A DNA stretch of 64,000 nt, from positions 1,234,001 to 1,298,000 of the forward strand of contig NZ_JALQCS010000001.1 in NCBI RefSeq assembly GCF_023277115.1, in the 5' to 3' direction. Positions 1 through 64,000 of this stretch are shown here, in pieces. The notes below the pieces were generated by a model. It was not told where the DNA came from. It saw only the letters and a list, made by a program, of their open reading frames with translations, and did no database searches. Each line of letters begins with the position of its first letter. The stretch's first letter is position 1. The DNA comes from Acidithiobacillus acidisediminis. Its GTDB lineage: Bacteria; Pseudomonadota; Gammaproteobacteria; Acidithiobacillales; Acidithiobacillaceae. Position numbers and translations under genes: made by a program.

Positions 1-65
1 GGCAGGTACTGAGCAGACTCTGGATGATACCGAGATGCTCTGCACCAAGTTCAGTCCAGCAGAAG
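1..65 (-). pseudogene. Fragment of a second IS66 transposase (tnpC) copy
   Basis: Bases 1-65 are identical to bases 321-385, which lie inside the intact transposase gene to the right and in the same orientation. The match stops exactly where the terminal inverted repeat of the intact element begins at 66. This is therefore part of another IS66 copy that runs off the left edge of the window and was interrupted or recombined at this point. How much of that copy survives cannot be seen. Confidence 0.85.
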
Positions 66-94
66 GTAACCGGTCTCTCAGCGGCGTTCTTCCC
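66..94 (+). repeat. IS66 terminal inverted repeat, tnpC side
   Basis: The 29 bases starting GTAACCGG match the reverse complement of 2545-2573 at 25 of 29 positions. The GTAA tip and the GGCGTTCTTCCC inner block are fully conserved. Confidence 0.9.
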
Positions 95-156
95 CCCTCC
101 ATTGGCATGAGGCAGGATGGCTTATTGCCTGGTCGGGATTGAGGTGGGCGGTGGAA

Positions 157-1752
157 TCAGCGGTGTTGCTGGAAGCGGTGCAGATCGGAGCGCAGGGGTG
201 CCTGGGCAAAGTGCTCTTTCCACAGACGAGGGGTGAGTTGGGCCACGTCCTTGGCCGGATGCTGACCGACCCGCTGCAGGACGTCTACGAGATAATCGTA
301 GGGATCGATCCCCTGCAGGCGGCAGGTACTGAGCAGACTCTGGATGATACCGAGATGCTCTGCACCAAGTTCAGTCCAGCAGAAGAGCCAGTTTTTTCTC
401 CCCAAGGGAATGGGTCGGATCTGGCACTCGATGTGGTTGGTGTCGATGGGCACGTCAGGTTCTTCCAGAAAGACCTGCAGCGGCCCCTTGCGACTGTGGA
501 CGTAGGCGAGGGCCTTGGTGAAGGGATTGCTGGGTAGCAAGGCCGTATCCGTCAGCTGCTGTTCGACCCAAGTGAAGAACTGGGCGACCCGGGGGCGGCT
601 ATGGGTATAGCGATAGTGCCGCTTGTCCGCACCGCTCAATCCTTGGCTGCGAATCTCATCTTCGACGCGATAGAACGCCCGGATCTGCTCCAGGGCCTCG
701 GCCACCCTTTCCGGGGCGTGGGCCTCGGCACGCACGAACTCCCGTCGGCTGTGGGCCCAGCACTGGGCATGGATCAGCCCCGCGTTTTCTTTCTGGAAGC
801 GGGCATAAGCGGCATAGCCATCGCTCAGGAGCACCGTACCCGGCGCCAAGGGGCCCAAGAGCTCCCGGATGTGGATGGTGCCCCGGCTTTCGGCATAGGG
901 AAAGCAGATCTCCTGGGCATCGCCAAAGACCGGCCAGAAGTACCCTTGGTGCATCTTGCCCTTTTCCCGGCGTCCCGCCTTGATGGGGGTCTCGTCCATA
1001 GTCAGCACGCGAGACTGGCGAATGCTCTCAAACTGGGCCGTATAGATGGGGGACAGGAGCAGAATGGACCGTTGCACGAGATCGGTGAGCCAAGAGCGAC
1101 TGACCCGCAGGCCTTGGGCCACCATCCGCTGATGCTGCCGATAGAGCGGCAAGTGGTACAGGAACTTATCCGTCAGGATTCCCGCCAGCAGGCTGACATC
1201 GGCCCGGCTGCCGTCCAGAACCCCCATGGGAGCCGGGGCGGTGTGCAGGGTCTCCGATTCCCGGAGCTTGACCACCGGCCGCTCGTATTTGAGGACGACA
1301 TAGCTGCCTGGCCGCTGGGCCAGGCGGTAGCTGACCTTGGTATCGATGATCTCGCAGGCGTCGGGATCGAGGCCTGCGATCTCGGGAGCCGGGAGGGTGA
1401 TGGTTTCGGTAGGTACCCGGCTCTCATCGAAGAAGGGCAGGCTTTCGGCCCGATCTTCCGGCCGTTTGGGCGCGGCGCGAGTATGGGCGGCGACGATACG
1501 AAGAGGCGCAGGTGCGACTTCCGCCGGAGAAAACTCCTGACCGAGACTCAGCTGCTCGACCGGAGGCGGAGGGACGCGCCGTTCGCTCTTCTGGCCGAAG
1601 AACTGCTGGCGGAACCAATCGAGCTGGCTTTGGAGCCCTTGGATTTGGGCTTCAAATTTCTTGTGGATGGTGGCATTGATCTCGACCTGCAGCTGCCAGG
1701 CAGCGAGGGCTTCGGGGTAGTTTCTGGGGGTGGGAGATTCTGCCAAATCCAT
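157..1752 (-). CDS. tnpC: IS66 family transposase TnpC (DDE type)
   Basis: This is the large IS66 transposase, 531 residues, close to the usual family length. The N-terminal part contains a short predicted coiled coil and the segment FGQKSERR typical of IS66 Orf3. A Cys-free linker follows, then the catalytic core, in which DETPIK, LSDGYAAY and the late HIECQIRP/LGRKNWLF blocks are recognisable. The C-terminal stretch SLLSTCRLQGIDPYDYL is also a family signature. The start is the ATG at 1752, about 50 bp downstream of tnpB. The reading frame is intact. Part of it (321-385) is duplicated at the left edge of the window. Confidence 0.95.
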   Translation of the reverse strand: MDLAESPTPRNYPEALAAWQLQVEINATIHKKFEAQIQGLQSQLDWFRQQFFGQKSERRVPPPPVEQLSLGQEFSPAEVAPAPLRIVAAHTRAAPKRPEDRAESLPFFDESRVPTETITLPAPEIAGLDPDACEIIDTKVSYRLAQRPGSYVVLKYERPVVKLRESETLHTAPAPMGVLDGSRADVSLLAGILTDKFLYHLPLYRQHQRMVAQGLRVSRSWLTDLVQRSILLLSPIYTAQFESIRQSRVLTMDETPIKAGRREKGKMHQGYFWPVFGDAQEICFPYAESRGTIHIRELLGPLAPGTVLLSDGYAAYARFQKENAGLIHAQCWAHSRREFVRAEAHAPERVAEALEQIRAFYRVEDEIRSQGLSGADKRHYRYTHSRPRVAQFFTWVEQQLTDTALLPSNPFTKALAYVHSRKGPLQVFLEEPDVPIDTNHIECQIRPIPLGRKNWLFCWTELGAEHLGIIQSLLSTCRLQGIDPYDYLVDVLQRVGQHPAKDVAQLTPRLWKEHFAQAPLRSDLHRFQQHR

Positions 1753-1802
1753 AGCAGAATCATAACACTAACTGCTTAATATCGCAAGCATTTCAGCGGG
1801 TT

Positions 1803-2156
1803 TCAGGAGAATTTTTCTCCGTTTTGGTGCCGATAACGGCGCCTTTTTTGGACGCCATCGATGCCCTCCAACAGGAGTTTGAGACCGGTCCAGTCGATCT
1901 CCGCTTTGGGGGGATGCCGCCACGACCAAAAGCCACCCCGCTCCAGGCGCTTGGCCCAGAGACAGTATCCCGTTCGATCCCAATACAGCACCTTCATCTG
2001 GGTCGCCCTGCGATTCACGAAGACGAAGCAATGCCCGGACAGGGGATCCTGGGCGAAGGTCGGATGCACCAAGGCCGAGAGCCCGTCGAAGGACTTACGC
2101 ATGTCCACCGGCACCCGGCAAAGAAAGACCCGGATGCGTCCTTCCGGAAAGAACAT
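1803..2156 (-). CDS. tnpB: IS66 Orf2-like protein TnpB
   Basis: This 117-residue protein is the IS66 accessory protein TnpB. The conserved blocks VPVDMRKSFDGL, DPLSGHCFVF, KVLYWDRTGYCLW and KRLERGGF are all visible. It lies between tnpA (3-bp gap) and tnpC in the canonical order. TnpB is needed for transposition in studied IS66 elements, but its biochemical role is not settled. Confidence 0.95.
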   Translation of the reverse strand: MFFPEGRIRVFLCRVPVDMRKSFDGLSALVHPTFAQDPLSGHCFVFVNRRATQMKVLYWDRTGYCLWAKRLERGGFWSWRHPPKAEIDWTGLKLLLEGIDGVQKRRRYRHQNGEKFS

Positions 2157-2159
2157 CCC

Positions 2160-2489
2160 TCAGCCTCGCCGAATCGAGAGGACGCAGCCACCCCCCAGGT
2201 CGAGGCGAATCTCCAGGGGCAGCGCCCGCGCTGCAGATGGTGGCACAGCACCCAGGCCCAATTCCACGAAGGCAGGAGCCATCGCCTCCCCATCATCCCC
2301 GGGAGCTACCACGCCACCGCTCTCCAGGCGCAGGCGACGCCGCCAATAATAAAACTGCGGCAGGGACAGTCCGTGTTCTGCGCAGAACTGTCGGGCAGAA
2401 AGGCCACAAGCCTCGTATTCCTGCATCCGTTGCTGCCAGACCTCCGTCCGGGCCTGAACCTTGCCGCTATCTTCTGGGGTGTTTTCCAT
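2160..2489 (-). CDS. tnpA: IS66 Orf1-like protein TnpA
   Basis: This 109-residue protein is the first gene of the IS66 element. It has the helix-turn-helix-like N-terminal region WQQRMQEYEACGLSARQFC followed by HGLSLPQFYYWRRRLR, typical of TnpA/Orf1 proteins, which resemble the DNA-binding part of other transposases. The start ATG at 2489 lies about 55 bp inside the right terminal repeat, leaving space for the element's own promoter. Confidence 0.93.
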   Translation of the reverse strand: MENTPEDSGKVQARTEVWQQRMQEYEACGLSARQFCAEHGLSLPQFYYWRRRLRLESGGVVAPGDDGEAMAPAFVELGLGAVPPSAARALPLEIRLDLGGGCVLSIRRG

Positions 2490-2544
2490 GACGCCAATCC
2501 TTTACAAGAACGATGGCGCCATGCTGGGCAATGCCTGCTCAGAA

Positions 2545-2573
2545 GGGAAGAACGCCGGTCAGAGATCGCTTAC
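2545..2573 (-). repeat. IS66 terminal inverted repeat, tnpA side
   Basis: Read on the minus strand, this begins GTAAGCGATCTCTGACCGG and pairs with the repeat at 66-94 (25 of 29 positions). Confidence 0.9.
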
Positions 2574-2868
2574 GCCCGTCGGATGATGCAGTGGTGGCGG
2601 TCCTGGCGTTTTGTCTGGCAAGAGATCGAGGCGGGCTTGTGTCCGTAAACTCATCTTTTTTGGATTTTGTCCGGAAACCTCAGATCGCCCCCTGCAAACA
2701 CTGGGCGCGCAGGCCTCTGTTTCCGTGTCCGGCAAACGGTCGTTTGGGGGACCAACGTTGGTGTTGCGCTTGATTCCTGAGCCGGCCAAGGAATTAAAAA
2801 TAGACTAACAATATACTTGCTTGGGCGCTAATTATGTCGCACCGTACAGATTAAAAGTTTGTAACTGT
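2574..2868. other. Non-coding flank with degenerate repeated motifs, possible transposon-end remnant
   Basis: No credible gene is seen. A motif TGTCCGnnAAAC recurs on the plus strand at 2640, 2668 and 2726 (spacings 28 and 58), the last copy with one extra base. A perfect 12-bp palindrome, ACCAACGTTGGT, lies near 2750. Serial short repeats of this kind occur at the ends of some transposons, including IS21-type elements, but no matching transposase is present. The remainder becomes AT-rich toward the gene that ends at 2869. Confidence 0.4.
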
Positions 2869-4407
2869 CTACAACAGACCTGCTGGCGGGATCTTGTCGA
2901 GTAAGTGTTTCAGATTAGGAAACATATCAGCCCAAGTCTCCTGAAATAGCAGACGGTATGGGATTTTGACATTCGGAAATTCTTCAAAAGCCAATCTGCT
3001 TAGCTTAAATAACCTATATTTATTGACATTATTGCTTGTACAGAAACACCTGATGCCAAGATGCGAAATTGCTTGTCCAGCCTTCTCAAACTCTGCTATC
3101 GATACAATGAAAAATGGGGTGCTCTCTATTAGTTTAGTAGACATCTGAAAACTCAGAAGTTTTTCTTTCACGGACTCTATAAGATACATTTCAACAACAG
3201 GCGTTGAAATATACCAATCTTCGTAGGTGATAATAAAAGGATAGTTTTGAAGATGATTAAAATTCCATTTTGTTTTCCCTGAGATGGCATCATCAATATT
3301 CCTATATAATTGAACAACTGCATCTGCAAGCTCTTCGAAAGACTTTTTTACCGCATTCCCGTTAGCGAGTTCTTTAGCCTCATGGCGGAGACGGCGTGTT
3401 TTACACTCGATGAATAAATTGCCCGTGTCGTCGCTAATAATCCAGTCGACACCATGCTTTATCTGCCCTTTCACGTTGTAAGGATGCTCACCCGAAACTC
3501 GAAATTTGTCTTTTGGAAAAATATTAGTTATTACCTTGCCGACATAATGCTCAAATGCTTTCCCATACTGTGCGCCGGTAGACCCATTACCAATTCTTAG
3601 ATCATAAAAAAGGCCCTCTGTAATTCTCCTTGAGAGCAATTCCGGAAGCGGACACCAAAGTGTATTGCCATTATCTAATTGAAGATCAATTAAAGGATAT
3701 GCCTCCAAAGGATTCCATGTATAAGGCCAGCCTTGGTCATATCTTTGCACTCTAGTTATTTCATTTCTAATTTCCTTAATAGTCTTTGATGTCATTTTGA
3801 AAAAATTGTCGCGCACTTCAGGCCTAATACCAAGCACCGAATAGTCTTGTTTGCTATTTATATCTATTCGATCCTTTGTAATTCCGCCTACCGTTAGGGC
3901 GATGGCGGTCATATCAGTCATTGATATCCCTGTTTCTTTATAAAAGGTATTGCATAGATCGTGATCGCTGTAGATATGGTACGCACGAAAAATGCGCGCT
4001 TGATCTAAGCTATGTTGCCAACGGGCCTGTTGGTGCGCTAGCAGGAAAAGTTCTTGCATTGCCCTATCGGCAGATTTTATTGTGCGCGCTGATATTCCTT
4101 CTGTGCACTTTCTAAGCTTGTTAATATATTTTACGAGGCCATCTGCAGTTGATAGTGTATTTTTGGTTCCATTTGCATGGAGCAGTATTTCGCGACAAAG
4201 AATGTGAAGTTCCCATATATAAATCTCAAAAGAGGGGCGTCCTGGTCCAAAAACTGTCGACAGCTTTATAACTCCAGAGACATCTGCATACTTTTGGTAT
4301 TCCCAACAGCTTTTTAGAGATGAAGGCAGCGCCAGTTCTCGGATCGCATTTCTAAATGGCTTGTATAGATCGAATATATCGATCGCTTGGCTGGGCTGGA
4401 TATCCAT
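2869..4407 (-). CDS. Orphan protein with a PD-(D/E)XK nuclease-like motif, AT-rich
   Basis: The 512-residue protein matches no family I can name. In its second half the segment HGVDWIIS (Asp about residue 318) is followed about 12 residues later by LFIECKTRR (Glu about 331, Lys about 333). This is the D-x(n)-ExK pattern of PD-(D/E)XK nucleases. Just before it is YGKAFEHYVGKVI, a plausible first helix with a Glu. The N-terminal 250 residues are helical and unassigned. The gene is clearly more AT-rich than the core genes to the right, suggesting recent acquisition. It lies in the same island as a restriction-modification enzyme, so a DNA-targeting or defence role is possible but unproven. Confidence 0.6.
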   Translation of the reverse strand: MDIQPSQAIDIFDLYKPFRNAIRELALPSSLKSCWEYQKYADVSGVIKLSTVFGPGRPSFEIYIWELHILCREILLHANGTKNTLSTADGLVKYINKLRKCTEGISARTIKSADRAMQELFLLAHQQARWQHSLDQARIFRAYHIYSDHDLCNTFYKETGISMTDMTAIALTVGGITKDRIDINSKQDYSVLGIRPEVRDNFFKMTSKTIKEIRNEITRVQRYDQGWPYTWNPLEAYPLIDLQLDNGNTLWCPLPELLSRRITEGLFYDLRIGNGSTGAQYGKAFEHYVGKVITNIFPKDKFRVSGEHPYNVKGQIKHGVDWIISDDTGNLFIECKTRRLRHEAKELANGNAVKKSFEELADAVVQLYRNIDDAISGKTKWNFNHLQNYPFIITYEDWYISTPVVEMYLIESVKEKLLSFQMSTKLIESTPFFIVSIAEFEKAGQAISHLGIRCFCTSNNVNKYRLFKLSRLAFEEFPNVKIPYRLLFQETWADMFPNLKHLLDKIPPAGLL

Positions 4408-4796
4408 GACTTCTTGGGGCTACGATGTAACGCATCTATGTGAACGTATTTATATAATCATAGTCCTCTCAGGGATGCAACCAAAGATTCTCTTCCATTG
4501 CAAAAACGCCCCCGACCATGTGCTTCGAATCCCCGAGTTGGCTCTAGAGTGGAAAAAGACCTATGTTGCAAAAAAATGATGCCTAATTCGAACGTTAGAT
4601 TAGGAACATTTTCAAGCTTGAAGTGCATTACCGGATAATGCAAGACAAAATGTACTATTTTGTCTCGTGGGCCGCAGCCCGTCTCCCGCTAATCTACTGA
4701 TTATCCTACCCCCCGGCAAGGCCAAAAGCTGAGGAAGATGAGACATTACGGTGAAGGCGCTCATTTTCTGCAGCTCCCCTGGCATGATATCCGTCA
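4408..4796. other. Intergenic region upstream of the nuclease-like gene
   Basis: No supported gene is present. The segment is AT-rich next to 4408 and includes TATATAA-like sequence around 4450 that may serve as the minus-strand promoter for the nuclease-like gene. It also contains the perfect inverted repeat at 4643-4665. A 62-codon minus-strand reading frame begins at 4800, overlapping the stop codon of the DUF2283 gene, but it has no ribosome binding site and no recognisable content. Confidence 0.5.
4643..4665. repeat. Perfect 9-bp inverted repeat (operator- or hairpin-like)
   Basis: AGACAAAAT, a 5-base spacer GTACT, then ATTTTGTCT. The arms are perfect. There is no T-tract, so it is not an obvious terminator, and the size suits a dimeric regulator site. 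No adjacent regulator gene is known. Confidence 0.5.
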
Positions 4797-5135
4797 TCAT
4801 CCGTATGTGTATTCTATGGACTGTGGCATGGCTCCAGACTTCGAGGCTTGCAGGATCTCAATGCCGCTGGCATTTCCTTCTTTGTCATAGTCCAGGATGA
4901 CGCCTGGGTGGGCCTCATCACCTTCCATGACCTTCTGGTCACTGAGGCGCATAGTCAGGGTGTCGGTCTCTGGGTCGTAACGCACTTTCATGATGGCCTC
5001 CAGCACTTGGCGATTTTGCTCGTCCTGTATACGGTGATACTGCATCACCAAGTCCAGGACCTCTTCTGTGATGCCGCGCTCTTCCATCTCTTCATCGATG
5101 TTTGCAAAGTCATATGGTGGTCGGCCCGCCCGCAA
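4797..5135 (-). CDS. DUF2283 family protein, start uncertain
   Basis: The C-terminal two thirds is a DUF2283 domain: MKVRYDPETDTLTMRL, then an acidic segment, then GVILDYDKEGNASGIEIL. DUF2283 proteins are small and often lie beside DUF4258 proteins in what look like toxin-antitoxin pairs; the function is unproven. Two starts are possible. The longer form begins at a TTG at 5135 and adds about 48 residues, including MEERGITEEVLDLV, which vaguely resembles the DUF4258 RGI helix. The internal ATG at 4991 has an ideal GGAGG five bases upstream and starts exactly where DUF2283 proteins usually start (64 residues). I favour the internal start or two products. The upstream part may be a remnant of a partner gene. 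Confidence 0.6.
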   Translation of the reverse strand: MRAGRPPYDFANIDEEMEERGITEEVLDLVMQYHRIQDEQNRQVLEAIMKVRYDPETDTLTMRLSDQKVMEGDEAHPGVILDYDKEGNASGIEILQASKSGAMPQSIEYTYG

Positions 5136-5253
5136 CCTCTCGAAAGATATCTTTTATTAGTGCCCCCCCCAGAGCCCAAGCCAAGGAAGGCCAAAGCGGC
5201 AGCAAAACGGCCACAATCAACAGCGCCTTTCTCACCTTGGCAAACGAGTGCAT
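5110..5253 (-). CDS. Small exported peptide (47 residues) with signal sequence
   Basis: An ATG at 5253 is preceded by GGAGGG four bases upstream. It opens a 47-codon frame: a basic N-terminus (MHSFAKVRKA), a hydrophobic core (LLIVAVLLPLWP) and a plausible signal peptidase site after SLAWA. That leaves a mature peptide of about 20 residues, LGGALIKDIFREVAGGPTTI. It begins one base after the lipoprotein gene stops, and its ribosome binding site lies inside that gene, so the two are probably translated together. No family is recognised. Alternatively the peptide could stay in the membrane. The strong ribosome site and clean signal pattern are the reasons to accept it. Confidence 0.55.
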   Translation of the reverse strand: MHSFAKVRKALLIVAVLLPLWPSLAWALGGALIKDIFREVAGGPTTI

Positions 5254-5254
5254 T

Positions 5255-6253
5255 TCACCCTCCGGCGACGGTTAGTGGCTTGGGTTCTGGATACAGATGG
5301 GTTTTTCCCTCTTTCCAGACAGCGGCCTGATTCTTTTGGTGGTAAATCACCATCCAGCCTTGTAGCTGAGCCTGGTGTGCCTGAATCCAGGCGGGTGCAT
5401 TGAATTCAGGAGAGATCTTGTACTCGATCGTGGCAAGAGCCATGAACGGGTACTTTGGATCCTCGTTGTTTACCACATAGAACGGATCATCGGGTTTCTT
5501 CCAGGGCTGAACCGTCCAGTTCAGCCAATAGGGTGCAATCTTGGGTTTGTCAGCGATGTTCTGCCAATTCGGGAGCCAAACCAGCATGGCGTCTGCTCCA
5601 TCGTTCCATAGCCCGTCCTTGATTCGGTAGGTGGATCCATCAAAGGTTCCACGGTCCCAGCCAACCAAGTGCAGGTCGGAGAGTTCAACAGACTTTCTGG
5701 CCAAATGGACGACCTGCAAGTACGAGTTATGCTTCACCTTGTAGTATCTGGCAATCCACAATATCTGGCCGTCATTGAACCGCTTGGCAAGATGATCGTA
5801 ATCTCCTGGGACCGGATTGATCTTGGGCGCGTTATTCCCAGATCCGAGGCTAAATAACATCCCAACGCCGAACAACGCTGGAGATCCGGCGCCTATCAGC
5901 GCGTTTTCTCCGGCCCACATCCCAAGGCTGGACCACTGTTTCATCGCATCCTGCACGGTTGCATTGACCGACACGTTCGTCGATTGATGATGTTCCTGCA
6001 TGTCATAGGCATACAATGCTGCCGGCCCAGAAAAGCGCAAGTCAAAGACAGGAGCACAGGCGTTCAGGCTATCTTTCGGGCAATCGTGGGCCGTGACAGT
6101 TCCGTGGTACAAAATCTTCTTGAGCTTTGCGGACTCAATAGGGGTCTTTGAGTGATACTGTACCGGACCTAGCTGCTCCGTAGACATGCAGCCGGACAAT
6201 CCCGGCAAAATAGCCAAGGACAGTGCCACAAATAAAATTCTTTTTCGATTCAT
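5255..6253 (-). CDS. Predicted outer or inner membrane lipoprotein, function unknown
   Basis: The 332-residue protein begins with a basic n-region (MNRKR), a hydrophobic stretch and the lipobox LSGC (Cys about residue 22), so it should be lipid-modified and face the periplasm. The mature part is rich in Trp and Tyr and includes a short hydrophobic patch around residues 110-135 (AGENALIGAGSPALFGVGML). No named family is recognised. It is probably the first gene of a short operon with the 47-residue exported peptide that follows after one base. Base composition is intermediate between the AT-rich gene to the left and the core genome. Confidence 0.7.
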   Translation of the reverse strand: MNRKRILFVALSLAILPGLSGCMSTEQLGPVQYHSKTPIESAKLKKILYHGTVTAHDCPKDSLNACAPVFDLRFSGPAALYAYDMQEHHQSTNVSVNATVQDAMKQWSSLGMWAGENALIGAGSPALFGVGMLFSLGSGNNAPKINPVPGDYDHLAKRFNDGQILWIARYYKVKHNSYLQVVHLARKSVELSDLHLVGWDRGTFDGSTYRIKDGLWNDGADAMLVWLPNWQNIADKPKIAPYWLNWTVQPWKKPDDPFYVVNNEDPKYPFMALATIEYKISPEFNAPAWIQAHQAQLQGWMVIYHQKNQAAVWKEGKTHLYPEPKPLTVAGG

Positions 6254-6561
6254 GATTCTTGCTCATTCCCATTATGGCGGCGTACTCGTAGCCATAGTCG
6301 AATCTATCGCCTCTGGTGTCAAGTTAGAGTTTGTCAGGCCTGTCGGATGATCAATCTGCCCAGGGGTATACATGGCCGTTCCAGCGGTATTTCAACCAGC
6401 GATATTGGGTTGGTCAATCTTGATTTATGACACGATAATTCGACCAAGAATGGCTATGGCAAAAAGACGATTATATTCAAGCTAGGTTTGTAAAGTTCTG
6501 CTTTCTAATCCAAACAACTCTTACCAGAGAGATCAACTAAAATCGAAACATCCGGTCTGTC
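6254..6561. other. Intergenic region, promoter of the lipoprotein gene expected
   Basis: There is no gene-like reading frame. It lies upstream of the lipoprotein gene and downstream of the Type ISP enzyme, both on the minus strand. I see no clear terminator, repeat or RNA structure. Confidence 0.5.
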
Positions 6562-9500
6562 CTAGACAGTCTGCAAATCTCCGCTGGCTGAAACTGATAC
6601 TGAAGGTGGTGGCAGATGCTTCACAACCTGCATGGTTTCCACACTTACCCGCACTATCCGCTTGATTAGATCCACGATATAGCGCGGGTTCCCGATCTCT
6701 TCCAGCATGAGATTGGGATCGTTGACGATTCCGCTGGCTTTGTCCACGCGCACGGAAAAGCGCTCCATGATCCATTCCAGGGCGCTTTTGCCGTTCACTA
6801 TGTAGCGGTAGGCTTCTTCTGGAATGCCAGCGAGGGTCAGTGCGTCACTATAGACGATCCGGTCCCGCTCGCCCTTCTTGGGAAAGTGGATCTTCTCTAC
6901 CGTGTAATCACCGTCTTTCCCCTTGGCCCAGACTTCTTCCAACGGCCACGGCTCTGCCTGCTCATAGCCCAAGTGCAGATCCATGAGCGTCTTGCCCGCG
7001 GTGCTGAAGGCCCAGAAGTCCGGTGTAAACGGAATCCGGGGGATCATCTTTTTCAGGTCATTGGCATACTGTTCCCGGTACCCCGGCGAGTGCAGCAGGC
7101 CATAGACGTAGGTGAATAGGTCCAGCTTTGTTATGGACTGGTCCTGATAGTGCTCCTGGAAGGTCTGTAGCGCCCAATCGGTGATTGCGTCGCGACGAAT
7201 GTATCCGTCGGCGTCTGGCTCACCCAAATCTACGGGCGCATCTTCGTCAAAAAGGCCATGCTGCCCCTTCTGAACGGGCTGAAGTCGCTTGCGAGCTTCC
7301 TCTACCGTTTCGTACCAGTAGAGGGGGAAGCATTGGACGTTTGCAAATAACTGATATTCAGGGATAAATTTGATGGAAAGGCAAGAAAAATCCTTGCTTA
7401 CTCCCGTTCCAGTCAAGGAAATAACTACGTTTTCCTGCCGTTCGTTGGGAAAAATTCGGGGAATCTGGAGAACTCTCTCGTTGAAAGAGCGATTGAAATA
7501 TAACCATTGCCGACTAAATGGACGATACATTCCCATTCGCAATGAATCTTCTTCAAATACGTGACGCTTTCTGCGAGACAAATCAGTTTTAAGATTCACG
7601 GACCAACTAATCTTTTCTGGATCGTCGCAAATGATCTCTTCGACCTTTGGCCATGACACCTTCGGAAGACCATTGCATGCCTTGGTATAACGTGCCACAT
7701 CTGCATTATAGACCTCAATCATGTCCTGCATATTTTCAGCAAGCTGCGCGCGGCTTTGATTATATGCCCATGCGTCACGATTCGTAACCAAGCCTCTGGA
7801 ATAAATAGAAAATACCGCTTTTTCGGTCAGCGTTTTATCTCCCAAGGGAATGAAATCACCAAAGCTGTCACTACGTTGGCCTACCCAGTCACCCTGCTCA
7901 TTGGGCACCAGTTGTTGCCAGTCCAATCGCTGGATACTGACCGCACGCCGGAGACTGTCGAGTTTGGCTTCCCGGCTCTGGTAGTCGCCAATGTCGTGAT
8001 ACCGTAACTCACAAGGCCCTTGGTGCTGGGGATCCTTGATCAGCAACGTAATGGCAACGGGGGTGCGGGAGCCTATACCAAAAATCCCGTCCCCTTCCAT
8101 GCGGCGCTGCTCTCCTGAAGTCCTCGCATTCCCACGCAGATTGCAGACATAGATGGTGCTGTATTCACCCGTCAGGCACTTGCGCATCCCGTCCATACTG
8201 TTCGCATCAATGAATGATCCGTTGGTAACAAAGGCTACAACGCCCCGATCCCCGATCCGGTCACTGGCCCATCGCATCGCCCGGATATAGCTGTCGTACA
8301 GACTATTCACCAGTTTCGCAGAGGACTGCTTGGCGTAAGTTGTTGTAATTCGGTCATCCAACACGGGATAGTCCAAATTCTGGTTATTATCATTCTCACT
8401 TTTCTGCCCAGATGAGTAGGGCGGATTCCCCACAATCACCCGAATGGGTAGCTTCTTTTGCCGCTCCACTCGTTCGGAATTGCGCCGGAAATACTCACTG
8501 TCCAACAGGTTGCCATGCTCCGGTTCTCCCATCTGAAAGGTGTCCGTGAGCACTATGCCGTCAAAGGGCTGGTATTGCCCGGTTCGCGCATGGTAGGCGC
8601 TTTCAATGTTGATTGCGGCAATGTAGTAGGCCAGTAGTACCAGTTCATTCGCGTGGATCTCTCCCGCGTACTTGCGGGCCAGGTTTTCTTGATTGATCAG
8701 GTCCGTTTGCAGCAGGCGGCTGATAAAGGTGCCAGTGCCGGTGAAGGGGTCGAGAATCTGCACATCATCACTGTTCAGGTCTTCGTCAAAATGCTCTTGT
8801 AGAGCCACCTTGACGCTGTGGAGAATGAAGTCCACCACCTCGACGGGGGTGTAAACAATTCCCAGGCGGTCAGCAATGCGCGGAAAGGCCGCCTTGAAAA
8901 AGGTGTCGTACAAATTGCGGATCAGGTCCTGGCGGGACTCGTCACTCTTGGCGAGCGATACCCGCTTTGCCACATCCTTGTAGAAACGATCCAGCTTGTC
9001 GGCCTCGCTGTCTACCTCGTGCTTGTCCAGCACCTCAAGGATCCGCTGCATGGCCTGAGATACCGGATTCTCCTGCGAAAAGGACTGGTCCCCAAAGAGT
9101 GCGTCGAAAATGGGCCGCGTCAGCAGGTGCTGGGCCAGCATGTCGACCGCCTCCGACTCCGAAATGCCGCTATTCAGGTTCTTGCGAATGGCCTTGAGGA
9201 AGGCATTGAACGCTGTCCGCCCCTCACGTTTCTCGATCAGCAGCTCAATCCGCAAAGTGATCTGCTCGGCAATCTTGGCAACATCCTGCGCCCAACTGGC
9301 CCAATACTCCGTATCGCCCAGGTGTTTGGGTACCACGGCATAGAGCGAATCGCGGATCTGGTCCACGGGCAGAGCGGGCAGCTCAATCTCCCCCTGTCCG
9401 TCGCCCAGGTTGCTGTCTCGTTTTTTGCGCTCCTTACGCGAGCCGCCGCTGCCGTCCATTATCGTCATACGCTTTTGGTATTCGGACTTGTCTACCAGTC

Positions 9501-11433
9501 TTTCGTCATGGGCACGCAACGCCTTCAGAATCTTCCAGACCGACTTGAAACGGGGATCCTTGTCGATATAGGCGTCATAACTGGCAATGTTCTCTGCCGG
9601 GATCGCAATGGGCAAAATGACGTAGCCAAATTCCTTCCCTTCGGCCTTGCGCATGACGCGGCCTACGGCCTGCACAATGTCCACCATCGAGTCTCGGGCG
9701 TCGAAGAAAATCACGGCGTCCAGTGCGGGCACGTCCACGCCTTCGGACAGGCAACGGGCGTTGGTCAGCACATGGCAGGCGCCTTCTTCGGGTTCTGCCT
9801 TGAGCCAGTCCAGCAACTCCAACCGCTTGCCCATTCCCATGCCACCGTCCACATGGCGCAGTTGGGCATCCAGCACACCCTGTTCATCCTCGTCCGCTGC
9901 CAGCGATACCACAGAGGAAAAGGCGTCCCGCAGTTGTTCAGATGCCTTGATACTCTGAGAGAATGCCACTGCGCGCTTCATAGCCGTTCCCGCCACGGGC
10001 TCTGCCATTTCGGTGCCGTCGATCACCCGGATATCCTGATTCGCCAGCCCTTTCCAGGCACCAATGATTCGCGTCGCAAACTCGGTCTTGATCGCCTTTT
10101 TGTCGTCGAGTTTATAGGCCGCATTGTACTCATTGGCGACATCGGCCATGGCTTCCTCGCGCACTGCCACCAGTACCACCTTGTATTCCGCAAGAATCCC
10201 CCGGCTGGCCGCTTCCCCAAAGCTCAAGACGTGAAACTCTGGGCCATAGATCTGTTCGTCATCCATGGAGTAGAGGACTGCTTCGTGCTTGTCGGCCTTG
10301 CTCTTGGTTTTCTCGGTGTAAATCCTGGGAGTGGCCGTCATGTAGAGCCGCTTGCTGGCTCGTAGCAGATCATTCCGGTGTACCTTGACGAAATCGGACG
10401 CCTGACTTTCCTTTCCTTTCTCCGTCAGGCCCGTAGTGCGGTGCGCTTCGTCGCAGACCACCAGGTCAAAGTCCGGGAGCCCGGCCAGTTGCTGGGCCTC
10501 GATCACCTTTTGAATTGACTGATAGGTGGAGAAGATCACCCGCCGGCGATCCGCGCGCGTACCCAAGACCGCCTGTGCAATCTTTTTGGGGTCCGTGGTG
10601 GCGGGATAAGCCAGATCCGCCGTGCGGATATCTTCTTCTTCCTGGCCGACCTGACTGTCCGAGCACACCACAAAGGCGGTGATCGAGGGATTGGCCTGGA
10701 CGCACCACTCCCGCAGCGTCTGGGATACCAGCGTGATGGAGGGCGCGAGGAACAACACCAGTCCTGTCTCTGGCACCATTTGCTGCATGATCTGCAAGCT
10801 GGTGAAGGTCTTGCCCGTCCCACAAGCCATAATGAGCTTGCCTCGATCATTCTTCTGGAAGCCCTGCAAAACATCCTGAATGGCCTCCCGCTGGTGTGAC
10901 CGTGCAGACTTGCCCGACACCCGCGTCAGCGTGCCCGGTTCTTCCCAGGTGAATTGGCTCCAGTCAATCGGTGCCAATTCCAGGTCGCGTAGATACAGCA
11001 CACCCAAGTTTGGCAGGTCGGTCAGGGCTTCCTCTGCCTGCTTCCCAAGTACGTCCTGGGTGGCAACAAAGAGCCGATACACAAAGGACTTTTCCTCACC
11101 ATCCACCGAAAAGGTGCGCTGGGAGTCGTGGGTAAACTTGGCGATTTCTTCCTTATGGATTCGGGAATCTGCGTCATAAAACTTGCACTGCACCGCCCAA
11201 TAGTCCCCGTCGAAGGTCTTGGCGACCAGATCTATGCCAATATTGTCCGTGGGCCAGTGCTCAGGACGATCAGGCCAGTCGGGATAGCGCCAAACCTGCT
11301 CTAGCTGGTCCGCATAGAGGGGATCGGTCTGCAGGTAGGCCACCATGAATCGCTCGAAAAGGACGCCCTTGTGGTGCTCGTTGAGAGCGTGAGATTTAAG
11401 GGAGACCAGCCATTCATGGACGGTGTTGGGCAT
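6562..11433 (-). CDS. Type ISP restriction-modification enzyme (nuclease-helicase-methyltransferase in one chain)
   Basis: The 1623-residue protein has the domain order of Type ISP enzymes such as LlaGI and LlaBIII. First is an Mrr-like nuclease with IGIDLVA and VQCKFYD (Asp about 67, Lys about 82). A superfamily 2 helicase/translocase follows, with ACGTGKT (about 205) and CDEAHRT (about 326). Then comes an N6-adenine methyltransferase with DPFTGTGTF (about 893) and NPPYSSGQ (about 1000). The rest would be the coupler and target-recognition domain. Such enzymes methylate one strand of an asymmetric site and cut after head-to-head translocation. No separate specificity subunit is needed, and none is adjacent. 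The frame is intact with key motifs present, so it is probably functional. Confidence 0.93.
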   Translation of the reverse strand: MPNTVHEWLVSLKSHALNEHHKGVLFERFMVAYLQTDPLYADQLEQVWRYPDWPDRPEHWPTDNIGIDLVAKTFDGDYWAVQCKFYDADSRIHKEEIAKFTHDSQRTFSVDGEEKSFVYRLFVATQDVLGKQAEEALTDLPNLGVLYLRDLELAPIDWSQFTWEEPGTLTRVSGKSARSHQREAIQDVLQGFQKNDRGKLIMACGTGKTFTSLQIMQQMVPETGLVLFLAPSITLVSQTLREWCVQANPSITAFVVCSDSQVGQEEEDIRTADLAYPATTDPKKIAQAVLGTRADRRRVIFSTYQSIQKVIEAQQLAGLPDFDLVVCDEAHRTTGLTEKGKESQASDFVKVHRNDLLRASKRLYMTATPRIYTEKTKSKADKHEAVLYSMDDEQIYGPEFHVLSFGEAASRGILAEYKVVLVAVREEAMADVANEYNAAYKLDDKKAIKTEFATRIIGAWKGLANQDIRVIDGTEMAEPVAGTAMKRAVAFSQSIKASEQLRDAFSSVVSLAADEDEQGVLDAQLRHVDGGMGMGKRLELLDWLKAEPEEGACHVLTNARCLSEGVDVPALDAVIFFDARDSMVDIVQAVGRVMRKAEGKEFGYVILPIAIPAENIASYDAYIDKDPRFKSVWKILKALRAHDERLVDKSEYQKRMTIMDGSGGSRKERKKRDSNLGDGQGEIELPALPVDQIRDSLYAVVPKHLGDTEYWASWAQDVAKIAEQITLRIELLIEKREGRTAFNAFLKAIRKNLNSGISESEAVDMLAQHLLTRPIFDALFGDQSFSQENPVSQAMQRILEVLDKHEVDSEADKLDRFYKDVAKRVSLAKSDESRQDLIRNLYDTFFKAAFPRIADRLGIVYTPVEVVDFILHSVKVALQEHFDEDLNSDDVQILDPFTGTGTFISRLLQTDLINQENLARKYAGEIHANELVLLAYYIAAINIESAYHARTGQYQPFDGIVLTDTFQMGEPEHGNLLDSEYFRRNSERVERQKKLPIRVIVGNPPYSSGQKSENDNNQNLDYPVLDDRITTTYAKQSSAKLVNSLYDSYIRAMRWASDRIGDRGVVAFVTNGSFIDANSMDGMRKCLTGEYSTIYVCNLRGNARTSGEQRRMEGDGIFGIGSRTPVAITLLIKDPQHQGPCELRYHDIGDYQSREAKLDSLRRAVSIQRLDWQQLVPNEQGDWVGQRSDSFGDFIPLGDKTLTEKAVFSIYSRGLVTNRDAWAYNQSRAQLAENMQDMIEVYNADVARYTKACNGLPKVSWPKVEEIICDDPEKISWSVNLKTDLSRRKRHVFEEDSLRMGMYRPFSRQWLYFNRSFNERVLQIPRIFPNERQENVVISLTGTGVSKDFSCLSIKFIPEYQLFANVQCFPLYWYETVEEARKRLQPVQKGQHGLFDEDAPVDLGEPDADGYIRRDAITDWALQTFQEHYQDQSITKLDLFTYVYGLLHSPGYREQYANDLKKMIPRIPFTPDFWAFSTAGKTLMDLHLGYEQAEPWPLEEVWAKGKDGDYTVEKIHFPKKGERDRIVYSDALTLAGIPEEAYRYIVNGKSALEWIMERFSVRVDKASGIVNDPNLMLEEIGNPRYIVDLIKRIVRVSVETMQVVKHLPPPSVSVSASGDLQTV

Positions 11434-11557
11434 TTTTAATTGCTCCTATAGATATATACAGAAGATTTGTCCGCCAAAGATGCTGCTGAACCAACCAATT
11501 CTGCCATTTCGCACTCCAGCCAGATTGTACAGGTAACGGAATAGCAAAATGGCGACT

Positions 11558-12580
11558 TCAACCCAGCAACTTGGCCAAGTCCTCCGCCTTCAGATGCGTG
11601 TACCGCTTGAGCATCTGCAAGGTCTTGTGTCCAGTGATGGCCGCAACCTGCATGGGGTTGAGACCCTTCTCAAAGAACCGGCTGGTGGCCTCGTGGCGCA
11701 GGTCGTGAAAGGTCAGGCCCTCGATGCCGGCGCGTTCGCGGGCTCGGGTGTAGGCGAGTTTCACGCAAGCATTATAGTTGGTTGGGAACACACGCCCATC
11801 CACGGAGCGGGGCAAGTCCTTGAGCACAGCCACGGCAGCAGGTGACAGAGGCACGTCCCGCGCCGATCCGTTTTTGGTTTCCGGCAGGTGTGCAACGCGC
11901 TTACTTAGATCCACATGCTTCCAGAGCAGACCGGGGCTATCCTCCGTCGCAACAATCTCCCCGGCGCGCATGGCGGTCTCAAGGGCAAAGCGCACCACGG
12001 GCGAGAGCCACTGGTTGCGGGATTGGACACAGGCTTCCAGTAGCCGCGCCTCTTCATTTCCGACCAACCGACGATCCCGACCCTGAGGCAGTTTGGGCTT
12101 GCGCACAAATTCAACGGGATTGGATAGGTTGCTCATGCCCCACTCAGTCCGGGCGATATTATAAAGATGAGAGAGCACGGCCAGGTGCAGGCGGATGGTG
12201 TTGGCGCTTTTGCCTTCCGCTTCCATATCCTTGATGGCGGCCGCAACTTCTTTGCCACCAATCCGCGAGAGAGAGATGCGGGCAAGAGCACGAGACTGCC
12301 ACTGATGAATTTTCGCGAGTTCTGACCCCTGTTCTTTTTTGGTAATGGTCACTTCATCAGCATACTTCTGAAACGCTTCGCCCAGGGTGGTGCGGTCTGA
12401 GTCGCTAGTGTCGCGCCAACTGCCGCGCTCCATATCAGACTCGGTTGCTTTGGCCCATGCCTGAGCTTCGGCCTTGGCCCGGAATGTTTTGATCTGTTGT
12501 GGGTAGCCCTGCTTGCGGATCCGCACTTGCCAGCCAATGCGGACGCCCTGATCGTCTTTGCGCTCTGAGATCGTTGCCAT
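11558..12580 (-). CDS. int: Tyrosine-type site-specific integrase of a genomic island
   Basis: This 340-residue recombinase has the phage-integrase layout: an N-terminal arm-binding region with the usual GWQVRIRKQGYPQQIKTF pattern, a core-binding SAM-like domain around residues 65-155, then the catalytic domain. The catalytic residues are visible as AMRAGE (first Arg), HDLRHEA (His-x-x-Arg), GHKT (His) and KRYTH (nucleophilic Tyr). The gene starts 112 bp from the 3' end of tRNA-Asn and reads away from it, the normal position for an integrase that uses the tRNA 3' end as its attachment site. Confidence 0.95.
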   Translation of the reverse strand: MATISERKDDQGVRIGWQVRIRKQGYPQQIKTFRAKAEAQAWAKATESDMERGSWRDTSDSDRTTLGEAFQKYADEVTITKKEQGSELAKIHQWQSRALARISLSRIGGKEVAAAIKDMEAEGKSANTIRLHLAVLSHLYNIARTEWGMSNLSNPVEFVRKPKLPQGRDRRLVGNEEARLLEACVQSRNQWLSPVVRFALETAMRAGEIVATEDSPGLLWKHVDLSKRVAHLPETKNGSARDVPLSPAAVAVLKDLPRSVDGRVFPTNYNACVKLAYTRARERAGIEGLTFHDLRHEATSRFFEKGLNPMQVAAITGHKTLQMLKRYTHLKAEDLAKLLG

Positions 12581-12650
12581 GCGGCACTCCCTGCGACACT
12601 GGAAAGTGGGCTCAGTGTCGCGCCAGTGGAGCGATAAATCAACTTGGCAA

Positions 12651-12683
12651 AGAAAAAGGCCCTAGACTTTCGCCTAAGACCTT
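12651..12683 (-). terminator. Rho-independent terminator after tRNA-Asn
   Basis: Read on the minus strand: AAGGTCTTAG, loop GCGAAAGT, CTAGGGCCTT, then TTTTTCT. The ten-pair stem, with three G-U pairs, sits just past the tRNA 3' end. Confidence 0.75.
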
Positions 12684-12691
12684 GATTTTTC

Positions 12692-12767
12692 TGGCTCCCC
12701 GGGACAGGCTCGAACTGCCGACCTAGTGATTAACAGTCACCCGCTCTACCGACTGAGCTACCGGGGA
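12692..12767 (-). tRNA. tRNA-Asn (anticodon GTT)
   Basis: Seventy-six bases fold as a complete cloverleaf. The acceptor arms TCCCCGG and CCGGGGA pair perfectly, the anticodon loop reads CTGTTAA, the T arm contains TTCGAGC, and CCA is encoded. The 3' part is the likely attachment site of the adjacent integrase. I found no second copy of the tRNA 3' end within the window, so the far boundary of the island lies to the left of position 1. Confidence 0.97.
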
Positions 12768-12786
12768 AAAGTCGGCGTAGCATACC

Positions 12787-12805
12787 GACGCCCGCGGTGG
12801 GCGTC
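12787..12805. repeat. Perfect 7-bp hairpin between tRNA-Asn and dsbD
   Basis: GACGCCC, loop GCGGT, GGGCGTC, then AACTTTT on the plus strand. It may act as a weak plus-strand terminator or insulator; no transcript that would use it is evident. Confidence 0.35.
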
Positions 12806-12963
12806 AACTTTTGTTCATACACATTTTCCGTCTTGATGGTGCAGTTCCCCTGCAGTCTGGAGGGGCGATCTGCTACGCTCTTCGCCCACAGATGCTGGGT
12901 AGTTGGTCCGAGTATTGCTGGGTTATGGTCATGGATGATGCAGATAGGCAGCGGGGGAAGGAT

Positions 12964-14817
12964 ATGAGTCACACAGGATCAGATGCTTACGGACGTTTGC
13001 GGCAGGGCATCGATCGCCATCTCCTGTTTGTTGCGCTGTGCCTATTGGCGCTGTGCTGGCTTTCGCTGGGCAGCGCTTGGGCAAGCTCTTTCCTGCCCGC
13101 GGATCAAGCGTTTCAATTTTCTGCCCAAAGTGGCGGTCCTGGCCGCCTGGCGCTGCAATGGAAGGTTGCGCCGGGATATCATTTGTATCGCTCAATGGTC
13201 CATGTGCAGTTGGCCCCAAGCAATGTGCAAATGGGCAAATTGCAGTTGCCTGCGGGTACGCTGCTGGATGACCCGGCCTTTGGCAAGGTGCAGGTGTTGG
13301 AGGGAGATAATCGGATCCTCCTGCCGTATACCGTGCAGGGCAAGATGCCGCAGAAGATCGAGGTGACCAGCACGTTTCAGGGCTGTGCAAATGCCGGCGT
13401 CTGCTATCCACAACAGAAAAAGACCATTGCTGTTTCCCTCGCCGCACAGCCTCTGGTAGAGCGCGCGCCTCTGGCTTCGACGAGTACCGCGGCGTCGCCC
13501 GCGCCATCCTCGCCGCAGCCGAGCCTGCTGCCGCCTGCGAGCAATGCCGCATCCCTGGCCCATGGGCTGCAGGAGCGCTTCGGCTGGACCTTGGTCCTCT
13601 TCTTTATCTCCGGCTTGGGGTTGGCTTTTACCCCCTGCGTTTTTCCGATGATCCCGATTTTGTCGGGAATCATCGTCGGGCAGAAGGAGCGTCCCAATCG
13701 TAGCCGCGCTTTTGCGCTGTCCCTGGCGTATGTTCTCGGGATGGCCTTGACCTATACCATTGCCGGTATTGCAGCCGCCCTGACCGGGGCTTACCTGCAG
13801 GCCTTCTTCCAGAGCCCCTGGGTCATCGGCGCCTTCGCCCTGATTTTTGTTCTTCTCGCCTTGTCGATGTTTGGTTTTTATGAGTTGCAGGTTCCGAGCG
13901 CGATACAAACCCGCTTGTCGCGCCTGGGCAAAGGTGGACATCTCTTCAGTAGCTTTGTAATGGGGATTCTTTCTGCCCTGATCGTGGGCCCCTGCGTCGC
14001 TGCCCCCCTAGCGGGAGGGCTACTCTTTGTGTCCCAAACCGGCAATGTCTTGCTGGGTGCCCTGGCGCTATTCGCATTGAGTATGGGGATGGGTGTGCCG
14101 CTGTTATTGATTGGGACCTCTGCCGGCCAGTTTTTGCCCAAAGCTGGGCCATGGATGGACGGCATCAAGGCGATCTTTGGGGTCCTCATGTTGGGCGTGG
14201 CGATCTGGTTTTTGAGCCGTATTCTACCCGGATCCGTTACCCTGCTGCTCTGGGCCTTGCTCGCAATTTTTTCCGGTATCTATCTGCGTGCCCTGGAACC
14301 GGCGGGCAATAGCGGCTGGACGTTGTTTCGCAAGGCCCTGGGGGTCGCCCTGCTGGCCTACGGTTTGGTGATGGGGGTGGGGGCTTTGCAAGGGCAGGAA
14401 TACCCGCTCCATCCATTACCCACTCTGAATCTGAGCGGAGCTGCGCCGGCGCAGCAGGCCACTTTGTCGTTTCAGGTCGTAAAAACCCCGGCGGCTCTGG
14501 CTGCTGCCTTGCAGGCGGCGCAGGGCAAGCCAGTGCTCATAGACTATTGGGCGAAGTGGTGCGTGGAATGTGCGCGCATGGATCAGATCGCCTTCCGTGA
14601 TCCGCGCGTGCAAAAGGCCCTGGGCGATTATGTGCTGATTCGGGTGGATGTGACCGCCAGCGACGCGGATAGTCAGAAGCTTTTGAAGCGCTATCACTTG
14701 GCTGGACCGCCAGCCTTCATCCATATTCGTAAGGATGGGAAGGTGGCCGCGGTGCAGGAAGGTTATCTGGGACCCGATGCCTTCCTACACTGGTTGGCAG
14801 TAGACTCCGCTACCTGA
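12964..14817 (+). CDS. dsbD: Thiol:disulfide interchange protein DsbD
   Basis: DsbD carries electrons from cytoplasmic thioredoxin across the inner membrane to periplasmic DsbC, DsbG and CcmG. The 617-residue chain has a signal sequence (residues about 20-42), a periplasmic alpha domain containing FQGCANAGVCYPQ, and about eight membrane segments carrying the redox cysteines in FTPCVFPMIP (about 223) and VGPCVAAPLAGG (about 342). It ends in a periplasmic thioredoxin domain with WCVEC (about 531-535). I chose the ATG at 12964 because GGGGAAGG lies just upstream; the frame is open further upstream but that extension is not DsbD-like. All catalytic cysteines are present. Confidence 0.95.
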   Translation: MSHTGSDAYGRLRQGIDRHLLFVALCLLALCWLSLGSAWASSFLPADQAFQFSAQSGGPGRLALQWKVAPGYHLYRSMVHVQLAPSNVQMGKLQLPAGTLLDDPAFGKVQVLEGDNRILLPYTVQGKMPQKIEVTSTFQGCANAGVCYPQQKKTIAVSLAAQPLVERAPLASTSTAASPAPSSPQPSLLPPASNAASLAHGLQERFGWTLVLFFISGLGLAFTPCVFPMIPILSGIIVGQKERPNRSRAFALSLAYVLGMALTYTIAGIAAALTGAYLQAFFQSPWVIGAFALIFVLLALSMFGFYELQVPSAIQTRLSRLGKGGHLFSSFVMGILSALIVGPCVAAPLAGGLLFVSQTGNVLLGALALFALSMGMGVPLLLIGTSAGQFLPKAGPWMDGIKAIFGVLMLGVAIWFLSRILPGSVTLLLWALLAIFSGIYLRALEPAGNSGWTLFRKALGVALLAYGLVMGVGALQGQEYPLHPLPTLNLSGAAPAQQATLSFQVVKTPAALAAALQAAQGKPVLIDYWAKWCVECARMDQIAFRDPRVQKALGDYVLIRVDVTASDADSQKLLKRYHLAGPPAFIHIRKDGKVAAVQEGYLGPDAFLHWLAVDSAT

Positions 14818-14826
14818 CGGTAGCGG
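14807..14826 (+). terminator. Hairpin overlapping the dsbD stop codon
   Basis: CCGCTACC, loop TGAC, GGTAGCGG: a perfect 8-bp stem with the stop codon in the loop. There is no immediate T-run, so it may be a weak terminator or an mRNA-stabilising structure. Confidence 0.45.
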
Positions 14827-14829
14827 TGC

Positions 14830-15066
14830 TCAGTGCCCGCCCGTTTTTACTAGCGGGCCGCCCTTCAAGAGATAGAGCGTGCCGCAATAGGGGCAGCGCG
14901 CTTCACCGGTTTCCTCGATCTTCAAGAACACCCGCGGGTGCCCGTTCCAAGCCCCGCCATGGGGGCGGGGGCACGCTAGCGGCAATTCCTTGGGATCGAT
15001 TTCCACGTAGCTCTGGGCGCAGCAATGAATGCTGTGGGAATCATCGCTCGCGGCTTTAGTCGACAT
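14830..15066 (-). CDS. Zinc-finger protein of the CHCC (NDUFS6-like) family
   Basis: This is a 78-residue protein with the zf-CHCC signature: CPRPHGG, then HPRVFLKI, then CPYCGTLYLL, giving the Cys, His, Cys, Cys zinc ligands. Homologues are common in proteobacteria and resemble the mitochondrial complex I assembly subunit NDUFS6; the bacterial role is not established. The ATG at 15066 overlaps the end of ilvE by 11 bases, so translation is coupled. An open frame continues upstream inside ilvE, but the conserved domain fits the shorter form. Confidence 0.85.
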   Translation of the reverse strand: MSTKAASDDSHSIHCCAQSYVEIDPKELPLACPRPHGGAWNGHPRVFLKIEETGEARCPYCGTLYLLKGGPLVKTGGH

Positions 15067-15979
15067 AGTGCAGCCATTCGGGGTGATCATCGCGGCGTCC
15101 GGCCACGGTATCGAAGTAGCGTTGTTGCAATGCCTCGGTGATGGGGCCGCGACGACCGTTGCCGATCTTGCGGTCATCGATCTCGCGGATGGGCGTAACC
15201 TCTGCGGCCGTGCCGGTAAAAAAGGCCTCGTCGGCGATATAGAACTCATCGCGGGTCAGTTGTTTCTCGACGATGGGAATTCCGGCATCGCGGGCAAAGC
15301 GCAGGATGGTATCGCGGGTGATTCCCTCCAGGGCGCTGGTCAAGGTCGGCGTGTAGAGAGTCCCGTCGCGTACCATGAAGACGTTTTCTCCCGAGCCTTC
15401 AGCGACATAGCCCTCGCGATCCAGGAGCAGGGCCTCGTCATAGCCGCCATTGTGCGCCTCGCGGTGGGCGAGCATGGAGTTCATGTAGTTGCCGCTGGCT
15501 TTGGCCTTGCACAAATGGATGTTGACATGATGGCGGCTGAAGGAGCTGACCTTGACGCGAATGCCGCGTTCCAGGGCTTCTTGCCCCAGATAACTGCCCC
15601 AGGGCCAGGCGGCGATCAAGCCATGGACCTTGAGGCCCTTGGCCGCCAGGCCCATGCCCTCAGAGCCGTAAAAGAACAGCGGGCGAATATAGGCGGATTC
15701 GAGGCCGTTGGCCCGGATAACTTCCTTGGTCGCGGCGTTGATTTCCTCAATCGTAAAGGGCACGTCCATTTGCAGGATCTTAGCGCTGTTGAAGAGGCGC
15801 TTGGTATGTTCAGGCAGTCGGAAGATTGCCGCTCCGCGCTCGGTGGCGTAGGCGCGCTCCCCTTCAAAACAGCCCAGACCATAATGCAGGCTGTGGGTAA
15901 GGCCATGCACCGTGGCCTCGCGCCAAGGAACGAGCTTGCCATCCAGCCAAATGAAACCATCGCGATCTGCCATCGACAT
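15056..15979 (-). CDS. ilvE: Branched-chain amino acid aminotransferase
   Basis: This fold-type IV PLP enzyme catalyses the last step of valine, leucine and isoleucine synthesis. The 307-residue length is typical. Recognisable blocks are GCFEGERAY, YIRPLFFYGSEGMG, KASGNYMNSML with the PLP-binding lysine (about 159), EGSGENVFMVRDG and the C-terminal FFTGTAAEVTPIREID phosphate-binding region. It follows glnE after three bases and is coupled to the zinc-finger gene downstream. Confidence 0.96.
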   Translation of the reverse strand: MSMADRDGFIWLDGKLVPWREATVHGLTHSLHYGLGCFEGERAYATERGAAIFRLPEHTKRLFNSAKILQMDVPFTIEEINAATKEVIRANGLESAYIRPLFFYGSEGMGLAAKGLKVHGLIAAWPWGSYLGQEALERGIRVKVSSFSRHHVNIHLCKAKASGNYMNSMLAHREAHNGGYDEALLLDREGYVAEGSGENVFMVRDGTLYTPTLTSALEGITRDTILRFARDAGIPIVEKQLTRDEFYIADEAFFTGTAAEVTPIREIDDRKIGNGRRGPITEALQQRYFDTVAGRRDDHPEWLHYVD

Positions 15980-15982
15980 CGT

Positions 15983-18799
15983 TTACTCCTCAATGGGCCC
16001 CAGGCCCAGTCGTGTTGTCCATTTCTGCACCTGCAGGGCGGCTCGGTGTAGTGCTGCAGCTTGCGGATCTTGCTTCTCCACCACGGGCGCTTGCAAGCGC
16101 AACCAGCGTCGATTCTCGACAGCGCGCAACAAACGCCAGGCACTCTCCAACTGCTCCACTGCAGATGCATCCCATAGGCCCAGTCGTCCCAGTGCCAAGA
16201 TTCCTTCCCGCGTGCCCTGATGCTGCAGTAGCGCAGGATTCTCCGCAGAAAGAGAAAGAATAGCAAACTGGACGAGAAATTCGATATCCACCAAGGCGCC
16301 AGGGCTCTGTTTGAGATGGAACTGATCTTTCGCTACGGGCTTGTCGCGTAGGATGCGCTGGCGCATGGTGCGAACTTCCTCGACAAGGGTTTCGCGATTG
16401 CGGCGGCGGCAGAGGATTTCCTGCCGGAGCTGGGAAAACGCCTGTCCCAAGGCCGCGCTACCGGCAAGAAAGCGGGCGCGGGTAAGGGCCTGATGCTCCC
16501 AGGTCCAGGCCGAATCGCGCTGATAGCTGCGAAATGCGGAGAGCGAGCTGACCAGCGGCCCGGACTGTCCGCTCGGGCGCAGACGCATATCGATCTCGTA
16601 CAGGGTCCCGGCGCGGGTGAGTACACTCAGAATGTGAATCAATTTTTGACCCAAACGGGCAAACCAGGCGGGTGCGGAGAGCGGAATGCGCCCGTTGCTC
16701 TCGAGTTCTGCAGGCGCATCATACAGAAAGACCAGATCGAGGTCCGAGGCCAATCCCATTTCCCGTCCCCCAAGCTTGCCGTAGGCAATGACCGCAAAGG
16801 GTGGCTCGGCAAAACCGGGCAGGGCGCCATGTTGCGGGAGCATGGCGGCGATGGCCCAGGGGAGGGCGCGTTGCAGGCAAAAGCTGGCCAGGTCGCTGAG
16901 TTCTGGCAATAGTTCGGTTACTTCTCTTTTGCCGGCCCAGAATTCACTGGCCAAGAGCAATAATTCGGTATTCTTGAAGCGGCGCAACAAGTCCATCCGC
17001 TCTTCGAGATCGTGCTCGTGGTCCTCCTCGCTGCTGAAGATCTGCGGCCAGTCGCGCGCGGCGGCGGAACGCTGGCAGAGGAGATCCTCGAGCAGGGAAG
17101 GGAAGCGGATGAGCTCTTGCGTCAGCCAGGGGCTTTCCAGGTACTCTTCGAGGCGACTGAGCCAATGCGGGTTTTCGGCCAGCAGCGCGAGATATTGCGC
17201 TTGGCCGAGGAGGGCATCGAGCAGATGCAGGTAATGCTGCAGCAGCTCTGCGGCGGAGGCCTGGGCCAGTCGTCGCAGAATGGCGGGCATCAGAACATCG
17301 AGCCGCGCCTGTCCGCGTCGCGAAAGCTGCAGGACTCTTCGGCTGCGGGCAAAACTCCGCAGGTTGCGCCAGTTTTCCTCGGGATCTCTCTTGCCAATGA
17401 GCCGTGACCAGCCCTCTGGCATCTTCTCGTCGATGGCATCGCGGGCGGTCAGCCAGGCAATTTGCGCTGGGTCTTTCGCTTCTGCTGTGGATGGTGTCGG
17501 AAGCACATGCTGAAAGAGCGCATGTACCTGCGCCCGGCCCCGTTTGATTTCTTCCTGCAAGTCCTCGGGGCTTGCGTACTCCAGGGCGCAGGTCAAACGC
17601 AGCCAGCCCAGAGCGTCCTGGGGCAAGATCTGGGTTTGCCGATCCTCCACCATTTGCAGCGCATGCTCCACCCGCCGCCAGAGGCGGTAATAGTGTCGCA
17701 GCGTCTCCACCTGTTCCTCCTCCAGGAGACCCGCTGCCGCGATCTGATCGAGGGTACATAGGGTGTTGCGCTCGCGCAGCAGAGGCAGGCGACCGCCGTG
17801 GATCAGCTGTAGGGATTGGACGATGAACTCGATTTCGCGGATCCCGCCCAATCCCTTCTTGATATCCTGACTGGCTTGACCCTGCTCGGCGTCCATCAGG
17901 GCCTTGACGCGACGTAAGCCAGCGAGGGCGGTGAAGTCGAGATAGCGACGATATAAAAAGGGTTGCAGGCGTTCCCATAGGGCCTCGCCAAAGGCAATAT
18001 CGCCAACGACGGTGCGCGCCTTGAGCAGGGCATAGCGCTCCCAGCTGCGGCCATGGCGATGATAATACTGTTCCAGTGCCTCCGCCGTGACGCAGAGGGG
18101 GCCAGCGTCGCCAAAGGGGCGTAACCGCATGTCGACGCGAAAGACAAAACCTTCGGCGCGCAGCTCTGCCAGGGCACGAATCAACCATTGCCCAAGACGC
18201 TGGAAGTAGCTGCCATTGTCGAGGGGTAGGGGGCCATCGGTATCGCCGGCGGCACCGTAGACGAAGAGCAGGTCGATGTCCGACGAGAGATTGAGTTCTT
18301 TCCCGCCCAGCTTGCCCATCGCAAACACCACGAAAGGAACTTCCTTTCCCTGCTCATCCCGCGGGTGGCCATGACGTTTACTCAACCTTTCCTGCCCATA
18401 GGCGAGGGCCGCCGTAAGGGTCTCTTCGGCCAGTTGGGTGAGATACTGCAGGGTATCGTCCAAGGCAGCGGGCCCGCGCAGATCTTGCCAGACGATCTGC
18501 AACCATCGGTCCTGGCGGTAGCGGCGCAGCGAGATCAGAAAATCCTCTTCGCCCATTTCGATGTCCCAGCGGAGAGGGGTGGCTGGTGCGATCATCTTGC
18601 CCAGCATGCGGGTGTCCTGCTGCAAACAGCGTCGGGCAAAGGGGCTGGCAACGAGTAGGCGCCACAGTCGCCGTTGTTCTGCCTGCCCCATATCTTGTCC
18701 CTGCGCTGCGAGCTGCGCATGGGATTGAGTGACTTGTGCCGCCTCTTCTGGAAACGCGTCTAGCTGGGCGAGACAATGCGGGCGAACGACGTTGGGCAT
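15983..18799 (-). CDS. glnE: Bifunctional glutamine synthetase adenylyltransferase/adenylyl-removing enzyme
   Basis: GlnE sets glutamine synthetase activity by adding AMP to a tyrosine of each subunit or removing it, under PII control. The 938-residue length suits the family. There are two nucleotidyltransferase domains: the N-terminal deadenylylase with KLGGKELNLSSDIDLLF (about residue 165) and the C-terminal adenylylase with KLGGREMGLASDLDLVF (about 675). Each has the paired Asp residues that bind metal, separated by the PII-responsive helical region. It is the first gene of an operon with ilvE. Confidence 0.96.
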   Translation of the reverse strand: MPNVVRPHCLAQLDAFPEEAAQVTQSHAQLAAQGQDMGQAEQRRLWRLLVASPFARRCLQQDTRMLGKMIAPATPLRWDIEMGEEDFLISLRRYRQDRWLQIVWQDLRGPAALDDTLQYLTQLAEETLTAALAYGQERLSKRHGHPRDEQGKEVPFVVFAMGKLGGKELNLSSDIDLLFVYGAAGDTDGPLPLDNGSYFQRLGQWLIRALAELRAEGFVFRVDMRLRPFGDAGPLCVTAEALEQYYHRHGRSWERYALLKARTVVGDIAFGEALWERLQPFLYRRYLDFTALAGLRRVKALMDAEQGQASQDIKKGLGGIREIEFIVQSLQLIHGGRLPLLRERNTLCTLDQIAAAGLLEEEQVETLRHYYRLWRRVEHALQMVEDRQTQILPQDALGWLRLTCALEYASPEDLQEEIKRGRAQVHALFQHVLPTPSTAEAKDPAQIAWLTARDAIDEKMPEGWSRLIGKRDPEENWRNLRSFARSRRVLQLSRRGQARLDVLMPAILRRLAQASAAELLQHYLHLLDALLGQAQYLALLAENPHWLSRLEEYLESPWLTQELIRFPSLLEDLLCQRSAAARDWPQIFSSEEDHEHDLEERMDLLRRFKNTELLLLASEFWAGKREVTELLPELSDLASFCLQRALPWAIAAMLPQHGALPGFAEPPFAVIAYGKLGGREMGLASDLDLVFLYDAPAELESNGRIPLSAPAWFARLGQKLIHILSVLTRAGTLYEIDMRLRPSGQSGPLVSSLSAFRSYQRDSAWTWEHQALTRARFLAGSAALGQAFSQLRQEILCRRRNRETLVEEVRTMRQRILRDKPVAKDQFHLKQSPGALVDIEFLVQFAILSLSAENPALLQHQGTREGILALGRLGLWDASAVEQLESAWRLLRAVENRRWLRLQAPVVEKQDPQAAALHRAALQVQKWTTRLGLGPIEE

Positions 18800-18851
18800 G
18801 AGCGGTCTCCGCAGCTTGGGCTACCTGCAATGATACGCAGATGTTTTGCGC

Positions 18852-18881
18852 TTGTAAGGTTTGGGCTGCTCTTGTTAGAAT
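18852..18881 (+). promoter_or_regulatory. Promoter of tRNA-Leu
   Basis: TTGTAA at 18852 and TAGAAT at 18876, 18 bases apart, end about 10 bases before the mature tRNA 5' end. Confidence 0.6.
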
Positions 18882-18891
18882 CGAAGAATTA

Positions 18892-18978
18892 GCCGGGATG
18901 GCGGAATTGGTAGACGCGCCGGACTCAAAATCCGGTGGTGGTGACACCGTGTCGGTTCGACTCCGACTCTCGGTACCA
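18892..18978 (+). tRNA. tRNA-Leu (anticodon CAA)
   Basis: This 87-base tRNA has a long variable arm (class II). The anticodon loop CTCAAAA gives anticodon CAA. The acceptor arms GCCGGGA and TCTCGGT pair with two G-U pairs. The T arm reads GGTTCGACTCC, and ACCA is encoded. It is followed directly by a strong terminator. Confidence 0.97.
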
Positions 18979-18989
18979 TCAGTGTAAAG

Positions 18990-19012
18990 AACCCGGGCTT
19001 CCGGGTTTTTTT
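18990..19012 (+). terminator. Rho-independent terminator after tRNA-Leu
   Basis: AACCCGG, loop GCTT, CCGGGTT, continuing into a run of seven T. The position is right for termination of the tRNA transcript. Confidence 0.9.
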
Positions 19013-19044
19013 GCGGCGGCTCGGCCGTCAATGGAGAAGGAATC

Positions 19045-19554
19045 TTGCAAACACGGATACCGTATCGTTGGCTGGCCCTGGCTTCCTTGTTGGCAGCCGC
19101 CCCTCTCAGTGGTTGTGTAGCATTGCTTGGTGCCGGCGCAGGAGCTGGCGGCGTCGCCTACGTAGAGAATGGCGGGGTAGCCAACTATTACGCCTATTAT
19201 CCGGTGAGTGTGGCGCGCGCCAGTTCGGCTGCCCAGGCAGCCTTTTCTCAGGTGGGGATCCGCTATGAGGGCATGATCCAGAAAAGTCCACAGGAGATCC
19301 TGATCGAGGGCAGCGATGCCCAGGGACAGCGCGTCAAGGTGACCATCCACTCGATGGCTACGGATGTTAGTAAGGTCAATATTCGTGTCGGCACCCTTGG
19401 TGATCGCAAGGTCTCTCTGGCCTTCCAGCAGGCCCTTTCCAACCAGCTCGGCATACAGCCGAGCAGTCAGGAACCCGCCGCGGTGCAGCCGCCGGCGCCC
19501 ACAGCTCCTGCGCCCGCCGCAGCGCCAGAGCAACAGACCATTCCGTTGCAGTAG
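19045..19554 (+). CDS. DUF3568-like lipoprotein
   Basis: The 169-residue protein starts at a TTG (19045) preceded by GAAGGA. It has a signal sequence with lipobox LSGC (Cys about 24), a glycine-rich segment, YYPVSVARASSAAQAAF, and a beta-rich domain with VKVTIHSMATDVSKVNIRVG typical of DUF3568 lipoproteins. A long Pro/Ala tail follows. These proteins are anchored in the cell envelope and have no known function. It ends 10 bp from the convergent pyrD. Confidence 0.75.
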   Translation: MQTRIPYRWLALASLLAAAPLSGCVALLGAGAGAGGVAYVENGGVANYYAYYPVSVARASSAAQAAFSQVGIRYEGMIQKSPQEILIEGSDAQGQRVKVTIHSMATDVSKVNIRVGTLGDRKVSLAFQQALSNQLGIQPSSQEPAAVQPPAPTAPAPAAAPEQQTIPLQ

Positions 19555-19563
19555 ACTCCGCGC

Positions 19564-20643
19564 TCAGGCGGAGCCTTGACCGATGGCGGCGCCCAGGTCG
19601 GTAAATCCATCGCGCCGCAGCAAGTTCGCGAGCTGCTCGGGGAAATCGCGTAACAGCGCGCTGCCACCCCAGATCCAACCGCTATACAGCTGCACCAAGC
19701 TGGCTCCCGCCAGGATCTTGGCATAGGCATCCGCAGCCGAGAAAATGCCGCCGACCCCGATGATGGGTAAGGCACCTGCGCTGGCGCGAAACAGTTCGCT
19801 CACGATGCGGGTGGACAGATCGCGCAAGGGGGCACCACTCAGGCCGCCACTTTCCTGCGGATGCGGCCAGCCGGCTGGACGGGAGAGGGTGGTATTCCCG
19901 GCGATGAAGCCATCGAGCAATCCTGGCTTGGCTTGGGCAAGTTCGCCCAGGGCAACGACTTCCTCGCCCTCCAGGTCGGGGGCAATCTTGAGCAGCAAGG
20001 GAAGATGATCGGCGTTGTTCTGCTGCTGTAGCGCGCGCAGCTGCTGGAGCAGCGGACGTAGAACCTCAAGCTGTTGCAGGCGTCGAAGCCCCGGCGTGTT
20101 GGGCGAGCTGACGTTGACCACTAAATAATCGGCATAGGGTGCCAGACAGCGCAGGACCGCCGCGTAGTCCTGCGCGGCATCCTCCATGGGCGTGTCCTTG
20201 TTCTTGCCAAGGTTGATGCCGACGGGGATCGATTGAGAACCCGCGCGGCGGAGATTCTCCGCGACCTGCTCCATGCCCGCACTGGGAAAGCCCAGGCGAT
20301 TGATTACCGCCTTTTCGTGCGGATAGCGAAACAGCCGCGGTTGCGGGTTGCCGGGCTGGGCGCGGGGGGTGACTGTGCCAATCTCGACGAAGGCGAAGCC
20401 CATTGCTGAGAGGGTGGGCAGGGCACGGGCGTCCTTGTCAAAGCCCGCGGCAAGACCGAGGGGGTGGTGAAAGCGTAATCCCCAAATTTCTTGCTGGAGC
20501 ATGGGATCAATAGGCCGTGCAGGCCACAGATGGCTGCGTGTGCGCGGCATGCGTGCCAGGACTTCGAGGTTATGTAAAGTCCATTCATGCGCCCGCTCGG
20601 GATCCGTTTGGAACAGAACCCTGCGTAGCAGTGTCTCGATCAT
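19564..20643 (-). CDS. pyrD: Dihydroorotate dehydrogenase (quinone), class 2
   Basis: PyrD oxidises dihydroorotate to orotate in pyrimidine synthesis and passes electrons to the quinone pool at the inner membrane. The 359-residue chain has the N-terminal amphipathic helices of class 2 enzymes ([19 protein letters not shown]), FMN contacts in [10 protein letters not shown], and [12 protein letters not shown] with the catalytic serine. [10 protein letters not shown] is the late phosphate-binding segment. Its start codon overlaps the hemF stop by four bases (ATGA), placing it last in the purH-purD-tsaC-hemF-pyrD operon. Confidence 0.96.
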
Positions 20644-21530
20644 GCCCAGTCTCTTGGGGTCAGAAATTCTTCTTTCAGTCTCGCTTCCGGGCTGCCTGGT
20701 TCGCCCTGCCAGTCATATTCCCAGGCGGCAAGGGGGGGCAGGGACATGAGAATGCTCTCGGTGCGTCCCCCGGACTGCAGGCCAAAAAGGGTACCGCGAT
20801 CGTAGACCAGGTTGAATTCGACATAGCGTCCGCGCCGCAGCAACTGAAACTGACGCTCTCGCCCACCATAGGGCAGGTCGCGGCGGCGCGCCGCGATGGG
20901 CAGATAGCTGGGCAAAAAGCTCTGCGCTACATCTTCCCAGAAGGCCTGGAGTGCCTTGCCGTCTCCCTGTAGGTCGTCGAAAAAGATCCCGCCCACACCG
21001 CGCATTTCGTTGCGGTGACGAATGGTGAAATAGGTATCGCACCAGTCCTTGAAGCGCGGGTAATATGCTGGATCGTGGCGGTCACAGGCGCTTTTCAGTG
21101 TGCTATGGAAGTGCTGGGCATCCTCAGCAAAGCCGTAGATCGGCGTCAGGTCGGCGCCACCGCCAAACCACCAGACTTCACCCGCCTGAAAAAAACGATA
21201 ATTCATGTGCACGATGGGTACGTAGGGATTGCGAGGATGCAGGACCAGAGACACCCCCAGGGCGTGAAAGGGCTTCCCCGCAATCTGGGGACGGGTGGCG
21301 GTGGCGGAGGCCGGTAGTTGGGTGCCTTGAACACGGGAGAAATTGACCCCGCCTTTCTCGAAAAGATCCCCCTCGGCGATCACCCGGGTGCGGCCACCAC
21401 CTCCCTCAGTGCGTTCCCAGCGGTCTTCGTGAAACTGCGCGACACCATCTGCGGCGGCAAGTTGGTCACAGATCTGGTCTTGTAGTTGCAGTAAAAAATG
21501 TTCCAATTCATCCAGCTTTGGCACAGTCAT
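20640..21530 (-). CDS. hemF: Oxygen-dependent coproporphyrinogen III oxidase
   Basis: HemF converts coproporphyrinogen III to protoporphyrinogen IX using O2, in the cytoplasm. The 296-residue length matches the family. Signature blocks include [39 protein letters not shown]-like [16 protein letters not shown] and [16 protein letters not shown] use the ATG at 21530, which overlaps the tsaC stop by one base; longer in-frame starts would run through tsaC. The aerobic form of the enzyme fits an organism that respires O2 through bd oxidases. Confidence 0.96.
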
Positions 21531-22093
21531 CAGCCACTCCTGAGTAATTTGCCGCTGCGAGCATCGAGAATGCGGCTTGGACGCCGTTGTCCACCCAATC
21601 GAGCTGGGAGTACGGTCACCCGGCCACCAAAATATCTTAGCACTTGGCGCAGAGAGCGCGCCGGTTTTTTCCCCGCCGGATTGGCGCTGGTAGAGACGAT
21701 GGCAGCGCCAAAACCGGCACTGAGGCGGCATACCCCGGGATGGGCGCTGACGCGCATGGCAATGCCGCGGTGCCGGCCGCGAATCCAGCTCGGGCAGCGC
21801 GCCCGCGCGGGCAGGACCAAGGTCGTACCGGGCCAGTACTGTGCCGGATCGAGGCATAGGGGAATGTCACGCTGCCAATAGTCGTAGGTATGTCGCTGGT
21901 GGCCCGTGATGAGCAGAACGCCCTTTTTTTGTGGGCGTCTTTTCAGGCGCAGGATCTTGCGGAAGGCACGTCGCTGTCGTGGATCGCAGCCTAGACCCCA
22001 GACCCCTTCCGTGGGATAGGCCAGAACCCCGCCCCGCCGTAGGCAGGAGACGGCTCGACGCAGGGCGCGGCGGCGTGGCTGGCGCGGCAACAT
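21530..22093 (-). CDS. tsaC: Threonylcarbamoyl-AMP synthase (TsaC/YrdC)
   Basis: TsaC makes the threonylcarbamoyl-AMP used to form t6A37 in ANN-decoding tRNAs. The 187 residues contain the YrdC fold signatures: [39 protein letters not shown], the [12 protein letters not shown] region and STSANPAG. It has no C-terminal Sua5 domain, so it is the short TsaC type. Arg content is unusually high. It lies 14 bp after purD and is coupled to hemF. Confidence 0.93.
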
Positions 22094-22107
22094 GTCCCCG
22101 CGTCCTC

Positions 22108-23367
22108 CTAGCTACGACTCCGCGCCCGCCAGCCGATGTCCTTGCGCAGCTGCTGGCCCGGCCAGTGAATACCCGCTGCCAAGTCATAGGCGCGCTGCTG
22201 GGCATGGGCAACACTGGCTCCCAGCGCAGTCACACCCAGCACGCGCCCTCCCGCCGTAACGATGTCGCCATCGCGAGTGGCGGTGCCGGCATGGAAAATC
22301 TTGGTGTGTTCCGCTTCGTGGACAGGAAGACCGAGAATAGGGCTACCACTGCGCACGGCTTCGGGATAGCCAGGTGCGGCGAGCACAACACACAGCGCGG
22401 TGCGAGGATCCCAGTCGAGGGTGGTTGGTAAGGGATCCGCCAGGGCTGCCGCCCGTAGGACCGGGTACAGGTCGGAGCGTAACCGCAACAGCAGCGGCTG
22501 GGTCTCCGGGTCACCCAGTCGGCAGTTGAATTCCAGAACCTTTGGCCCGTCTCGGGTGATCATCAGGCCGGCGTAGAGAAAACCGCGAAAACTCAGCCCC
22601 TCCGCCTGTAGCGCGCGTGCCATGGGTTGCATCACTTCCCGCCGCACTCGCTCGTTCATGGCGGTGTCGAGAATAGGGGCGGGCGAATAGGCACCCATGC
22701 CACCGGTATTTGGTCCTTGATCACCGTCACCCAAGCGCTTGTGATCCTGAGAACCGGCCAGGGGCAGCACCTGTCCCTCACTGAGGATGGCAATGAAACT
22801 GGCCTCTTCCCCTTCGAGAAACTCCTCCAGTAGTACGGGGCCCCAGGCAAGGAAGCGGGCGAGGGCCTCCTCGGCCTCCGCACGGGTAGCAGCGATTACG
22901 ACGCCCTTGCCACTGGCAAGTCCGTCTGCTTTGACGACAATGGGTAGAGCGCAGCTCTGGAGAAACTGGCGCCCGGCCTCAAGGGAGGTGAAACGACCAT
23001 AGGCGGCAGTGGGAATGCCGTGGCGCTCCATGAATTCCTTGGCAAAGGCCTTGCTGCCTTCCAGGCGTGCCGCCGCCGCGTTCGGCCCAAAAACGGAAAT
23101 ACCACTGCGTCGTAAGGCATCGGACACGCCGGTCACGAGGGGGGCCTCCGGTCCGATCACGACCAAGGCAATCCGTTCTGCGTGGGCGGCGCTGATCAGC
23201 GTCGAGCTATCCAGAGGGGAAAGGGGCAAATTGCGACATTTGTCTTCCTGGGCCGTACCCGGATTGCCCGGCACACAGAGCACTTCTTCTATCGCAGGGG
23301 ATTGCGCAAGTTTCCAAGCGATAGCGTGTTCCCGCCCGCCGCTACCGAGCACCATGACCTTACTCAT
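22108..23367 (-). CDS. purD: Phosphoribosylamine-glycine ligase (GAR synthetase)
   Basis: PurD joins phosphoribosylamine and glycine with ATP in the second step of purine synthesis. The 419-residue ATP-grasp protein starts at the ATG at 23367 (MSKVMVLGSGGREHA), which has AAGG just upstream; an ATG seven codons earlier is less well placed. Motifs visible are GSGGREHA, PLVTGVSDALR, KADGLASGKGV, LEEFLEGEEAS, DHKRLGDGDQGPNTGGMG and EFNCRLGDPETQ. It follows purH by 13 bp. Confidence 0.96.
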   Translation of the reverse strand: MSKVMVLGSGGREHAIAWKLAQSPAIEEVLCVPGNPGTAQEDKCRNLPLSPLDSSTLISAAHAERIALVVIGPEAPLVTGVSDALRRSGISVFGPNAAAARLEGSKAFAKEFMERHGIPTAAYGRFTSLEAGRQFLQSCALPIVVKADGLASGKGVVIAATRAEAEEALARFLAWGPVLLEEFLEGEEASFIAILSEGQVLPLAGSQDHKRLGDGDQGPNTGGMGAYSPAPILDTAMNERVRREVMQPMARALQAEGLSFRGFLYAGLMITRDGPKVLEFNCRLGDPETQPLLLRLRSDLYPVLRAAALADPLPTTLDWDPRTALCVVLAAPGYPEAVRSGSPILGLPVHEAEHTKIFHAGTATRDGDIVTAGGRVLGVTALGASVAHAQQRAYDLAAGIHWPGQQLRKDIGWRARSRS

Positions 23368-23380
23368 CCTTTGCGTCTCC

Positions 23381-24952
23381 CTACCCATGACGGAAATGCC
23401 GGACTCCGGTGAAGATCATGGCAATGCCTTGCTCATTGGCACTGGCAATGACCTCCTCGTCACGAATCGAGCCGCCGGGTTGAATGATGGCCTTGACCCC
23501 AGTGGCTCCTGCCGCATCGACACCGTCGCGAAAAGGAAAGAAGGCATCGGAGGCGAGGGCCGCACCCTGCAGGGAAAAGCCCAGTTCTTCCGCCTTCGCT
23601 GCACCACAGCGGGCGGCGTCAACGCGGCTCATTTGTCCGGCGCCCACCCCTAGGGTGCGGCCTGCGGCAGCATAGACAATGGCGTTAGAACGGACATGTT
23701 TGGCCACTTTCCAGGCAAAGCGTAGATCCCGGCGCTCTTCTGCCGTGGGCTGCCGTTCGCTGACCACGCGCCAGAGTGTTTCGTCTTCCACCAGATCATC
23801 AAAATCCTGCAGCAGGAGCCCGCCGCGGACGCGCTTGAGATCCCACCCTGCTGCCTGCTGCTGCGTTTCCAACCCGCCGTAGGCCAGAACCCGTAGGTTC
23901 TTTTTCCGCGCCAGGGTAGTGGCAGCCTCGGCTTCTACCTGCGGTGCCAGAATGACCTCGATGAACGACTCGCTCATCACTTGCGCCAGTGCCGCAGTGA
24001 TCGGGCGGTTGCAGGCAATCACGCTGCCAAAGGCCGAAACCGGATCGGCAGACCACGCTCGGGCAAAGGCATCGGCAATGTCCTGGCCGATAGCGGTGCC
24101 GCACGGATTCCCATGTTTGATGATGGCACAGGCGGGTTCGGCAAACTCCCGCACGAGATTGATCGCCGCATCACTGTCGCTGAGGTTGTTGTAGGAAAGT
24201 TCTTTGCCCTGCAGTTGCTGTGCCTGTGCCAGGCCCGACGGACTTGCATCGGCATAGAAAGCGGCGCGCTGATGAGGATTCTCGCCATAGCGCAGGGTCT
24301 GTTGCTGTTCCAGTTGCAAGGTCAGGATGCGCGGGAAATCATCGGGCTCTTCCAGATTGTCCAGATGGCGCGACAGGTGATTCGCGATCAGGCCATCGTA
24401 GCGCGCCGTGTGGGCGAAGACTTTGGCTGCCAACTGAAAGCGTAGCTTGGCGCCGACGCCGCCGCGACTCTGTTCCATCTCTCGTAGCACGGCTTCGTAG
24501 TCTGCGGGGTCAACCACGACGGTGACTCCTTGCCAGTTTTTCGCCCCGGCACGCAGCATCGTCGGCCCGCCGATATCGATCTGTTCGATGGCGTCCTCCA
24601 GACGCACGTCCGGCTGCGCGATCGTCGCCTCGAAGGGGTAGAGATTCACGCAGAGAAGATCGATCGGAGGGATTCCTTGTTGCCGCATGTCTTCTTCGTG
24701 TTTGGGATCGTCGCGGCGGGCCAGCAGTCCGCCGTGGATCTTCGGATGCAGGGTTTTCAGGCGCCCTTCGAGCATCTCCGGGAAACCCGTGTAGTCAGCG
24801 ACTTCGATCACCGCCAACCCCGCTTCGCGCAGCAGGCGCGCCGTACCGCCGGTAGACAGCAGTTCGACATGATGATGCGCAAGTCCTTGCGCAAACGCGA
24901 TCACGCCTTCTTTATCGGAAACGCTGATGAGAGCTCGCCTGATGCCGCCCAT
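23381..24952 (-). CDS. purH: Bifunctional AICAR transformylase/IMP cyclohydrolase
   Basis: PurH performs the last two steps of IMP synthesis. The 523-residue length is standard. The N-terminal cyclohydrolase has [39 protein letters not shown] and [10 protein letters not shown]. The C-terminal transformylase contains the catalytic KHGNPCG (Lys-His) and late blocks [12 protein letters not shown] and [10 protein letters not shown]. It is the first gene of the operon. The 5' leader holds three hairpins ending in a terminator-like structure about 40 bp before the start codon, so expression may be attenuated. Confidence 0.97.
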
Positions 24953-25272
24953 ATGACCTCTTGCCTATCGAATAGCCCCCGGGGCTGAAATAAAAAAGGT
25001 ACGATCAGGAATTCCTGTCGTACCCAAACCTCCTGATGGAGGGAGCGTTACGTCTACGTTGCCGGCAGCAACGTAATGGACGAATGTTATACCCATTGCA
25101 CAAGATCTGCAACAGCGTTTGGCGGCGTGCTGCCATTTAGCGGATCTGATGGCGCCTTTGCCGAATCGAGAGAGCGCTGTCCCCGTCTGGGTCCAACCTC
25201 ACGAACGCGGGCGAGCGGTTCCTCTACCCAACTCCCAACGCTACTCGGCGATGGCTGCTAGAGGGGAGGAAT
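24953..25272 (-). promoter_or_regulatory. Structured purH leader with possible promoter
   Basis: Reading toward purH on the minus strand, a possible promoter has -10 TATAAC (25086-25091) and weak -35 candidates (TGTTGC 17 bases or TTGCAG 15 bases upstream). Three hairpins follow: TACGTTGC/GCAACGTA (25055-25075), CCTCC/GGAGG (25029-25042) and the terminator-like stem at 24992-25024. The purH ATG lies about 40 bases further on. The layout suits either a conditional terminator or a small terminated RNA. It does not match the ZTP (pfl) or other purine riboswitch consensus that I know. No protein gene is seen here. Confidence 0.5.
24992..25024 (-). terminator. Strong hairpin plus T-tract in the purH leader
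   Basis: On the minus strand, GGTACGA pairs with TCGTACC around the self-complementary core CAGGAATTCCTG with one bulged base, followed by six T. It is either an attenuator for purH or the terminator of a short upstream RNA. Confidence 0.75.
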
Positions 25273-26538
25273 CTAGCTGTCCAATTCATCAAACCACTCG
25301 CTCCAACCCTTCGCTGCACGGGCAAAGGTTCCTCGATGAGTGGCATCTGGTCCCGCTGAAACCGCCGTGACCTGGTTGTTACCCATCCCCGTCTGATAAA
25401 AACTGGCCAGTTTGCCCAGACCAACTGGGATAGCCTCATCAGCCTCGCCGTAATAGTTTCGTGTCGGGGTTTCTATTACCCAACGATAGACCTGATTCTG
25501 GTGAATCAGACGGCCAAATTCGGAGCGGAGGAAATAATTGGGATTGAAATATTCTGGGCGGATCAGGCGATGTAAGTCTGTCGGTATGTCATGCACGCTG
25601 AAGGGCTTTCTCTCGTAGGCTTTTCTGCACACCTCAATATACTGAGGGTTCAAGAACGACTCTGCGAGCCCTGGCGCACTGTAGTAATTCTCGTACGCGA
25701 AGGCCGACAAAATGAAGATGGAGTTGAGCCAGAATGCATCGTTGGGTCGCGGAAAATCCAGAAATCCGCTCATGGCCATGAACAAATCCACTGGGGCGCT
25801 AGCCGTGGATGCTGCCCTCACGGCGACGCCATCGCTCTGCAAGCGTTCCAATAGTCCCATGGTCACAAAGCCCCCCTCTGACCAGCCGGTCAGGTATAGT
25901 CCAGTGGTGTTGGTCTGCAGCTGTTCCAAAACTGCCCGGGCAGCATGAATCATGTCCACCGTTGCCTGCTGTTGACTGCCCAGTACCAGAAAACTCTCGG
26001 GCGCATCAGATAAGCCCATCCCAAAATAATCGGCACCGATCAGCACATCACCGCGTCCCGCAAAAGCGGCGATCATCAATTGAGTTTCTGGTGATTCATC
26101 AGGAAAGGAGGGGACCTGATGTTTGCCATACACAGTACCGTGCTGGTAGGAGATTAGTCGTCTTTTGCCATGGACATCTTGCGGAATCGCAATCAGCCCA
26201 GAAGCCATTATAGGCCTGTTGTTTTGCTCAGGTATTACAGAAGGATATTGTATGCGGAAGAGATCCACCCCATTCCGGGCGGCTGGGTAGTCCACAGGAA
26301 AGCCAGTGAAAGCTGGCGTATCAACCTTGAGGATATGATTCAATCGGCTCACGTCCCAGTGGTCGATGTGCTGGAATTGCACCTGGCGCAGAATATGAGC
26401 GTGCGCATTGCTACTGTCTTTGGCGGAAGCGTATGCGGAAGGGATGAGGCTGGTGGCAACCGTCGCACCCACAAGGGCGGATATTTTAGTTAAAAATGAG
26501 CGCCGACTGAAGCGTTGTTGTGTGAGAGGAATGTTCAT
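25273..26538 (-). CDS. Tat-exported alpha/beta hydrolase (lipase/esterase-like)
   Basis: The 421-residue protein begins with a twin-arginine signal, SRRSFLTK, followed by a hydrophobic stretch ending at SAYA-SA, so it is probably exported folded through the Tat system. The mature part has an alpha/beta hydrolase pattern: GWSEGG around the nucleophilic Ser, YYGEADEAIP with a likely acid residue, and DATHRGT with a likely catalytic His. It resembles secretory lipase-type or prolyl-peptidase-type hydrolases, but the substrate cannot be named. It stands alone, divergent from the apt-like gene. Confidence 0.75.
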   Translation of the reverse strand: MNIPLTQQRFSRRSFLTKISALVGATVATSLIPSAYASAKDSSNAHAHILRQVQFQHIDHWDVSRLNHILKVDTPAFTGFPVDYPAARNGVDLFRIQYPSVIPEQNNRPIMASGLIAIPQDVHGKRRLISYQHGTVYGKHQVPSFPDESPETQLMIAAFAGRGDVLIGADYFGMGLSDAPESFLVLGSQQQATVDMIHAARAVLEQLQTNTTGLYLTGWSEGGFVTMGLLERLQSDGVAVRAASTASAPVDLFMAMSGFLDFPRPNDAFWLNSIFILSAFAYENYYSAPGLAESFLNPQYIEVCRKAYERKPFSVHDIPTDLHRLIRPEYFNPNYFLRSEFGRLIHQNQVYRWVIETPTRNYYGEADEAIPVGLGKLASFYQTGMGNNQVTAVSAGPDATHRGTFARAAKGWSEWFDELDS

Positions 26539-26710
26539 GATCTGATCCTTTGAGGGTGTGAGATTTTATGCGTAGAAATAGCCAGGTTCGTAATCTGGGT
26601 ATTTGCAGATAGTTGAATCTTTCCTGCAGTCAAGACAACCGTGCCGGAAATCTTGGGAACTGCGTGGAACCGTGGCACACTATTGCCCCTTCGAAGAGGA
26701 CGGTCTAGTT

Positions 26711-27289
26711 ATGCAGAAGCAGAGTTCCTTGGTGCAGACAACACATCCCCTGCGGATTGGCGCAGTGCAACGCGATTTGCCGCTCTTCGCGGTCGCTCCA
26801 GATCTGGCCATTGCGGTGCTGAATATCCTGGGTGATACGGAGCTTTGCGAGGCGGCAGCCGATGCCTTGGCGGAGGAGCTCCGGGCGCACGACTTCACCG
26901 CCCTGGTGACCGCCGAAGCGAAGAGTATCCCCCTGGCCTATGCCCTTTCCCTGCGGGTCAAGAAGCCCTATGTAGTGTTGCGTAAGAACTATAAGTCGTA
27001 CATGGGGGAGGCTTTGCAGGCCTCGACCCTCTCCATTACCACGGGAAAGCCGCAGACCCTATATCTCGACGCCAAGGATCGAGTTCTGCTCGAGGGCAAT
27101 TCGGTGATTCTGGTCGATGACGTAATCAGTACCGGCTCCACGCTGGGCGCCATGCGCAGTCTGATGCAGGAAGCGCAGGCCCGCATTGCGGCCGTGGCCA
27201 CCATTTGCACGGAAGGGGAGCAGCCTGATCTGCCGGAACCCTTGCTGAGCCTGGCGCATCTACCGCTGTTTCCTCTGCAATCGTCATGA
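26711..27289 (+). CDS. Adenine phosphoribosyltransferase-like protein
   Basis: The 192-residue protein carries the type I phosphoribosyltransferase fold. The PRPP loop is [17 protein letters not shown] (about residue 142), and earlier blocks [17 protein letters not shown] and [16 protein letters not shown] resemble adenine phosphoribosyltransferase. It may salvage adenine, although it may also be one of the Apt-like regulators or salvage enzymes of different specificity. I chose the ATG at 26711 with GAGGA upstream; the frame is open further back. The stop overlaps the sat-cysC start by four bases. Confidence 0.75.
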
Positions 27290-28932
27290 GCACCGCTGCT
27301 GTGGTCCATCTAATGTCGGCGCGGCAGCGCTGTGACCTGGAGCTGCTGCTTAGTGGCGCCTTTGCCCCGCTCACGGGTTTCATGGATCAGGCCACCTGGC
27401 AGTCGGTACTCAGTCAAATGCGCCTGCCCAATGGCACGCTCTGGCCGATGCCCATCACCTTGGAAGTCGGCGAGGATTTGGCCCAACGCCTGCAAGTGGG
27501 TGATGAATTGCGCCTGGACCGGGAGGATGGCACACCCCTGGCGCGCTTGTGCGTGGCCGAGTGCTACCGTCCAGATCGGCGGCAGGAGGCGTTATTGGTC
27601 TATGGCAGTGATGACCGGCGTCATCCTGGGGTGGCACAAATTCTTGACCTGCCAGCATGGAATGTTGCCGGTACGGTACAGGTCTGGGAGGAGGGCGCAC
27701 TGCGGCGGGCGGCGGCGGTAGAGTTTCCGCCGGAGTATCGTTACCCGGAAGAATTGCGCGCCTTTGCCGCCGGGCGGCCCTTGCTCGCCTTCCAAACCCG
27801 GAATCCCCTGCATCACGCCCATATTGCCATTACCCGAGCGGCAATGTCCGAGTTGGGGGAAGAGGCGCGCTTGTTGCTGCATCCCGCCATCGGCCCGACC
27901 AAGCCGGGGGATGTGGACGCGGCGGCCAGGATGCGTGCCTATCGTGCGGTGTTGCCGCAGTATCCCGAAGGGCGAGTGTTGCTCGCGCCCCTGCCGTTGG
28001 CCATGCGCATGGCCGGTCCGCGTGAGGCGCTGTGGCATGCCTTGATTCGTCGCAATCATGGCGCGACGCATTTTGTGGTGGGTCGTGCCCATGCCGATCC
28101 TGGGCATCCGGAGCATGGTAGCTGGTACTCTCCCTTTGCCGCCCAAGAGTTACTGGAAGAAAAGCGGGATGAACTGGGGATCACGCCGGTGCTTCTGCCC
28201 GAGTATGCCTATTCACCCCAACGACGCGCCTACGTACCGCGGGCGCAGGCCAATGGCGAGCGCCTATCCGATCTATCAGGCACGGAACTGCGCCGCCGTT
28301 TGGCCGCCAACGAAGAAATTCCTGATTGGTTTTCCCCGCCCGAGGTAGTACATATTCTGCGCCAAGCCTATCGGGGTGCGGATCGCCGCGGACTGGTGGT
28401 CTGGTTCACCGGGCTTTCTGCCAGTGGCAAGAGCACCTTGGCAGGGATGTTGGCGCGGCGTCTGGAAAGCAAAGACTCCCGCGCGGTAACCCTGCTCGAC
28501 GGGGACGTCGTGCGGCGTTTTCTATCCAAGGGCCTGGGTTTCAGTCGCGAGGACCGTGACGAGAACATTCGCCGTATCGGTTTTGTCGCGAGTCTGGTCG
28601 CTCGGCATGGCGGTATCGCCCTGGTCGCAGCTATCTCGCCTTATCGCGGTGCGCGCGCTGAGGCCAGACGTTTGGTGGAGGAAGCCGGCGGTCTCTTTGT
28701 GGAAGTGCATGTGGCAACGCCGCTAACGGTTTGTGCGGAACGTGACCCCAAAGGGCTCTATGCCCGGGCACAGCGCGGCGAGATCGCACACTTTACTGGA
28801 GTTAGTGATCCCTACGAAGAGCCAGAGACCCCGGAGCTACGACTGGATACCAGCCAGATTGTTGATGCTGAAGCTTTGGCTACCCTCTGGAACTATCTGT
28901 TGACGGCTGGGGTGTTGCGCAGCGAGGGCTGA
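27286..28932 (+). CDS. Bifunctional sulfate adenylyltransferase/adenylylsulfate kinase (Sat-CysC)
   Basis: The 548-residue fusion has an N-terminal ATP sulfurylase with [11 protein letters not shown] (about 170) and VGRAHADPG (about 265). Its C-terminal APS kinase has the P-loop GLSASGKST (about 378), DGDVVRR and [11 protein letters not shown]. Such fusions make PAPS from sulfate and ATP, which points to assimilation. In a sulfur oxidiser the sulfurylase half could also run in reverse on APS, which is inference. The ATGA overlap with the apt-like gene implies co-translation. Confidence 0.93.
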
Positions 28933-28935
28933 TCG

Positions 28936-30429
28936 GTGGATAGCCTACAGCTATATTCCGTTGCACGTTGCCTGGAAGAAAGCTTCGCTGGGCAAATGCT
29001 CCGCGGTACGGAAGTTCAGCAAGGCGTAGCGGTCCTCTATTTCCCTCGCGGCCGCTTGTATCTTGCGTACCAACACACGCCGGTGGGTCTGTTCTGGGCC
29101 GATGCGCTTGCGCAGGTGCCCAAACCTGCCGGATCGGCTGCGATTCTCGGGCAGAAACTCCGGGGTTTTCGTCTCGTTTCCCTGGAGCTTCCTTGGGCTG
29201 ACCGCATTCTGCGTCTACGCTTTGCCCAAACGGGTCTGGACCGGCAGGAAAAGAGCTGGAGCTTACTGGCAGAGTGTTTTGGCGCTCGTGCCGCGATTCT
29301 TCTGCTGGACGATGAGGAGCGGATTCACTGGGCATCGCGCTGGGATACGCTGGAACAGGATCCAGCGCGGATCTTGCCCCAGGCATCCTACCAGCCACCG
29401 CCCAAAACGCAGTCCTGGGAGGATCTTCCTAATCTTCTGCTATTGCTCCATCCCAAACAGCGTGAACGCTTTGGAGACGGCGCGCTGGAACAGATCGCGG
29501 CGCTTCTGCAGGGCCCCTCCTGCCAGCCCTGGTGGCAGGGTGGTGTGGGAGCAGAGCCCTATCCGCTGCGGTTCGATGTGGGTGCCGTGGTGATTCCGAT
29601 CGCCGAGGCAGTGCGCTGGCGAGCGCCAGTGGCTAGAGTGCCACGAGGGCAGCAAACGGCCTCTGCCGTTGGGGCGCGAGAGCAGGAGGCGCAACGCCTG
29701 CGCCGACGCCAACAGCGCCTGTGGGAAGATTTGGCCAAGTGGCAGGATGCGCAGACCGAGGAGGCACGCCGGTATGCCGCTGCCCTTTTTGCGTCACCCG
29801 ATCGGGTGCACTCTGGCGGAATACTGCTTCTGCCGGAATATCGCAGCGATGGCGTGGGAGAGATCGAATTGGCCATTCCCGCAGGCAAATATCTGCACGC
29901 CTATGCGCAGGAGTTGATGAGGCGAGCGCAGCGCGCAGAGCGGGCGCGACAGCGGATAGGGGACGAATTGGCGAGGGTGGATGCGGCTCTGAGGCATTTG
30001 CCGGAGCAGGACATTGCGCCTGGGGTTGCGACGGAATCGAGTGGCAAGCCGAGGAGTCGCAGGCCAGTAGGGATCGAAGAACGCGAAGTGGATGGTTTTA
30101 ACATTCTCTGGGGCAAGAATGCCCGCGCCAATGATTATCTGAGTTTTCGCCTGGGGCAGCCCCATGATCTGTGGCTGCATGTACAGGATCTGCACGGCAG
30201 TCACGTACTGATTCGGCGACAGAATCCCCAGCAGGACGTGCCTGCCGAGGTCCTGCGCCAAGCGGCAGAAATTGCCCTGCAGCATAGCGCGTCGCAGTCC
30301 TTGAGCGCCGAGGTGGATTGGACAGAACTGCGTAATGTCAGTCGCCATCCGCAAGGGGGCGCAGGTCGGGTACTATACCGTCGATTTCAGACGCTGCGTG
30401 TGCGGCGACCCGGGAGCACAAGGAATTGA
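28936..30429 (+). CDS. NFACT family protein (RqcH/Rqc2-like)
   Basis: The 497-residue protein has the NFACT layout: an N-terminal NFACT-N domain, a coiled coil around residues 235-280 and 325-350 (many Arg, Gln, Ala), and a C-terminal NFACT-R (DUF814) domain with GFNILWGKNARANDYLSFRL and DLWLHVQDLHGSHVLI. In other bacteria RqcH binds obstructed 50S subunits and adds alanine tails to the stalled chain. It starts at GTG 28936, four bases after sat-cysC, and overlaps the acetyltransferase gene. Role here is by family only. Confidence 0.85.
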   Translation: MDSLQLYSVARCLEESFAGQMLRGTEVQQGVAVLYFPRGRLYLAYQHTPVGLFWADALAQVPKPAGSAAILGQKLRGFRLVSLELPWADRILRLRFAQTGLDRQEKSWSLLAECFGARAAILLLDDEERIHWASRWDTLEQDPARILPQASYQPPPKTQSWEDLPNLLLLLHPKQRERFGDGALEQIAALLQGPSCQPWWQGGVGAEPYPLRFDVGAVVIPIAEAVRWRAPVARVPRGQQTASAVGAREQEAQRLRRRQQRLWEDLAKWQDAQTEEARRYAAALFASPDRVHSGGILLLPEYRSDGVGEIELAIPAGKYLHAYAQELMRRAQRAERARQRIGDELARVDAALRHLPEQDIAPGVATESSGKPRSRRPVGIEEREVDGFNILWGKNARANDYLSFRLGQPHDLWLHVQDLHGSHVLIRRQNPQQDVPAEVLRQAAEIALQHSASQSLSAEVDWTELRNVSRHPQGGAGRVLYRRFQTLRVRRPGSTRN

Positions 30430-30929
30430 GTCAGCATCGGTTACGTTTGGCTGTCGCGGAGGATCTGGCGCAAATTGTCGCAATCTATAACTCCACCATC
30501 GCCTCCGGCGTCGTGACGGCGGATACAGAGTCCGTCTCCGTAGCGAGCCGGAGGGCTTGGCTGGAAGGACACGATGCAGCGCGCCGACCGGTGTGGGTAA
30601 TGGAAGAGGAAGAGCGTATTTGTGCTTGGATGAGCTTTTCCGATTTCTATGGTCGGCCGGCCTACCGTCACACGGTGGAACTGGCCATTTATGTCCGTGA
30701 AGACCAGCGGGGGAAGGGTTTGGGATCGGCGTTGCTGCAATACGCCATGGAGCGCGCGCCGCATTTCGCGGTCACGACCTTGCTCGCGTTTGTTTTTGCC
30801 GAGAACCGCGCGAGTGTGCGCCTCTTTGAGAAATTTGGTTTCTCGCGGTGGGGACATTTGCCCGCCGTTGCCGAGATCCAAGCCCAATCCAGAGACTTAT
30901 TGATCTTGGGGCGAAAGATACCGGCGTAA
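30426..30929 (+). CDS. GNAT N-acetyltransferase (phosphinothricin/methionine sulfoximine acetyltransferase-like)
   Basis: The 167-residue protein starts at a TTG that overlaps the NFACT gene stop (TTGA), with AAGGA upstream. It has GNAT motifs: LRLAVAEDLAQIVAIYNSTI at the N-terminus, VELAIYVREDQRGKGLGSALL with the acetyl-CoA loop, and AENRASVRLFEKFGF. The sequence follows the Pat/YncA branch that acetylates glutamate analogues; the natural substrate is unknown. It ends two bases before the convergent tRNA-Ser. Confidence 0.88.
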   Translation: MSQHRLRLAVAEDLAQIVAIYNSTIASGVVTADTESVSVASRRAWLEGHDAARRPVWVMEEEERICAWMSFSDFYGRPAYRHTVELAIYVREDQRGKGLGSALLQYAMERAPHFAVTTLLAFVFAENRASVRLFEKFGFSRWGHLPAVAEIQAQSRDLLILGRKIPA

Positions 30930-30931
30930 TC

Positions 30932-31021
30932 TGGCGGAGGCGGTGAGATTCGAACTCACGAGGGGCGTGAACCCCTGCCGGTTTTCAAGACCGGTGCATT
31001 CAACCGCTCTGCCACACCTCC
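30932..31021 (-). tRNA. tRNA-Ser (anticodon TGA)
   Basis: This 90-base class II tRNA has acceptor arms GGAGGTG and the terminal CCTCC block, an anticodon loop reading CTTGAAA, a long variable arm (GGGGTTCACGCCCCT), a T arm with GAATC, and an encoded CCA. It lies on the minus strand, convergent with the acetyltransferase gene. Confidence 0.96.
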
Positions 31022-31152
31022 GGGGCGCCCAGTGTACGAAAAATCTCGCTGCCGGGGAATCTCGTCTTCTGGTCTTATGGCGGGGATCCTGGATTCCGCG
31101 GATGCTTCCTGCGTATGATTGCGCAATTCCCATGCTTACCGCCGGAGGCCCT

Positions 31153-31425
31153 GTGTTTATTGTCAAGGTGTTGTTTTCCAGTGCCAATGAGATGCAACAG
31201 GCACTGCAGAAGATCGAACAGGAACTGGCCGAGTTGCAGTCGGCGCCGGAAGAAATGCAATCGGCGCTGCAGCTGTTGCTGAGTGAAAAGCCCCGGATGG
31301 AAGCCGCAGAGTTTGCAGAAAAGCCTGCCATTGCCGCCATCTACGGCGGTTTTGATCCGCGGGCCGCGGCGATCGCCGAGGCGGCGTTATTGGAAGCTGG
31401 CGCCCTGGAAGTGATCCAGGAATAA
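31153..31425 (+). CDS. Small conserved-looking protein of unknown function
   Basis: This 90-residue reading frame starts at GTG 31153 with GGAGG four bases upstream; an ATG at 31132 is a second choice. It begins MFIVKVLFSSANEMQQALQK, followed by a heptad-like helical stretch rich in Gln, Glu and Leu, then an Ala-rich C-terminal half. I recognise no family. It is convergent with the aldolase gene, three bases away. Confidence 0.6.
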   Translation: MFIVKVLFSSANEMQQALQKIEQELAELQSAPEEMQSALQLLLSEKPRMEAAEFAEKPAIAAIYGGFDPRAAAIAEAALLEAGALEVIQE

Positions 31426-31428
31426 GGA

Positions 31429-32049
31429 CTAGCTGGCCGGCGCGCGGGCGATCGCACGCAGTAGGGCTTCGCCACACGAATTTGCGTTCTGGCCGGCTGC
31501 CAGAATCCCATCCTCGTGACCGGTCATGCAGAGTACTAGGGGGAGTGGGGCATTGCTGGCGAGATCCTGCACCGCCAACGCCATCTCCGGCGTCCCATAC
31601 TCGACGCCCGCGGGAGTGCGCGGCAGATCCTGTGCGGCCGCGCGTCGCCAGAGTTCTGGGATGTGGACGTGGAATACCCAGTGAATATCGGGGCGCCTGT
31701 CGTAGAGGGCAGCATGGCTCATGGACTCCGAAGAAGGAGCGACGGGTCCGCGTGCCCAGACCGTGTTGGCGGCAATGTCCCAGCGCTCCACCAGACTGTA
31801 GTGCTCTCTCCCGAGCTGTTGTAACTCCCCCGTCTGGGTGCCACTGATCCAGAACCCCTCGGCACAACGTCGACTCAAGTTGCCAAAGCCAATTCCACCA
31901 TAGCGCCGGGGATCGGCGCCGATGCCGCCAATGGCGCGCAGGCGCGTTCGCCAGAGTTCGAGCTCGCGGAAGGTCTCTGGCAGGGCGGGATCACTCGCCT
32001 GCCAGTGGAGTTGAAACTTGATGACGCCTTCTTCTTCCATGGCACTCAC
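31429..32049 (-). CDS. Class II aldolase/adducin family protein
   Basis: The 206-residue protein has the class II aldolase fold. Zinc ligands are suggested by HVHIPELW (paired His) and a later GHEDG His, together with GFGNLSRR and SESMSHAALY. Family members cleave or epimerise small sugar phosphates such as fuculose or ribulose phosphates, or act in methionine salvage; which applies cannot be told. The start codon overlaps the smr stop by four bases. It is the last gene of the long operon that begins at abrB. Confidence 0.8.
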   Translation of the reverse strand: MSAMEEEGVIKFQLHWQASDPALPETFRELELWRTRLRAIGGIGADPRRYGGIGFGNLSRRCAEGFWISGTQTGELQQLGREHYSLVERWDIAANTVWARGPVAPSSESMSHAALYDRRPDIHWVFHVHIPELWRRAAAQDLPRTPAGVEYGTPEMALAVQDLASNAPLPLVLCMTGHEDGILAAGQNANSCGEALLRAIARAPAS

Positions 32050-32432
32050 TTGCGTACAAAGATGGATTGTAACAGGCGATACCAGAATGGCGGACGCGCC
32101 TGCGCCGTTACCGTTTGCCGGGGAAGCCGTTTCGCCGGGGGGGTGACATCTGCCGGATACAAGTCAACCCAGGTTGCTCCCCAGCTGCTGCGGTCCTGCG
32201 CCAGCCCGAAGGCACGTACCATGGGCTCTACCGCGAGAAGATCATGCACTCGCCGACGGAGGACACCTTTGCCCTTGCCGTGGATGATGCGCAGCTGCAG
32301 GATACCGGCGGCGCGGCAGCTGCGCAGATATTCCCTCACCAAATCGTTGACTTCGGCAGGGCGGAATTGATGCAGATCCAGGACCCCGTCGAGGACTACA
32401 GGCAATGCCCGATCCTCAGGTGGTGTTTTCAT
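32046..32432 (-). CDS. Smr-domain protein
   Basis: About 128 residues. The Smr (small MutS-related) signature is present: LDLHQFRPAEVNDLVREYL near the N-terminus and LRIIHGKGKGVLRRRVHDLL about 40 residues later. Smr domains bind or nick nucleic acid and also act on collided ribosomes' mRNA in some organisms. I chose the ATG at 32432; a TTG three codons upstream is possible. It overlaps the end of the YoaK-like gene. Confidence 0.83.
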   Translation of the reverse strand: MKTPPEDRALPVVLDGVLDLHQFRPAEVNDLVREYLRSCRAAGILQLRIIHGKGKGVLRRRVHDLLAVEPMVRAFGLAQDRSSWGATWVDLYPADVTPPAKRLPRQTVTAQARPPFWYRLLQSIFVRK

Positions 32433-33090
32433 GCCGGCCAAGTATCCAGACCACGATCAGGGTGAGCCAGGGCAAATTGACCGCCCAGGCCGGGCTGAGC
32501 CAGAGCAGCGTGGCAATGAGGACAGCGCCACCTGCATAGGCCAGAAGAGCCGCGACCTGTTGCAGGGTCATCCAGCTGGGGCGTTGCCGCTGCTGTGCGG
32601 CCCGGGTCAGACTGATCAGAATGCTGGTAAGGGTGTTGGTGAATACGACCGATGGCACGCCAGCCACATTGATGTGCCGCGCCAGGACGCTCTGTACGCC
32701 CATAGCCGCAGCAGAGGCCAAGATCATCACCGCCAGCTGCCCACCTGCCGTGGGAAAACCCCAAAGCCACCAGCCTCCGGCAAAAATCAGGAGCCCAACC
32801 AGTTCCAGGAGGAGGATGCGCTCGCCCTGCCAGAAGGGACGTTCTGCTAAGGCGCTGGCGACGATAGCGCCAAGCATGAAACCGAGGAGGGCAAAGAGGG
32901 AATGGGTAGCCAGAGCGAGGTGTCCCTGCCCCAAGGCAAGCCCCAAGAGCGCAAGATTGCCCGTCATGGCCGAGGTAAAGACGTCGTGGAAACGCAGAAA
33001 TGCCATCACATCTGCCGCGGCGGCGATGGCGGAAAGCAACTGAATACGAAGATCGGCGCGCACAAAACTGGCAGGCACGGCGCTATTCAC
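32416..33090 (-). CDS. YoaK/DUF1275 family membrane protein
   Basis: The 224-residue protein has about six membrane segments and the DUF1275 signatures [17 protein letters not shown] near residue 40 and [31 protein letters not shown] in the middle. The function of the family is unknown, although transport has been suggested. It starts at GTG 33090, overlapping the dehydrogenase stop by four bases. Confidence 0.85.
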
Positions 33091-36000
33091 AGCAGGACAC
33101 GCTCGATGCCGCCATGGCGGGCCTCTTCCGCGAATTGCCGCGCCCAGTCATCCCCCATTTGCGCCTTGGCCAGCTCGACCACGATATAGTCGGTATCCAG
33201 GCCAGTATCCAGACGATAGCGCTCCAGACCCTGCTGGCAGGCTGGGCAGGAAGTCAGCAGCTTGACGTTGCCGTCCCTGGCTTTGCTGTCTCCGGTCAAG
33301 GCCTGGATGTCGCTGTGCAGCACCTCTTCCTTGCGTGCACGCAACTGCGTGGCGATGTCTGGACGGCTGCTGGCCAGGGTGCCGGCCTCGCCGCAACAGC
33401 GTTCCGAGCCGCGTACCGGCTGCCCCAGCAAGGTTTCGGCAACGGTCAAGGGTTTGTAGGTTTTCATCGGGCTGTGGCAGGGATCATGGTAGAGATACTG
33501 CACTCCCGAAACGCCTTCCATGCGCACGCCCTTTTCCAGCAGGAACTCATGGATATCGAGCAAGCGGCAGCCCGGAAAGATCTGCTCGAACTGATATTTG
33601 AGTAGCTGATCCATGCAGGTGCCGCAGGATAGGATTACGGTCTTGATATCCAGGTAATTCAATGTGTTGGCAACGCGATGGAAGAGTACCTGATTGCGTA
33701 CCGAGATCTCCTGCCCCTTATCCTCCTGCCCAGCGGCGGTCTGCGGGTAGCCGCAGCAGAGATAGCCCGGGGGAAGCACGGTCTGTACCCCCACGCGGTA
33801 GAGCATGGCCAGGGTGGCGAGGCCAATCTGGCTGAACAAGCGCTCACTGCCGCAACCCGGAAAGTAGAACACCGCCTCACTATCGGGTGCGCATTGCGGA
33901 TCGCGCAGGATGGGCACGGTTTCGTGATCGACGATACCGAGGATTTGCCGCATGGTCTGCGCGCCCATGTCTGTGGGCAGCGGCTTGCGCAGAAAGTGAA
34001 TCACCTCGGCACGGATATCGGCCTTGCCGGTGCTGGCGGGTGCCTCCCCTTTGGGCAAGAGGGGCTTGGCCAGACGGTGGGCAAGGGCCTGGGCTTGATA
34101 GGCTGGCTGCAACACCCCGCGACGGAGAAAATGCACCGTCTGCGGCTCTGTGGCATTGAGGTAACGCAGGGCCAGACGAGTTCCGGCACTGAAGGTCTTT
34201 TCTCCGCGCGCGCGCAGCAGATTCCGGATATGGACCGAGACCTCACCAAAATCAATATCCACCGGACAGGGGGTCTGGCATTTGTGGCAGGTCGTGCAGT
34301 GGTCCGCAACATCCTCTAGTGCCTGAAAATGCTGCTGCGATACCCCGCGCCGCGTCTGCTCTTCATAGAGGAAGGCCTCGATCAGAAGACCCGTGGCGAG
34401 GATCTTGTTGCGCGGCGAGTAGAGGAGATTGGCCCGCGGTACGTGGGTCATACAAACCGGCTTGCATTTGCCACAACGCAGGCAATCCTTGATTTCGCGA
34501 TTCAGAGCATCGAGCTCGCTGGCCTCCAGAATGAGCGCCTCCTGCTCCACCAGTTGCAGGGAAGGAGTGTAGGCCCGGTCGAGTCCAGAACCGGGCAAGA
34601 GCTTGCCGGGGTTGAAGATTTCATCGGGATCAACGTCTTGCTTGTACTGGGCAAAAGCCGCGATTTTTTCCGGCTCCAGCCAGCGCATCTTGGTAATACC
34701 AATGCCATGCTCGCCGGAAATCACCCCTCCGAGTTCCTTCGCCACATCCATGATGCGATCGACAACGCGGTCGGCCTCCTGCAGCATCTCGCGATCCGAC
34801 GACAGCACCGGAATGTTGGTGTGAATATTGCCATCGCCAGCATGCATATGCAGCGCGACAAAGATGCGCGTGCGCCGCACGCCCTCGTGAATGCGACGAA
34901 TTTCGCTAAGCACGCCGGTAAAGCGCTCGCCGGCAAAAAGCTCTTCCAAGGGTTTGCCAATGGCTTCGCGGTAGCTGATGCGCAGATCCCGGCGCAAGAG
35001 CAACTGCAGCAAACTTTGCTGCAAATCCAGGCCAGCCTGTTCCTCCGCTGGCAGGGCGGATAGCAGCGCCGTAGCGGGCTGGTCCAGGTGCGCAAGATAG
35101 CCTTGCCAGCGGTGTTCCACCATCTCCAGCAGGTTCAGGGCCGCTTGTCGTTTGCTCTCGACAATGGCGCGTTCTTCCTCGGTATCCGCAAAATCCTTGA
35201 CCCGCCGCAGTTCCGGCAAATCCCCGCGCAGATACTGCGCCAAGGCAGCGATAATGTGCAGCTTGTTGGAAATGGACTGTTCGATATTGAGGCGTTCTAC
35301 CGCGCGCGTATATTCCCCCAGGCGATCGAGGGGGATGACCACGTCTTCATTGATTTTGAAGGCATTGGTGTGAGCAGCGATGGCGGCAGTGCGGCTGCGA
35401 TCGGCCCAAAAGCGGCGTCGCGACTCTGCTGTGGTGGCAATGAAACCCTCGGCACCACGGATATTCGCTAGGCGTACCACCGCCGAGGCCGCTGCCCCGA
35501 CGGCATCGCTGTCGTCACTCGCAAGGTCGGCCAGCAGCAACATCCGTGGCCGCTCGCGGCGTGGCGCCTTGTTGCTGTACTTCACCGCCTTGATATAGCG
35601 CTCGTCCAGATGCTCCAAGCCGGTCAATAGAACATTGGGCAGGGACTCGACGTAATTTTTGACCTCGACAATGGCGGCAACAGCCGGCTCCAGATCTTTA
35701 CCATAAAACTCCAGACAGACAGTACGGATCTGCTTGGGCAGGCGATGGAGCAGGAACCGCCCCGAGGTGATGATGCCGTCGCAACCTTCTTTCTGAATGC
35801 CCGGCAGGCCACCCAGGGCCTTATCGGTGACATCTTTTCCCAGCCCAATTTTCCGAAAGGACTGTCCCGGAAGTTCGAGGAGTTCCGGCTCTCCCAGTAT
35901 CGTTTTCCCATCCTGCTGGTAGCGAGTAATGCGAAAGCGGACCCGTTCCTGATCGTGAATCTTGCCCAGGTTGTGCTCCAGTCGCTCCACCTCCAGCCAG

Positions 36001-36914
36001 TTGCCGTCGGGCATGACCATGCGCCAGGAGAGTAGGTTGTCGAGGGCGGTTCCCCAGAGCACGGCCTTCTTGCCGCCCGCATTCATGGCGATGTTGCCGC
36101 CAATGGTGGAGGCATCCATCGAGGTGGGGTCAACGGCAAAGACGAGTCCGGCACTATCGGCAAGGTCGGCGACGGCTTTGGTCACCACCCCGGCGCCCGC
36201 TTCCACGGCAGAGACCGGAACGGCACACCCGGGGGGAGTGACTTCGGTAATGGCGGACAGTTGATCCAGTTTCTCGGTATTGATGACGGCGCTCAGTGGA
36301 GTCAAAGGAATGGCCCCGCCGGTATAACCGGTACCGCCACCGCGCGGAATGATGGCCAGTCGCAGCTCGCGGCAGATACGGACTTGGGCCGCCAGTTCTG
36401 CCTCTGTTGCCGGATACAGAACGACCAGAGGCAATTCCACCCGCCAGTCCGAGGCATCGGTCACATGGGCGACGCGGGCATAAGGGCTGAAATCGACATG
36501 GTCTTTGGGACTGACCTTGGCGAAGGCTTTGGCCGCCCGCTTGCGTAGATCGGCTTCGGCGGCAAGGTCGCGAATGAATCGTTCCTTCGCCCCGCGACAC
36601 CGGTCCAGGAGCTGCAGGACCAGGGGATTCTCCTCCGCGCGGTTGGCAATTTCGTCCAGACGATGATCCAGCGCCTGCCACAGGGCCTTACGTCGCTTGC
36701 TGTCGGAGGCCAGATCTTCCTGCAGATACGGGTTGCGCGCCACGACCCAGAGATCGCCCAGGACTTCAAACAACATCCGCGCCGAACGCCCGGTGACCCG
36801 CTGCTCACGCAGCTTTTCCAGGGTGACCCAGGCATCGGGGCCAAGAAAACGGGCAACGATTTCCTGATCGGAGAACGAGGTGTAGTTGTAGGGAATTTCC
36901 CGCCGTTCACTCAT
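33087..36914 (-). CDS. Large FAD-linked oxidoreductase with Fe-S and CCG domains (DUF3683, YdiJ-like)
   Basis: The 1275-residue protein has four parts. A DUF3683 N-terminal region is followed by an FAD-binding type 4 domain ([13 protein letters not shown], about residue 195) with a C-terminal oxidase cap that includes [15 protein letters not shown] pair of 4Fe-4S motifs comes next ([11 protein letters not shown] and [11 protein letters not shown], about 820-880), then a CCG domain ([16 protein letters not shown]). It resembles E. coli YdiJ-type 2-hydroxyacid dehydrogenases, which oxidise D-2-hydroxy acids and probably donate to the quinone pool. The substrate is not determinable. It is coupled to panC upstream and YoaK downstream by four-base overlaps. 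Confidence 0.88.
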
Positions 36915-37744
36915 GGAATCACCATGTTGTCGATGAGGCGCACGGGCCCCAGGCGTGCTGCAGCGAACCAGCGTGCGCCGGGCTGGGTGTGGGAGAGGGG
37001 CTGTAGCGTCTCACTATCGCGCAGCTCCAGATAATCCAGGGCAAAACCTGCCTGGCGCAGACGTTCAGCAGATGCCTCGGCGCTGCTCTCTGCGGCGTTG
37101 TTGGCTGGGAGTCGGCAGAGCTGGCGCAGTTCGGCCGCCAGGGCTGGCGCGATGGCCCGTTGTTCCGGTGACAGCCGGGTGTTGCGCGAACTCATCGCCA
37201 GACCATCAGGCTCCCGTTGCGTGGGCCCACAGAGCAGTTGTGTGGACAGGTTCAGATCGACCAGCATCTGCTGCACGATGCGGTATTGCTGGTAGTCCTT
37301 TTCCCCTAGCACAAGCATGTCTGGCGCTACCAGGTGCAACAGCTTGAGGACAATGGTTGCGACGCCACGGAAATGCCCCGGGCGTTGCACGCCACAGAGG
37401 ATATCGCTGAGTCGTGCCGGCGGCTCGACCTGGGTCTGTGCGAGCGGTCCATTGGGGTAGAGGTCCTGATCCGTTGGTACGAACACTGCCGTACACCCGG
37501 CTTCGCCAAGCTTGTGCAAGTCCTCATCCAGGCTGCGCGGATAGCTGTCAAAATCTTCACCGGGCCCAAACTGCAAAGGATTGACATAAATGCTGACGAG
37601 GACCTGTTCGGCGCGCGCCTGCGCCAAGCGAAACAAGGCCAGGTGCCCGGCATGGAGATGCCCCATGGTGGGCACGAAGGCCAAGCTGCCTTGCAGTTGC
37701 TGTCGCCACTTGCGCAGGCTGCTGGGATCGCGCAGCAGAGGCAT
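36911..37744 (-). CDS. panC: Pantothenate synthetase
   Basis: PanC condenses pantoate and beta-alanine with ATP to pantothenate. The 277 residues contain [15 protein letters not shown] (nucleotide-binding), [52 protein letters not shown] and the C-terminal [13 protein letters not shown]. All family blocks are present. It overlaps panB by one base and the dehydrogenase gene by four. Confidence 0.97.
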
Positions 37745-38538
37745 CAGCGTTTTCTCGTCGCAGTGGGAAAGTGTTGCTCGCGCACTGCTTGCGCGTAGTC
37801 TGCCAGTCCCCTACGCAGCAGGTCTGCCCCGTCGACGAAGGCGCGGGCAAAGGGCGGGGCCTTGCCGAAACCGAGAACATCATGCAGGACCAGAACCTGG
37901 GCGTCGGTACTGGGACCGGCGCCGATGCCAATGACCGGAATGGGGCTTTCGGCACTGATCTGGGCGGCAAGATCGGCCGGTACGGCCTCGAGCAAGAGAA
38001 AACGCGCTCCGGATTGCGCTAGGGTCAGGGCCTCTTTCGCTAAGCGGTCGGCGGCTTCCGGGGTTGTCCCCTGACGCTGAAAGCCGCCCCACTGGCGCAG
38101 GCGTTGTGGGGTGAGACCAAGATGCACACAAACATTCAGACCACGGGCAGCGCAAAATTCCAAATGCTCGCGGAACTCCAAGCCGCCCTCCCATTTGATA
38201 ACCTCGGCACCAGCACGCAGCAGGGTGCTGGCAGAACGCCAGCACTGCGCCGGGCTTTCTTCGTAGCTGCCTAACGGGAGATCGGCAAAAACCAAGGTAT
38301 GGCTGCAGGCGCGCGCCACCATTTCGGTATGGTAGGCCATTTGCTCCAGCGTCACTTGCAGCGTATCGCGATGTCCCTGTACCACCATGCCCAGGGAATC
38401 ACCCACCAGCACGCCATCGATTCCCGCCTCTTCTGCCAGGCGGGCGAAGGGATAATCGTAAGCGGTGACCAATACCCGCTTTTCCCCGCGTAGCTTTGCC
38501 GACGTCCAGCTGTCGATCCGTTTGCTCACTGCCGCCAC
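37744..38538 (-). CDS. panB: 3-methyl-2-oxobutanoate hydroxymethyltransferase
   Basis: PanB makes ketopantoate from alpha-ketoisovalerate and methylene-THF, the first committed step of pantothenate synthesis. The 264 residues include [45 protein letters not shown]-like [17 protein letters not shown] and [20 protein letters not shown]. Its start overlaps the kinase gene by 13 bases. The precursor comes from the valine pathway served by ilvE. Confidence 0.97.
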
Positions 38539-39119
38539 CCCAGTTCGTGTAATTTATTCCCGACTAAATCGGTCAAGATTGTAGCATCTTTCGCGCGGGC
38601 AACGAAGTCCAGATCCTGTCCGCGCAGGTCCAGACAGTTGCCGGCGTATTGGGAAAAATAGTCATCATAGCGTGCCCGAATCTGGGCCAGATAATCCCGC
38701 GTGAGCGCCTGATCCCATTGATCGCCGCGCGCGGCAATGCGGGCATACAGCGTGTCCACCGGGGCGTCGAGAAAGATCATCAGTGCAATGTTGGGCGTTT
38801 GGGGCAAGATCTCGGCGCGAATGCGCAGATAGAGCTCGCGCTCCTGCGCATCCAGGGTTTGCGCACTGAAGAGCAGATCCTTGTCTGGGCCATGATCGCT
38901 GAAACACAGGGTTGCTGGCAGTGTCTGCCATTGTTGTTGGCGTTGGAGCAAAAAATGCAATTCCGTAGCCAGCGCGTGCCGGTGGCCGCGATAGAGCTCC
39001 GCCAAAAAAGGGTTGTCACCCGGAGTTTCCAGGCATTGGCTCGCCTGAAAATGTTGCGCAAGTATGCGGGTAAGGCTGGTTTTGCCAGCGCCCATGGGGC
39101 CTTCGCAGACAATCAACAT
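38526..39119 (-). CDS. Deoxynucleoside kinase family protein
   Basis: The 197-residue P-loop kinase has CEGPMGAGKTSL at the N-terminus, an NPFLAELY block, FSDHGPDKDLLFSA and the LID-like IFLDAPVDTLYARIAARGDQWD. This matches the dNK/deoxyadenosine-deoxyguanosine kinase group, which phosphorylates deoxynucleosides for salvage. It overlaps folK by seven bases. The position between folK and panB recurs in gammaproteobacteria, where a similar pair is common. Confidence 0.85.
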   Translation of the reverse strand: MLIVCEGPMGAGKTSLTRILAQHFQASQCLETPGDNPFLAELYRGHRHALATELHFLLQRQQQWQTLPATLCFSDHGPDKDLLFSAQTLDAQERELYLRIRAEILPQTPNIALMIFLDAPVDTLYARIAARGDQWDQALTRDYLAQIRARYDDYFSQYAGNCLDLRGQDLDFVARAKDATILTDLVGNKLHELGWRQ

Positions 39120-39664
39120 GACTGCCGCAGGCCTCTCGTACTGTCGTCTGCCTCGGCTGGCAGGGGCCAGAGCTTTTGTTCGGCCACCGCCGGGAGCAGC
39201 TCGGCGATGGTGCCCAAGCCGGGAATGGCCATTTGTGCGTCATAGTCCGCCAATGGCCGCAAGACGAACGCACGGTGCGCAATTTCTGGATGGGGTAAGC
39301 GCAGGCCGCTGTCCTGGCTTTGCAATTCACCGTAGAGGAGGAGATCCAGGTCCAGAACCCGCGGCCCCCAGACCAGTTCCACCGCGCGCCGTCGTCCCGC
39401 CCCTTCTTCGATCTGATGCAGGGCGCGCAGCAATTCGGCAGCACTCAGGCGGGTTTCGAGGCGGGCCACAGCATTGACGAACGGGGCTTGGGCGACACCG
39501 CCAATAGGTTCCGAGAGGTAGTCTTGGGAGACCCAAGCCAAACGGGTTTCTGGCAGGCCATTTAAAGCGCTACGCGCCCGCGCAACCTGGAAGCGAGGTT
39601 CTTGCTGATTGCTGCCCATGCCTACCCAGGCAATTACGGCAATAGGTTCTGTTGTGTCAGCCAA
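39113..39664 (-). CDS. folK: 6-hydroxymethyl-7,8-dihydropterin pyrophosphokinase
   Basis: HPPK transfers pyrophosphate from ATP to the pterin in folate synthesis. The 183 residues contain VGMGSNQQEP, VSQDYLSEPIGGVAQAPFVNAVARLET, the signature VWGPRVLDLDLLLYG and LPHPEIAHRAFVLRPLADY. The start appears to be a TTG at 39664; it overlaps the end of cca by about 30 bases. Methylene-THF from the folate pathway is a PanB substrate, a sensible neighbour. Confidence 0.94.
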   Translation of the reverse strand: MADTTEPIAVIAWVGMGSNQQEPRFQVARARSALNGLPETRLAWVSQDYLSEPIGGVAQAPFVNAVARLETRLSAAELLRALHQIEEGAGRRRAVELVWGPRVLDLDLLLYGELQSQDSGLRLPHPEIAHRAFVLRPLADYDAQMAIPGLGTIAELLPAVAEQKLWPLPAEADDSTRGLRQSC

Positions 39665-40908
39665 CGCCGGGCTCCGTCCTTGTCGTCAAAGGCACCATTC
39701 CAGACGGCGTTTTGCAGCGTGGTAAGCAGTGAGCCAAGTTCCGGTCCCGGAGCAATTCCCCAAGCCAGTAAATCCCGTCCATCCACCGGTACTTTCTGCC
39801 AGCGCCATCTGCGCAGGTACTGCCACGCCGATGCGGTCAACTCTGGCTCCTCCTGCAGAGCCAAGGCGCACAGAATACCCGCGGGCGCCCATTTCTGCCA
39901 ATAGCGGGCCTGTGCTGCGGCATCGGGGCCAGGCAGTTTTGCGGGCAGCGATGCGAGGTCGCGCTGCCAGCGCTTGTCACCTCGCCATTGCCAATGCTGC
40001 CAGCACTCCTCGCGCAGGGGCGGCGGGCTGAGGGCGGCGAGCAGAAGGAGAACCGCCTCCGGTTGCGGCAACGATTCGCTAAAGGCTTGTTGGTATTGCT
40101 CCAGCGCCGCCTCCAAGCGCTGCAAGGCGGGCCAGAGATCACCAGGAGGGCTTTGCAATGGGGGTAGGAGGGTAGCCAGTCCCCAGCACGCCATTTGCTG
40201 CAAATTGAATGCAAGGTTTGGGAGAGCCAACAGCATCTGGATTTCCCGGAACAATCGAGTTCCGCTGACGTTGGCGAAACCATCCGCCGCCAGCAGAACC
40301 TGCAGTTGTTTCTTCGCGTCCGTGCCCAGGGAGAAGTTGAAACGCAGGGAGAAGCGCAGACCCCGGAGTACTCGGGTGGGGTCGTCCTGAAAAGACTTTG
40401 CGTGTAATACTTCCAGAACACCCCGGTCAATATCGTCCAAACCGCCAAATGGATCGAGCAAAGTACCGAAGCTCTCGGGGGAAAGCGCCAGAGCCATGGC
40501 GTTACAGCGGAAATCCCGGCGATACAAATCGCTGTGAATGTCGGCAGGGAAGACTTCTGGTAGGGCCCCGGGTCGGGCATAACGTTCGCCGCGACAGTGC
40601 GCCAAGTCCCAGCGCAGACCCTCTGCGTCTACCAGGCTCGCGGTGCCGAACAGGGAGCGTTTGCGGAGTCGATACCCGAGCCGTTCCAGGGTGTCCAGAA
40701 AAAGTTCTAGATCGCCATCCAGCGCCAAGTCCCAGTCCTCGCTGGGACGGGCTAGAAACAGGTCGCGCACGACTCCACCAACAAGATATAACTCGGCACC
40801 CTGCGCCGCCGCTTGCTCGCCAAGCACCTGTAAGGATTGAATACGCGAGAGGGGCCAGACGGTCTCGATGCGCTGCAGGATGTCCTTTTTGCCGACACTG
40901 CAGGTCAA
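39634..40908 (-). CDS. cca: CCA tRNA nucleotidyltransferase (class II), probable
   Basis: The 424-residue nucleotidyltransferase has YLVGGVVRDLFLARPSEDWDLAL, RSLFGTASLV, RRDFRCNAMALAL and DPTRVLRGLRFSLRF, the motifs of class II CCA-adding enzymes and bacterial poly(A) polymerases. It lies next to a second paralogue (pcnB). This shorter one, without a basic tail, is the better CCA-adding candidate. The two activities cannot be separated reliably by eye. The start seems to be TTG 40908. Confidence 0.78.
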   Translation of the reverse strand: MTCSVGKKDILQRIETVWPLSRIQSLQVLGEQAAAQGAELYLVGGVVRDLFLARPSEDWDLALDGDLELFLDTLERLGYRLRKRSLFGTASLVDAEGLRWDLAHCRGERYARPGALPEVFPADIHSDLYRRDFRCNAMALALSPESFGTLLDPFGGLDDIDRGVLEVLHAKSFQDDPTRVLRGLRFSLRFNFSLGTDAKKQLQVLLAADGFANVSGTRLFREIQMLLALPNLAFNLQQMACWGLATLLPPLQSPPGDLWPALQRLEAALEQYQQAFSESLPQPEAVLLLLAALSPPPLREECWQHWQWRGDKRWQRDLASLPAKLPGPDAAAQARYWQKWAPAGILCALALQEEPELTASAWQYLRRWRWQKVPVDGRDLLAWGIAPGPELGSLLTTLQNAVWNGAFDDKDGARRWLTQQNLLP

Positions 40909-40920
40909 TGGTGAACCCTG

Positions 40921-42366
40921 CTAGTTGGCTTCTGCAGTGACGGCAGATTCCGATTTTTGTCTGGGGCCACGCCGTCGCCGTCGCCGTTTGCCGCGTTTGG
41001 CTTCCGAAGCCGGCAGAGGGCCAAGGGAAAGTTCTGCCCCCCGATCCTCTTGATGTGCTGCTTCTATCAGCTGTTTGCGGCCATCGTTATCGGCACTCTG
41101 AAACTGTTGCCACCAGTCCGCGAGTAGTGCGAGATTAGCGCCGGCATTGCGGCGTAGCACGAGGAAATCGAAGGCCGCCCGGAAGCGTTCGTGGGCCAGC
41201 AGGGCATAAGGCCGTCGCCCGCCACGGCGATGAAAGCGTGCCTGAAGATCCCAGATTTCCCGAATCGTCAGGGTGAAGCGGCGAGGAATGGCAATCTGCC
41301 CGCGATTTTCCTCCAGCACCAGACTCGCCGCTTGTTGCATTGCTACAAGTTCCGGCTTGTCTTCGCTCATCAAGCGCTCTTGCTCTAGCAGCAGGACGGG
41401 CCACAGCAGGGCAGCAAAGAGAAAGGCGGGATGTACCGATTTTCCGGCGGCTACGCGTGCGTCGGTGTTGTCCAGGGAAAGACGGACCAATTCCCGCGCT
41501 TCACCCTGATCTTCTCGGCCTAGTGCGTCGTCAAGCTGCGGGAAAAGGGCCGAGAACAGACCGTGGCGTTGCAAGGTGGCAAGACTCTGCTGCGCGAAGC
41601 CGGCTAGGAAGAGCTTGCCGACTTCCTCATACAGACGCGCGGGAGGAACCTCGCGCAGGAGTTCGCGGCAACGGGGTATGGCTGCCTCGATGGCTGGATC
41701 AAGCTGAAAACCCAGTTTGGCGGCAAAACGCGCGGCCCGCAACATACGCACAGGATCTTCGTGAAAGCGCTCTTCCGCCTCGCCAATCATACGTAAACGC
41801 TGCGCCTCGATATCCTCCCAGGCGCCCCAAAAGTCGATGATGCTGCGATCGGCGATATTGTAGTACAGGGCATTGGCCGTGAAGTCGCGCCGTTGGGCGT
41901 CCTCTTCCAGGCTGCCGTAGACATTGTCTGCAAGAATCCTGCCGCTGGCACTGCGCGCCTGCTCATCCTTGCCGCTGCCGCGAAAGGTGGCGACCTCGAT
42001 GATTTCTCGGCCAAATTGCACATGCGCGAGGATGAAGCGTCGGCCAATCAGGCGGGCATTGCGGCGAAAGAGTTTGCGTACTTCCTCGGGGCGGGCATTC
42101 GTGCACACGTCGAAATCTTTGGGCTCTCGACCCAGGAGCAGATCGCGCACACTGCCACCGACCAGGTAGGCCTGATAACCCGCTTGATGAAGGCCGTTCA
42201 GCACTTGCAGTGCGGCATCACTGATCTGTCGTCGCGAGATCCGATGCTGCTCGCGGGAAATGACGCGTGCGCCAGCGGGGAGCGCCGGCGTTGGTGACTG
42301 CACTGCAGGCGGGGCAACCGGTTCTTCGGCGAGTTGCAACGCAATAAAGTGTTTCAGAGAAACCAA
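40921..42366 (-). CDS. pcnB: Poly(A) polymerase I, with a non-ATG start
   Basis: PcnB adds 3' A-tails that mark RNA for decay. From the TTG at 42366 the protein is about 481 residues. It has RVISREQHRISRRQISDAAL, then YLVGGSVRDLLLGREPKDFDV, RFILAHVQFGREIIEVATF, RRDFTANALYYN and the very basic C-terminal tail (GKRRRRRRGP) typical of PcnB. No ATG or GTG occurs in frame between the upstream permease gene and the conserved region. TTG with GGAAG upstream is my choice. The open frame extends back into abrB, but that part is not protein-like. Confidence 0.88.
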   Translation of the reverse strand: MVSLKHFIALQLAEEPVAPPAVQSPTPALPAGARVISREQHRISRRQISDAALQVLNGLHQAGYQAYLVGGSVRDLLLGREPKDFDVCTNARPEEVRKLFRRNARLIGRRFILAHVQFGREIIEVATFRGSGKDEQARSASGRILADNVYGSLEEDAQRRDFTANALYYNIADRSIIDFWGAWEDIEAQRLRMIGEAEERFHEDPVRMLRAARFAAKLGFQLDPAIEAAIPRCRELLREVPPARLYEEVGKLFLAGFAQQSLATLQRHGLFSALFPQLDDALGREDQGEARELVRLSLDNTDARVAAGKSVHPAFLFAALLWPVLLLEQERLMSEDKPELVAMQQAASLVLEENRGQIAIPRRFTLTIREIWDLQARFHRRGGRRPYALLAHERFRAAFDFLVLRRNAGANLALLADWWQQFQSADNDGRKQLIEAAHQEDRGAELSLGPLPASEAKRGKRRRRRRGPRQKSESAVTAEAN

Positions 42367-42451
42367 AGTGTTCTTCCAGCCCTTGGGCAAATGGCGCGCA
42401 CAGTGTAACCGAAAAATGCACCAGGATCGAAGTGAGGGATCGGCACGATCG

Positions 42452-43522
42452 TCATTCCTTGGCAATGGCTCTGCTGCGCAATCGTTGCACCAATGTGGGC
42501 ATGATGAGAAGCATGAGCAATAAACGCAATAGATGGGTGCCCAGGACAAAAAGTACATTACCGTGGGCGGCCATGCTGACGGCCACCGCCGCATACAGTG
42601 CTCCTGGCGCGGTGGCGAGATAACCGTCCAGGTCGCTGACGCCAACCAGTTGGGCCAATACGACCCCAAGGACGGCGCAGAGCAGATTCAAGATCAGAAT
42701 CAGGATGATGGCTTGGGGTAATAGCCGCAAATGACTGCGCAGTCGATCCAGGGAAAGCTGCAGTCCGGCCTGCCAGCCTATCAGCAAATAGGCCAAGAAC
42801 AGCAGGCTGTGGGGCAGGGCGGGAGTGGGGCTATGTTGCGATGCGGTCAGGGCAATGCTCACCAGAAGCGGGCCCAGGAGATAAGGGGCAGTGAGGCGGA
42901 CGCGCAGGGCAACCCGCACGGCGAGCCAGGCGAGCAAGAGCAAAAGCACGGTGCCCAGCCAGTTTGCATGCGCCTCAGCCAGGGAAACTGGCGTGTGCAT
43001 GGGTTGGGCAAATACCCAGAGTACGACGGCCGGTAACGACAGCATGACGAGAATTACGCGCAGATATTGGAGGATGGCCACCAGCCCCATGTCGGCGCCG
43101 AGTTCCTGAGCAATGGCGGTGATTCCCGCGGCGCCACCCGCGGTCATCGATAGTAAGCCTGTGCCGGTCGTGACCTTCGCCCAGCGACCGAAGATCAGCC
43201 CCGCAGCCAGACTGAGGAGCAAGGTGCCAGCGCTGACCGCGAGAATGGGGAGCCAGTGTCGCAAAATGACTATCAGCGCCTGATGGCTAAAGAGCAGCCC
43301 GATTTCCAGTCCAAGAATCGCTTGTCCGCTTCGCGGCAACATCCGTGCGTAGGGCACGCTGTCCCAGAGATTGAGGAGCACAGCGCAGAGCAGGGCGGCG
43401 AACAGGGGGGCAGCGGGAATATGCAGGTTCGAGAAGGGCCAGGAGGCGAGCAGACTTCCAAACAGCAGCAATGTCCAGCGAAGCCAAGTGCCAGGTTGAC
43501 CGCTGATGCCGCGCAGGACCAT
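42452..43522 (-). CDS. AbrB family membrane protein (ammonia monooxygenase-like permease)
   Basis: The 356-residue protein is very hydrophobic, with about ten membrane segments in two similar halves, as in the Gneg AbrB-duplication family. Each half has a conserved glycine-rich block: LLSMTAGGAAGITAIAQELGADMGLV in the first and LDGYLATAPGALYAAVAVSMAAHGNV in the second. The function is unproven; some members affect aminobenzoate or regulator phenotypes. I chose the ATG at 43522 with GGGAG upstream. It is the first gene of the long minus-strand operon. Confidence 0.85.
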   Translation of the reverse strand: MVLRGISGQPGTWLRWTLLLFGSLLASWPFSNLHIPAAPLFAALLCAVLLNLWDSVPYARMLPRSGQAILGLEIGLLFSHQALIVILRHWLPILAVSAGTLLLSLAAGLIFGRWAKVTTGTGLLSMTAGGAAGITAIAQELGADMGLVAILQYLRVILVMLSLPAVVLWVFAQPMHTPVSLAEAHANWLGTVLLLLLAWLAVRVALRVRLTAPYLLGPLLVSIALTASQHSPTPALPHSLLFLAYLLIGWQAGLQLSLDRLRSHLRLLPQAIILILILNLLCAVLGVVLAQLVGVSDLDGYLATAPGALYAAVAVSMAAHGNVLFVLGTHLLRLLLMLLIMPTLVQRLRSRAIAKE

Positions 43523-43686
43523 CGTTTTTCTCCCTGAGCAAGAGGGCCGAGACTCTATCAGTATCAAATCCTGCATACCAGCGCTCTGGAGTGGCATTTT
43601 TTCTACCGCATGGCTATCATCTGTCATGCCTGTCGGGGCTGGGTGTGCGAAAATTGCCCGGCCCCTTTTCGTTTTGAGGAGCTCGG

Positions 43687-45147
43687 ATGCAACTGATTGG
43701 CGAAGCCCTGACCTTTGATGATGTCCTGCTTATCCCCGCCCATTCCGCTGTCTTGCCCCGCGATGTGCACATTGGCACCCGCCTGAGTCGTCGCCTGACC
43801 ATCAACATTCCCCTGCTCTCGGCCGCCATGGACACCGTCACCGAGGCAGCCATGGCGATCTGCATGGCCCAGGAAGGGGGCATCGGCATCATCCACAAGA
43901 ACATGAGCCCCGAGCAGCAGGCGGCCCAGGTGCGGCGGGTCAAGAAGTTCGAAGCGGGGGTCATCAAGGACCCCATCACCGCCCGCCCTGAAGCCAGTAT
44001 TCGCGAAGTTCTGCAGCTCATGGCGCTGCATGGGATCTCCGGCGTGCCGGTGGTGGGAGAACGTCTGGAAGGGATCGTCACCAATCGCGATCTCCGTTTC
44101 GAGACGCGTATGGATGCCCCGGTGAGCAGCGTCATGACCCCGCGTGAGAGACTCGTGACCGTGGCGGAGGGTAGCAGTCTCGATGCCACCAAGGATCTGC
44201 TGCACCAACATCGAATCGAAAAGATTCTGGTCGTGAACGATCAATTCGAGCTGCGCGGCCTGATCACGGTCAAGGATATCAGCAAGGCGACGGAACACCC
44301 CTTTGCCTGCCGTGATGTCCAGGGACGCTTGCTGGTTGGGGCAGCGGTGGGTGTGGGCGCTGGCACCGAAGAGCGGGTAGAGCGTCTGGTGGATGCGGGG
44401 GTGGACTTGATCATCGTCGATACCGCCCACGGCCATAGTCAGGGGGTGCTCGACCGGGTCGCCTGGATCAAAAAACAATTTGCGGCGGTGGAAGTGATCG
44501 GCGGGAATATCGCCACGGGTGATGCGGCCCGCGCCTTGGTAGATGCTGGCGCCGATGGGGTCAAGGTGGGGATTGGACCAGGCTCCATCTGCACGACGCG
44601 CATGGTGGCAGGCGTGGGGGTGCCGCAGGTCACGGCCATCAACTTTGTGGCCGAGGCCTTGGCAGGTTCTGACGTGCCCCTCATTGCCGACGGGGGGGTA
44701 CGCTTTTCCGGTGATTTTGCGAAGGCCTTGGCAGCCGGTGCGCACAGCGTGATGGTGGGCGGGCTTTTGGCGGGCACCGATGAAGCCCCCGGCGAGATCG
44801 AGCTCTATCAGGGGCGTAGCTTCAAGGCCTACCGCGGCATGGGCTCCTTGGGGGCCATGCAGCAGGGTTCGGCGGATCGGTATTTCCAGGATGCCAGCAG
44901 TCCCGAGGCGCCCAAGTTGGTGCCCGAAGGGGTGGAAGGGCGGGTGCCCTACAAGGGGCCAGCGGGGCAGGTCATCCAGCAATTGATCGGCGGCTTGCGC
45001 TCGAGCATGGGCTACCTGGGTGCGGCAGATCTGCAGCGGCTGCGAGAGCGGGCCCAGTTCATCAAGATTACCCAGGCTGGGGTGCGCGAGAGTCACGTGC
45101 ACGATGTCCACATTACCAAAGAAGCCCCTAACTACCGGGTGGAGTAA
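43687..45147 (+). CDS. guaB: Inosine-5'-monophosphate dehydrogenase
   Basis: GuaB oxidises IMP to XMP with NAD, committing purine to guanine nucleotides. The 486-residue chain has the TIM barrel interrupted by two CBS domains (about residues 95-210), the VDTAHGHSQ strand, [17 protein letters not shown] with the catalytic Cys (about 304), and the flap [10 protein letters not shown]. It has a strong GAGGAG ribosome site. Six bases separate it from guaA. Confidence 0.97.
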
Positions 45148-45153
45148 GCATCC

Positions 45154-46761
45154 ATGAGTGCGGAACGCATCCTGATCCTGGATTTTGGTTCCCAGGTCAC
45201 CCAGCTCATCGCCCGGCGTGTGCGCGAGGCCCATGTCTACTGCGAGATTCATCCCTGCGACGTGAGTGACGACGTGGTCCGCGCTTTCGCGCCCCGGGGT
45301 ATCATCCTCTCGGGGAGTCACGGCAGTACCTATGAGGACCACGACCTACGCGCGCCCCGGACCGTCTGGGATCTGGGGGTGCCGGTGCTGGGGATCTGCT
45401 ATGGCATGCAGACCATGGCGGCGCAGTTGGGCGGCGCGGTGAGCTGGACCGACCATCAGGAATTTGGCTACGCCGAGGTGCGTGCCCGCGGCCACACCCG
45501 CCTTTTGCAAGATCTTCAGGATTTTCAGACCCCTGAGGGCTACGGTATGCTTCAGGTCTGGATGAGTCATGGCGATCAGGTGACCGCCCTGCCGCCGGGC
45601 TTCAAGCTCATGGCCAGCACCGACAGCTGTCCCATCGCCGGGATGGCGGATGAAGCGCGCGGCTATTATGGAGTGCAATTCCATCCGGAAGTGACCCACA
45701 CCCGGCAGGGCAAGGCCCTGCTCCATCGCTTCGTGCACCAGATCTGCGGCTGCAGCGGCGATTGGATCATGGGGGACTATGTCAGCGAGGCCGTGGAGCG
45801 CATCCGCGCCCAAGTGGGAGACGCGGAGGTGATCCTCGGGCTCTCGGGTGGGGTGGACTCCAGTGTCGCCGCCGCCCTCATCCACCGCGCCATTGGCGAT
45901 CAGCTCACCTGCGTTTTTGTGGATCACGGCCTGCTGCGATTGAACGAAGGCGACATGGTTATGGAGATGTTTGCGGGCAAGCTCCAGGCCCGGGTCATCC
46001 GTGTCGATGCCAGCGCACTCTTTTTGCGTGAGCTCGCTGGGATCAGTGATCCTGAGCAGAAACGGAAGATCATCGGTCGTCTTTTCGTCGAGGTCTTTCG
46101 CGCGGAAGCTGAAGAACTCCAGGCCGGCCGGCCGGGGCACCCGGGCGCCACTTTCCTCGCGCAAGGCACCATCTACCCCGACGTCATCGAGTCGGGTGGT
46201 GCCAAGAGCAAGAAAGCCGTCACCATCAAGAGCCACCACAATGTGGGTGGGCTGCCGGAACAACTGGGCCTGCAGCTCTTGGAACCCCTGCGCGAACTGT
46301 TCAAGGATGAGGTGCGCGAGCTGGGGGTGGCCTTGGGGCTGCCGCGGGAGATGGTCTATCGCCATCCCTTTCCCGGCCCCGGCCTGGGCGTCCGCATCCT
46401 GGGCGAGGTCAAACAGGAATACGCCGATCTGCTGCGCCGCGCCGATGCGATCTTCATTGACGAACTGCGCGCCGCCATCGATCCCGACACCGGCGAAAGT
46501 TGGTATGACCAGACCAGCCAGGCCTTTGCCGTCTTTCTGCCGGTAAAGAGCGTTGGGGTGATGGGCGATGGGCGTACCTACGACTATGTAGTTGCCCTGC
46601 GCGCGGTACAGACCAGTGACTTCATGACTGCCGATTGGGCCGAGCTGCCATACAGCCTTCTGAAAAAGGTCAGTAGCCGAATCATCAACGAGGTGCGCGG
46701 CATCAACCGGGTCACCTACGATATTTCCTCCAAGCCGCCAGCGACGATTGAGTGGGAATGA
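45154..46761 (+). CDS. guaA: GMP synthase (glutamine-hydrolysing)
   Basis: GuaA aminates XMP to GMP using glutamine and ATP. The 535 residues comprise a class I amidotransferase domain with [10 protein letters not shown] (nucleophilic Cys about 85) and [10 protein letters not shown], the ATP-pyrophosphatase domain with LSGGVDSSV (about 230), and the C-terminal dimerisation domain ending KPPATIEWE. It lies directly after guaB, the usual operon. Confidence 0.97.
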
Positions 46762-46811
46762 TTCCACGTCTGGTAATGCCTGGAGTGGCCTGAATCGCAC
46801 GGAACTCCTTG

Positions 46812-46840
46812 ATAACAATGTAGACAGACTCGTCTATTAT
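46812..46840 (+). promoter_or_regulatory. Promoter with a TetR-type operator
   Basis: ATAACA (46812) and TATTAT (46835), 17 bases apart, form a plausible promoter. Between and across the -10 is TAGACAGACTCGTCTA (46821-46836), a TAGAC-N6-GTCTA inverted repeat of the type bound by TetR/NemR-like repressors. It sits just before the truncated tetR-like frame. Confidence 0.6.
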
Positions 46841-46846
46841 AGGGCT

Positions 46847-47170
46847 GTGCTTTCTTCGACCCCCTCTCTGCGCAAGCGCATACTGCGCAGCGCGAATGAA
46901 CGGTTCTACCTGAATGGCTTGCGTGCCACCGGGATTGACCGAATCATCGCGGAGTCTGGTTGGGCGAGGCCCACGTTCTACGATGACGCGGTGTCAAAAG
47001 AATGCGTTGATCGACGCATTGCCTCTACGCCCCACGGAATGGCCTTTTCGGCCACTTTTGATCCTCACCCATTGGATGTCCCCTCATCTATAGAAAATAT
47101 TGACCCTATCAGGCAACTAATGCTGATTCAGCGGCAGGAGCAACTGCCGGATTTAGGATTATTTTTGTAA
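46847..47170 (+). pseudogene. Truncated TetR family regulator
   Basis: From a GTG at 46847 the frame gives a typical TetR N-terminal DNA-binding domain: LRKRILRSANERFYLNGLRATGIDRIIAESGWARPTFY. After that it should continue into a ligand-binding domain of about 130 residues. Instead the sequence becomes unlike TetR (DDAVSKECVDRRIASTPHG and a short Asp/Pro-rich end) and stops at about 107 residues. The effector domain has been lost or replaced by a deletion, so I call it a gene remnant. The HTH is intact, and a short DNA-binding protein cannot be excluded. Confidence 0.65.
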
Positions 47171-47230
47171 CTTCGTAGGGGGTGCGGCTACACCCGAGTG
47201 TCGTTCTGCCATCGAAGGTGCCCCTCGCTC

Positions 47231-47260
47231 TTGATTTTCCTCAGCCATCGAGACTATGCT
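47231..47260 (+). promoter_or_regulatory. Promoter of the thiC riboswitch transcript
   Basis: TTGATT at 47231 and TATGCT at 47255, 18 bases apart, end about 10 bases before the first base-paired element of the TPP riboswitch. Confidence 0.55.
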
Positions 47261-47270
47261 CCAAGGCAAT

Positions 47271-47365
47271 GAACGCTAGGGGCGTCCCGTTTGGGGGCTG
47301 AGAAGTACCCTTGGAACCTGATCCGGTTCAGACCGGCGTAGGGAAGCGGCCAATCTCTGGCGTTC
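47271..47365 (+). ncRNA. TPP riboswitch (THI element)
   Basis: The conserved TPP-binding core is present: GGGGCGTCCC, GGGGGCTGAGA, then ACCCTTGGAACCTGATCCGG and TTCAGACCGGCGTAGGGAAG. The outer P1 helix can form between GAACGCTAG (47271-47279) and CTGGCGTTC (47357-47365). In this class, thiamine pyrophosphate binding reduces expression of the downstream gene, here thiC. The start codon lies 22 bases after the aptamer, which fits control of translation initiation. Confidence 0.95.
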
Positions 47366-47372
47366 GCTCTGA

Positions 47373-49244
<1,872 letters not shown>

Positions 49245-49251
49245 GCTGCGT

Positions 49252-49716
49252 TCAAAGATATACGCCCAGGACGCCGACGAAGGTCAAAATCAACGCAAGG
49301 GCGGCGAGAAAGCGGGCAAAGCGCCCGTAGCTCGCCAGTGCCTTTGCGGCGCTCGCCCAGTCCTGTCCGTTCAGGGCGCGGCGCAGGCGTTTCATCGGCG
49401 CAAAATTGAGGTGGAAGGCGCCGAGGGCCGCGATGGTTCCCAGCACCACCATGATCCACACGGCCGGCCCCAGGTGCGCAAAACCGCCGATGCTCATGAC
49501 CATTGCGTAGCCACTCAGCAATAGGAGCAGGGCGGCAAAGATGCCTCCCAGGGAGAATGCCTGTATAGCCTGCTGCAAGAGCAGCCAGGACTCGACTCGG
49601 TGCTCTTGCCGTGTCCAGCGGGGCAAGAGATAAAAGCCGAGGAAGACCAGACCGCCAATCCAGTAAAAGAGCGCGATCAGGTGAAAAAACTGCCAAATGG
49701 CAAGCTGTGGCATCAT
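49252..49716 (-). CDS. CopD-like membrane protein
   Basis: The 154-residue protein has four predicted membrane helices and conserved His residues near the first one (WQFFHLIALFYWIGGL), a pattern seen in CopD/DUF2269-type proteins that may bind haem or copper. The start is the ATG at 49716 with GGAGGA directly upstream. That ribosome site lies immediately after the T-tract of the cyd-operon terminator, leaving no space for a separate promoter. Expression probably depends on read-through. Confidence 0.65.
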   Translation of the reverse strand: MMPQLAIWQFFHLIALFYWIGGLVFLGFYLLPRWTRQEHRVESWLLLQQAIQAFSLGGIFAALLLLLSGYAMVMSIGGFAHLGPAVWIMVVLGTIAALGAFHLNFAPMKRLRRALNGQDWASAAKALASYGRFARFLAALALILTFVGVLGVYL

Positions 49717-49723
49717 TTCCTCC

Positions 49724-49746
49724 AAAAAAAGGGGCCCGAAGGCCCC
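49724..49746 (-). terminator. Terminator of the cydABX operon
   Basis: On the minus strand: GGGGCC, loop TTCG, GGCCCC, then seven T. The stem ends 8 bases before the start codon of the CopD-like gene. Confidence 0.88.
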
Positions 49747-49775
49747 CAAGGATACGCTACCGATGGAACTTGTTG

Positions 49776-49877
49776 CTACTTGAAGCGTTTGCGGGTGTAG
49801 AGATACATGATCCCGACAATGCCCAGATACAAAACAGGCAAGAAAAAGATCAGGTCTTCCAAGTCGGTGTAGTGCAT
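49776..49877 (-). CDS. 33-residue membrane peptide at the end of the cyd operon
   Basis: ATG at 49877 is preceded by AGGAGG with seven bases between. The 33-residue product has an acidic N-terminus (MHYTDLEDL), one hydrophobic helix (IFFLPVLYLGIVGIMYLY) and a basic tail (TRKRFK), so it should span the membrane once with its tail in the cytoplasm. Nine bases separate it from the CydX-like gene. It matches no CydX motif. It may be an extra small subunit of the bd oxidase, comparable in kind to CydH of E. coli, but this is inference. Confidence 0.65.
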   Translation of the reverse strand: MHYTDLEDLIFFLPVLYLGIVGIMYLYTRKRFK

Positions 49878-49886
49878 GGTCGCCTC

Positions 49887-50090
49887 CTAGCGCGATGAGA
49901 TGCCTTTCTGATCCAGCTCTTCGTCCTGGCGGTCGAACATGGCGGCGCCAGCAGCAGAGATCAGCACGATCATGGTGGTACCCACGAGCCAGGCGAAGTA
50001 CCAGGGGCCATAGTCACCGGTAATCACTGCCAGAAAGAGGGCAAAGGCGATGAGCACCGCGCCAACGATAAAGGTAAGAAAGCCTTTCAT
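49887..50090 (-). CDS. cydX: CydX-like subunit with an extra N-terminal helix
   Basis: CydX is a small one-helix subunit that stabilises the haems of cytochrome bd-I. Here residues about 29-60 (GPWYFAWLVGTTMIVLISAAGAAMF) follow the CydX pattern WYFAWxLG. The 67-residue protein is about twice the usual length because a first hydrophobic helix (FLTFIVGAVLIAFALFLAVI) precedes it. The C-terminal tail is charged. It lies 14 bases after cydB, as CydX does elsewhere. Confidence 0.8.
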   Translation of the reverse strand: MKGFLTFIVGAVLIAFALFLAVITGDYGPWYFAWLVGTTMIVLISAAGAAMFDRQDEELDQKGISSR

Positions 50091-50104
50091 GATAGTTCCT
50101 CCTC

Positions 50105-51238
50105 TCAGTAGGCGTGATCGTCATGGGCAGAAGGTGCCTTGACCTTGCCGCGCATGACGTTGAAGCACCAGGTGGTGTAAGCCAGGATGGTGGGGACGAA
50201 GATCGCTGTGAAGATGGTCATCCAGATCAGGTTGTACTGGCTGCCGGTACCATTCCAGATGGTAATGCTCTGGGCCGGGTTATCGCTGGAAGGCATCAGG
50301 AAGGGGAACATCGATACCCCCACGGTGCCGAGAATCCCAATCCAGGCGAGGGCGCCCAACCACCAGGCGAGGACAGCCTTTTTGGCGCGCATGGCGAACG
50401 ATCCCGCGAGCATGGCGATAATGCCGATCAACGGAACGACCCAGAGGATAGGCGTGCTGTGGTAGTTGTTCAACCAAGCGCCTATCTCCCGCGTGACATT
50501 CTGCGCCGCCGAGATATTGGCTGGCGCACCCGGAGTAGCGTCGTGCAGTGCATAGCCGGTCATGGTGCTGATCCAGACCCCACCAATGATGAAGAGCGCG
50601 ACGCTGACCAGCCCCGCAATGGAGCCGATATTCTTCGCGCGGCTGTAGATCGGGTCCACGCCGCGAATCATCAGCATGGCCGACCCTTGATATAGGGCCA
50701 TGCTGAGCGCCAGCACGCCACACAGGATGGCAAAGGGATTGAGCAGATACCAAATAAAGGATTCCGTCTGGTAGTACTGCCCGTCCCAGCCAAAGTGGAA
50801 GCCTACCCCTTCGAGAATATTCCCGATGGCTGCGCCGTAAATGATCATGGGCAAGGCACCGGAAATCAGAAACACCCAATCCCAGGTTGCGCGCCACTTC
50901 TGCGTCGGTACCTTGGACCGGTATTCGAAGGCCACCGGGCGCATGATCATGCTGAACAGGAGCAGAATCATGACAATGTAGAAGACGGAGAAGGATGTGG
51001 CATAGAGGCTTGGGAAAGCAGCAAAGATCGCGCCACCGCCCAGAATGAACCAGACCTGATTGCCATCCCAGTGCGGCCCGACGATGTTCAGCGCCTCACG
51101 ACGCTCGCTATCGGTCTTGCCGACAAAGCGCATCAATGCGCCTACCCCCATATCCATGCCGACCATGATGGCCAAGCCCATGAGCAAGACGCCGAGGAGC
51201 AACCACCACAACACTTTTAGAAAAACATATGCATCCAT
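50105..51238 (-). CDS. cydB: Cytochrome bd-I-type quinol oxidase subunit II
   Basis: CydB is the second large subunit of the bd oxidase and has no haem of its own. The 377 residues carry the family blocks LWWLLLGVLLMGLAIMVGMDMGVGAL, GPHWDGNQVWFILGGGAIFAAFP and RPVAFEYRSK, with about eight to nine membrane helices. It follows cydA after 45 bp, a gap containing a strong hairpin. The enzyme reduces O2 to water with quinol, with high affinity, in the inner membrane. Confidence 0.96.
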   Translation of the reverse strand: MDAYVFLKVLWWLLLGVLLMGLAIMVGMDMGVGALMRFVGKTDSERREALNIVGPHWDGNQVWFILGGGAIFAAFPSLYATSFSVFYIVMILLLFSMIMRPVAFEYRSKVPTQKWRATWDWVFLISGALPMIIYGAAIGNILEGVGFHFGWDGQYYQTESFIWYLLNPFAILCGVLALSMALYQGSAMLMIRGVDPIYSRAKNIGSIAGLVSVALFIIGGVWISTMTGYALHDATPGAPANISAAQNVTREIGAWLNNYHSTPILWVVPLIGIIAMLAGSFAMRAKKAVLAWWLGALAWIGILGTVGVSMFPFLMPSSDNPAQSITIWNGTGSQYNLIWMTIFTAIFVPTILAYTTWCFNVMRGKVKAPSAHDDHAY

Positions 51239-51254
51239 ATTTGGCTCCTAGTGT

Positions 51255-51275
51255 GGCGAGGCTTGTCGCCTCGCC
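51255..51275. repeat. Intercistronic hairpin between cydA and cydB
   Basis: GGCGAGGC, loop TTGTC, GCCTCGCC: a perfect 8-bp G+C stem without a T-run. It may protect or separate the two mRNA parts. A similar palindrome occurs at the same position in the second oxidase operon. Confidence 0.6.
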
Positions 51276-51283
51276 AGCGGTTA

Positions 51284-52915
51284 TCAGGATCGATCCAAGC
51301 TCGCTTTGGCAAAGGCGGGCTGTCCCGCCATGCCACCACCGGCTACGGGTTCTTCGCCATGATGGCTGTCCTGTGGCCCCAAGCGCGCGTACTTGAACAT
51401 CAGGTACAGCTCGACCGCGATGAAGGTGCTGTAGAGCAGTGCGAAGCCGATCAGTGAGAAGATCATGTAAGCGACACTATGACTGGAGGCGGACACGAAG
51501 GTGGGCAGCCAGCCGTAGACAGTCCAGGGTTGCCGCCCATTCTCGGCCGTAATCCAGCCGAATTCACAGGCAATCCAGGGTAGGGGCACGCTCCACAGGG
51601 CGATTTTGAGGAACAGGGGATGTTTCTCGATTTCGTTCTTCAGGCTGTAGTACGCAGCGAAGGCGAAGAGCACCAGCATGAAGAAGCCGGCGGCCACCAT
51701 CAGGCGGAAGGCCCAGAATTCTACCCAGACATTGGGAATCGTCGCCTTGGCCGTTTTGTCCAAGACACTGGGCAGGTTGCTGGCATTGACGTTGGCGAGA
51801 TCCTGATCCGGCGCAAATTCCTTGGCTAGAAAGCCATAACCCATGTCCTTCTCATACTGCTTGAAGGTGGCCAGGGCGGCTGTATCACTGTGGTCGGCAT
51901 TATAGGCCTTGAGGGCAATCATCGCCTTGATGCCATTCTCAACTTTAGGCTTGGCATCCTGCTCCAGTTGCTTGATCCCCGGGATGACGGTGTCCTCACT
52001 ATGTGTCAATAGGGGGGTCAACACGTAAGGGATACCAATTTCAAACAGATTTTTCTGCTCTGTGCGGCTGGGAAAGGCGATCAGATTCCAAGATGCAGAA
52101 ACGGGGTGTGGATCTGTTTGCCAGATGGCTTCCATGGCCGCCAATTTGGCTGGTTGTGCGTGGGCGTCAATATAGCCCAAGGCATCTCCCAGGGTGATCA
52201 CGCCCACGGTGGAAATCACACCAAAGATCGCTGCTAATCGAAACGAGCGCAAGGCAATATCGCGCCGCTTTTTGGTTAGCAGGTAGTAGGCCGACACGGC
52301 CATGACGAACATCGCGCCGGTCACAAAACCAGCGATGGAGGTGTGTACGAACTTCGCCTGGGCATCCGGGTTGAAGATCAGACCCACGAAGCTGGTGAAC
52401 TGCATGCGCATGGTGTTGGGATCAAAGGTGCCACCCTGCGGGTCCTGCATGAAGCCATTGGCAATCAGAATCCACAGTGCAGAAAGGTTAGAACCCAGGG
52501 CCACGAGGTAGGTAACCACGAGGTGTGCCTTGGGAGACATGCGGTCCCAGCCGAAAAACATGACGCCCACGAACGTGGATTCCATGAAGAAGGCCATGAG
52601 TCCTTCGATAGCCAGCGGAGTACCGAAGATGTCACCAACGAAGTGCGAATACATTGACCAGTTGGTGCCGAATTCGAATTCCATGGTCAGGCCGGTGGCA
52701 ACACCGAGGGCGAAGTTGATGGCGAAGAGTTTGCCCCAGAATTGGGTCATCTCCCTGTAGATTTGTTTTCCTGTCACCACATACACCGTTTCCATGGTGG
52801 CCAGGATGAAAGTGAGTCCCAGGGTGAGGGGGACGAAGAGAAAGTGATACAAGGCCGTCAACGCGAACTGCATGCGCGACAGCTCCACTACCGTCGGATT
52901 GATGAGCATATCCAT
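51284..52915 (-). CDS. cydA: Cytochrome bd-I-type quinol oxidase subunit I (long Q-loop)
   Basis: CydA carries haems b558, b595 and d. The 543-residue protein has SRMQFALTALYHFLFVPLTLG near the N-terminus with the haem b595/d-side His, EFEFGTNWSMYSHFVGDIFG and ESTFVGVMFFGW in the Glu-rich proton path. A long Q-loop spans residues about 255-400, and GRQPWTVYGWLPT and ELYLMFKYARLGP near the C-terminus match the E. coli form. It ends in a Gly-rich tail, AGGGMAGQPAFAKASLDRS. It starts 10 bases after the MBL-fold gene. Confidence 0.96.
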   Translation of the reverse strand: MDMLINPTVVELSRMQFALTALYHFLFVPLTLGLTFILATMETVYVVTGKQIYREMTQFWGKLFAINFALGVATGLTMEFEFGTNWSMYSHFVGDIFGTPLAIEGLMAFFMESTFVGVMFFGWDRMSPKAHLVVTYLVALGSNLSALWILIANGFMQDPQGGTFDPNTMRMQFTSFVGLIFNPDAQAKFVHTSIAGFVTGAMFVMAVSAYYLLTKKRRDIALRSFRLAAIFGVISTVGVITLGDALGYIDAHAQPAKLAAMEAIWQTDPHPVSASWNLIAFPSRTEQKNLFEIGIPYVLTPLLTHSEDTVIPGIKQLEQDAKPKVENGIKAMIALKAYNADHSDTAALATFKQYEKDMGYGFLAKEFAPDQDLANVNASNLPSVLDKTAKATIPNVWVEFWAFRLMVAAGFFMLVLFAFAAYYSLKNEIEKHPLFLKIALWSVPLPWIACEFGWITAENGRQPWTVYGWLPTFVSASSHSVAYMIFSLIGFALLYSTFIAVELYLMFKYARLGPQDSHHGEEPVAGGGMAGQPAFAKASLDRS

Positions 52916-52925
52916 GAACTACCTC

Positions 52926-53633
52926 CTACAGAAACGCCGGCAGATTTTGCCCCGGCACATAACGATGCAGATCCTTTTCTGCCCGTCCTTTTTTCACTGG
53001 TTTTGCGGTGGGTTGTAATAACTGGTTGTAACGATGCAGCAGGCCGGTGGAACCTCCGCCGGAGTTGCTTTGTACCAGGCGACGATACTCCTCAATGCTG
53101 CTGAGACGGCGGCCCCGATATTCCCGTCCAGGGTAGAGCAGGGTTTCTTCCGCAAAGCGGTCGAGGAGGGTGTTCATTCTGGCGAGTAGGTCGCCCCGCG
53201 CTTTGCCGTGCAGCTTGGGAGGTAAACCGCGAACGAGCAGAGTATTCCCGGTGAAGAGACGATCGTTCCAGGCATACATCAGGGCACAGGCGGTGAGGCC
53301 TGGGGTGTGAAACACGCGCAGGGATTCTTCGCCGAAATAGAGGATGTCTTCATCGCGAATGCGCATGTCAACGCTGGCTGCGCTGATGCTTTCGTGGGCA
53401 GCCAGTCTGGCGCCCCAGTGCTCGCGCAAAATCCCGGCGGCCTTCTCATGGCTGGCGTTCCAGTGTGTCACGAGCAGCAGTCGCAACTGCAGTCCGCGGC
53501 GCCTCAAGAAATCCTCCACTGCGCTCAGCTGGCTATCGACAACATCGATCGCTACCGCCTCGCGGGTGATGGAGTCGCCGAGGACATAGGCGAGGGATCC
53601 CTCTTTTTCGGAACAGATCTGACGGAAAATCAT
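52926..53633 (-). CDS. ETHE1-like MBL-fold protein with a degenerate metal site
   Basis: The 235-residue protein starts MIFRQICSEKEGSLAYVLGD, an ETHE1-type persulfide dioxygenase N-terminus. Key motifs are changed. The HxHxDH motif reads HWNASH (57-62); the later PGHT His is Leu113 in HTPGLTAC; FTGD has become FTGN (Asn130); and the late PAHDY reads PGREY. Of the three iron ligands of ETHE1 only the first His remains. It is therefore unlikely to be an active dioxygenase and may be a sensor or scaffold. It is the first gene of the cyd operon, 33 bp after a σ54 promoter. An in-frame ATG at 53678 lies upstream of the expected transcript start. Confidence 0.82.
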   Translation of the reverse strand: MIFRQICSEKEGSLAYVLGDSITREAVAIDVVDSQLSAVEDFLRRRGLQLRLLLVTHWNASHEKAAGILREHWGARLAAHESISAASVDMRIRDEDILYFGEESLRVFHTPGLTACALMYAWNDRLFTGNTLLVRGLPPKLHGKARGDLLARMNTLLDRFAEETLLYPGREYRGRRLSSIEEYRRLVQSNSGGGSTGLLHRYNQLLQPTAKPVKKGRAEKDLHRYVPGQNLPAFL

Positions 53634-53666
53634 GCGACAGCCCTCTCTATGCAACGCAAACAAATC

Positions 53667-53683
53667 AGCAAATGCCATGCCAA
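53667..53683 (-). promoter_or_regulatory. σ54 (RpoN) promoter of the MBL-cydABX operon
   Basis: On the minus strand TTGGCATGGCATTTGCT matches the σ54 consensus (TGGCAYG-N4-TTGCW), with GG and GC separated by ten bases. Transcription would begin near 53656, about 23 bases before the MBL gene ATG at 53633. Confidence 0.82.
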
Positions 53684-53775
53684 TATCCGTTTTTTCTTGC
53701 CGATCTCTGCAATCCCTGATTTACTGTGTTTCCGCTGCCGCGGAAGACGCCTTGCGACGATGATGGGGGAGAAAA

Positions 53776-53791
53776 CTGCCAAATGTGGCAG
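53776..53791. promoter_or_regulatory. Inverted repeat, likely σ54 activator binding site
   Basis: CTGCCA, spacer AATG, TGGCAG is perfect, and a further TGGCAG half-site follows at 53800-53805. It lies about 100 bp upstream of the σ54 promoter, the usual enhancer distance, and also just upstream of the regulator's own promoter. Confidence 0.65.
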
Positions 53792-53808
53792 AAAATTTTT
53801 GGCAGCCC

Positions 53809-53817
53809 TGCTATAAT
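53809..53817 (+). promoter_or_regulatory. Extended -10 promoter of the σ54 activator gene
   Basis: TGCTATAAT is a perfect extended -10. The -35 position is occupied by the TGGCAG repeat, suggesting that the activator could repress itself. Confidence 0.65.
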
Positions 53818-53850
53818 TGACACTGGGCAGACTGATGCTGGGGGAAGGCA

Positions 53851-55167
53851 ATGCTCAAGCAATTGCGTCCAGAGTTGACCTCATTACTCGACTGCTTTTC
53901 TTTGCCTGCGGTGCTTCTTGAGCTAGATCACACGGTGTTGGCGGCAAATCAGGCCTATCGCAAGCAATTTGGCGATGGCAAACCATTGCAGGGGCGTCAT
54001 TGCGACGAGATTCTGCAGAGTGCGGGCATGCCCTGCGGTGGCGCTGGAAACGAATGTCCGCTGGACCGCTGTCTGCAGAGTGGCAGTGTCCAACATGTGC
54101 TTCATCTGCATGATGGACGCGCCTTGCAGATTGATCTATTCCCCATCCGCAATTCCAGCGGCAAGCCGGAGTATTTTCTCGAATTGCTTGCTCCCATGCC
54201 AAATCAGGACACTCCCCCGCCAGGGCTGGTTGGCCAAACACCCCTGATGCAGCAGTTGGAACATCTGCTGCACCGCGCCGCCCCGAGCGAAGTGCCGGTC
54301 TTGCTACTCGGTGAGTCCGGCACCGGCAAGGAGCTTGCGGCGGCGATGATCCATCGCGCCAGCCGGCGAGCCCAGGGTCCTTTTGTGGTGCTGGATTGTT
54401 CCGGTCTCTCAGAAACCCTTTTTGAAAGTGAGCTTTTTGGCCATGAGCGAGGCGCCTTTACCGGCGCGCAAAGCCGGAAAATCGGCCTTGCCGAGGCGGC
54501 GAATGGCGGCACGCTCTTTCTCGATGAGGTTGGCGATATTCCGCTGCCCTTGCAGGTGAAGCTCCTGCGCCTGCTGGAAACGGGCACGTTTCGGCGGGTT
54601 GGTGGGATCGAAGCCATCCGCTCCGAATTTCGCCTGATCTCGGCCACGCATCGGAATCTGGAAGCCATGGTGCGGGAAGAGAAATTCCGTCAGGATCTCT
54701 ACTATCGAATCAGTGCCTTTCCCATCACCCTGCCGTCCCTGCGCGAGCGGCGGGAAGATATTCCGCAGATTGCGGGGTATCTGCTGCAACGCCTGGGCTA
54801 TCCCCGTTTACGCCTGAGTCCCGAGGCATTGCAGGCACTTCTGGCGCATGACTATCCAGGCAATGTGCGGGAGTTGCGCAATATTCTGAACCGCGCTGCC
54901 TTACTGGCCGACGATGTCTGGATTTTGCCGGAACATCTGCCCAGCAATCTGCGCTCTGCACCGGAACCAGAGTCTGCGGCTGGCAGCCCGGGTTTCGCTA
55001 ACTTGGTGCCGCTGGCAGAAATGGAAGAAAGGTACTTGCGCTGGGCGCGCCAGATCCATCTGGGTGATCGCCGCAGTCTGGCGCACTCCCTGGGTATCAG
55101 CGAACGCACCTTGTACCGGAAACTGGAGAGTATCAGCGGCCTCCCGGAACAGGTCGAGCATGCCTAA
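53851..55167 (+). CDS. PAS-AAA+ σ54-dependent transcriptional activator
   Basis: The 438 residues form three domains. A PAS-like sensor (about 10-110) carries a Cys cluster, C51, C62, C69 and C74 ([19 protein letters not shown]). The AAA+ domain (about 128-350) has GESGTGKE, the σ54-contacting GAFTGA, and [14 protein letters not shown] Fis-type HTH ends the protein ([20 protein letters not shown]). There is no receiver domain, so it probably senses a signal directly, perhaps redox or sulfur state through the cysteines. It is divergent from the MBL-cyd operon, which has a σ54 promoter, and is the likely activator. Confidence 0.93.
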
Positions 55168-55852
55168 TTCTCCGATGGATGATGAGCCGCTGGACTGGTC
55201 TCCCGGCTCTTGGCAGCGCCCTGCGGCGCGGAAGGCGGCGCCGATTCTCTTACTGCTGCATGGCCTGGGTGCAAGCCAGGAGGATATGCAGGGGCTGGCA
55301 GAGCGTCTCGATCCGCAGCAGCAAGTGCACCTGCTTACCCTGAATGCACCGCAGCGCCCGGTAACCTTGAATCGCGGCTATGTCATGCCAGCCTGGTATG
55401 ACCTTTTGGGTCTCGGGCCGGACTCCGCTGAGGACCGCGCCGGCATGGAGGAGATGGCTGCGGCCTTGCGCCGTGCATTGGCGCCGGTATTGAGGGGCCG
55501 CGAACTGATCTTGGGAGGGTTCTCCCAAGGCGCGGCACTGTCCTTGTACTTACATCTGCATGCCGGTTTTGCCGCCCGCACTTTGTTGATCTTCAGTGGT
55601 TATTTGCCGCTGCGACACGAAACGCCATCGGCACACGCAAATTCCGCCCCCATTTTTTGGGGGCATGGACGCGAGGACGATATTCTCCCCCTCAGCTACG
55701 CCCAGTGGGGCGAGGAGATTTTGCTGCGGCAGGGCTACTCTGTCACGCGCGAAGACTATCCCATGGCGCACAGCGTCATCGCCGAAGAAATCTCTGCCGC
55801 GCGCTCCTTCCTGGAGCAACACGGTATGTATAGGGGAGTGCCTACTCGTTAG
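55160..55852 (+). CDS. Carboxylesterase/phospholipase family alpha/beta hydrolase
   Basis: The 230-residue protein has the family signature of EstB-like esterases: ILLLLHGLGASQEDM, LNAPQRPVTLNRGYVMPAWYD, LGGFSQGAALSL with the nucleophilic Ser, GREDDILPLSYA with the catalytic Asp, and YPMAHSV with the His. It hydrolyses short-chain esters in general. The ATG at 55160 overlaps the end of the activator gene; a second ATG is at 55175. No signal peptide is seen, so it is cytoplasmic. Confidence 0.88.
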   Translation: MPNSPMDDEPLDWSPGSWQRPAARKAAPILLLLHGLGASQEDMQGLAERLDPQQQVHLLTLNAPQRPVTLNRGYVMPAWYDLLGLGPDSAEDRAGMEEMAAALRRALAPVLRGRELILGGFSQGAALSLYLHLHAGFAARTLLIFSGYLPLRHETPSAHANSAPIFWGHGREDDILPLSYAQWGEEILLRQGYSVTREDYPMAHSVIAEEISAARSFLEQHGMYRGVPTR

Positions 55853-57255
55853 TCCGCGAAAATGAACTCCCCCAGGCCCCAGCGGGCCGCCAGGGTTTCC
55901 GTCGCATTGAGCAACTCCTCGGCGCGACTGGGATGGTTGACGGGGGATTGGGCAATGCGCCGCAGGAGGGTGTCCCGCTCTCCGCCCGCCGCCAACAAGT
56001 GGATCAGTTCTCCGGCATCGCGCCCGACAATCTCTCCGCCCAGTAGTTCTCCGCTATCCATATCTGCGAGGATGCGCGCAAAACCGCGGGTATCGTCCTG
56101 ACCCAGGGCCCGCGGCGAGCTTTCGAAAGCAGCAAAGCCCACCGCTGGTTCTAAGCCCTCATCTTCCGCCTGCTCATCATCCATGCCAATGCGTGCCAGC
56201 TCTACAGCGGAATATACGAGCTCTGGCACCCAAAGAGGTGCGCGGCTCTGTTCATTGCCTTTGAGGATATTATCGATGACCAGCGTGGCGTCGGCGAGGG
56301 CCTGGTTGGCGTTCATGTACGGGCCGACCACGTCGCCAATGGCATAGATTCCTGGCTCTGCGGTTTCCAGATGCGCATTGGTGATGACGAATCCGTGTGC
56401 GTCGAGAACGACGGCGGTATTCTCTAAACCAAGGGCCTCGGTGTGGGCTTGGCGTCCTGTGGCAAAGAGTACCCAGTCAGCGGATTCCTTTTCCCCCTCC
56501 GCATTGGCGACCCATGCCCGCGCAGCGTCTATGCCAGAATCGGTCACGGCGAATTTGTTGCGCGGCACGATCTGCAATTCCTTGAGCGCATCCATCAAGG
56601 CATCTTTGGCCTGTGGCGAGTAACGCAGGTGATGGAGAGGTGCGGAATTCACTAACCAGCGGACCTGCTTGCCGAGCTGGGTAAAAATATAGGCAAACTC
56701 GGTACCGATCACGCCGCCACCGACGATGACTACGGTATCCCCTGCGGGCACGCCATCATCGAAGAGCATATCGCTATGCAGGATCTTGCCGGGTTGTAAA
56801 TACGCGCCTTTTGGCAGCCGGGGTGTGGAGCCAGTGGCGATGATGCTGTACTGTGCCTGAATGGTTTCTTCGCCTTGCGCATCGCGAATGCTAATTTCGC
56901 GCGCGCTGCGGTAGCTGCCTATCCCACTATACATCTGCACACCCAGGCGTTTGAGGTAGTCGACATAGCTCTCGCGTACGGTTTCCACCACTTTGCGCTG
57001 GTGCTCCCAGGCTTGCGCCATATCGCCGCGTAAGGATTCCCCAAGAATGCCGCGCGCCGCGAAATGGCGACTGTTTTCGATCCACTTGGCGGTCTCGTGC
57101 CAATCCTTCTTGGGGACGCAGCCGCGATTGAGGCAGGTTCCGCCCCAGATCCCCTTTTCGATGATCGCGACCTTTTTCCCCCGCAATGCGCCGAGCACCG
57201 CCGCCCGGTAGCCGCCCGGCCCACTACCAATGATGACAATGTCGAACTCTTTCAT
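55849..57255 (-). CDS. Dihydrolipoamide dehydrogenase-like flavoprotein
   Basis: The 468-residue protein is a class I pyridine-nucleotide disulfide oxidoreductase: FAD motif IGSGPGGYRAA (about 10), redox pair GGTCLNRGCVPKK (about 40-48), NAD motif IVGGGVIGTEFA (about 180) and PGIYAIGDVVG. Near the C-terminus is NHPSRAEE, a shortened form of the His-Pro...Glu active-site motif. No lipoyl-complex genes are nearby. It could serve 2-oxoacid or glycine-cleavage complexes, lipoate-binding sulfur oxidation proteins, or another disulfide substrate. Confidence 0.83.
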   Translation of the reverse strand: MKEFDIVIIGSGPGGYRAAVLGALRGKKVAIIEKGIWGGTCLNRGCVPKKDWHETAKWIENSRHFAARGILGESLRGDMAQAWEHQRKVVETVRESYVDYLKRLGVQMYSGIGSYRSAREISIRDAQGEETIQAQYSIIATGSTPRLPKGAYLQPGKILHSDMLFDDGVPAGDTVVIVGGGVIGTEFAYIFTQLGKQVRWLVNSAPLHHLRYSPQAKDALMDALKELQIVPRNKFAVTDSGIDAARAWVANAEGEKESADWVLFATGRQAHTEALGLENTAVVLDAHGFVITNAHLETAEPGIYAIGDVVGPYMNANQALADATLVIDNILKGNEQSRAPLWVPELVYSAVELARIGMDDEQAEDEGLEPAVGFAAFESSPRALGQDDTRGFARILADMDSGELLGGEIVGRDAGELIHLLAAGGERDTLLRRIAQSPVNHPSRAEELLNATETLAARWGLGEFIFAD

Positions 57256-57400
57256 AGGCTCCTCGCTCGGTTTTCCGTAGTGTAGCTGTTTTTGCGCCGC
57301 AACTCAGCTTGGGCTGAGGCCATTCCCACCCGACCTTTCCTGTCGACAGGCACGACAGGGCTTGGGTATGATTCGCAAAACCTTTTGTGGGGGCGTGATC

Positions 57401-57940
57401 ATGGCGGAACATCTCATACTGACAGCGGTCGACGGCTCGCAAAATGCGCTGGTGGCGGCAGGGGTGGCAGCAAAATTTGCCAGCTTGCTCTCGGGACGTC
57501 TGGGCCTGGTGACGGTGCTACAGGTACCGCGGGTGCCGTTGGGCTTCGGTAGCGGACTGTTCTCCGATGGGCTGCGCGATCGGTTGATGGAAGAGGCGCG
57601 CGCCGAGGCAGAAAAAACCTTGCAAGGGGTGGCTGAGCGCATCCATGAGGCCTGCGGCTTGCAAATGCCGGAGTATTTCATTGCCACGGGGATTCCCGAG
57701 GTCGAGATACCCAAAATCGTTGTTGCTGATCCGCAGATCATGATGGTGGTCGTCGGTCGTCAGGGGTTTGGTACCGAGAGTAAACCGCGAGGTTTGCCCC
57801 ATGCTTTGGGGGATCTTGGGGCAAAACTCAGCTTGAGTTTGAAGGTGCCCGTGCTGACAGTACCCAGCGATGCCCTGGACGGCCAGATCTGTGCCGGGAT
57901 CGATAAACTGCGTTCACAAGCCGAAAGCGAGGAGGGCTGA
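57401..57940 (+). CDS. Universal stress protein (UspA family)
   Basis: The 179-residue protein has the Usp fold: an N-terminal LILTAVDGSQNALVAA with the Asp that lines the nucleotide site, a helical middle, and IMMVVVGRQGFGT followed by LGDLGAKLSLSLKVPVLTVP, close to the ATP-binding GxxG...GS pattern. The start is the ATG at 57401. It is followed after two bases by the TauE/SafE gene, suggesting one operon. Confidence 0.88.
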   Translation: MAEHLILTAVDGSQNALVAAGVAAKFASLLSGRLGLVTVLQVPRVPLGFGSGLFSDGLRDRLMEEARAEAEKTLQGVAERIHEACGLQMPEYFIATGIPEVEIPKIVVADPQIMMVVVGRQGFGTESKPRGLPHALGDLGAKLSLSLKVPVLTVPSDALDGQICAGIDKLRSQAESEEG

Positions 57941-57942
57941 GG

Positions 57943-58851
57943 GTGGAGATTTACCTGCCCATTGCCCACATGGACATCAATATCGCGATGATCGTGGGTT
58001 TTGGTCTGATCGTGGGTTTTCTTTCCGGGCTTACCGGAGTGGGTGGGGGATTTTTGATTACTCCCCTACTGATCTTTGTTGGGGTCCCGCCCTTGATTGC
58101 CGTGGGTACGGGGGCAGCGCAGATCGTTGGCGCGTCAGCGGTGGGAAGCTACGCCCACTGGCGTCTGGGCAACGTGGATATGCGCATGGCGATTGTCTTG
58201 CTCATTGGGAGCTGGACGGGCGGTCTGATTGGTGTACGCGTCGCCAGAATTTTGGAGCAGAGCGGGCATTTTGGCCTGGTTGTCTCTTTTCTCTATGTTG
58301 GTCTGCTCGGATTCATCGGCGTTTCCATGCTGATCGAAGCCCTCATGGCGGTGCGCGGCAAGAAGAAAAGCAAGCCAGTGCAAGACAAGAAATCAAGCTG
58401 GGTAGATCGTTTACCCTGGCAAATGGATTTTCCCGTATCCGGCCTGCGCACAACCATCTTGTTGCCTTTGGGACTCGGGGTTGCCGTTGGTGTGCTGACG
58501 GCATTGATGGGTGTTGGTGGTGGTTTTGTCATGGTTCCCATCATGCTCTACGTGCTCAAGATGCCGACCAAGGTCGTGGTTGGCACCTCCCTGTTCCAGT
58601 TGCTTTTTACCACCGCGGAGGTGGGCATTTTGCAGGCGGGTATGAATCACGCGGTTGATCCCTACCTGGCCCTGGCCCTGGTGGTCGGTTCCATTTTTGG
58701 TACCCAGTTTGGTGCCCGCTTGGGAGCGCGCATGCCGGGTGAGCAACTACGCCTTGTCTTGGCCTTGGTCGTCGTCGCCGTGGCAGTGAAGATGGGGCTG
58801 GGCTTGGTCATCCCCCCTACTGATGTCTTCCAAGTCACGCAGGTGCTCTGA
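57943..58851 (+). CDS. Sulfite exporter TauE/SafE family permease
   Basis: The 302-residue protein has about eight membrane helices and two copies of the TauE glycine block, GLTGVGGGFLITPLL (about 30) and ALMGVGGGFVMVPIML (about 190). TauE/SafE proteins export sulfite, sulfoacetate or related oxyanions, or take part in sulfur compound transfer. It begins at GTG 57943 and its stop overlaps the start of the next gene (TGATG). Adjacency to a TIGR02186 protein is a known pairing. Confidence 0.9.
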   Translation: MEIYLPIAHMDINIAMIVGFGLIVGFLSGLTGVGGGFLITPLLIFVGVPPLIAVGTGAAQIVGASAVGSYAHWRLGNVDMRMAIVLLIGSWTGGLIGVRVARILEQSGHFGLVVSFLYVGLLGFIGVSMLIEALMAVRGKKKSKPVQDKKSSWVDRLPWQMDFPVSGLRTTILLPLGLGVAVGVLTALMGVGGGFVMVPIMLYVLKMPTKVVVGTSLFQLLFTTAEVGILQAGMNHAVDPYLALALVVGSIFGTQFGARLGARMPGEQLRLVLALVVVAVAVKMGLGLVIPPTDVFQVTQVL

Positions 58852-59621
58852 TGCGAAAGCTGATCCTTCGTAGCCTGCTGCTTTCCACTCTTGTCAGTCT
58901 GCCTCTTAGCATCCCGGTCTGGGCGCAGGCATCGACAGTTGCGCCCAATGTCGTACTGGGTACCGGCACCGATAAGGTCGACGTGACCAGCCGGTTCCGC
59001 GGCCGCGACATCCTGGTTTTTGGCGCCTTGTCGCATCCGGGGCAGGTAATCGTCGCATTGCGTTCTCCTGATAGTGCCGTGGCGGTCACGCGCAAAACGC
59101 AAATGGGACCCATCTGGGTGACGGGAAAGAAGGTGACCGTGAGCCACTTCCCCGGTGTCCTGCAAATTCTATCCTCTGCTCCCGTCGATCAGATTCTCTC
59201 CCCGGCGCGTCTGGACGCTCTGGGGCTGGATCCGCGCGGTATTCTGGCCCACGCAACGTATGAACCAGAGCCTGCGGACCCGGGCTCTTGGCAGCAGGCC
59301 GTGTTGCATAACAAGGAAAAGCAGGGGGCCTATCGCATCAATCCCCATGGGGTACGGGTACAAGATGGTCGGCTGTTTTCCGCCCATCTACTCCTGCCCG
59401 CATCCCTGCCCTTGGGGGCTTATGAGTTAGACGTCTACCTGGTACATAACGGGCGTGTCCTGGCGCAGAGTGCGCAAAAAATTGATGTGCTACAGGTAGG
59501 TCTGGAGGAGTGGGTCGCCAGATTTGCGGATCAGAAGCCGTGGCTCTTTGGGATCGTGCTGACCCTCTTTCTCGCGACTTTGGGTCTGGGGCTGGGCATC
59601 ATCATGCAGCGCAAGAACTGA
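58851..59621 (+). CDS. TIGR02186 family envelope protein
   Basis: The 256-residue protein has an N-terminal signal (about 25 residues ending WAQA-ST), a long periplasmic beta-rich domain with VTSRFRGRDILVFGAL, and a C-terminal membrane helix (LFGIVLTLFLATLGLGLGII) with a short basic end. This is the TIGR02186 pattern, conserved next to TauE/SafE permeases, and it probably forms an export unit with the permease. Its exact role is unknown. Confidence 0.85.
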   Translation: MRKLILRSLLLSTLVSLPLSIPVWAQASTVAPNVVLGTGTDKVDVTSRFRGRDILVFGALSHPGQVIVALRSPDSAVAVTRKTQMGPIWVTGKKVTVSHFPGVLQILSSAPVDQILSPARLDALGLDPRGILAHATYEPEPADPGSWQQAVLHNKEKQGAYRINPHGVRVQDGRLFSAHLLLPASLPLGAYELDVYLVHNGRVLAQSAQKIDVLQVGLEEWVARFADQKPWLFGIVLTLFLATLGLGLGIIMQRKN

Positions 59622-59635
59622 GTCCGAAGCGTACG

Positions 59636-59659
59636 AAAAAAAGGCCCCGCGAAGGGGCC
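59636..59659 (-). terminator. Terminator of the second cyd operon
   Basis: On the minus strand: GGCCCC, loop TTCGC, GGGGCC, then seven T. It lies just past cydB2 and resembles the terminator of the first cyd operon. Confidence 0.88.
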
Positions 59660-59677
59660 CGCTGCAAGCAGCAAGTA

Positions 59678-60766
59678 CTAATGACTCTCATAGCCTGCCA
59701 TATGGGTGATCCGATGACGGAACACCCAGATCTGATAGGCGTTGTACATGATCATGACTGGCACAAACCCGGTCATGAACAGGGTGAGGATGGCTAGATC
59801 GTTGGCCGGATTGCCGCCGGCGCTGATGGTCCAGGTGTTGGGTACGATGTAGGGAAAGTTCGTGGCCCACATACCACCCCACATCAGGACGACGATCGCG
59901 CCACACCACAGCAGGGCAGGGAAATCCCGGTGCGCAGCATGGGCACTCATCATCTTGTATGCCGCTATGAGAATGGCCACGAGCAGGATGAGCCAGCCAA
60001 ACCAGCCATTCCCGGTCCACTTGGCAGCGTCGGGCATAATGGCGTAGGACCAAATCAACGTGATCACGACGGCCGCCAGCGCCAGAAAGGAAAAAGTGGT
60101 CGCCCAGGCATGGGCCTTTTTATAAATGGGATCCTCCTGCTTGAAGCGGGCACAGAGGTAGAGTGTGCCGGCGAGGCCACCTGCAATTACGGCTGCGATG
60201 CCCGTCCAGATGCTGAAGGCACTAATAAAGCTCACGGCGCTGCCGGAAAAATGCGGGATCGTATTGGCAAATGGATCCGCGGCGTTGGTAATTCCCTGGG
60301 CATTTTCCTTGCTCATGGAAAAGCCCAGCAAGGTGGCACCCAGGGCAATGCCAGCGAAAAGGGCGGCAATCAAGCTACCCAAACCAAACATGGTACCCCA
60401 GAACTTTTTCGAGCTTTTGGCGTGGACATGGAACTCAAAGGCTACGGCGCGGGAGATGATGCCCCACAGAGCGAACATCAGGGGAATCATCAGGTAATTG
60501 AATGTGGCGCCATAGACCAAGGGAAAGGCCCCAAAAATCACCCCGCCAGCGACCACCAACCAGGTTTCATTGGCATCCCAGGTGCCGGCCATGGAGGCCA
60601 TGACCGCAGCGCGATCATTTTCCTCCTTGAGGAGCAGAGAAAACACCCCCGCCCCCAAGTCCGCACCGTCAAGGATGATGTAAATGACGAAGAACAGCCC
60701 TAATAAAATCCACCAAAAAGTGCTCAATGCACTGTGGATACGTAGTATTTGATCGAGTTGATCCAT
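59678..60766 (-). CDS. cydB: Cytochrome bd-type quinol oxidase subunit II (CIO-like)
   Basis: The 362-residue protein has FWWILLGLFFVIYIILDGADLGAGVF, GTWDANETWLVVAGGVIFGAFP and SRAVAFEFHVHAK, with about eight membrane helices, matching CydB/CioB. It is distinct from the first CydB, and the operon lacks a CydX gene. The product is the second subunit of a separate bd oxidase, probably the cyanide-insensitive type. Confidence 0.93.
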   Translation of the reverse strand: MDQLDQILRIHSALSTFWWILLGLFFVIYIILDGADLGAGVFSLLLKEENDRAAVMASMAGTWDANETWLVVAGGVIFGAFPLVYGATFNYLMIPLMFALWGIISRAVAFEFHVHAKSSKKFWGTMFGLGSLIAALFAGIALGATLLGFSMSKENAQGITNAADPFANTIPHFSGSAVSFISAFSIWTGIAAVIAGGLAGTLYLCARFKQEDPIYKKAHAWATTFSFLALAAVVITLIWSYAIMPDAAKWTGNGWFGWLILLVAILIAAYKMMSAHAAHRDFPALLWCGAIVVLMWGGMWATNFPYIVPNTWTISAGGNPANDLAILTLFMTGFVPVMIMYNAYQIWVFRHRITHMAGYESH

Positions 60767-60786
60767 TTTTTTGGTCCTCCACGAGA

Positions 60787-60804
60787 GGCAGGAGGCCTCC
60801 TGCC
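60787..60804. repeat. Intercistronic palindrome between cydA2 and cydB2
   Basis: GGCAGGAGGCCTCCTGCC is a perfect 18-bp palindrome. It is in the same place as the hairpin between cydA and cydB of the first operon, but the sequence differs. Confidence 0.6.
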
Positions 60805-60817
60805 CCCTGCCTGTTGT

Positions 60818-62260
60818 TTAGCGGCTCTTGTCGAGACTGGGTTTGGCAAAGCTCGCTTGCGCCAATCCCCCACCAGCACTGGGGTTTGCTTCACTGCCGA
60901 TCACTGGGCTGCTGAGGTCTGGGCCTTTCTTGACAATGCGGGAGAAGAAATACCAAGCACCCCCCCAGACCATGAACTCAAAGCAGATATAGCCGATGAA
61001 CCAGATCGATTCGGCTGCCACGCCCATGTGGCTGACCCCCTGCCAAGTGCGCATCAGGCCGTACACTACCCAGGGTTGCCGACCGATTTCCCGCGTCCAC
61101 CAGCCGGTCCACACCGCCAGGTAGGGCAAGAACCCGCTGAACACCATCAAGCGCAAGAAGGTGGGATGACGCCGTAGATTGTCTGCACTGAGCTGCCCGC
61201 GTAAGCGCAGCCAGTTCCCCCACAGGGCCATCAAGAAGAGAAAGAAGCCAATGCTTACCATGATGCGGAAGGCATAGAACGGCACCCAGACGTCCGGACG
61301 GTCATTGGCGGCAAACTGATCCATACCCGCCACCTTGCCATTGAGGGTGTGGGTTTCCAGTAAGCTCAAGACATGGGGAATGGTGATGGAAAAGACATTG
61401 CCATCGTTTTTGCTGTTGGGAATGGCGATCACATGCCAGCCACTGTTGACCTGACCATTGGGCAGATCGGTGTGATAGTGCCCTTCCATGGCGGCCAAAG
61501 AGGTGGGTTGATCCACTGCCACCTCGTGACCGAGTTCATCGCCAATGAAAATCTGGAGCGGGGTGATGACGATCAGCGCCAACAGGGTTGGCTTGAGCAG
61601 GGTGGTGAACAGATCCGCATGACGATTCTTGAGGATGAACCAGGCGCTGACCGCGGCAAAGAAGAACAGTGACAGCTCAATGGTTGCGATCCACATGTGG
61701 GGAAAACCAATATCAAAATTTGGGTTGAAGATGGCATTCCACCAGTTGGTCACCTGAAACAGACCGTCCTTCAGGACGATTCCTCGCGGTGACTGCATCC
61801 AACCGTTGGCAACCAGGATCCACATGGCCGAAAGGCTGGAGGAAAGTGCCACGTTGAAGGTGGAGAAGAGATGCATGCCTTTGCCGATCTTGCCCCAGCC
61901 AAAAATCATGAGGCCGATGAAGCCCGCCTCATACATGAAGGCGGTGATGGTCTCGAAGCCCAGGATGTTACCGAAAAACGGCCCAACGGCCTGGGAAAAG
62001 GGTCCGTAGAGAATGCCAAAGGCCATCTCCATGGTAACGCCGGTAGCGACACCGGCACCAAAGTTGACGATGAAGAGCTTTTCGAAAAAACGTTGCAAGC
62101 GGTACCACTTCTCGTTTCCCGAGCGTAGCCAAGCTACTTCCAAAAAGAAGAGCAGCCAGGACATGCCGATGGTCACCGGCGTCCACAGAATATGCATGGA
62201 CGTGATGAAGGCAAAGTCCAGACGGCTAAGCAGAATCGGGAGGGAGTTCTCGATGATCAT
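60818..62260 (-). CDS. cydA: Cytochrome bd-type quinol oxidase subunit I (short Q-loop, CIO-like)
   Basis: The 480-residue protein starts at the ATG at 62260 with GAGGG upstream. It has LSRLDFAFITSMHILWTPVTIG, EMAFGILYGPFSQ, YEAGFIGLMIFGW and GRQPWVVYGLMRT. The Q-loop is short compared with the first CydA (480 versus 543 residues overall), which points to the CIO branch. Its C-terminal tail, AGGGLAQASFAKPSLDKSR, resembles the tail of the first CydA. An AT-rich promoter region lies upstream. Confidence 0.93.
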   Translation of the reverse strand: MIIENSLPILLSRLDFAFITSMHILWTPVTIGMSWLLFFLEVAWLRSGNEKWYRLQRFFEKLFIVNFGAGVATGVTMEMAFGILYGPFSQAVGPFFGNILGFETITAFMYEAGFIGLMIFGWGKIGKGMHLFSTFNVALSSSLSAMWILVANGWMQSPRGIVLKDGLFQVTNWWNAIFNPNFDIGFPHMWIATIELSLFFFAAVSAWFILKNRHADLFTTLLKPTLLALIVITPLQIFIGDELGHEVAVDQPTSLAAMEGHYHTDLPNGQVNSGWHVIAIPNSKNDGNVFSITIPHVLSLLETHTLNGKVAGMDQFAANDRPDVWVPFYAFRIMVSIGFFLFLMALWGNWLRLRGQLSADNLRRHPTFLRLMVFSGFLPYLAVWTGWWTREIGRQPWVVYGLMRTWQGVSHMGVAAESIWFIGYICFEFMVWGGAWYFFSRIVKKGPDLSSPVIGSEANPSAGGGLAQASFAKPSLDKSR

Positions 62261-62462
62261 GATGTTGCCCTCGTTGATGAAAACCGTTGTTTTGCGTAAT
62301 GCGAGGGGAGGGAGGCATCTTCCATACCAGAGCAATTCACTAAAGTTTAGTAGTAATATAATTATGTGCTTATCTGATTATCCTTTGTTCTTGGGAGTGA
62401 TGAGCGGTTCATATCAACCGGCATGACTAGTTGTTAACAACCACCACGGTTGAAAACACCCG
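62261..62462. promoter_or_regulatory. Upstream region of the second cyd operon
   Basis: An AT-rich stretch around 62335-62385 probably holds the promoter for cydA2. A palindrome GTTGTTAACAAC occurs at 62430-62441, and an inverted repeat CGGTT...AACCG around 62405-62420 could bind a regulator. Nothing can be assigned firmly. Confidence 0.35.
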
Positions 62463-62948
62463 TTATTCGTTGGGGATTGGCCCGAGACTGGGATGGAGTT
62501 GTAGAGAATGAATCTTCCAGGGGGAATGCTGCGCGGCAAGTTGGGCGTTCAATTGCGAGCGAATCTGGCTGGCGAGGCGTTCTTGTACGGTAATATTTTC
62601 TGCGACTTGGTCTAGTTGCGGAAAACGCAGAAAGAGGTTGGCGATGATCTCCTGTTCTCGGGGGCTGTCCAGACGCGGCAACGCCATATCGCGCGGACCT
62701 TGCAGCTCGGCTACGGGATGAATCTGTAGGGCAAGTTCCTGGCCGTTGCGTCGCAGTGCCGAGCCGTAACTACCCAATGCTACCGGTAGAAGATATTTTT
62801 CTGCGGAGCGCGGTTGCTTGGCAATGGGTTTGCTGACGCTCGGGGGAGGCTTGGGCGCTTTCTGCACCGTTAGGTACAACAAAGCTGCGGCGGCGATTGC
62901 CGCCGCTGCAATGCCAAGCCCCCAACTCCTGGTCTTTTTCTTCGCCAT
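62463..62948 (-). CDS. Single-pass membrane protein of unknown function
   Basis: The 161-residue protein has a basic N-terminus (MAKKKTRSWG), one membrane helix (LGIAAAAIAAAALLYLTV), a Pro-rich linker and a soluble C-terminal domain that would face the periplasm. The C-terminal part contains ENITVQERLASQIRSQLNAQLAAQ. No family is recognised. It stands between the oxidase promoter and the channel gene, both on the minus strand. Confidence 0.6.
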   Translation of the reverse strand: MAKKKTRSWGLGIAAAAIAAAALLYLTVQKAPKPPPSVSKPIAKQPRSAEKYLLPVALGSYGSALRRNGQELALQIHPVAELQGPRDMALPRLDSPREQEIIANLFLRFPQLDQVAENITVQERLASQIRSQLNAQLAAQHSPWKIHSLQLHPSLGPIPNE

Positions 62949-63008
62949 GTGCAGCAGTGTAGGGCCGGTTGCGGTGCTGCAGCAAGCCAGCGCAAGCCAT
63001 TCCTTGAC

Positions 63009-64000
63009 CTATTTTTCTGGTCTCATCTCTGGGTGTAGCAGGAGTACCGGCAGACTGGTGTCGGCGAGGATGTCTTCGCTGGTGACGATGGCAGTGACAT
63101 CGTCATAGTGCTGCGGCATTTCTCCGTCCTTACAGAGCAGCGCAATTTCTGCGCCGCTGCGGCGGAATTCTGCCACCAGCTCGTAGAGTTGCACATCCCG
63201 ACGCAGGAGAATCCAGTCCGTGCTCGCGAGTTCCAGCAGCGGTGTCTCCCCAGGCAGATTACGGCGCGCAAGGATCTCCCGCACGCGATGCGAGGCAATG
63301 GCCGCCATCGGCTTGCCATCGCGGATCAGCAAGATATGGGGTAGACGCGGATAGCGGCGGAGCAAGCGATGCAGGTCTTGGAGTAGACGATGATCATGCA
63401 GCCGTAGCATGGGTGTTTCCACCAGACTGCTCGCAGAGCGCATCAGGTAAAGGTTGCTGTGGCGCGCCTCTGGAATATAGTGCCCGCGCCGTAGCAGTTT
63501 GAGGGTATAGATGCTGTCGCGGGTGACCATGCGCCGAATACCAAAGGCAATGGAAGCGACAAGAATCAAGGGAATGATGATGTGATAGTCATTCGTCATC
63601 TCAAAAATCATCACCGCACCGGTTACGGCGGCACCGGTGGAGGAGGCGACCATGCCTGCCATACCCAGGGCGGCACCCGTGGCGAGATGCATGTGCAGAC
63701 TCGGGAACAGCCAGTTCAGCACCAGAATGAATGCTGCGCCCAGTAGCGCACCAACGTACAAGGAGGGCGAAAAGACCCCGCCCGATCCTCCCGCTGCCAG
63801 CGTGGTGCTGAAACTGAGGATCTTGAGCAGCACCAGAATCAGCAAAAAGCCAGGATTCAGCAATACCCCATCCAAGGCGTCCTGCACGCTGGCGTATCCG
63901 ACGCCTTCCACATAGTAGTGGCCAGTGAAGGAGAATATCAGCCAGATGGTAATGCCGACGGCACCCATGCCCACCATGGCGCGGAGGTAAGCGTTGGGCA
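63009..64000 (-). CDS. ClC family chloride channel/antiporter with CBS domains (5' end beyond the window)
   Basis: The visible 330 or so residues are the C-terminal part of a ClC protein. They include the selectivity motif GSGGVFSPSLYVGALLG, AALGMAGMVASSTGAAVTGAVMIFEM and a cytoplasmic tail with two CBS-like repeats (LPHILLIRDGKPMAAI, TSEDILADTSLPV). The frame is open through the right edge (position 64000), so the start and the first half lie outside. ClC proteins exchange or conduct chloride and are common in acid-tolerant bacteria, where they may help limit acid stress. Confidence 0.9.
   Translation of the reverse strand, partial: PNAYLRAMVGMGAVGITIWLIFSFTGHYYVEGVGYASVQDALDGVLLNPGFLLILVLLKILSFSTTLAAGGSGGVFSPSLYVGALLGAAFILVLNWLFPSLHMHLATGAALGMAGMVASSTGAAVTGAVMIFEMTNDYHIIIPLILVASIAFGIRRMVTRDSIYTLKLLRRGHYIPEARHSNLYLMRSASSLVETPMLRLHDHRLLQDLHRLLRRYPRLPHILLIRDGKPMAAIASHRVREILARRNLPGETPLLELASTDWILLRRDVQLYELVAEFRRSGAEIALLCKDGEMPQHYDDVTAIVTSEDILADTSLPVLLLHPEMRPEK

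Follow-up and report, generated by a model that had tools for sequence, protein, structure and literature searches.

Upstream of the genes for a cytochrome bd oxidase in Acidithiobacillus acidisediminis lies an intact gene for a protein that has the fold of persulfide dioxygenases (PDOs) of the ETHE1 type and few of their metal ligands. What does such a protein do? The name psPDO is given here to this ligand-poor PDO homologue, and "the window" means the whole stretch of DNA that was analysed, 64,000 nucleotides in length. The following features of the window are needed below.

52926..53633, minus strand: psPDO, a PDO/ETHE1-fold protein of 235 aa (translation, homology, ligand table, model)
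51284..52915, minus strand: cydA, cytochrome bd subunit I (Pfam PF01654), 10 bases past the psPDO stop
50105..51238, minus strand: cydB, cytochrome bd subunit II (Pfam PF02322)
49887..50090, minus strand: small ORF of 67 aa just 3' of cydB (Pfam YbgT_YccB at E 0.004, below cut-off)
53667..53683, minus strand: sigma-54 (-24/-12) promoter TTGGCATGGCATTTGCT, score 20/21, starting 50 bases before the ATG
53777..53790, without strand: palindrome TGCCA-N4-TGGCA, candidate upstream activator site (pattern)
53851..55167, plus strand: divergent FisR-like sigma-54 activator with PAS_4, AAA+ and a weak Fis-type HTH (Pfam)

The psPDO protein and its lost residues

The psPDO frame runs from 53633 to 52926 on the minus strand and is intact upon translation (235 aa and a stop). 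GAGAGGG lies seven bases upstream of the start at 53633, in agreement with the intact frame and good ribosome site described in the sequence-only reading of this DNA; a longer ORF from 53678 would start within the sigma-54 promoter. When psPDO was compared with solved structures by phmmer, 9rhq was matched at E 5e-32, M. xanthus ETHE1 (4ysb) at E 3e-26 and human ETHE1 (4chl) at E 9e-18. In Pfam, Lactamase_B was matched weakly (E 0.06, below cut-off). The AlphaFold2 model has the PDO fold (pLDDT 81, with low confidence at 192-197 and 207-235). Its best structural matches are PDOs, 8zbd, 5ve5, 4ysb and 4chl being among the top ones, and alignment with the six best PDO chains (VIA-align) gave Z 22.7-23.8 and rmsd 2.1-2.4 over about 186 residues. 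The ETHE1-type ancestry proposed earlier is upheld by these matches: judged by its sequence, the homology of psPDO to persulfide dioxygenases exceeds what chance would produce.

Fold, length, the N-terminal MIFRQ and the DRxFTG blocks are common to psPDO and the ETHE1/type I PDOs (AcPDO, MxPDO, hETHE1). The psPDO core is 28-32% identical to the best PDO structures, and identity reaches 40% with other bacterial PDOs. The differences were analysed in AcPDO numbering. It can be seen that, first, the iron ligands H57/H113/D130 have become H/L/N, so that one of the three is kept, as had been claimed; the strings HWNASH, PGL, FTGN and PGREY, on which that claim was built, all occur in the translation. 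Secondly, H59-D61-H62 reads N-S-H, and R139, D141, H171 and Y173 (residues of the GSH pocket and hydrogen bonding) read P, L, R and Y. Relative to ETHE1/PDO, psPDO has thus lost the iron triad, the second-sphere H59/D61, R139/D141/H171 and also P211, and has gained C116 and H109. The window protein has two cysteines, C7 and C116, and the latter lies three residues past a lost iron ligand.

A simple possibility is that psPDO still works as a persulfide dioxygenase whose ligands come from other residues. The modelled fold, which is that of PDOs, would agree with this. However, the second-sphere and GSH residues are lost too, and no conserved set of replacement ligands was seen. Iron-ligand variants of AcPDO are reported to have little or no activity left (PMC6060420, in the part available), and for an apparent orthologue of psPDO, A. 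caldus A5904_1112, the available part of PMC5584763 reports that the purified protein had no SDO activity from pH 3 to 10. That protein is described there as having 243 aa, 27.0 kDa, pI 7.09, 34% identity to SDO2 and two metal-site histidines only. The homologue L007 of genome G013 likewise has 243 aa, with 27.1 kDa and 34.8% identity to SDO2, and both keep only H113 and H118 (U. unicinctus numbering); the pI does not match, being 7.09 as printed and 8.30 as computed for L007. Furthermore, the number A5904_1112 comes next after ACAL_1110/1111, which are cydB/cydA, and the locus numbers are common to both papers (ACAL_0790 = A5904_0790; PMC3440390, in the part available). These likenesses argue strongly that A5904_1112 is the A. 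caldus orthologue of psPDO. Catalysis by psPDO is unlikely, and the idea of a dioxygenase kept alive by substitute ligands is largely refuted and has hardly any chance of being right.

Distribution, conservation and origin

Among 29 genomes of the bacterial family, an intact ligand-poor homologue was found in 24, a broken one in 2 and none in 3 (G004, G005 and G012, which are only 91, 61 and 71% complete). The psPDO of the window's group (group A) is intact in 22 of the 29, and in G011 and G026 the sole psPDO is an intact cyo-linked paralogue. One broken copy, the group-A psPDO of G017, is split by a frameshift (L066 5056-5779) with cydAB intact behind it. The other, in G014, is a remnant before cyoA (L209 about 6223-6630), which matched L050 in tblastn at E 2e-8 (best value for a control stretch, 0.2). 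In viral contigs, patterns from the window protein detected no relative.

Groups A-D are represented in the tree by 24 sequences, in which conservation of the altered residues was followed. Of these, 20 have H57, 2 have H113 and none has D130; R139 is found in 3, Y173 in 2, and D141 and H171 in none. Two of the three iron ligands are kept in L013 (also L098) and L021 (also L105), and L013, with H57, H59, H62 and H113 retained and E at 130, could still bind iron. E81, R93, E102, H109, C116 and A117 are each present in 24/24 members. C116 occurs in 0/35 PDOs, rows that had been chosen as motif-complete, and is missing from L158. An unselected control was made with the 28 best matches from the class-wide search that fall outside groups A-D: 27 of them have all catalytic positions intact, and L158 is the exception; this search covered 369 genomes with the best 30 loci examined, and the scan was seeded with a PCA-motif pattern.

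The six invariant residues might serve another enzyme, for example a metal-free sulfurtransferase working through C116, or one that holds a different metal via residues such as H57, H109, E81 and C116. The old metal-motif positions nevertheless vary widely among members, unlike a retained site, and the published dioxygenase assay of the apparent A. caldus orthologue, the one kind of activity for which a test was found in the literature, was negative (PMC5584763, in the part available). Such an enzyme seems improbable.

Isolated decay or a sequencing error in the window gene was ruled out, because orthologues carry similar losses in intact frames. psPDO is under purifying selection, with dN/dS of 0.14-0.25 versus 0.02-0.10 for cydA in the three least saturated pairs. 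Ligand-poor homologues throughout the family, this selection and the published inactivity of the apparent A. caldus orthologue (as far as the available text of that paper goes) together support the earlier description of psPDO as a conserved non-enzymatic descendant. Alternatively, psPDO might be a relic: its reading frame would be kept chiefly for translational coupling, as a leader of cydA, and the protein itself would do little. The 10-base gap between psPDO and cydA would suit a leader, as would the broken copies in G017 and G014. Against it stand the dN/dS values and the invariant residues, the frames of G024 and G027 that are intact without cydAB behind them, and the several different downstream neighbours of the paralogues, so that a relic seems very improbable.

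The origin of psPDO was examined in a tree of 65 rows, in which group A is represented by 15 of its 22 intact sequences, the PDOs by 35 rows picked as motif-complete and the SdoS-type paralogues by none. The 24 rows of groups A-D fall on one side of a branch supported at 98/96. A tree artefact through shared ligand loss was considered and rejected: after removal of the motif columns and of the long row L158, all 29 degenerate rows still stood on one side versus the 35 PDOs (96/91), with the caveat of the long branches L145 and L060. A single origin of psPDO is possible, the long branches standing in the way of proof. In the window genome, the SdoS candidates L069 and L070 are 28-32% identical to psPDO over 121-144 residues, and the ETHE1-type L061 is 38% identical over 193 residues.

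Promoter, regulator and neighbouring genes

The sequence-only reading placed psPDO in a cyd operon. Within group A this holds, as in 20 of the 22 intact loci psPDO is followed by cydA-cydB and has a divergent sigma-54 activator on its other side, and in the window AGGAGG precedes the cydA start. In the other two loci (G024 and G027) the activator is present, and thiC runs towards psPDO and ends directly at its stop; a search for cydA in all 29 family genomes gave no orthologue in G024 and a fragment on another contig in G027. The 67-aa ORF after cydB had no match in an NCBIfam search and is possibly a CydX/YbgT-like peptide; with a second one of 33 aa it occupies 49776-50090 on the minus strand, directly 3' of cydB. 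The window has a second bd-type oxidase at 59678-62248 (minus strand), whose CydA is 37% identical to the first and which adjoins, by eye, universal stress protein-like and TauE-type exporter-like genes.

The promoter score of 20/21 in the window was reached by 0/200 simple shuffles. A scan, with shuffles that preserve base composition only, took in 20 of the 22 intact loci of group A and, among the cyo-linked genes, 4 of 7. It detected a sigma-54 promoter at -47 to -56 in 20/20 cyd-linked loci, with scores of 18-20 out of 21 that <=4/200 shuffles attained. Further upstream, at -157 to -197, TGCCA-N4-TGGCA or TGTCA-N4-TGACA is present in 17 of these 20 loci and absent from L035, L042 and L046; judging from this pattern, an activator may bind there. 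The promoter is independently supported, because its counterpart was mapped in A. ferrooxidans. In strain ATCC 23270 the first gene of the cyd operon is AFE_0956, upstream of which a sigma-54 start site was mapped in addition to a sigma-70 one (PMC5506826 and its Table 3, in the parts available). The printed promoter includes ATGGCACAGAGATTGCT, which is the sigma-54 site of L040 in G019, so that AFE_0956 has the same position and the same sigma-54 promoter as the L040 psPDO. In the available parts of that paper the identity of AFE_0956 is not stated and AFE_0957 is not linked to FisR. Its cydA and cydB are reported to be more highly expressed on sulfur than on iron in A. ferrooxidans (log2 ratio Fe/S -2.0/-2.6 for cydA/cydB; PMC2754497), and in A. 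caldus cydA (ACAL_1111) was 6.4-fold higher on S0 than on tetrathionate (PMC3440390), both according to the parts available.

The divergent regulator matches PF00158 at E 4e-65 and HTH_8 at E 0.003, below the cut-off of the latter; its regulatory domain matched no solved structure below E 0.3. Its PAS domain carries the cysteines C51-C62-C69. The window regulator not counted, this motif is found in all 18 family regulators whose N-terminus is complete; a further one is interrupted by the end of its contig. The L145 regulator carries Ser in place of the middle cysteine. In Cupriavidus FisR, the third cysteine is C71. FisR is reported to have three cysteines (PMC9774590), and in that of C. pinatubonensis C53 and C64 form a tetrasulfide (PMC8614764, in the part available), with the same spacing of 11 as C51-C62. 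The function cannot be read from the cysteine triad by itself, because FisR of A. baumannii responds to sulfide yet lacks the regulatory cysteines (PMC7315123, in the part available); the spacing is a mark of Cupriavidus-type FisR only. In C. metallidurans, a homologue with 47.8% identity to the regulator lies divergently from a PDO-like gene, which has 32% identity to a PDO and matches Lactamase_B. By analogy, the window regulator may sense sulfane sulfur. A second FisR-like sigma-54 activator of the window genome (L216 5193-6539, C1:2771201-2772487; 46% identity, same cysteine spacing) has no psPDO nearby; its neighbour is a HiPIP-like gene that narrowly misses the Pfam cut-off (E 2e-4).

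In Cupriavidus and Acinetobacter, the pdo/sqr operons under FisR control share with the window a divergent sigma-54 activator, a sigma-54 promoter and a PDO-type gene. They encode an active PDO and SQR, whereas in the window a presumably dead PDO is followed by a quinol oxidase (PMC7315123, in the part available).

An orthologue of the regulator was found in 26/26 family genomes with psPDO (broken in 2 of them) and in 0/3 without it, as judged by protein search in 11 of the 29 genomes and from flanking DNA in the others. By genome, it was matched in two pieces in G002 and is cut by a contig end in G020; by locus, the match is in two pieces at L033 and takes in only the edge of the activator at L039. 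In G012 the best match is confined to the ATPase part. The regulator is the most constant partner of psPDO. In G011, G014 and G026 it stays while psPDO and cydAB are missing between it and thiC, and the cyo-linked psPDO of G011 and G026 is on a different contig. psPDO is dispensable in G014 and G017, since the regulator, and in G017 also cydAB, is kept with a broken psPDO. In Pseudoalteromonas a homologue of the regulator is divergent to cyd genes with no psPDO there. At that locus (L178 1937-4820) cydP, cyd, cydX and ybgE are divergent from the FisR-like regulator, and the annotated 2.7-kb cydB seems to cover cydA and cydB.

Linkage of psPDO is wider than cyd, and in this respect the earlier placement was too narrow. 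The homologues of group B (G009, G011, G013, G024, G025 and G026) and group D (G002) lie directly before cyoA, cyoB in 7/7 cases. For the four cyo-linked genes scanned, a sigma-54 promoter was detected before L050, L056 and L060, and group-B L052 gave none. The scan gave 0/2 for group C (L055 and L059); behind L059 (G026) lies a cluster of cytochrome c, SDR, Rieske and cytochrome b genes, and no bc1-type cluster was seen behind L055 (G027). Outside the family, relatives lie upstream of ccoN in 4/4 cases (L130, L134, L139 and L144; three Gallionellaceae and one unplaced MAG), and where the flank was covered, a regulator of the same type lies opposite with cydA beyond it (3/3). The order at L145 is regulator, psPDO, Tll0287-like protein, cydA, cydB, and at L211 (G118) it is regulator, L158, Tll0287-like protein and an SQR-III-like protein (below the cut-off of its family). 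The Tll0287-like protein (Pfam PF11845) stands right behind psPDO at both loci (L145 8560-9324, L211 5896-6471). A strict partnership with cyd was ruled out by the cyoA- and bc1-linked paralogues, the cbb3- and SQR-like-linked relatives and G024/G027. A partnership with all cyo operons was rejected as well: CyoA was matched 55 times among the family genomes, and only 8 of these matches (68-100% identity) have a psPDO (7) or its remnant (G014) before them. The other 47 are of other subfamilies (<=59% identity), and none adjoins a psPDO homologue by comparison of coordinates in the family genomes.

The main rival reading is that psPDO protects or assists the oxidase: it would dock on the cytoplasmic side and shield the complex from sulfide or persulfide, or aid its assembly or quinol supply. 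The cyd linkage in group A and the cyo linkage in groups B and D would fit such an accessory, as would the joint absence of psPDO and cydAB between regulator and thiC in G011, G014 and G026. However, G024 and G027 keep an intact psPDO without cydAB at the locus, and the 47 CyoA of other subfamilies do without an adjoining psPDO homologue. Moreover, the complexes encoded beside psPDO (bd, bo3, cbb3, bc1, SQR-like) have no structural kinship, which makes it unlikely that a single binding surface would serve them all. An accessory of the oxidase is rather unlikely.

Proposed role of psPDO

The regulator and the promoter type recur, whereas the complexes next to psPDO differ in structure from case to case; for this reason a non-catalytic role in the response to sulfane sulfur is favoured. 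The job of psPDO is now probably non-enzymatic and in the sulfur response, most likely that of a partner handling sulfane sulfur in a FisR-like response. Stated in full, the preferred reading is that psPDO is a pseudoenzyme, selected for after it lost its iron-binding, GSH-binding and catalytic residues, in which C116 buffers or accepts sulfane sulfur and which tunes the FisR-like regulator or passes the sulfur on; we hold this tentatively, at slightly under an even chance. psPDO would be made as the first protein of operons with sigma-54 promoters, under the control of a FisR-like cysteine-triad activator that may respond to sulfane sulfur. The respiratory complex produced along with it, here the bd quinol oxidase, would let respiration run on or under reduced sulfur. 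C116, gained in the old active-site loop, may accept or buffer sulfane sulfur without catalysis, and psPDO might thereby tune the regulator, through a contact that we infer, or hand the sulfur on. Sensing of persulfide, which had been suggested earlier, is less likely through the old pocket: since the GSH-binding residues are lost, direct sensing of GSSH by the old site is disfavoured, and GSSH is not an obvious ligand.

A bolder possibility, which we regard as unlikely though worth considering, is that the psPDO family is a new kind of sulfur relay or anti-activator. Made from an operon that sulfane sulfur would induce, and with a cysteine next to the former iron site, it would report sulfane sulfur to the FisR-like regulator or limit it, and so determine whether bacteria that oxidise sulfur and iron use bd, bo3 or cbb3 as terminal oxidase.

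No description of the psPDO family was found in the open-licence literature, subscription papers lying outside the search. The A. caldus work concerned one protein of one strain, described there as not co-localised with sulfur genes, and the available part of it names no family, cyd operon or regulator (PMC5584763). Two separate published notes, on an inactive SDO homologue of A. caldus and on a gene, given no description, that opens the cyd operon of A. ferrooxidans, both known to us from parts of the papers, are joined here as one pseudoenzyme family. Gene surveys that score psPDO as a sulfur dioxygenase could overcount the enzyme. The family is conserved and tied to sulfur-induced respiration in bioleaching bacteria, and it bears on how the level of sulfur is coupled to the choice of oxidase.
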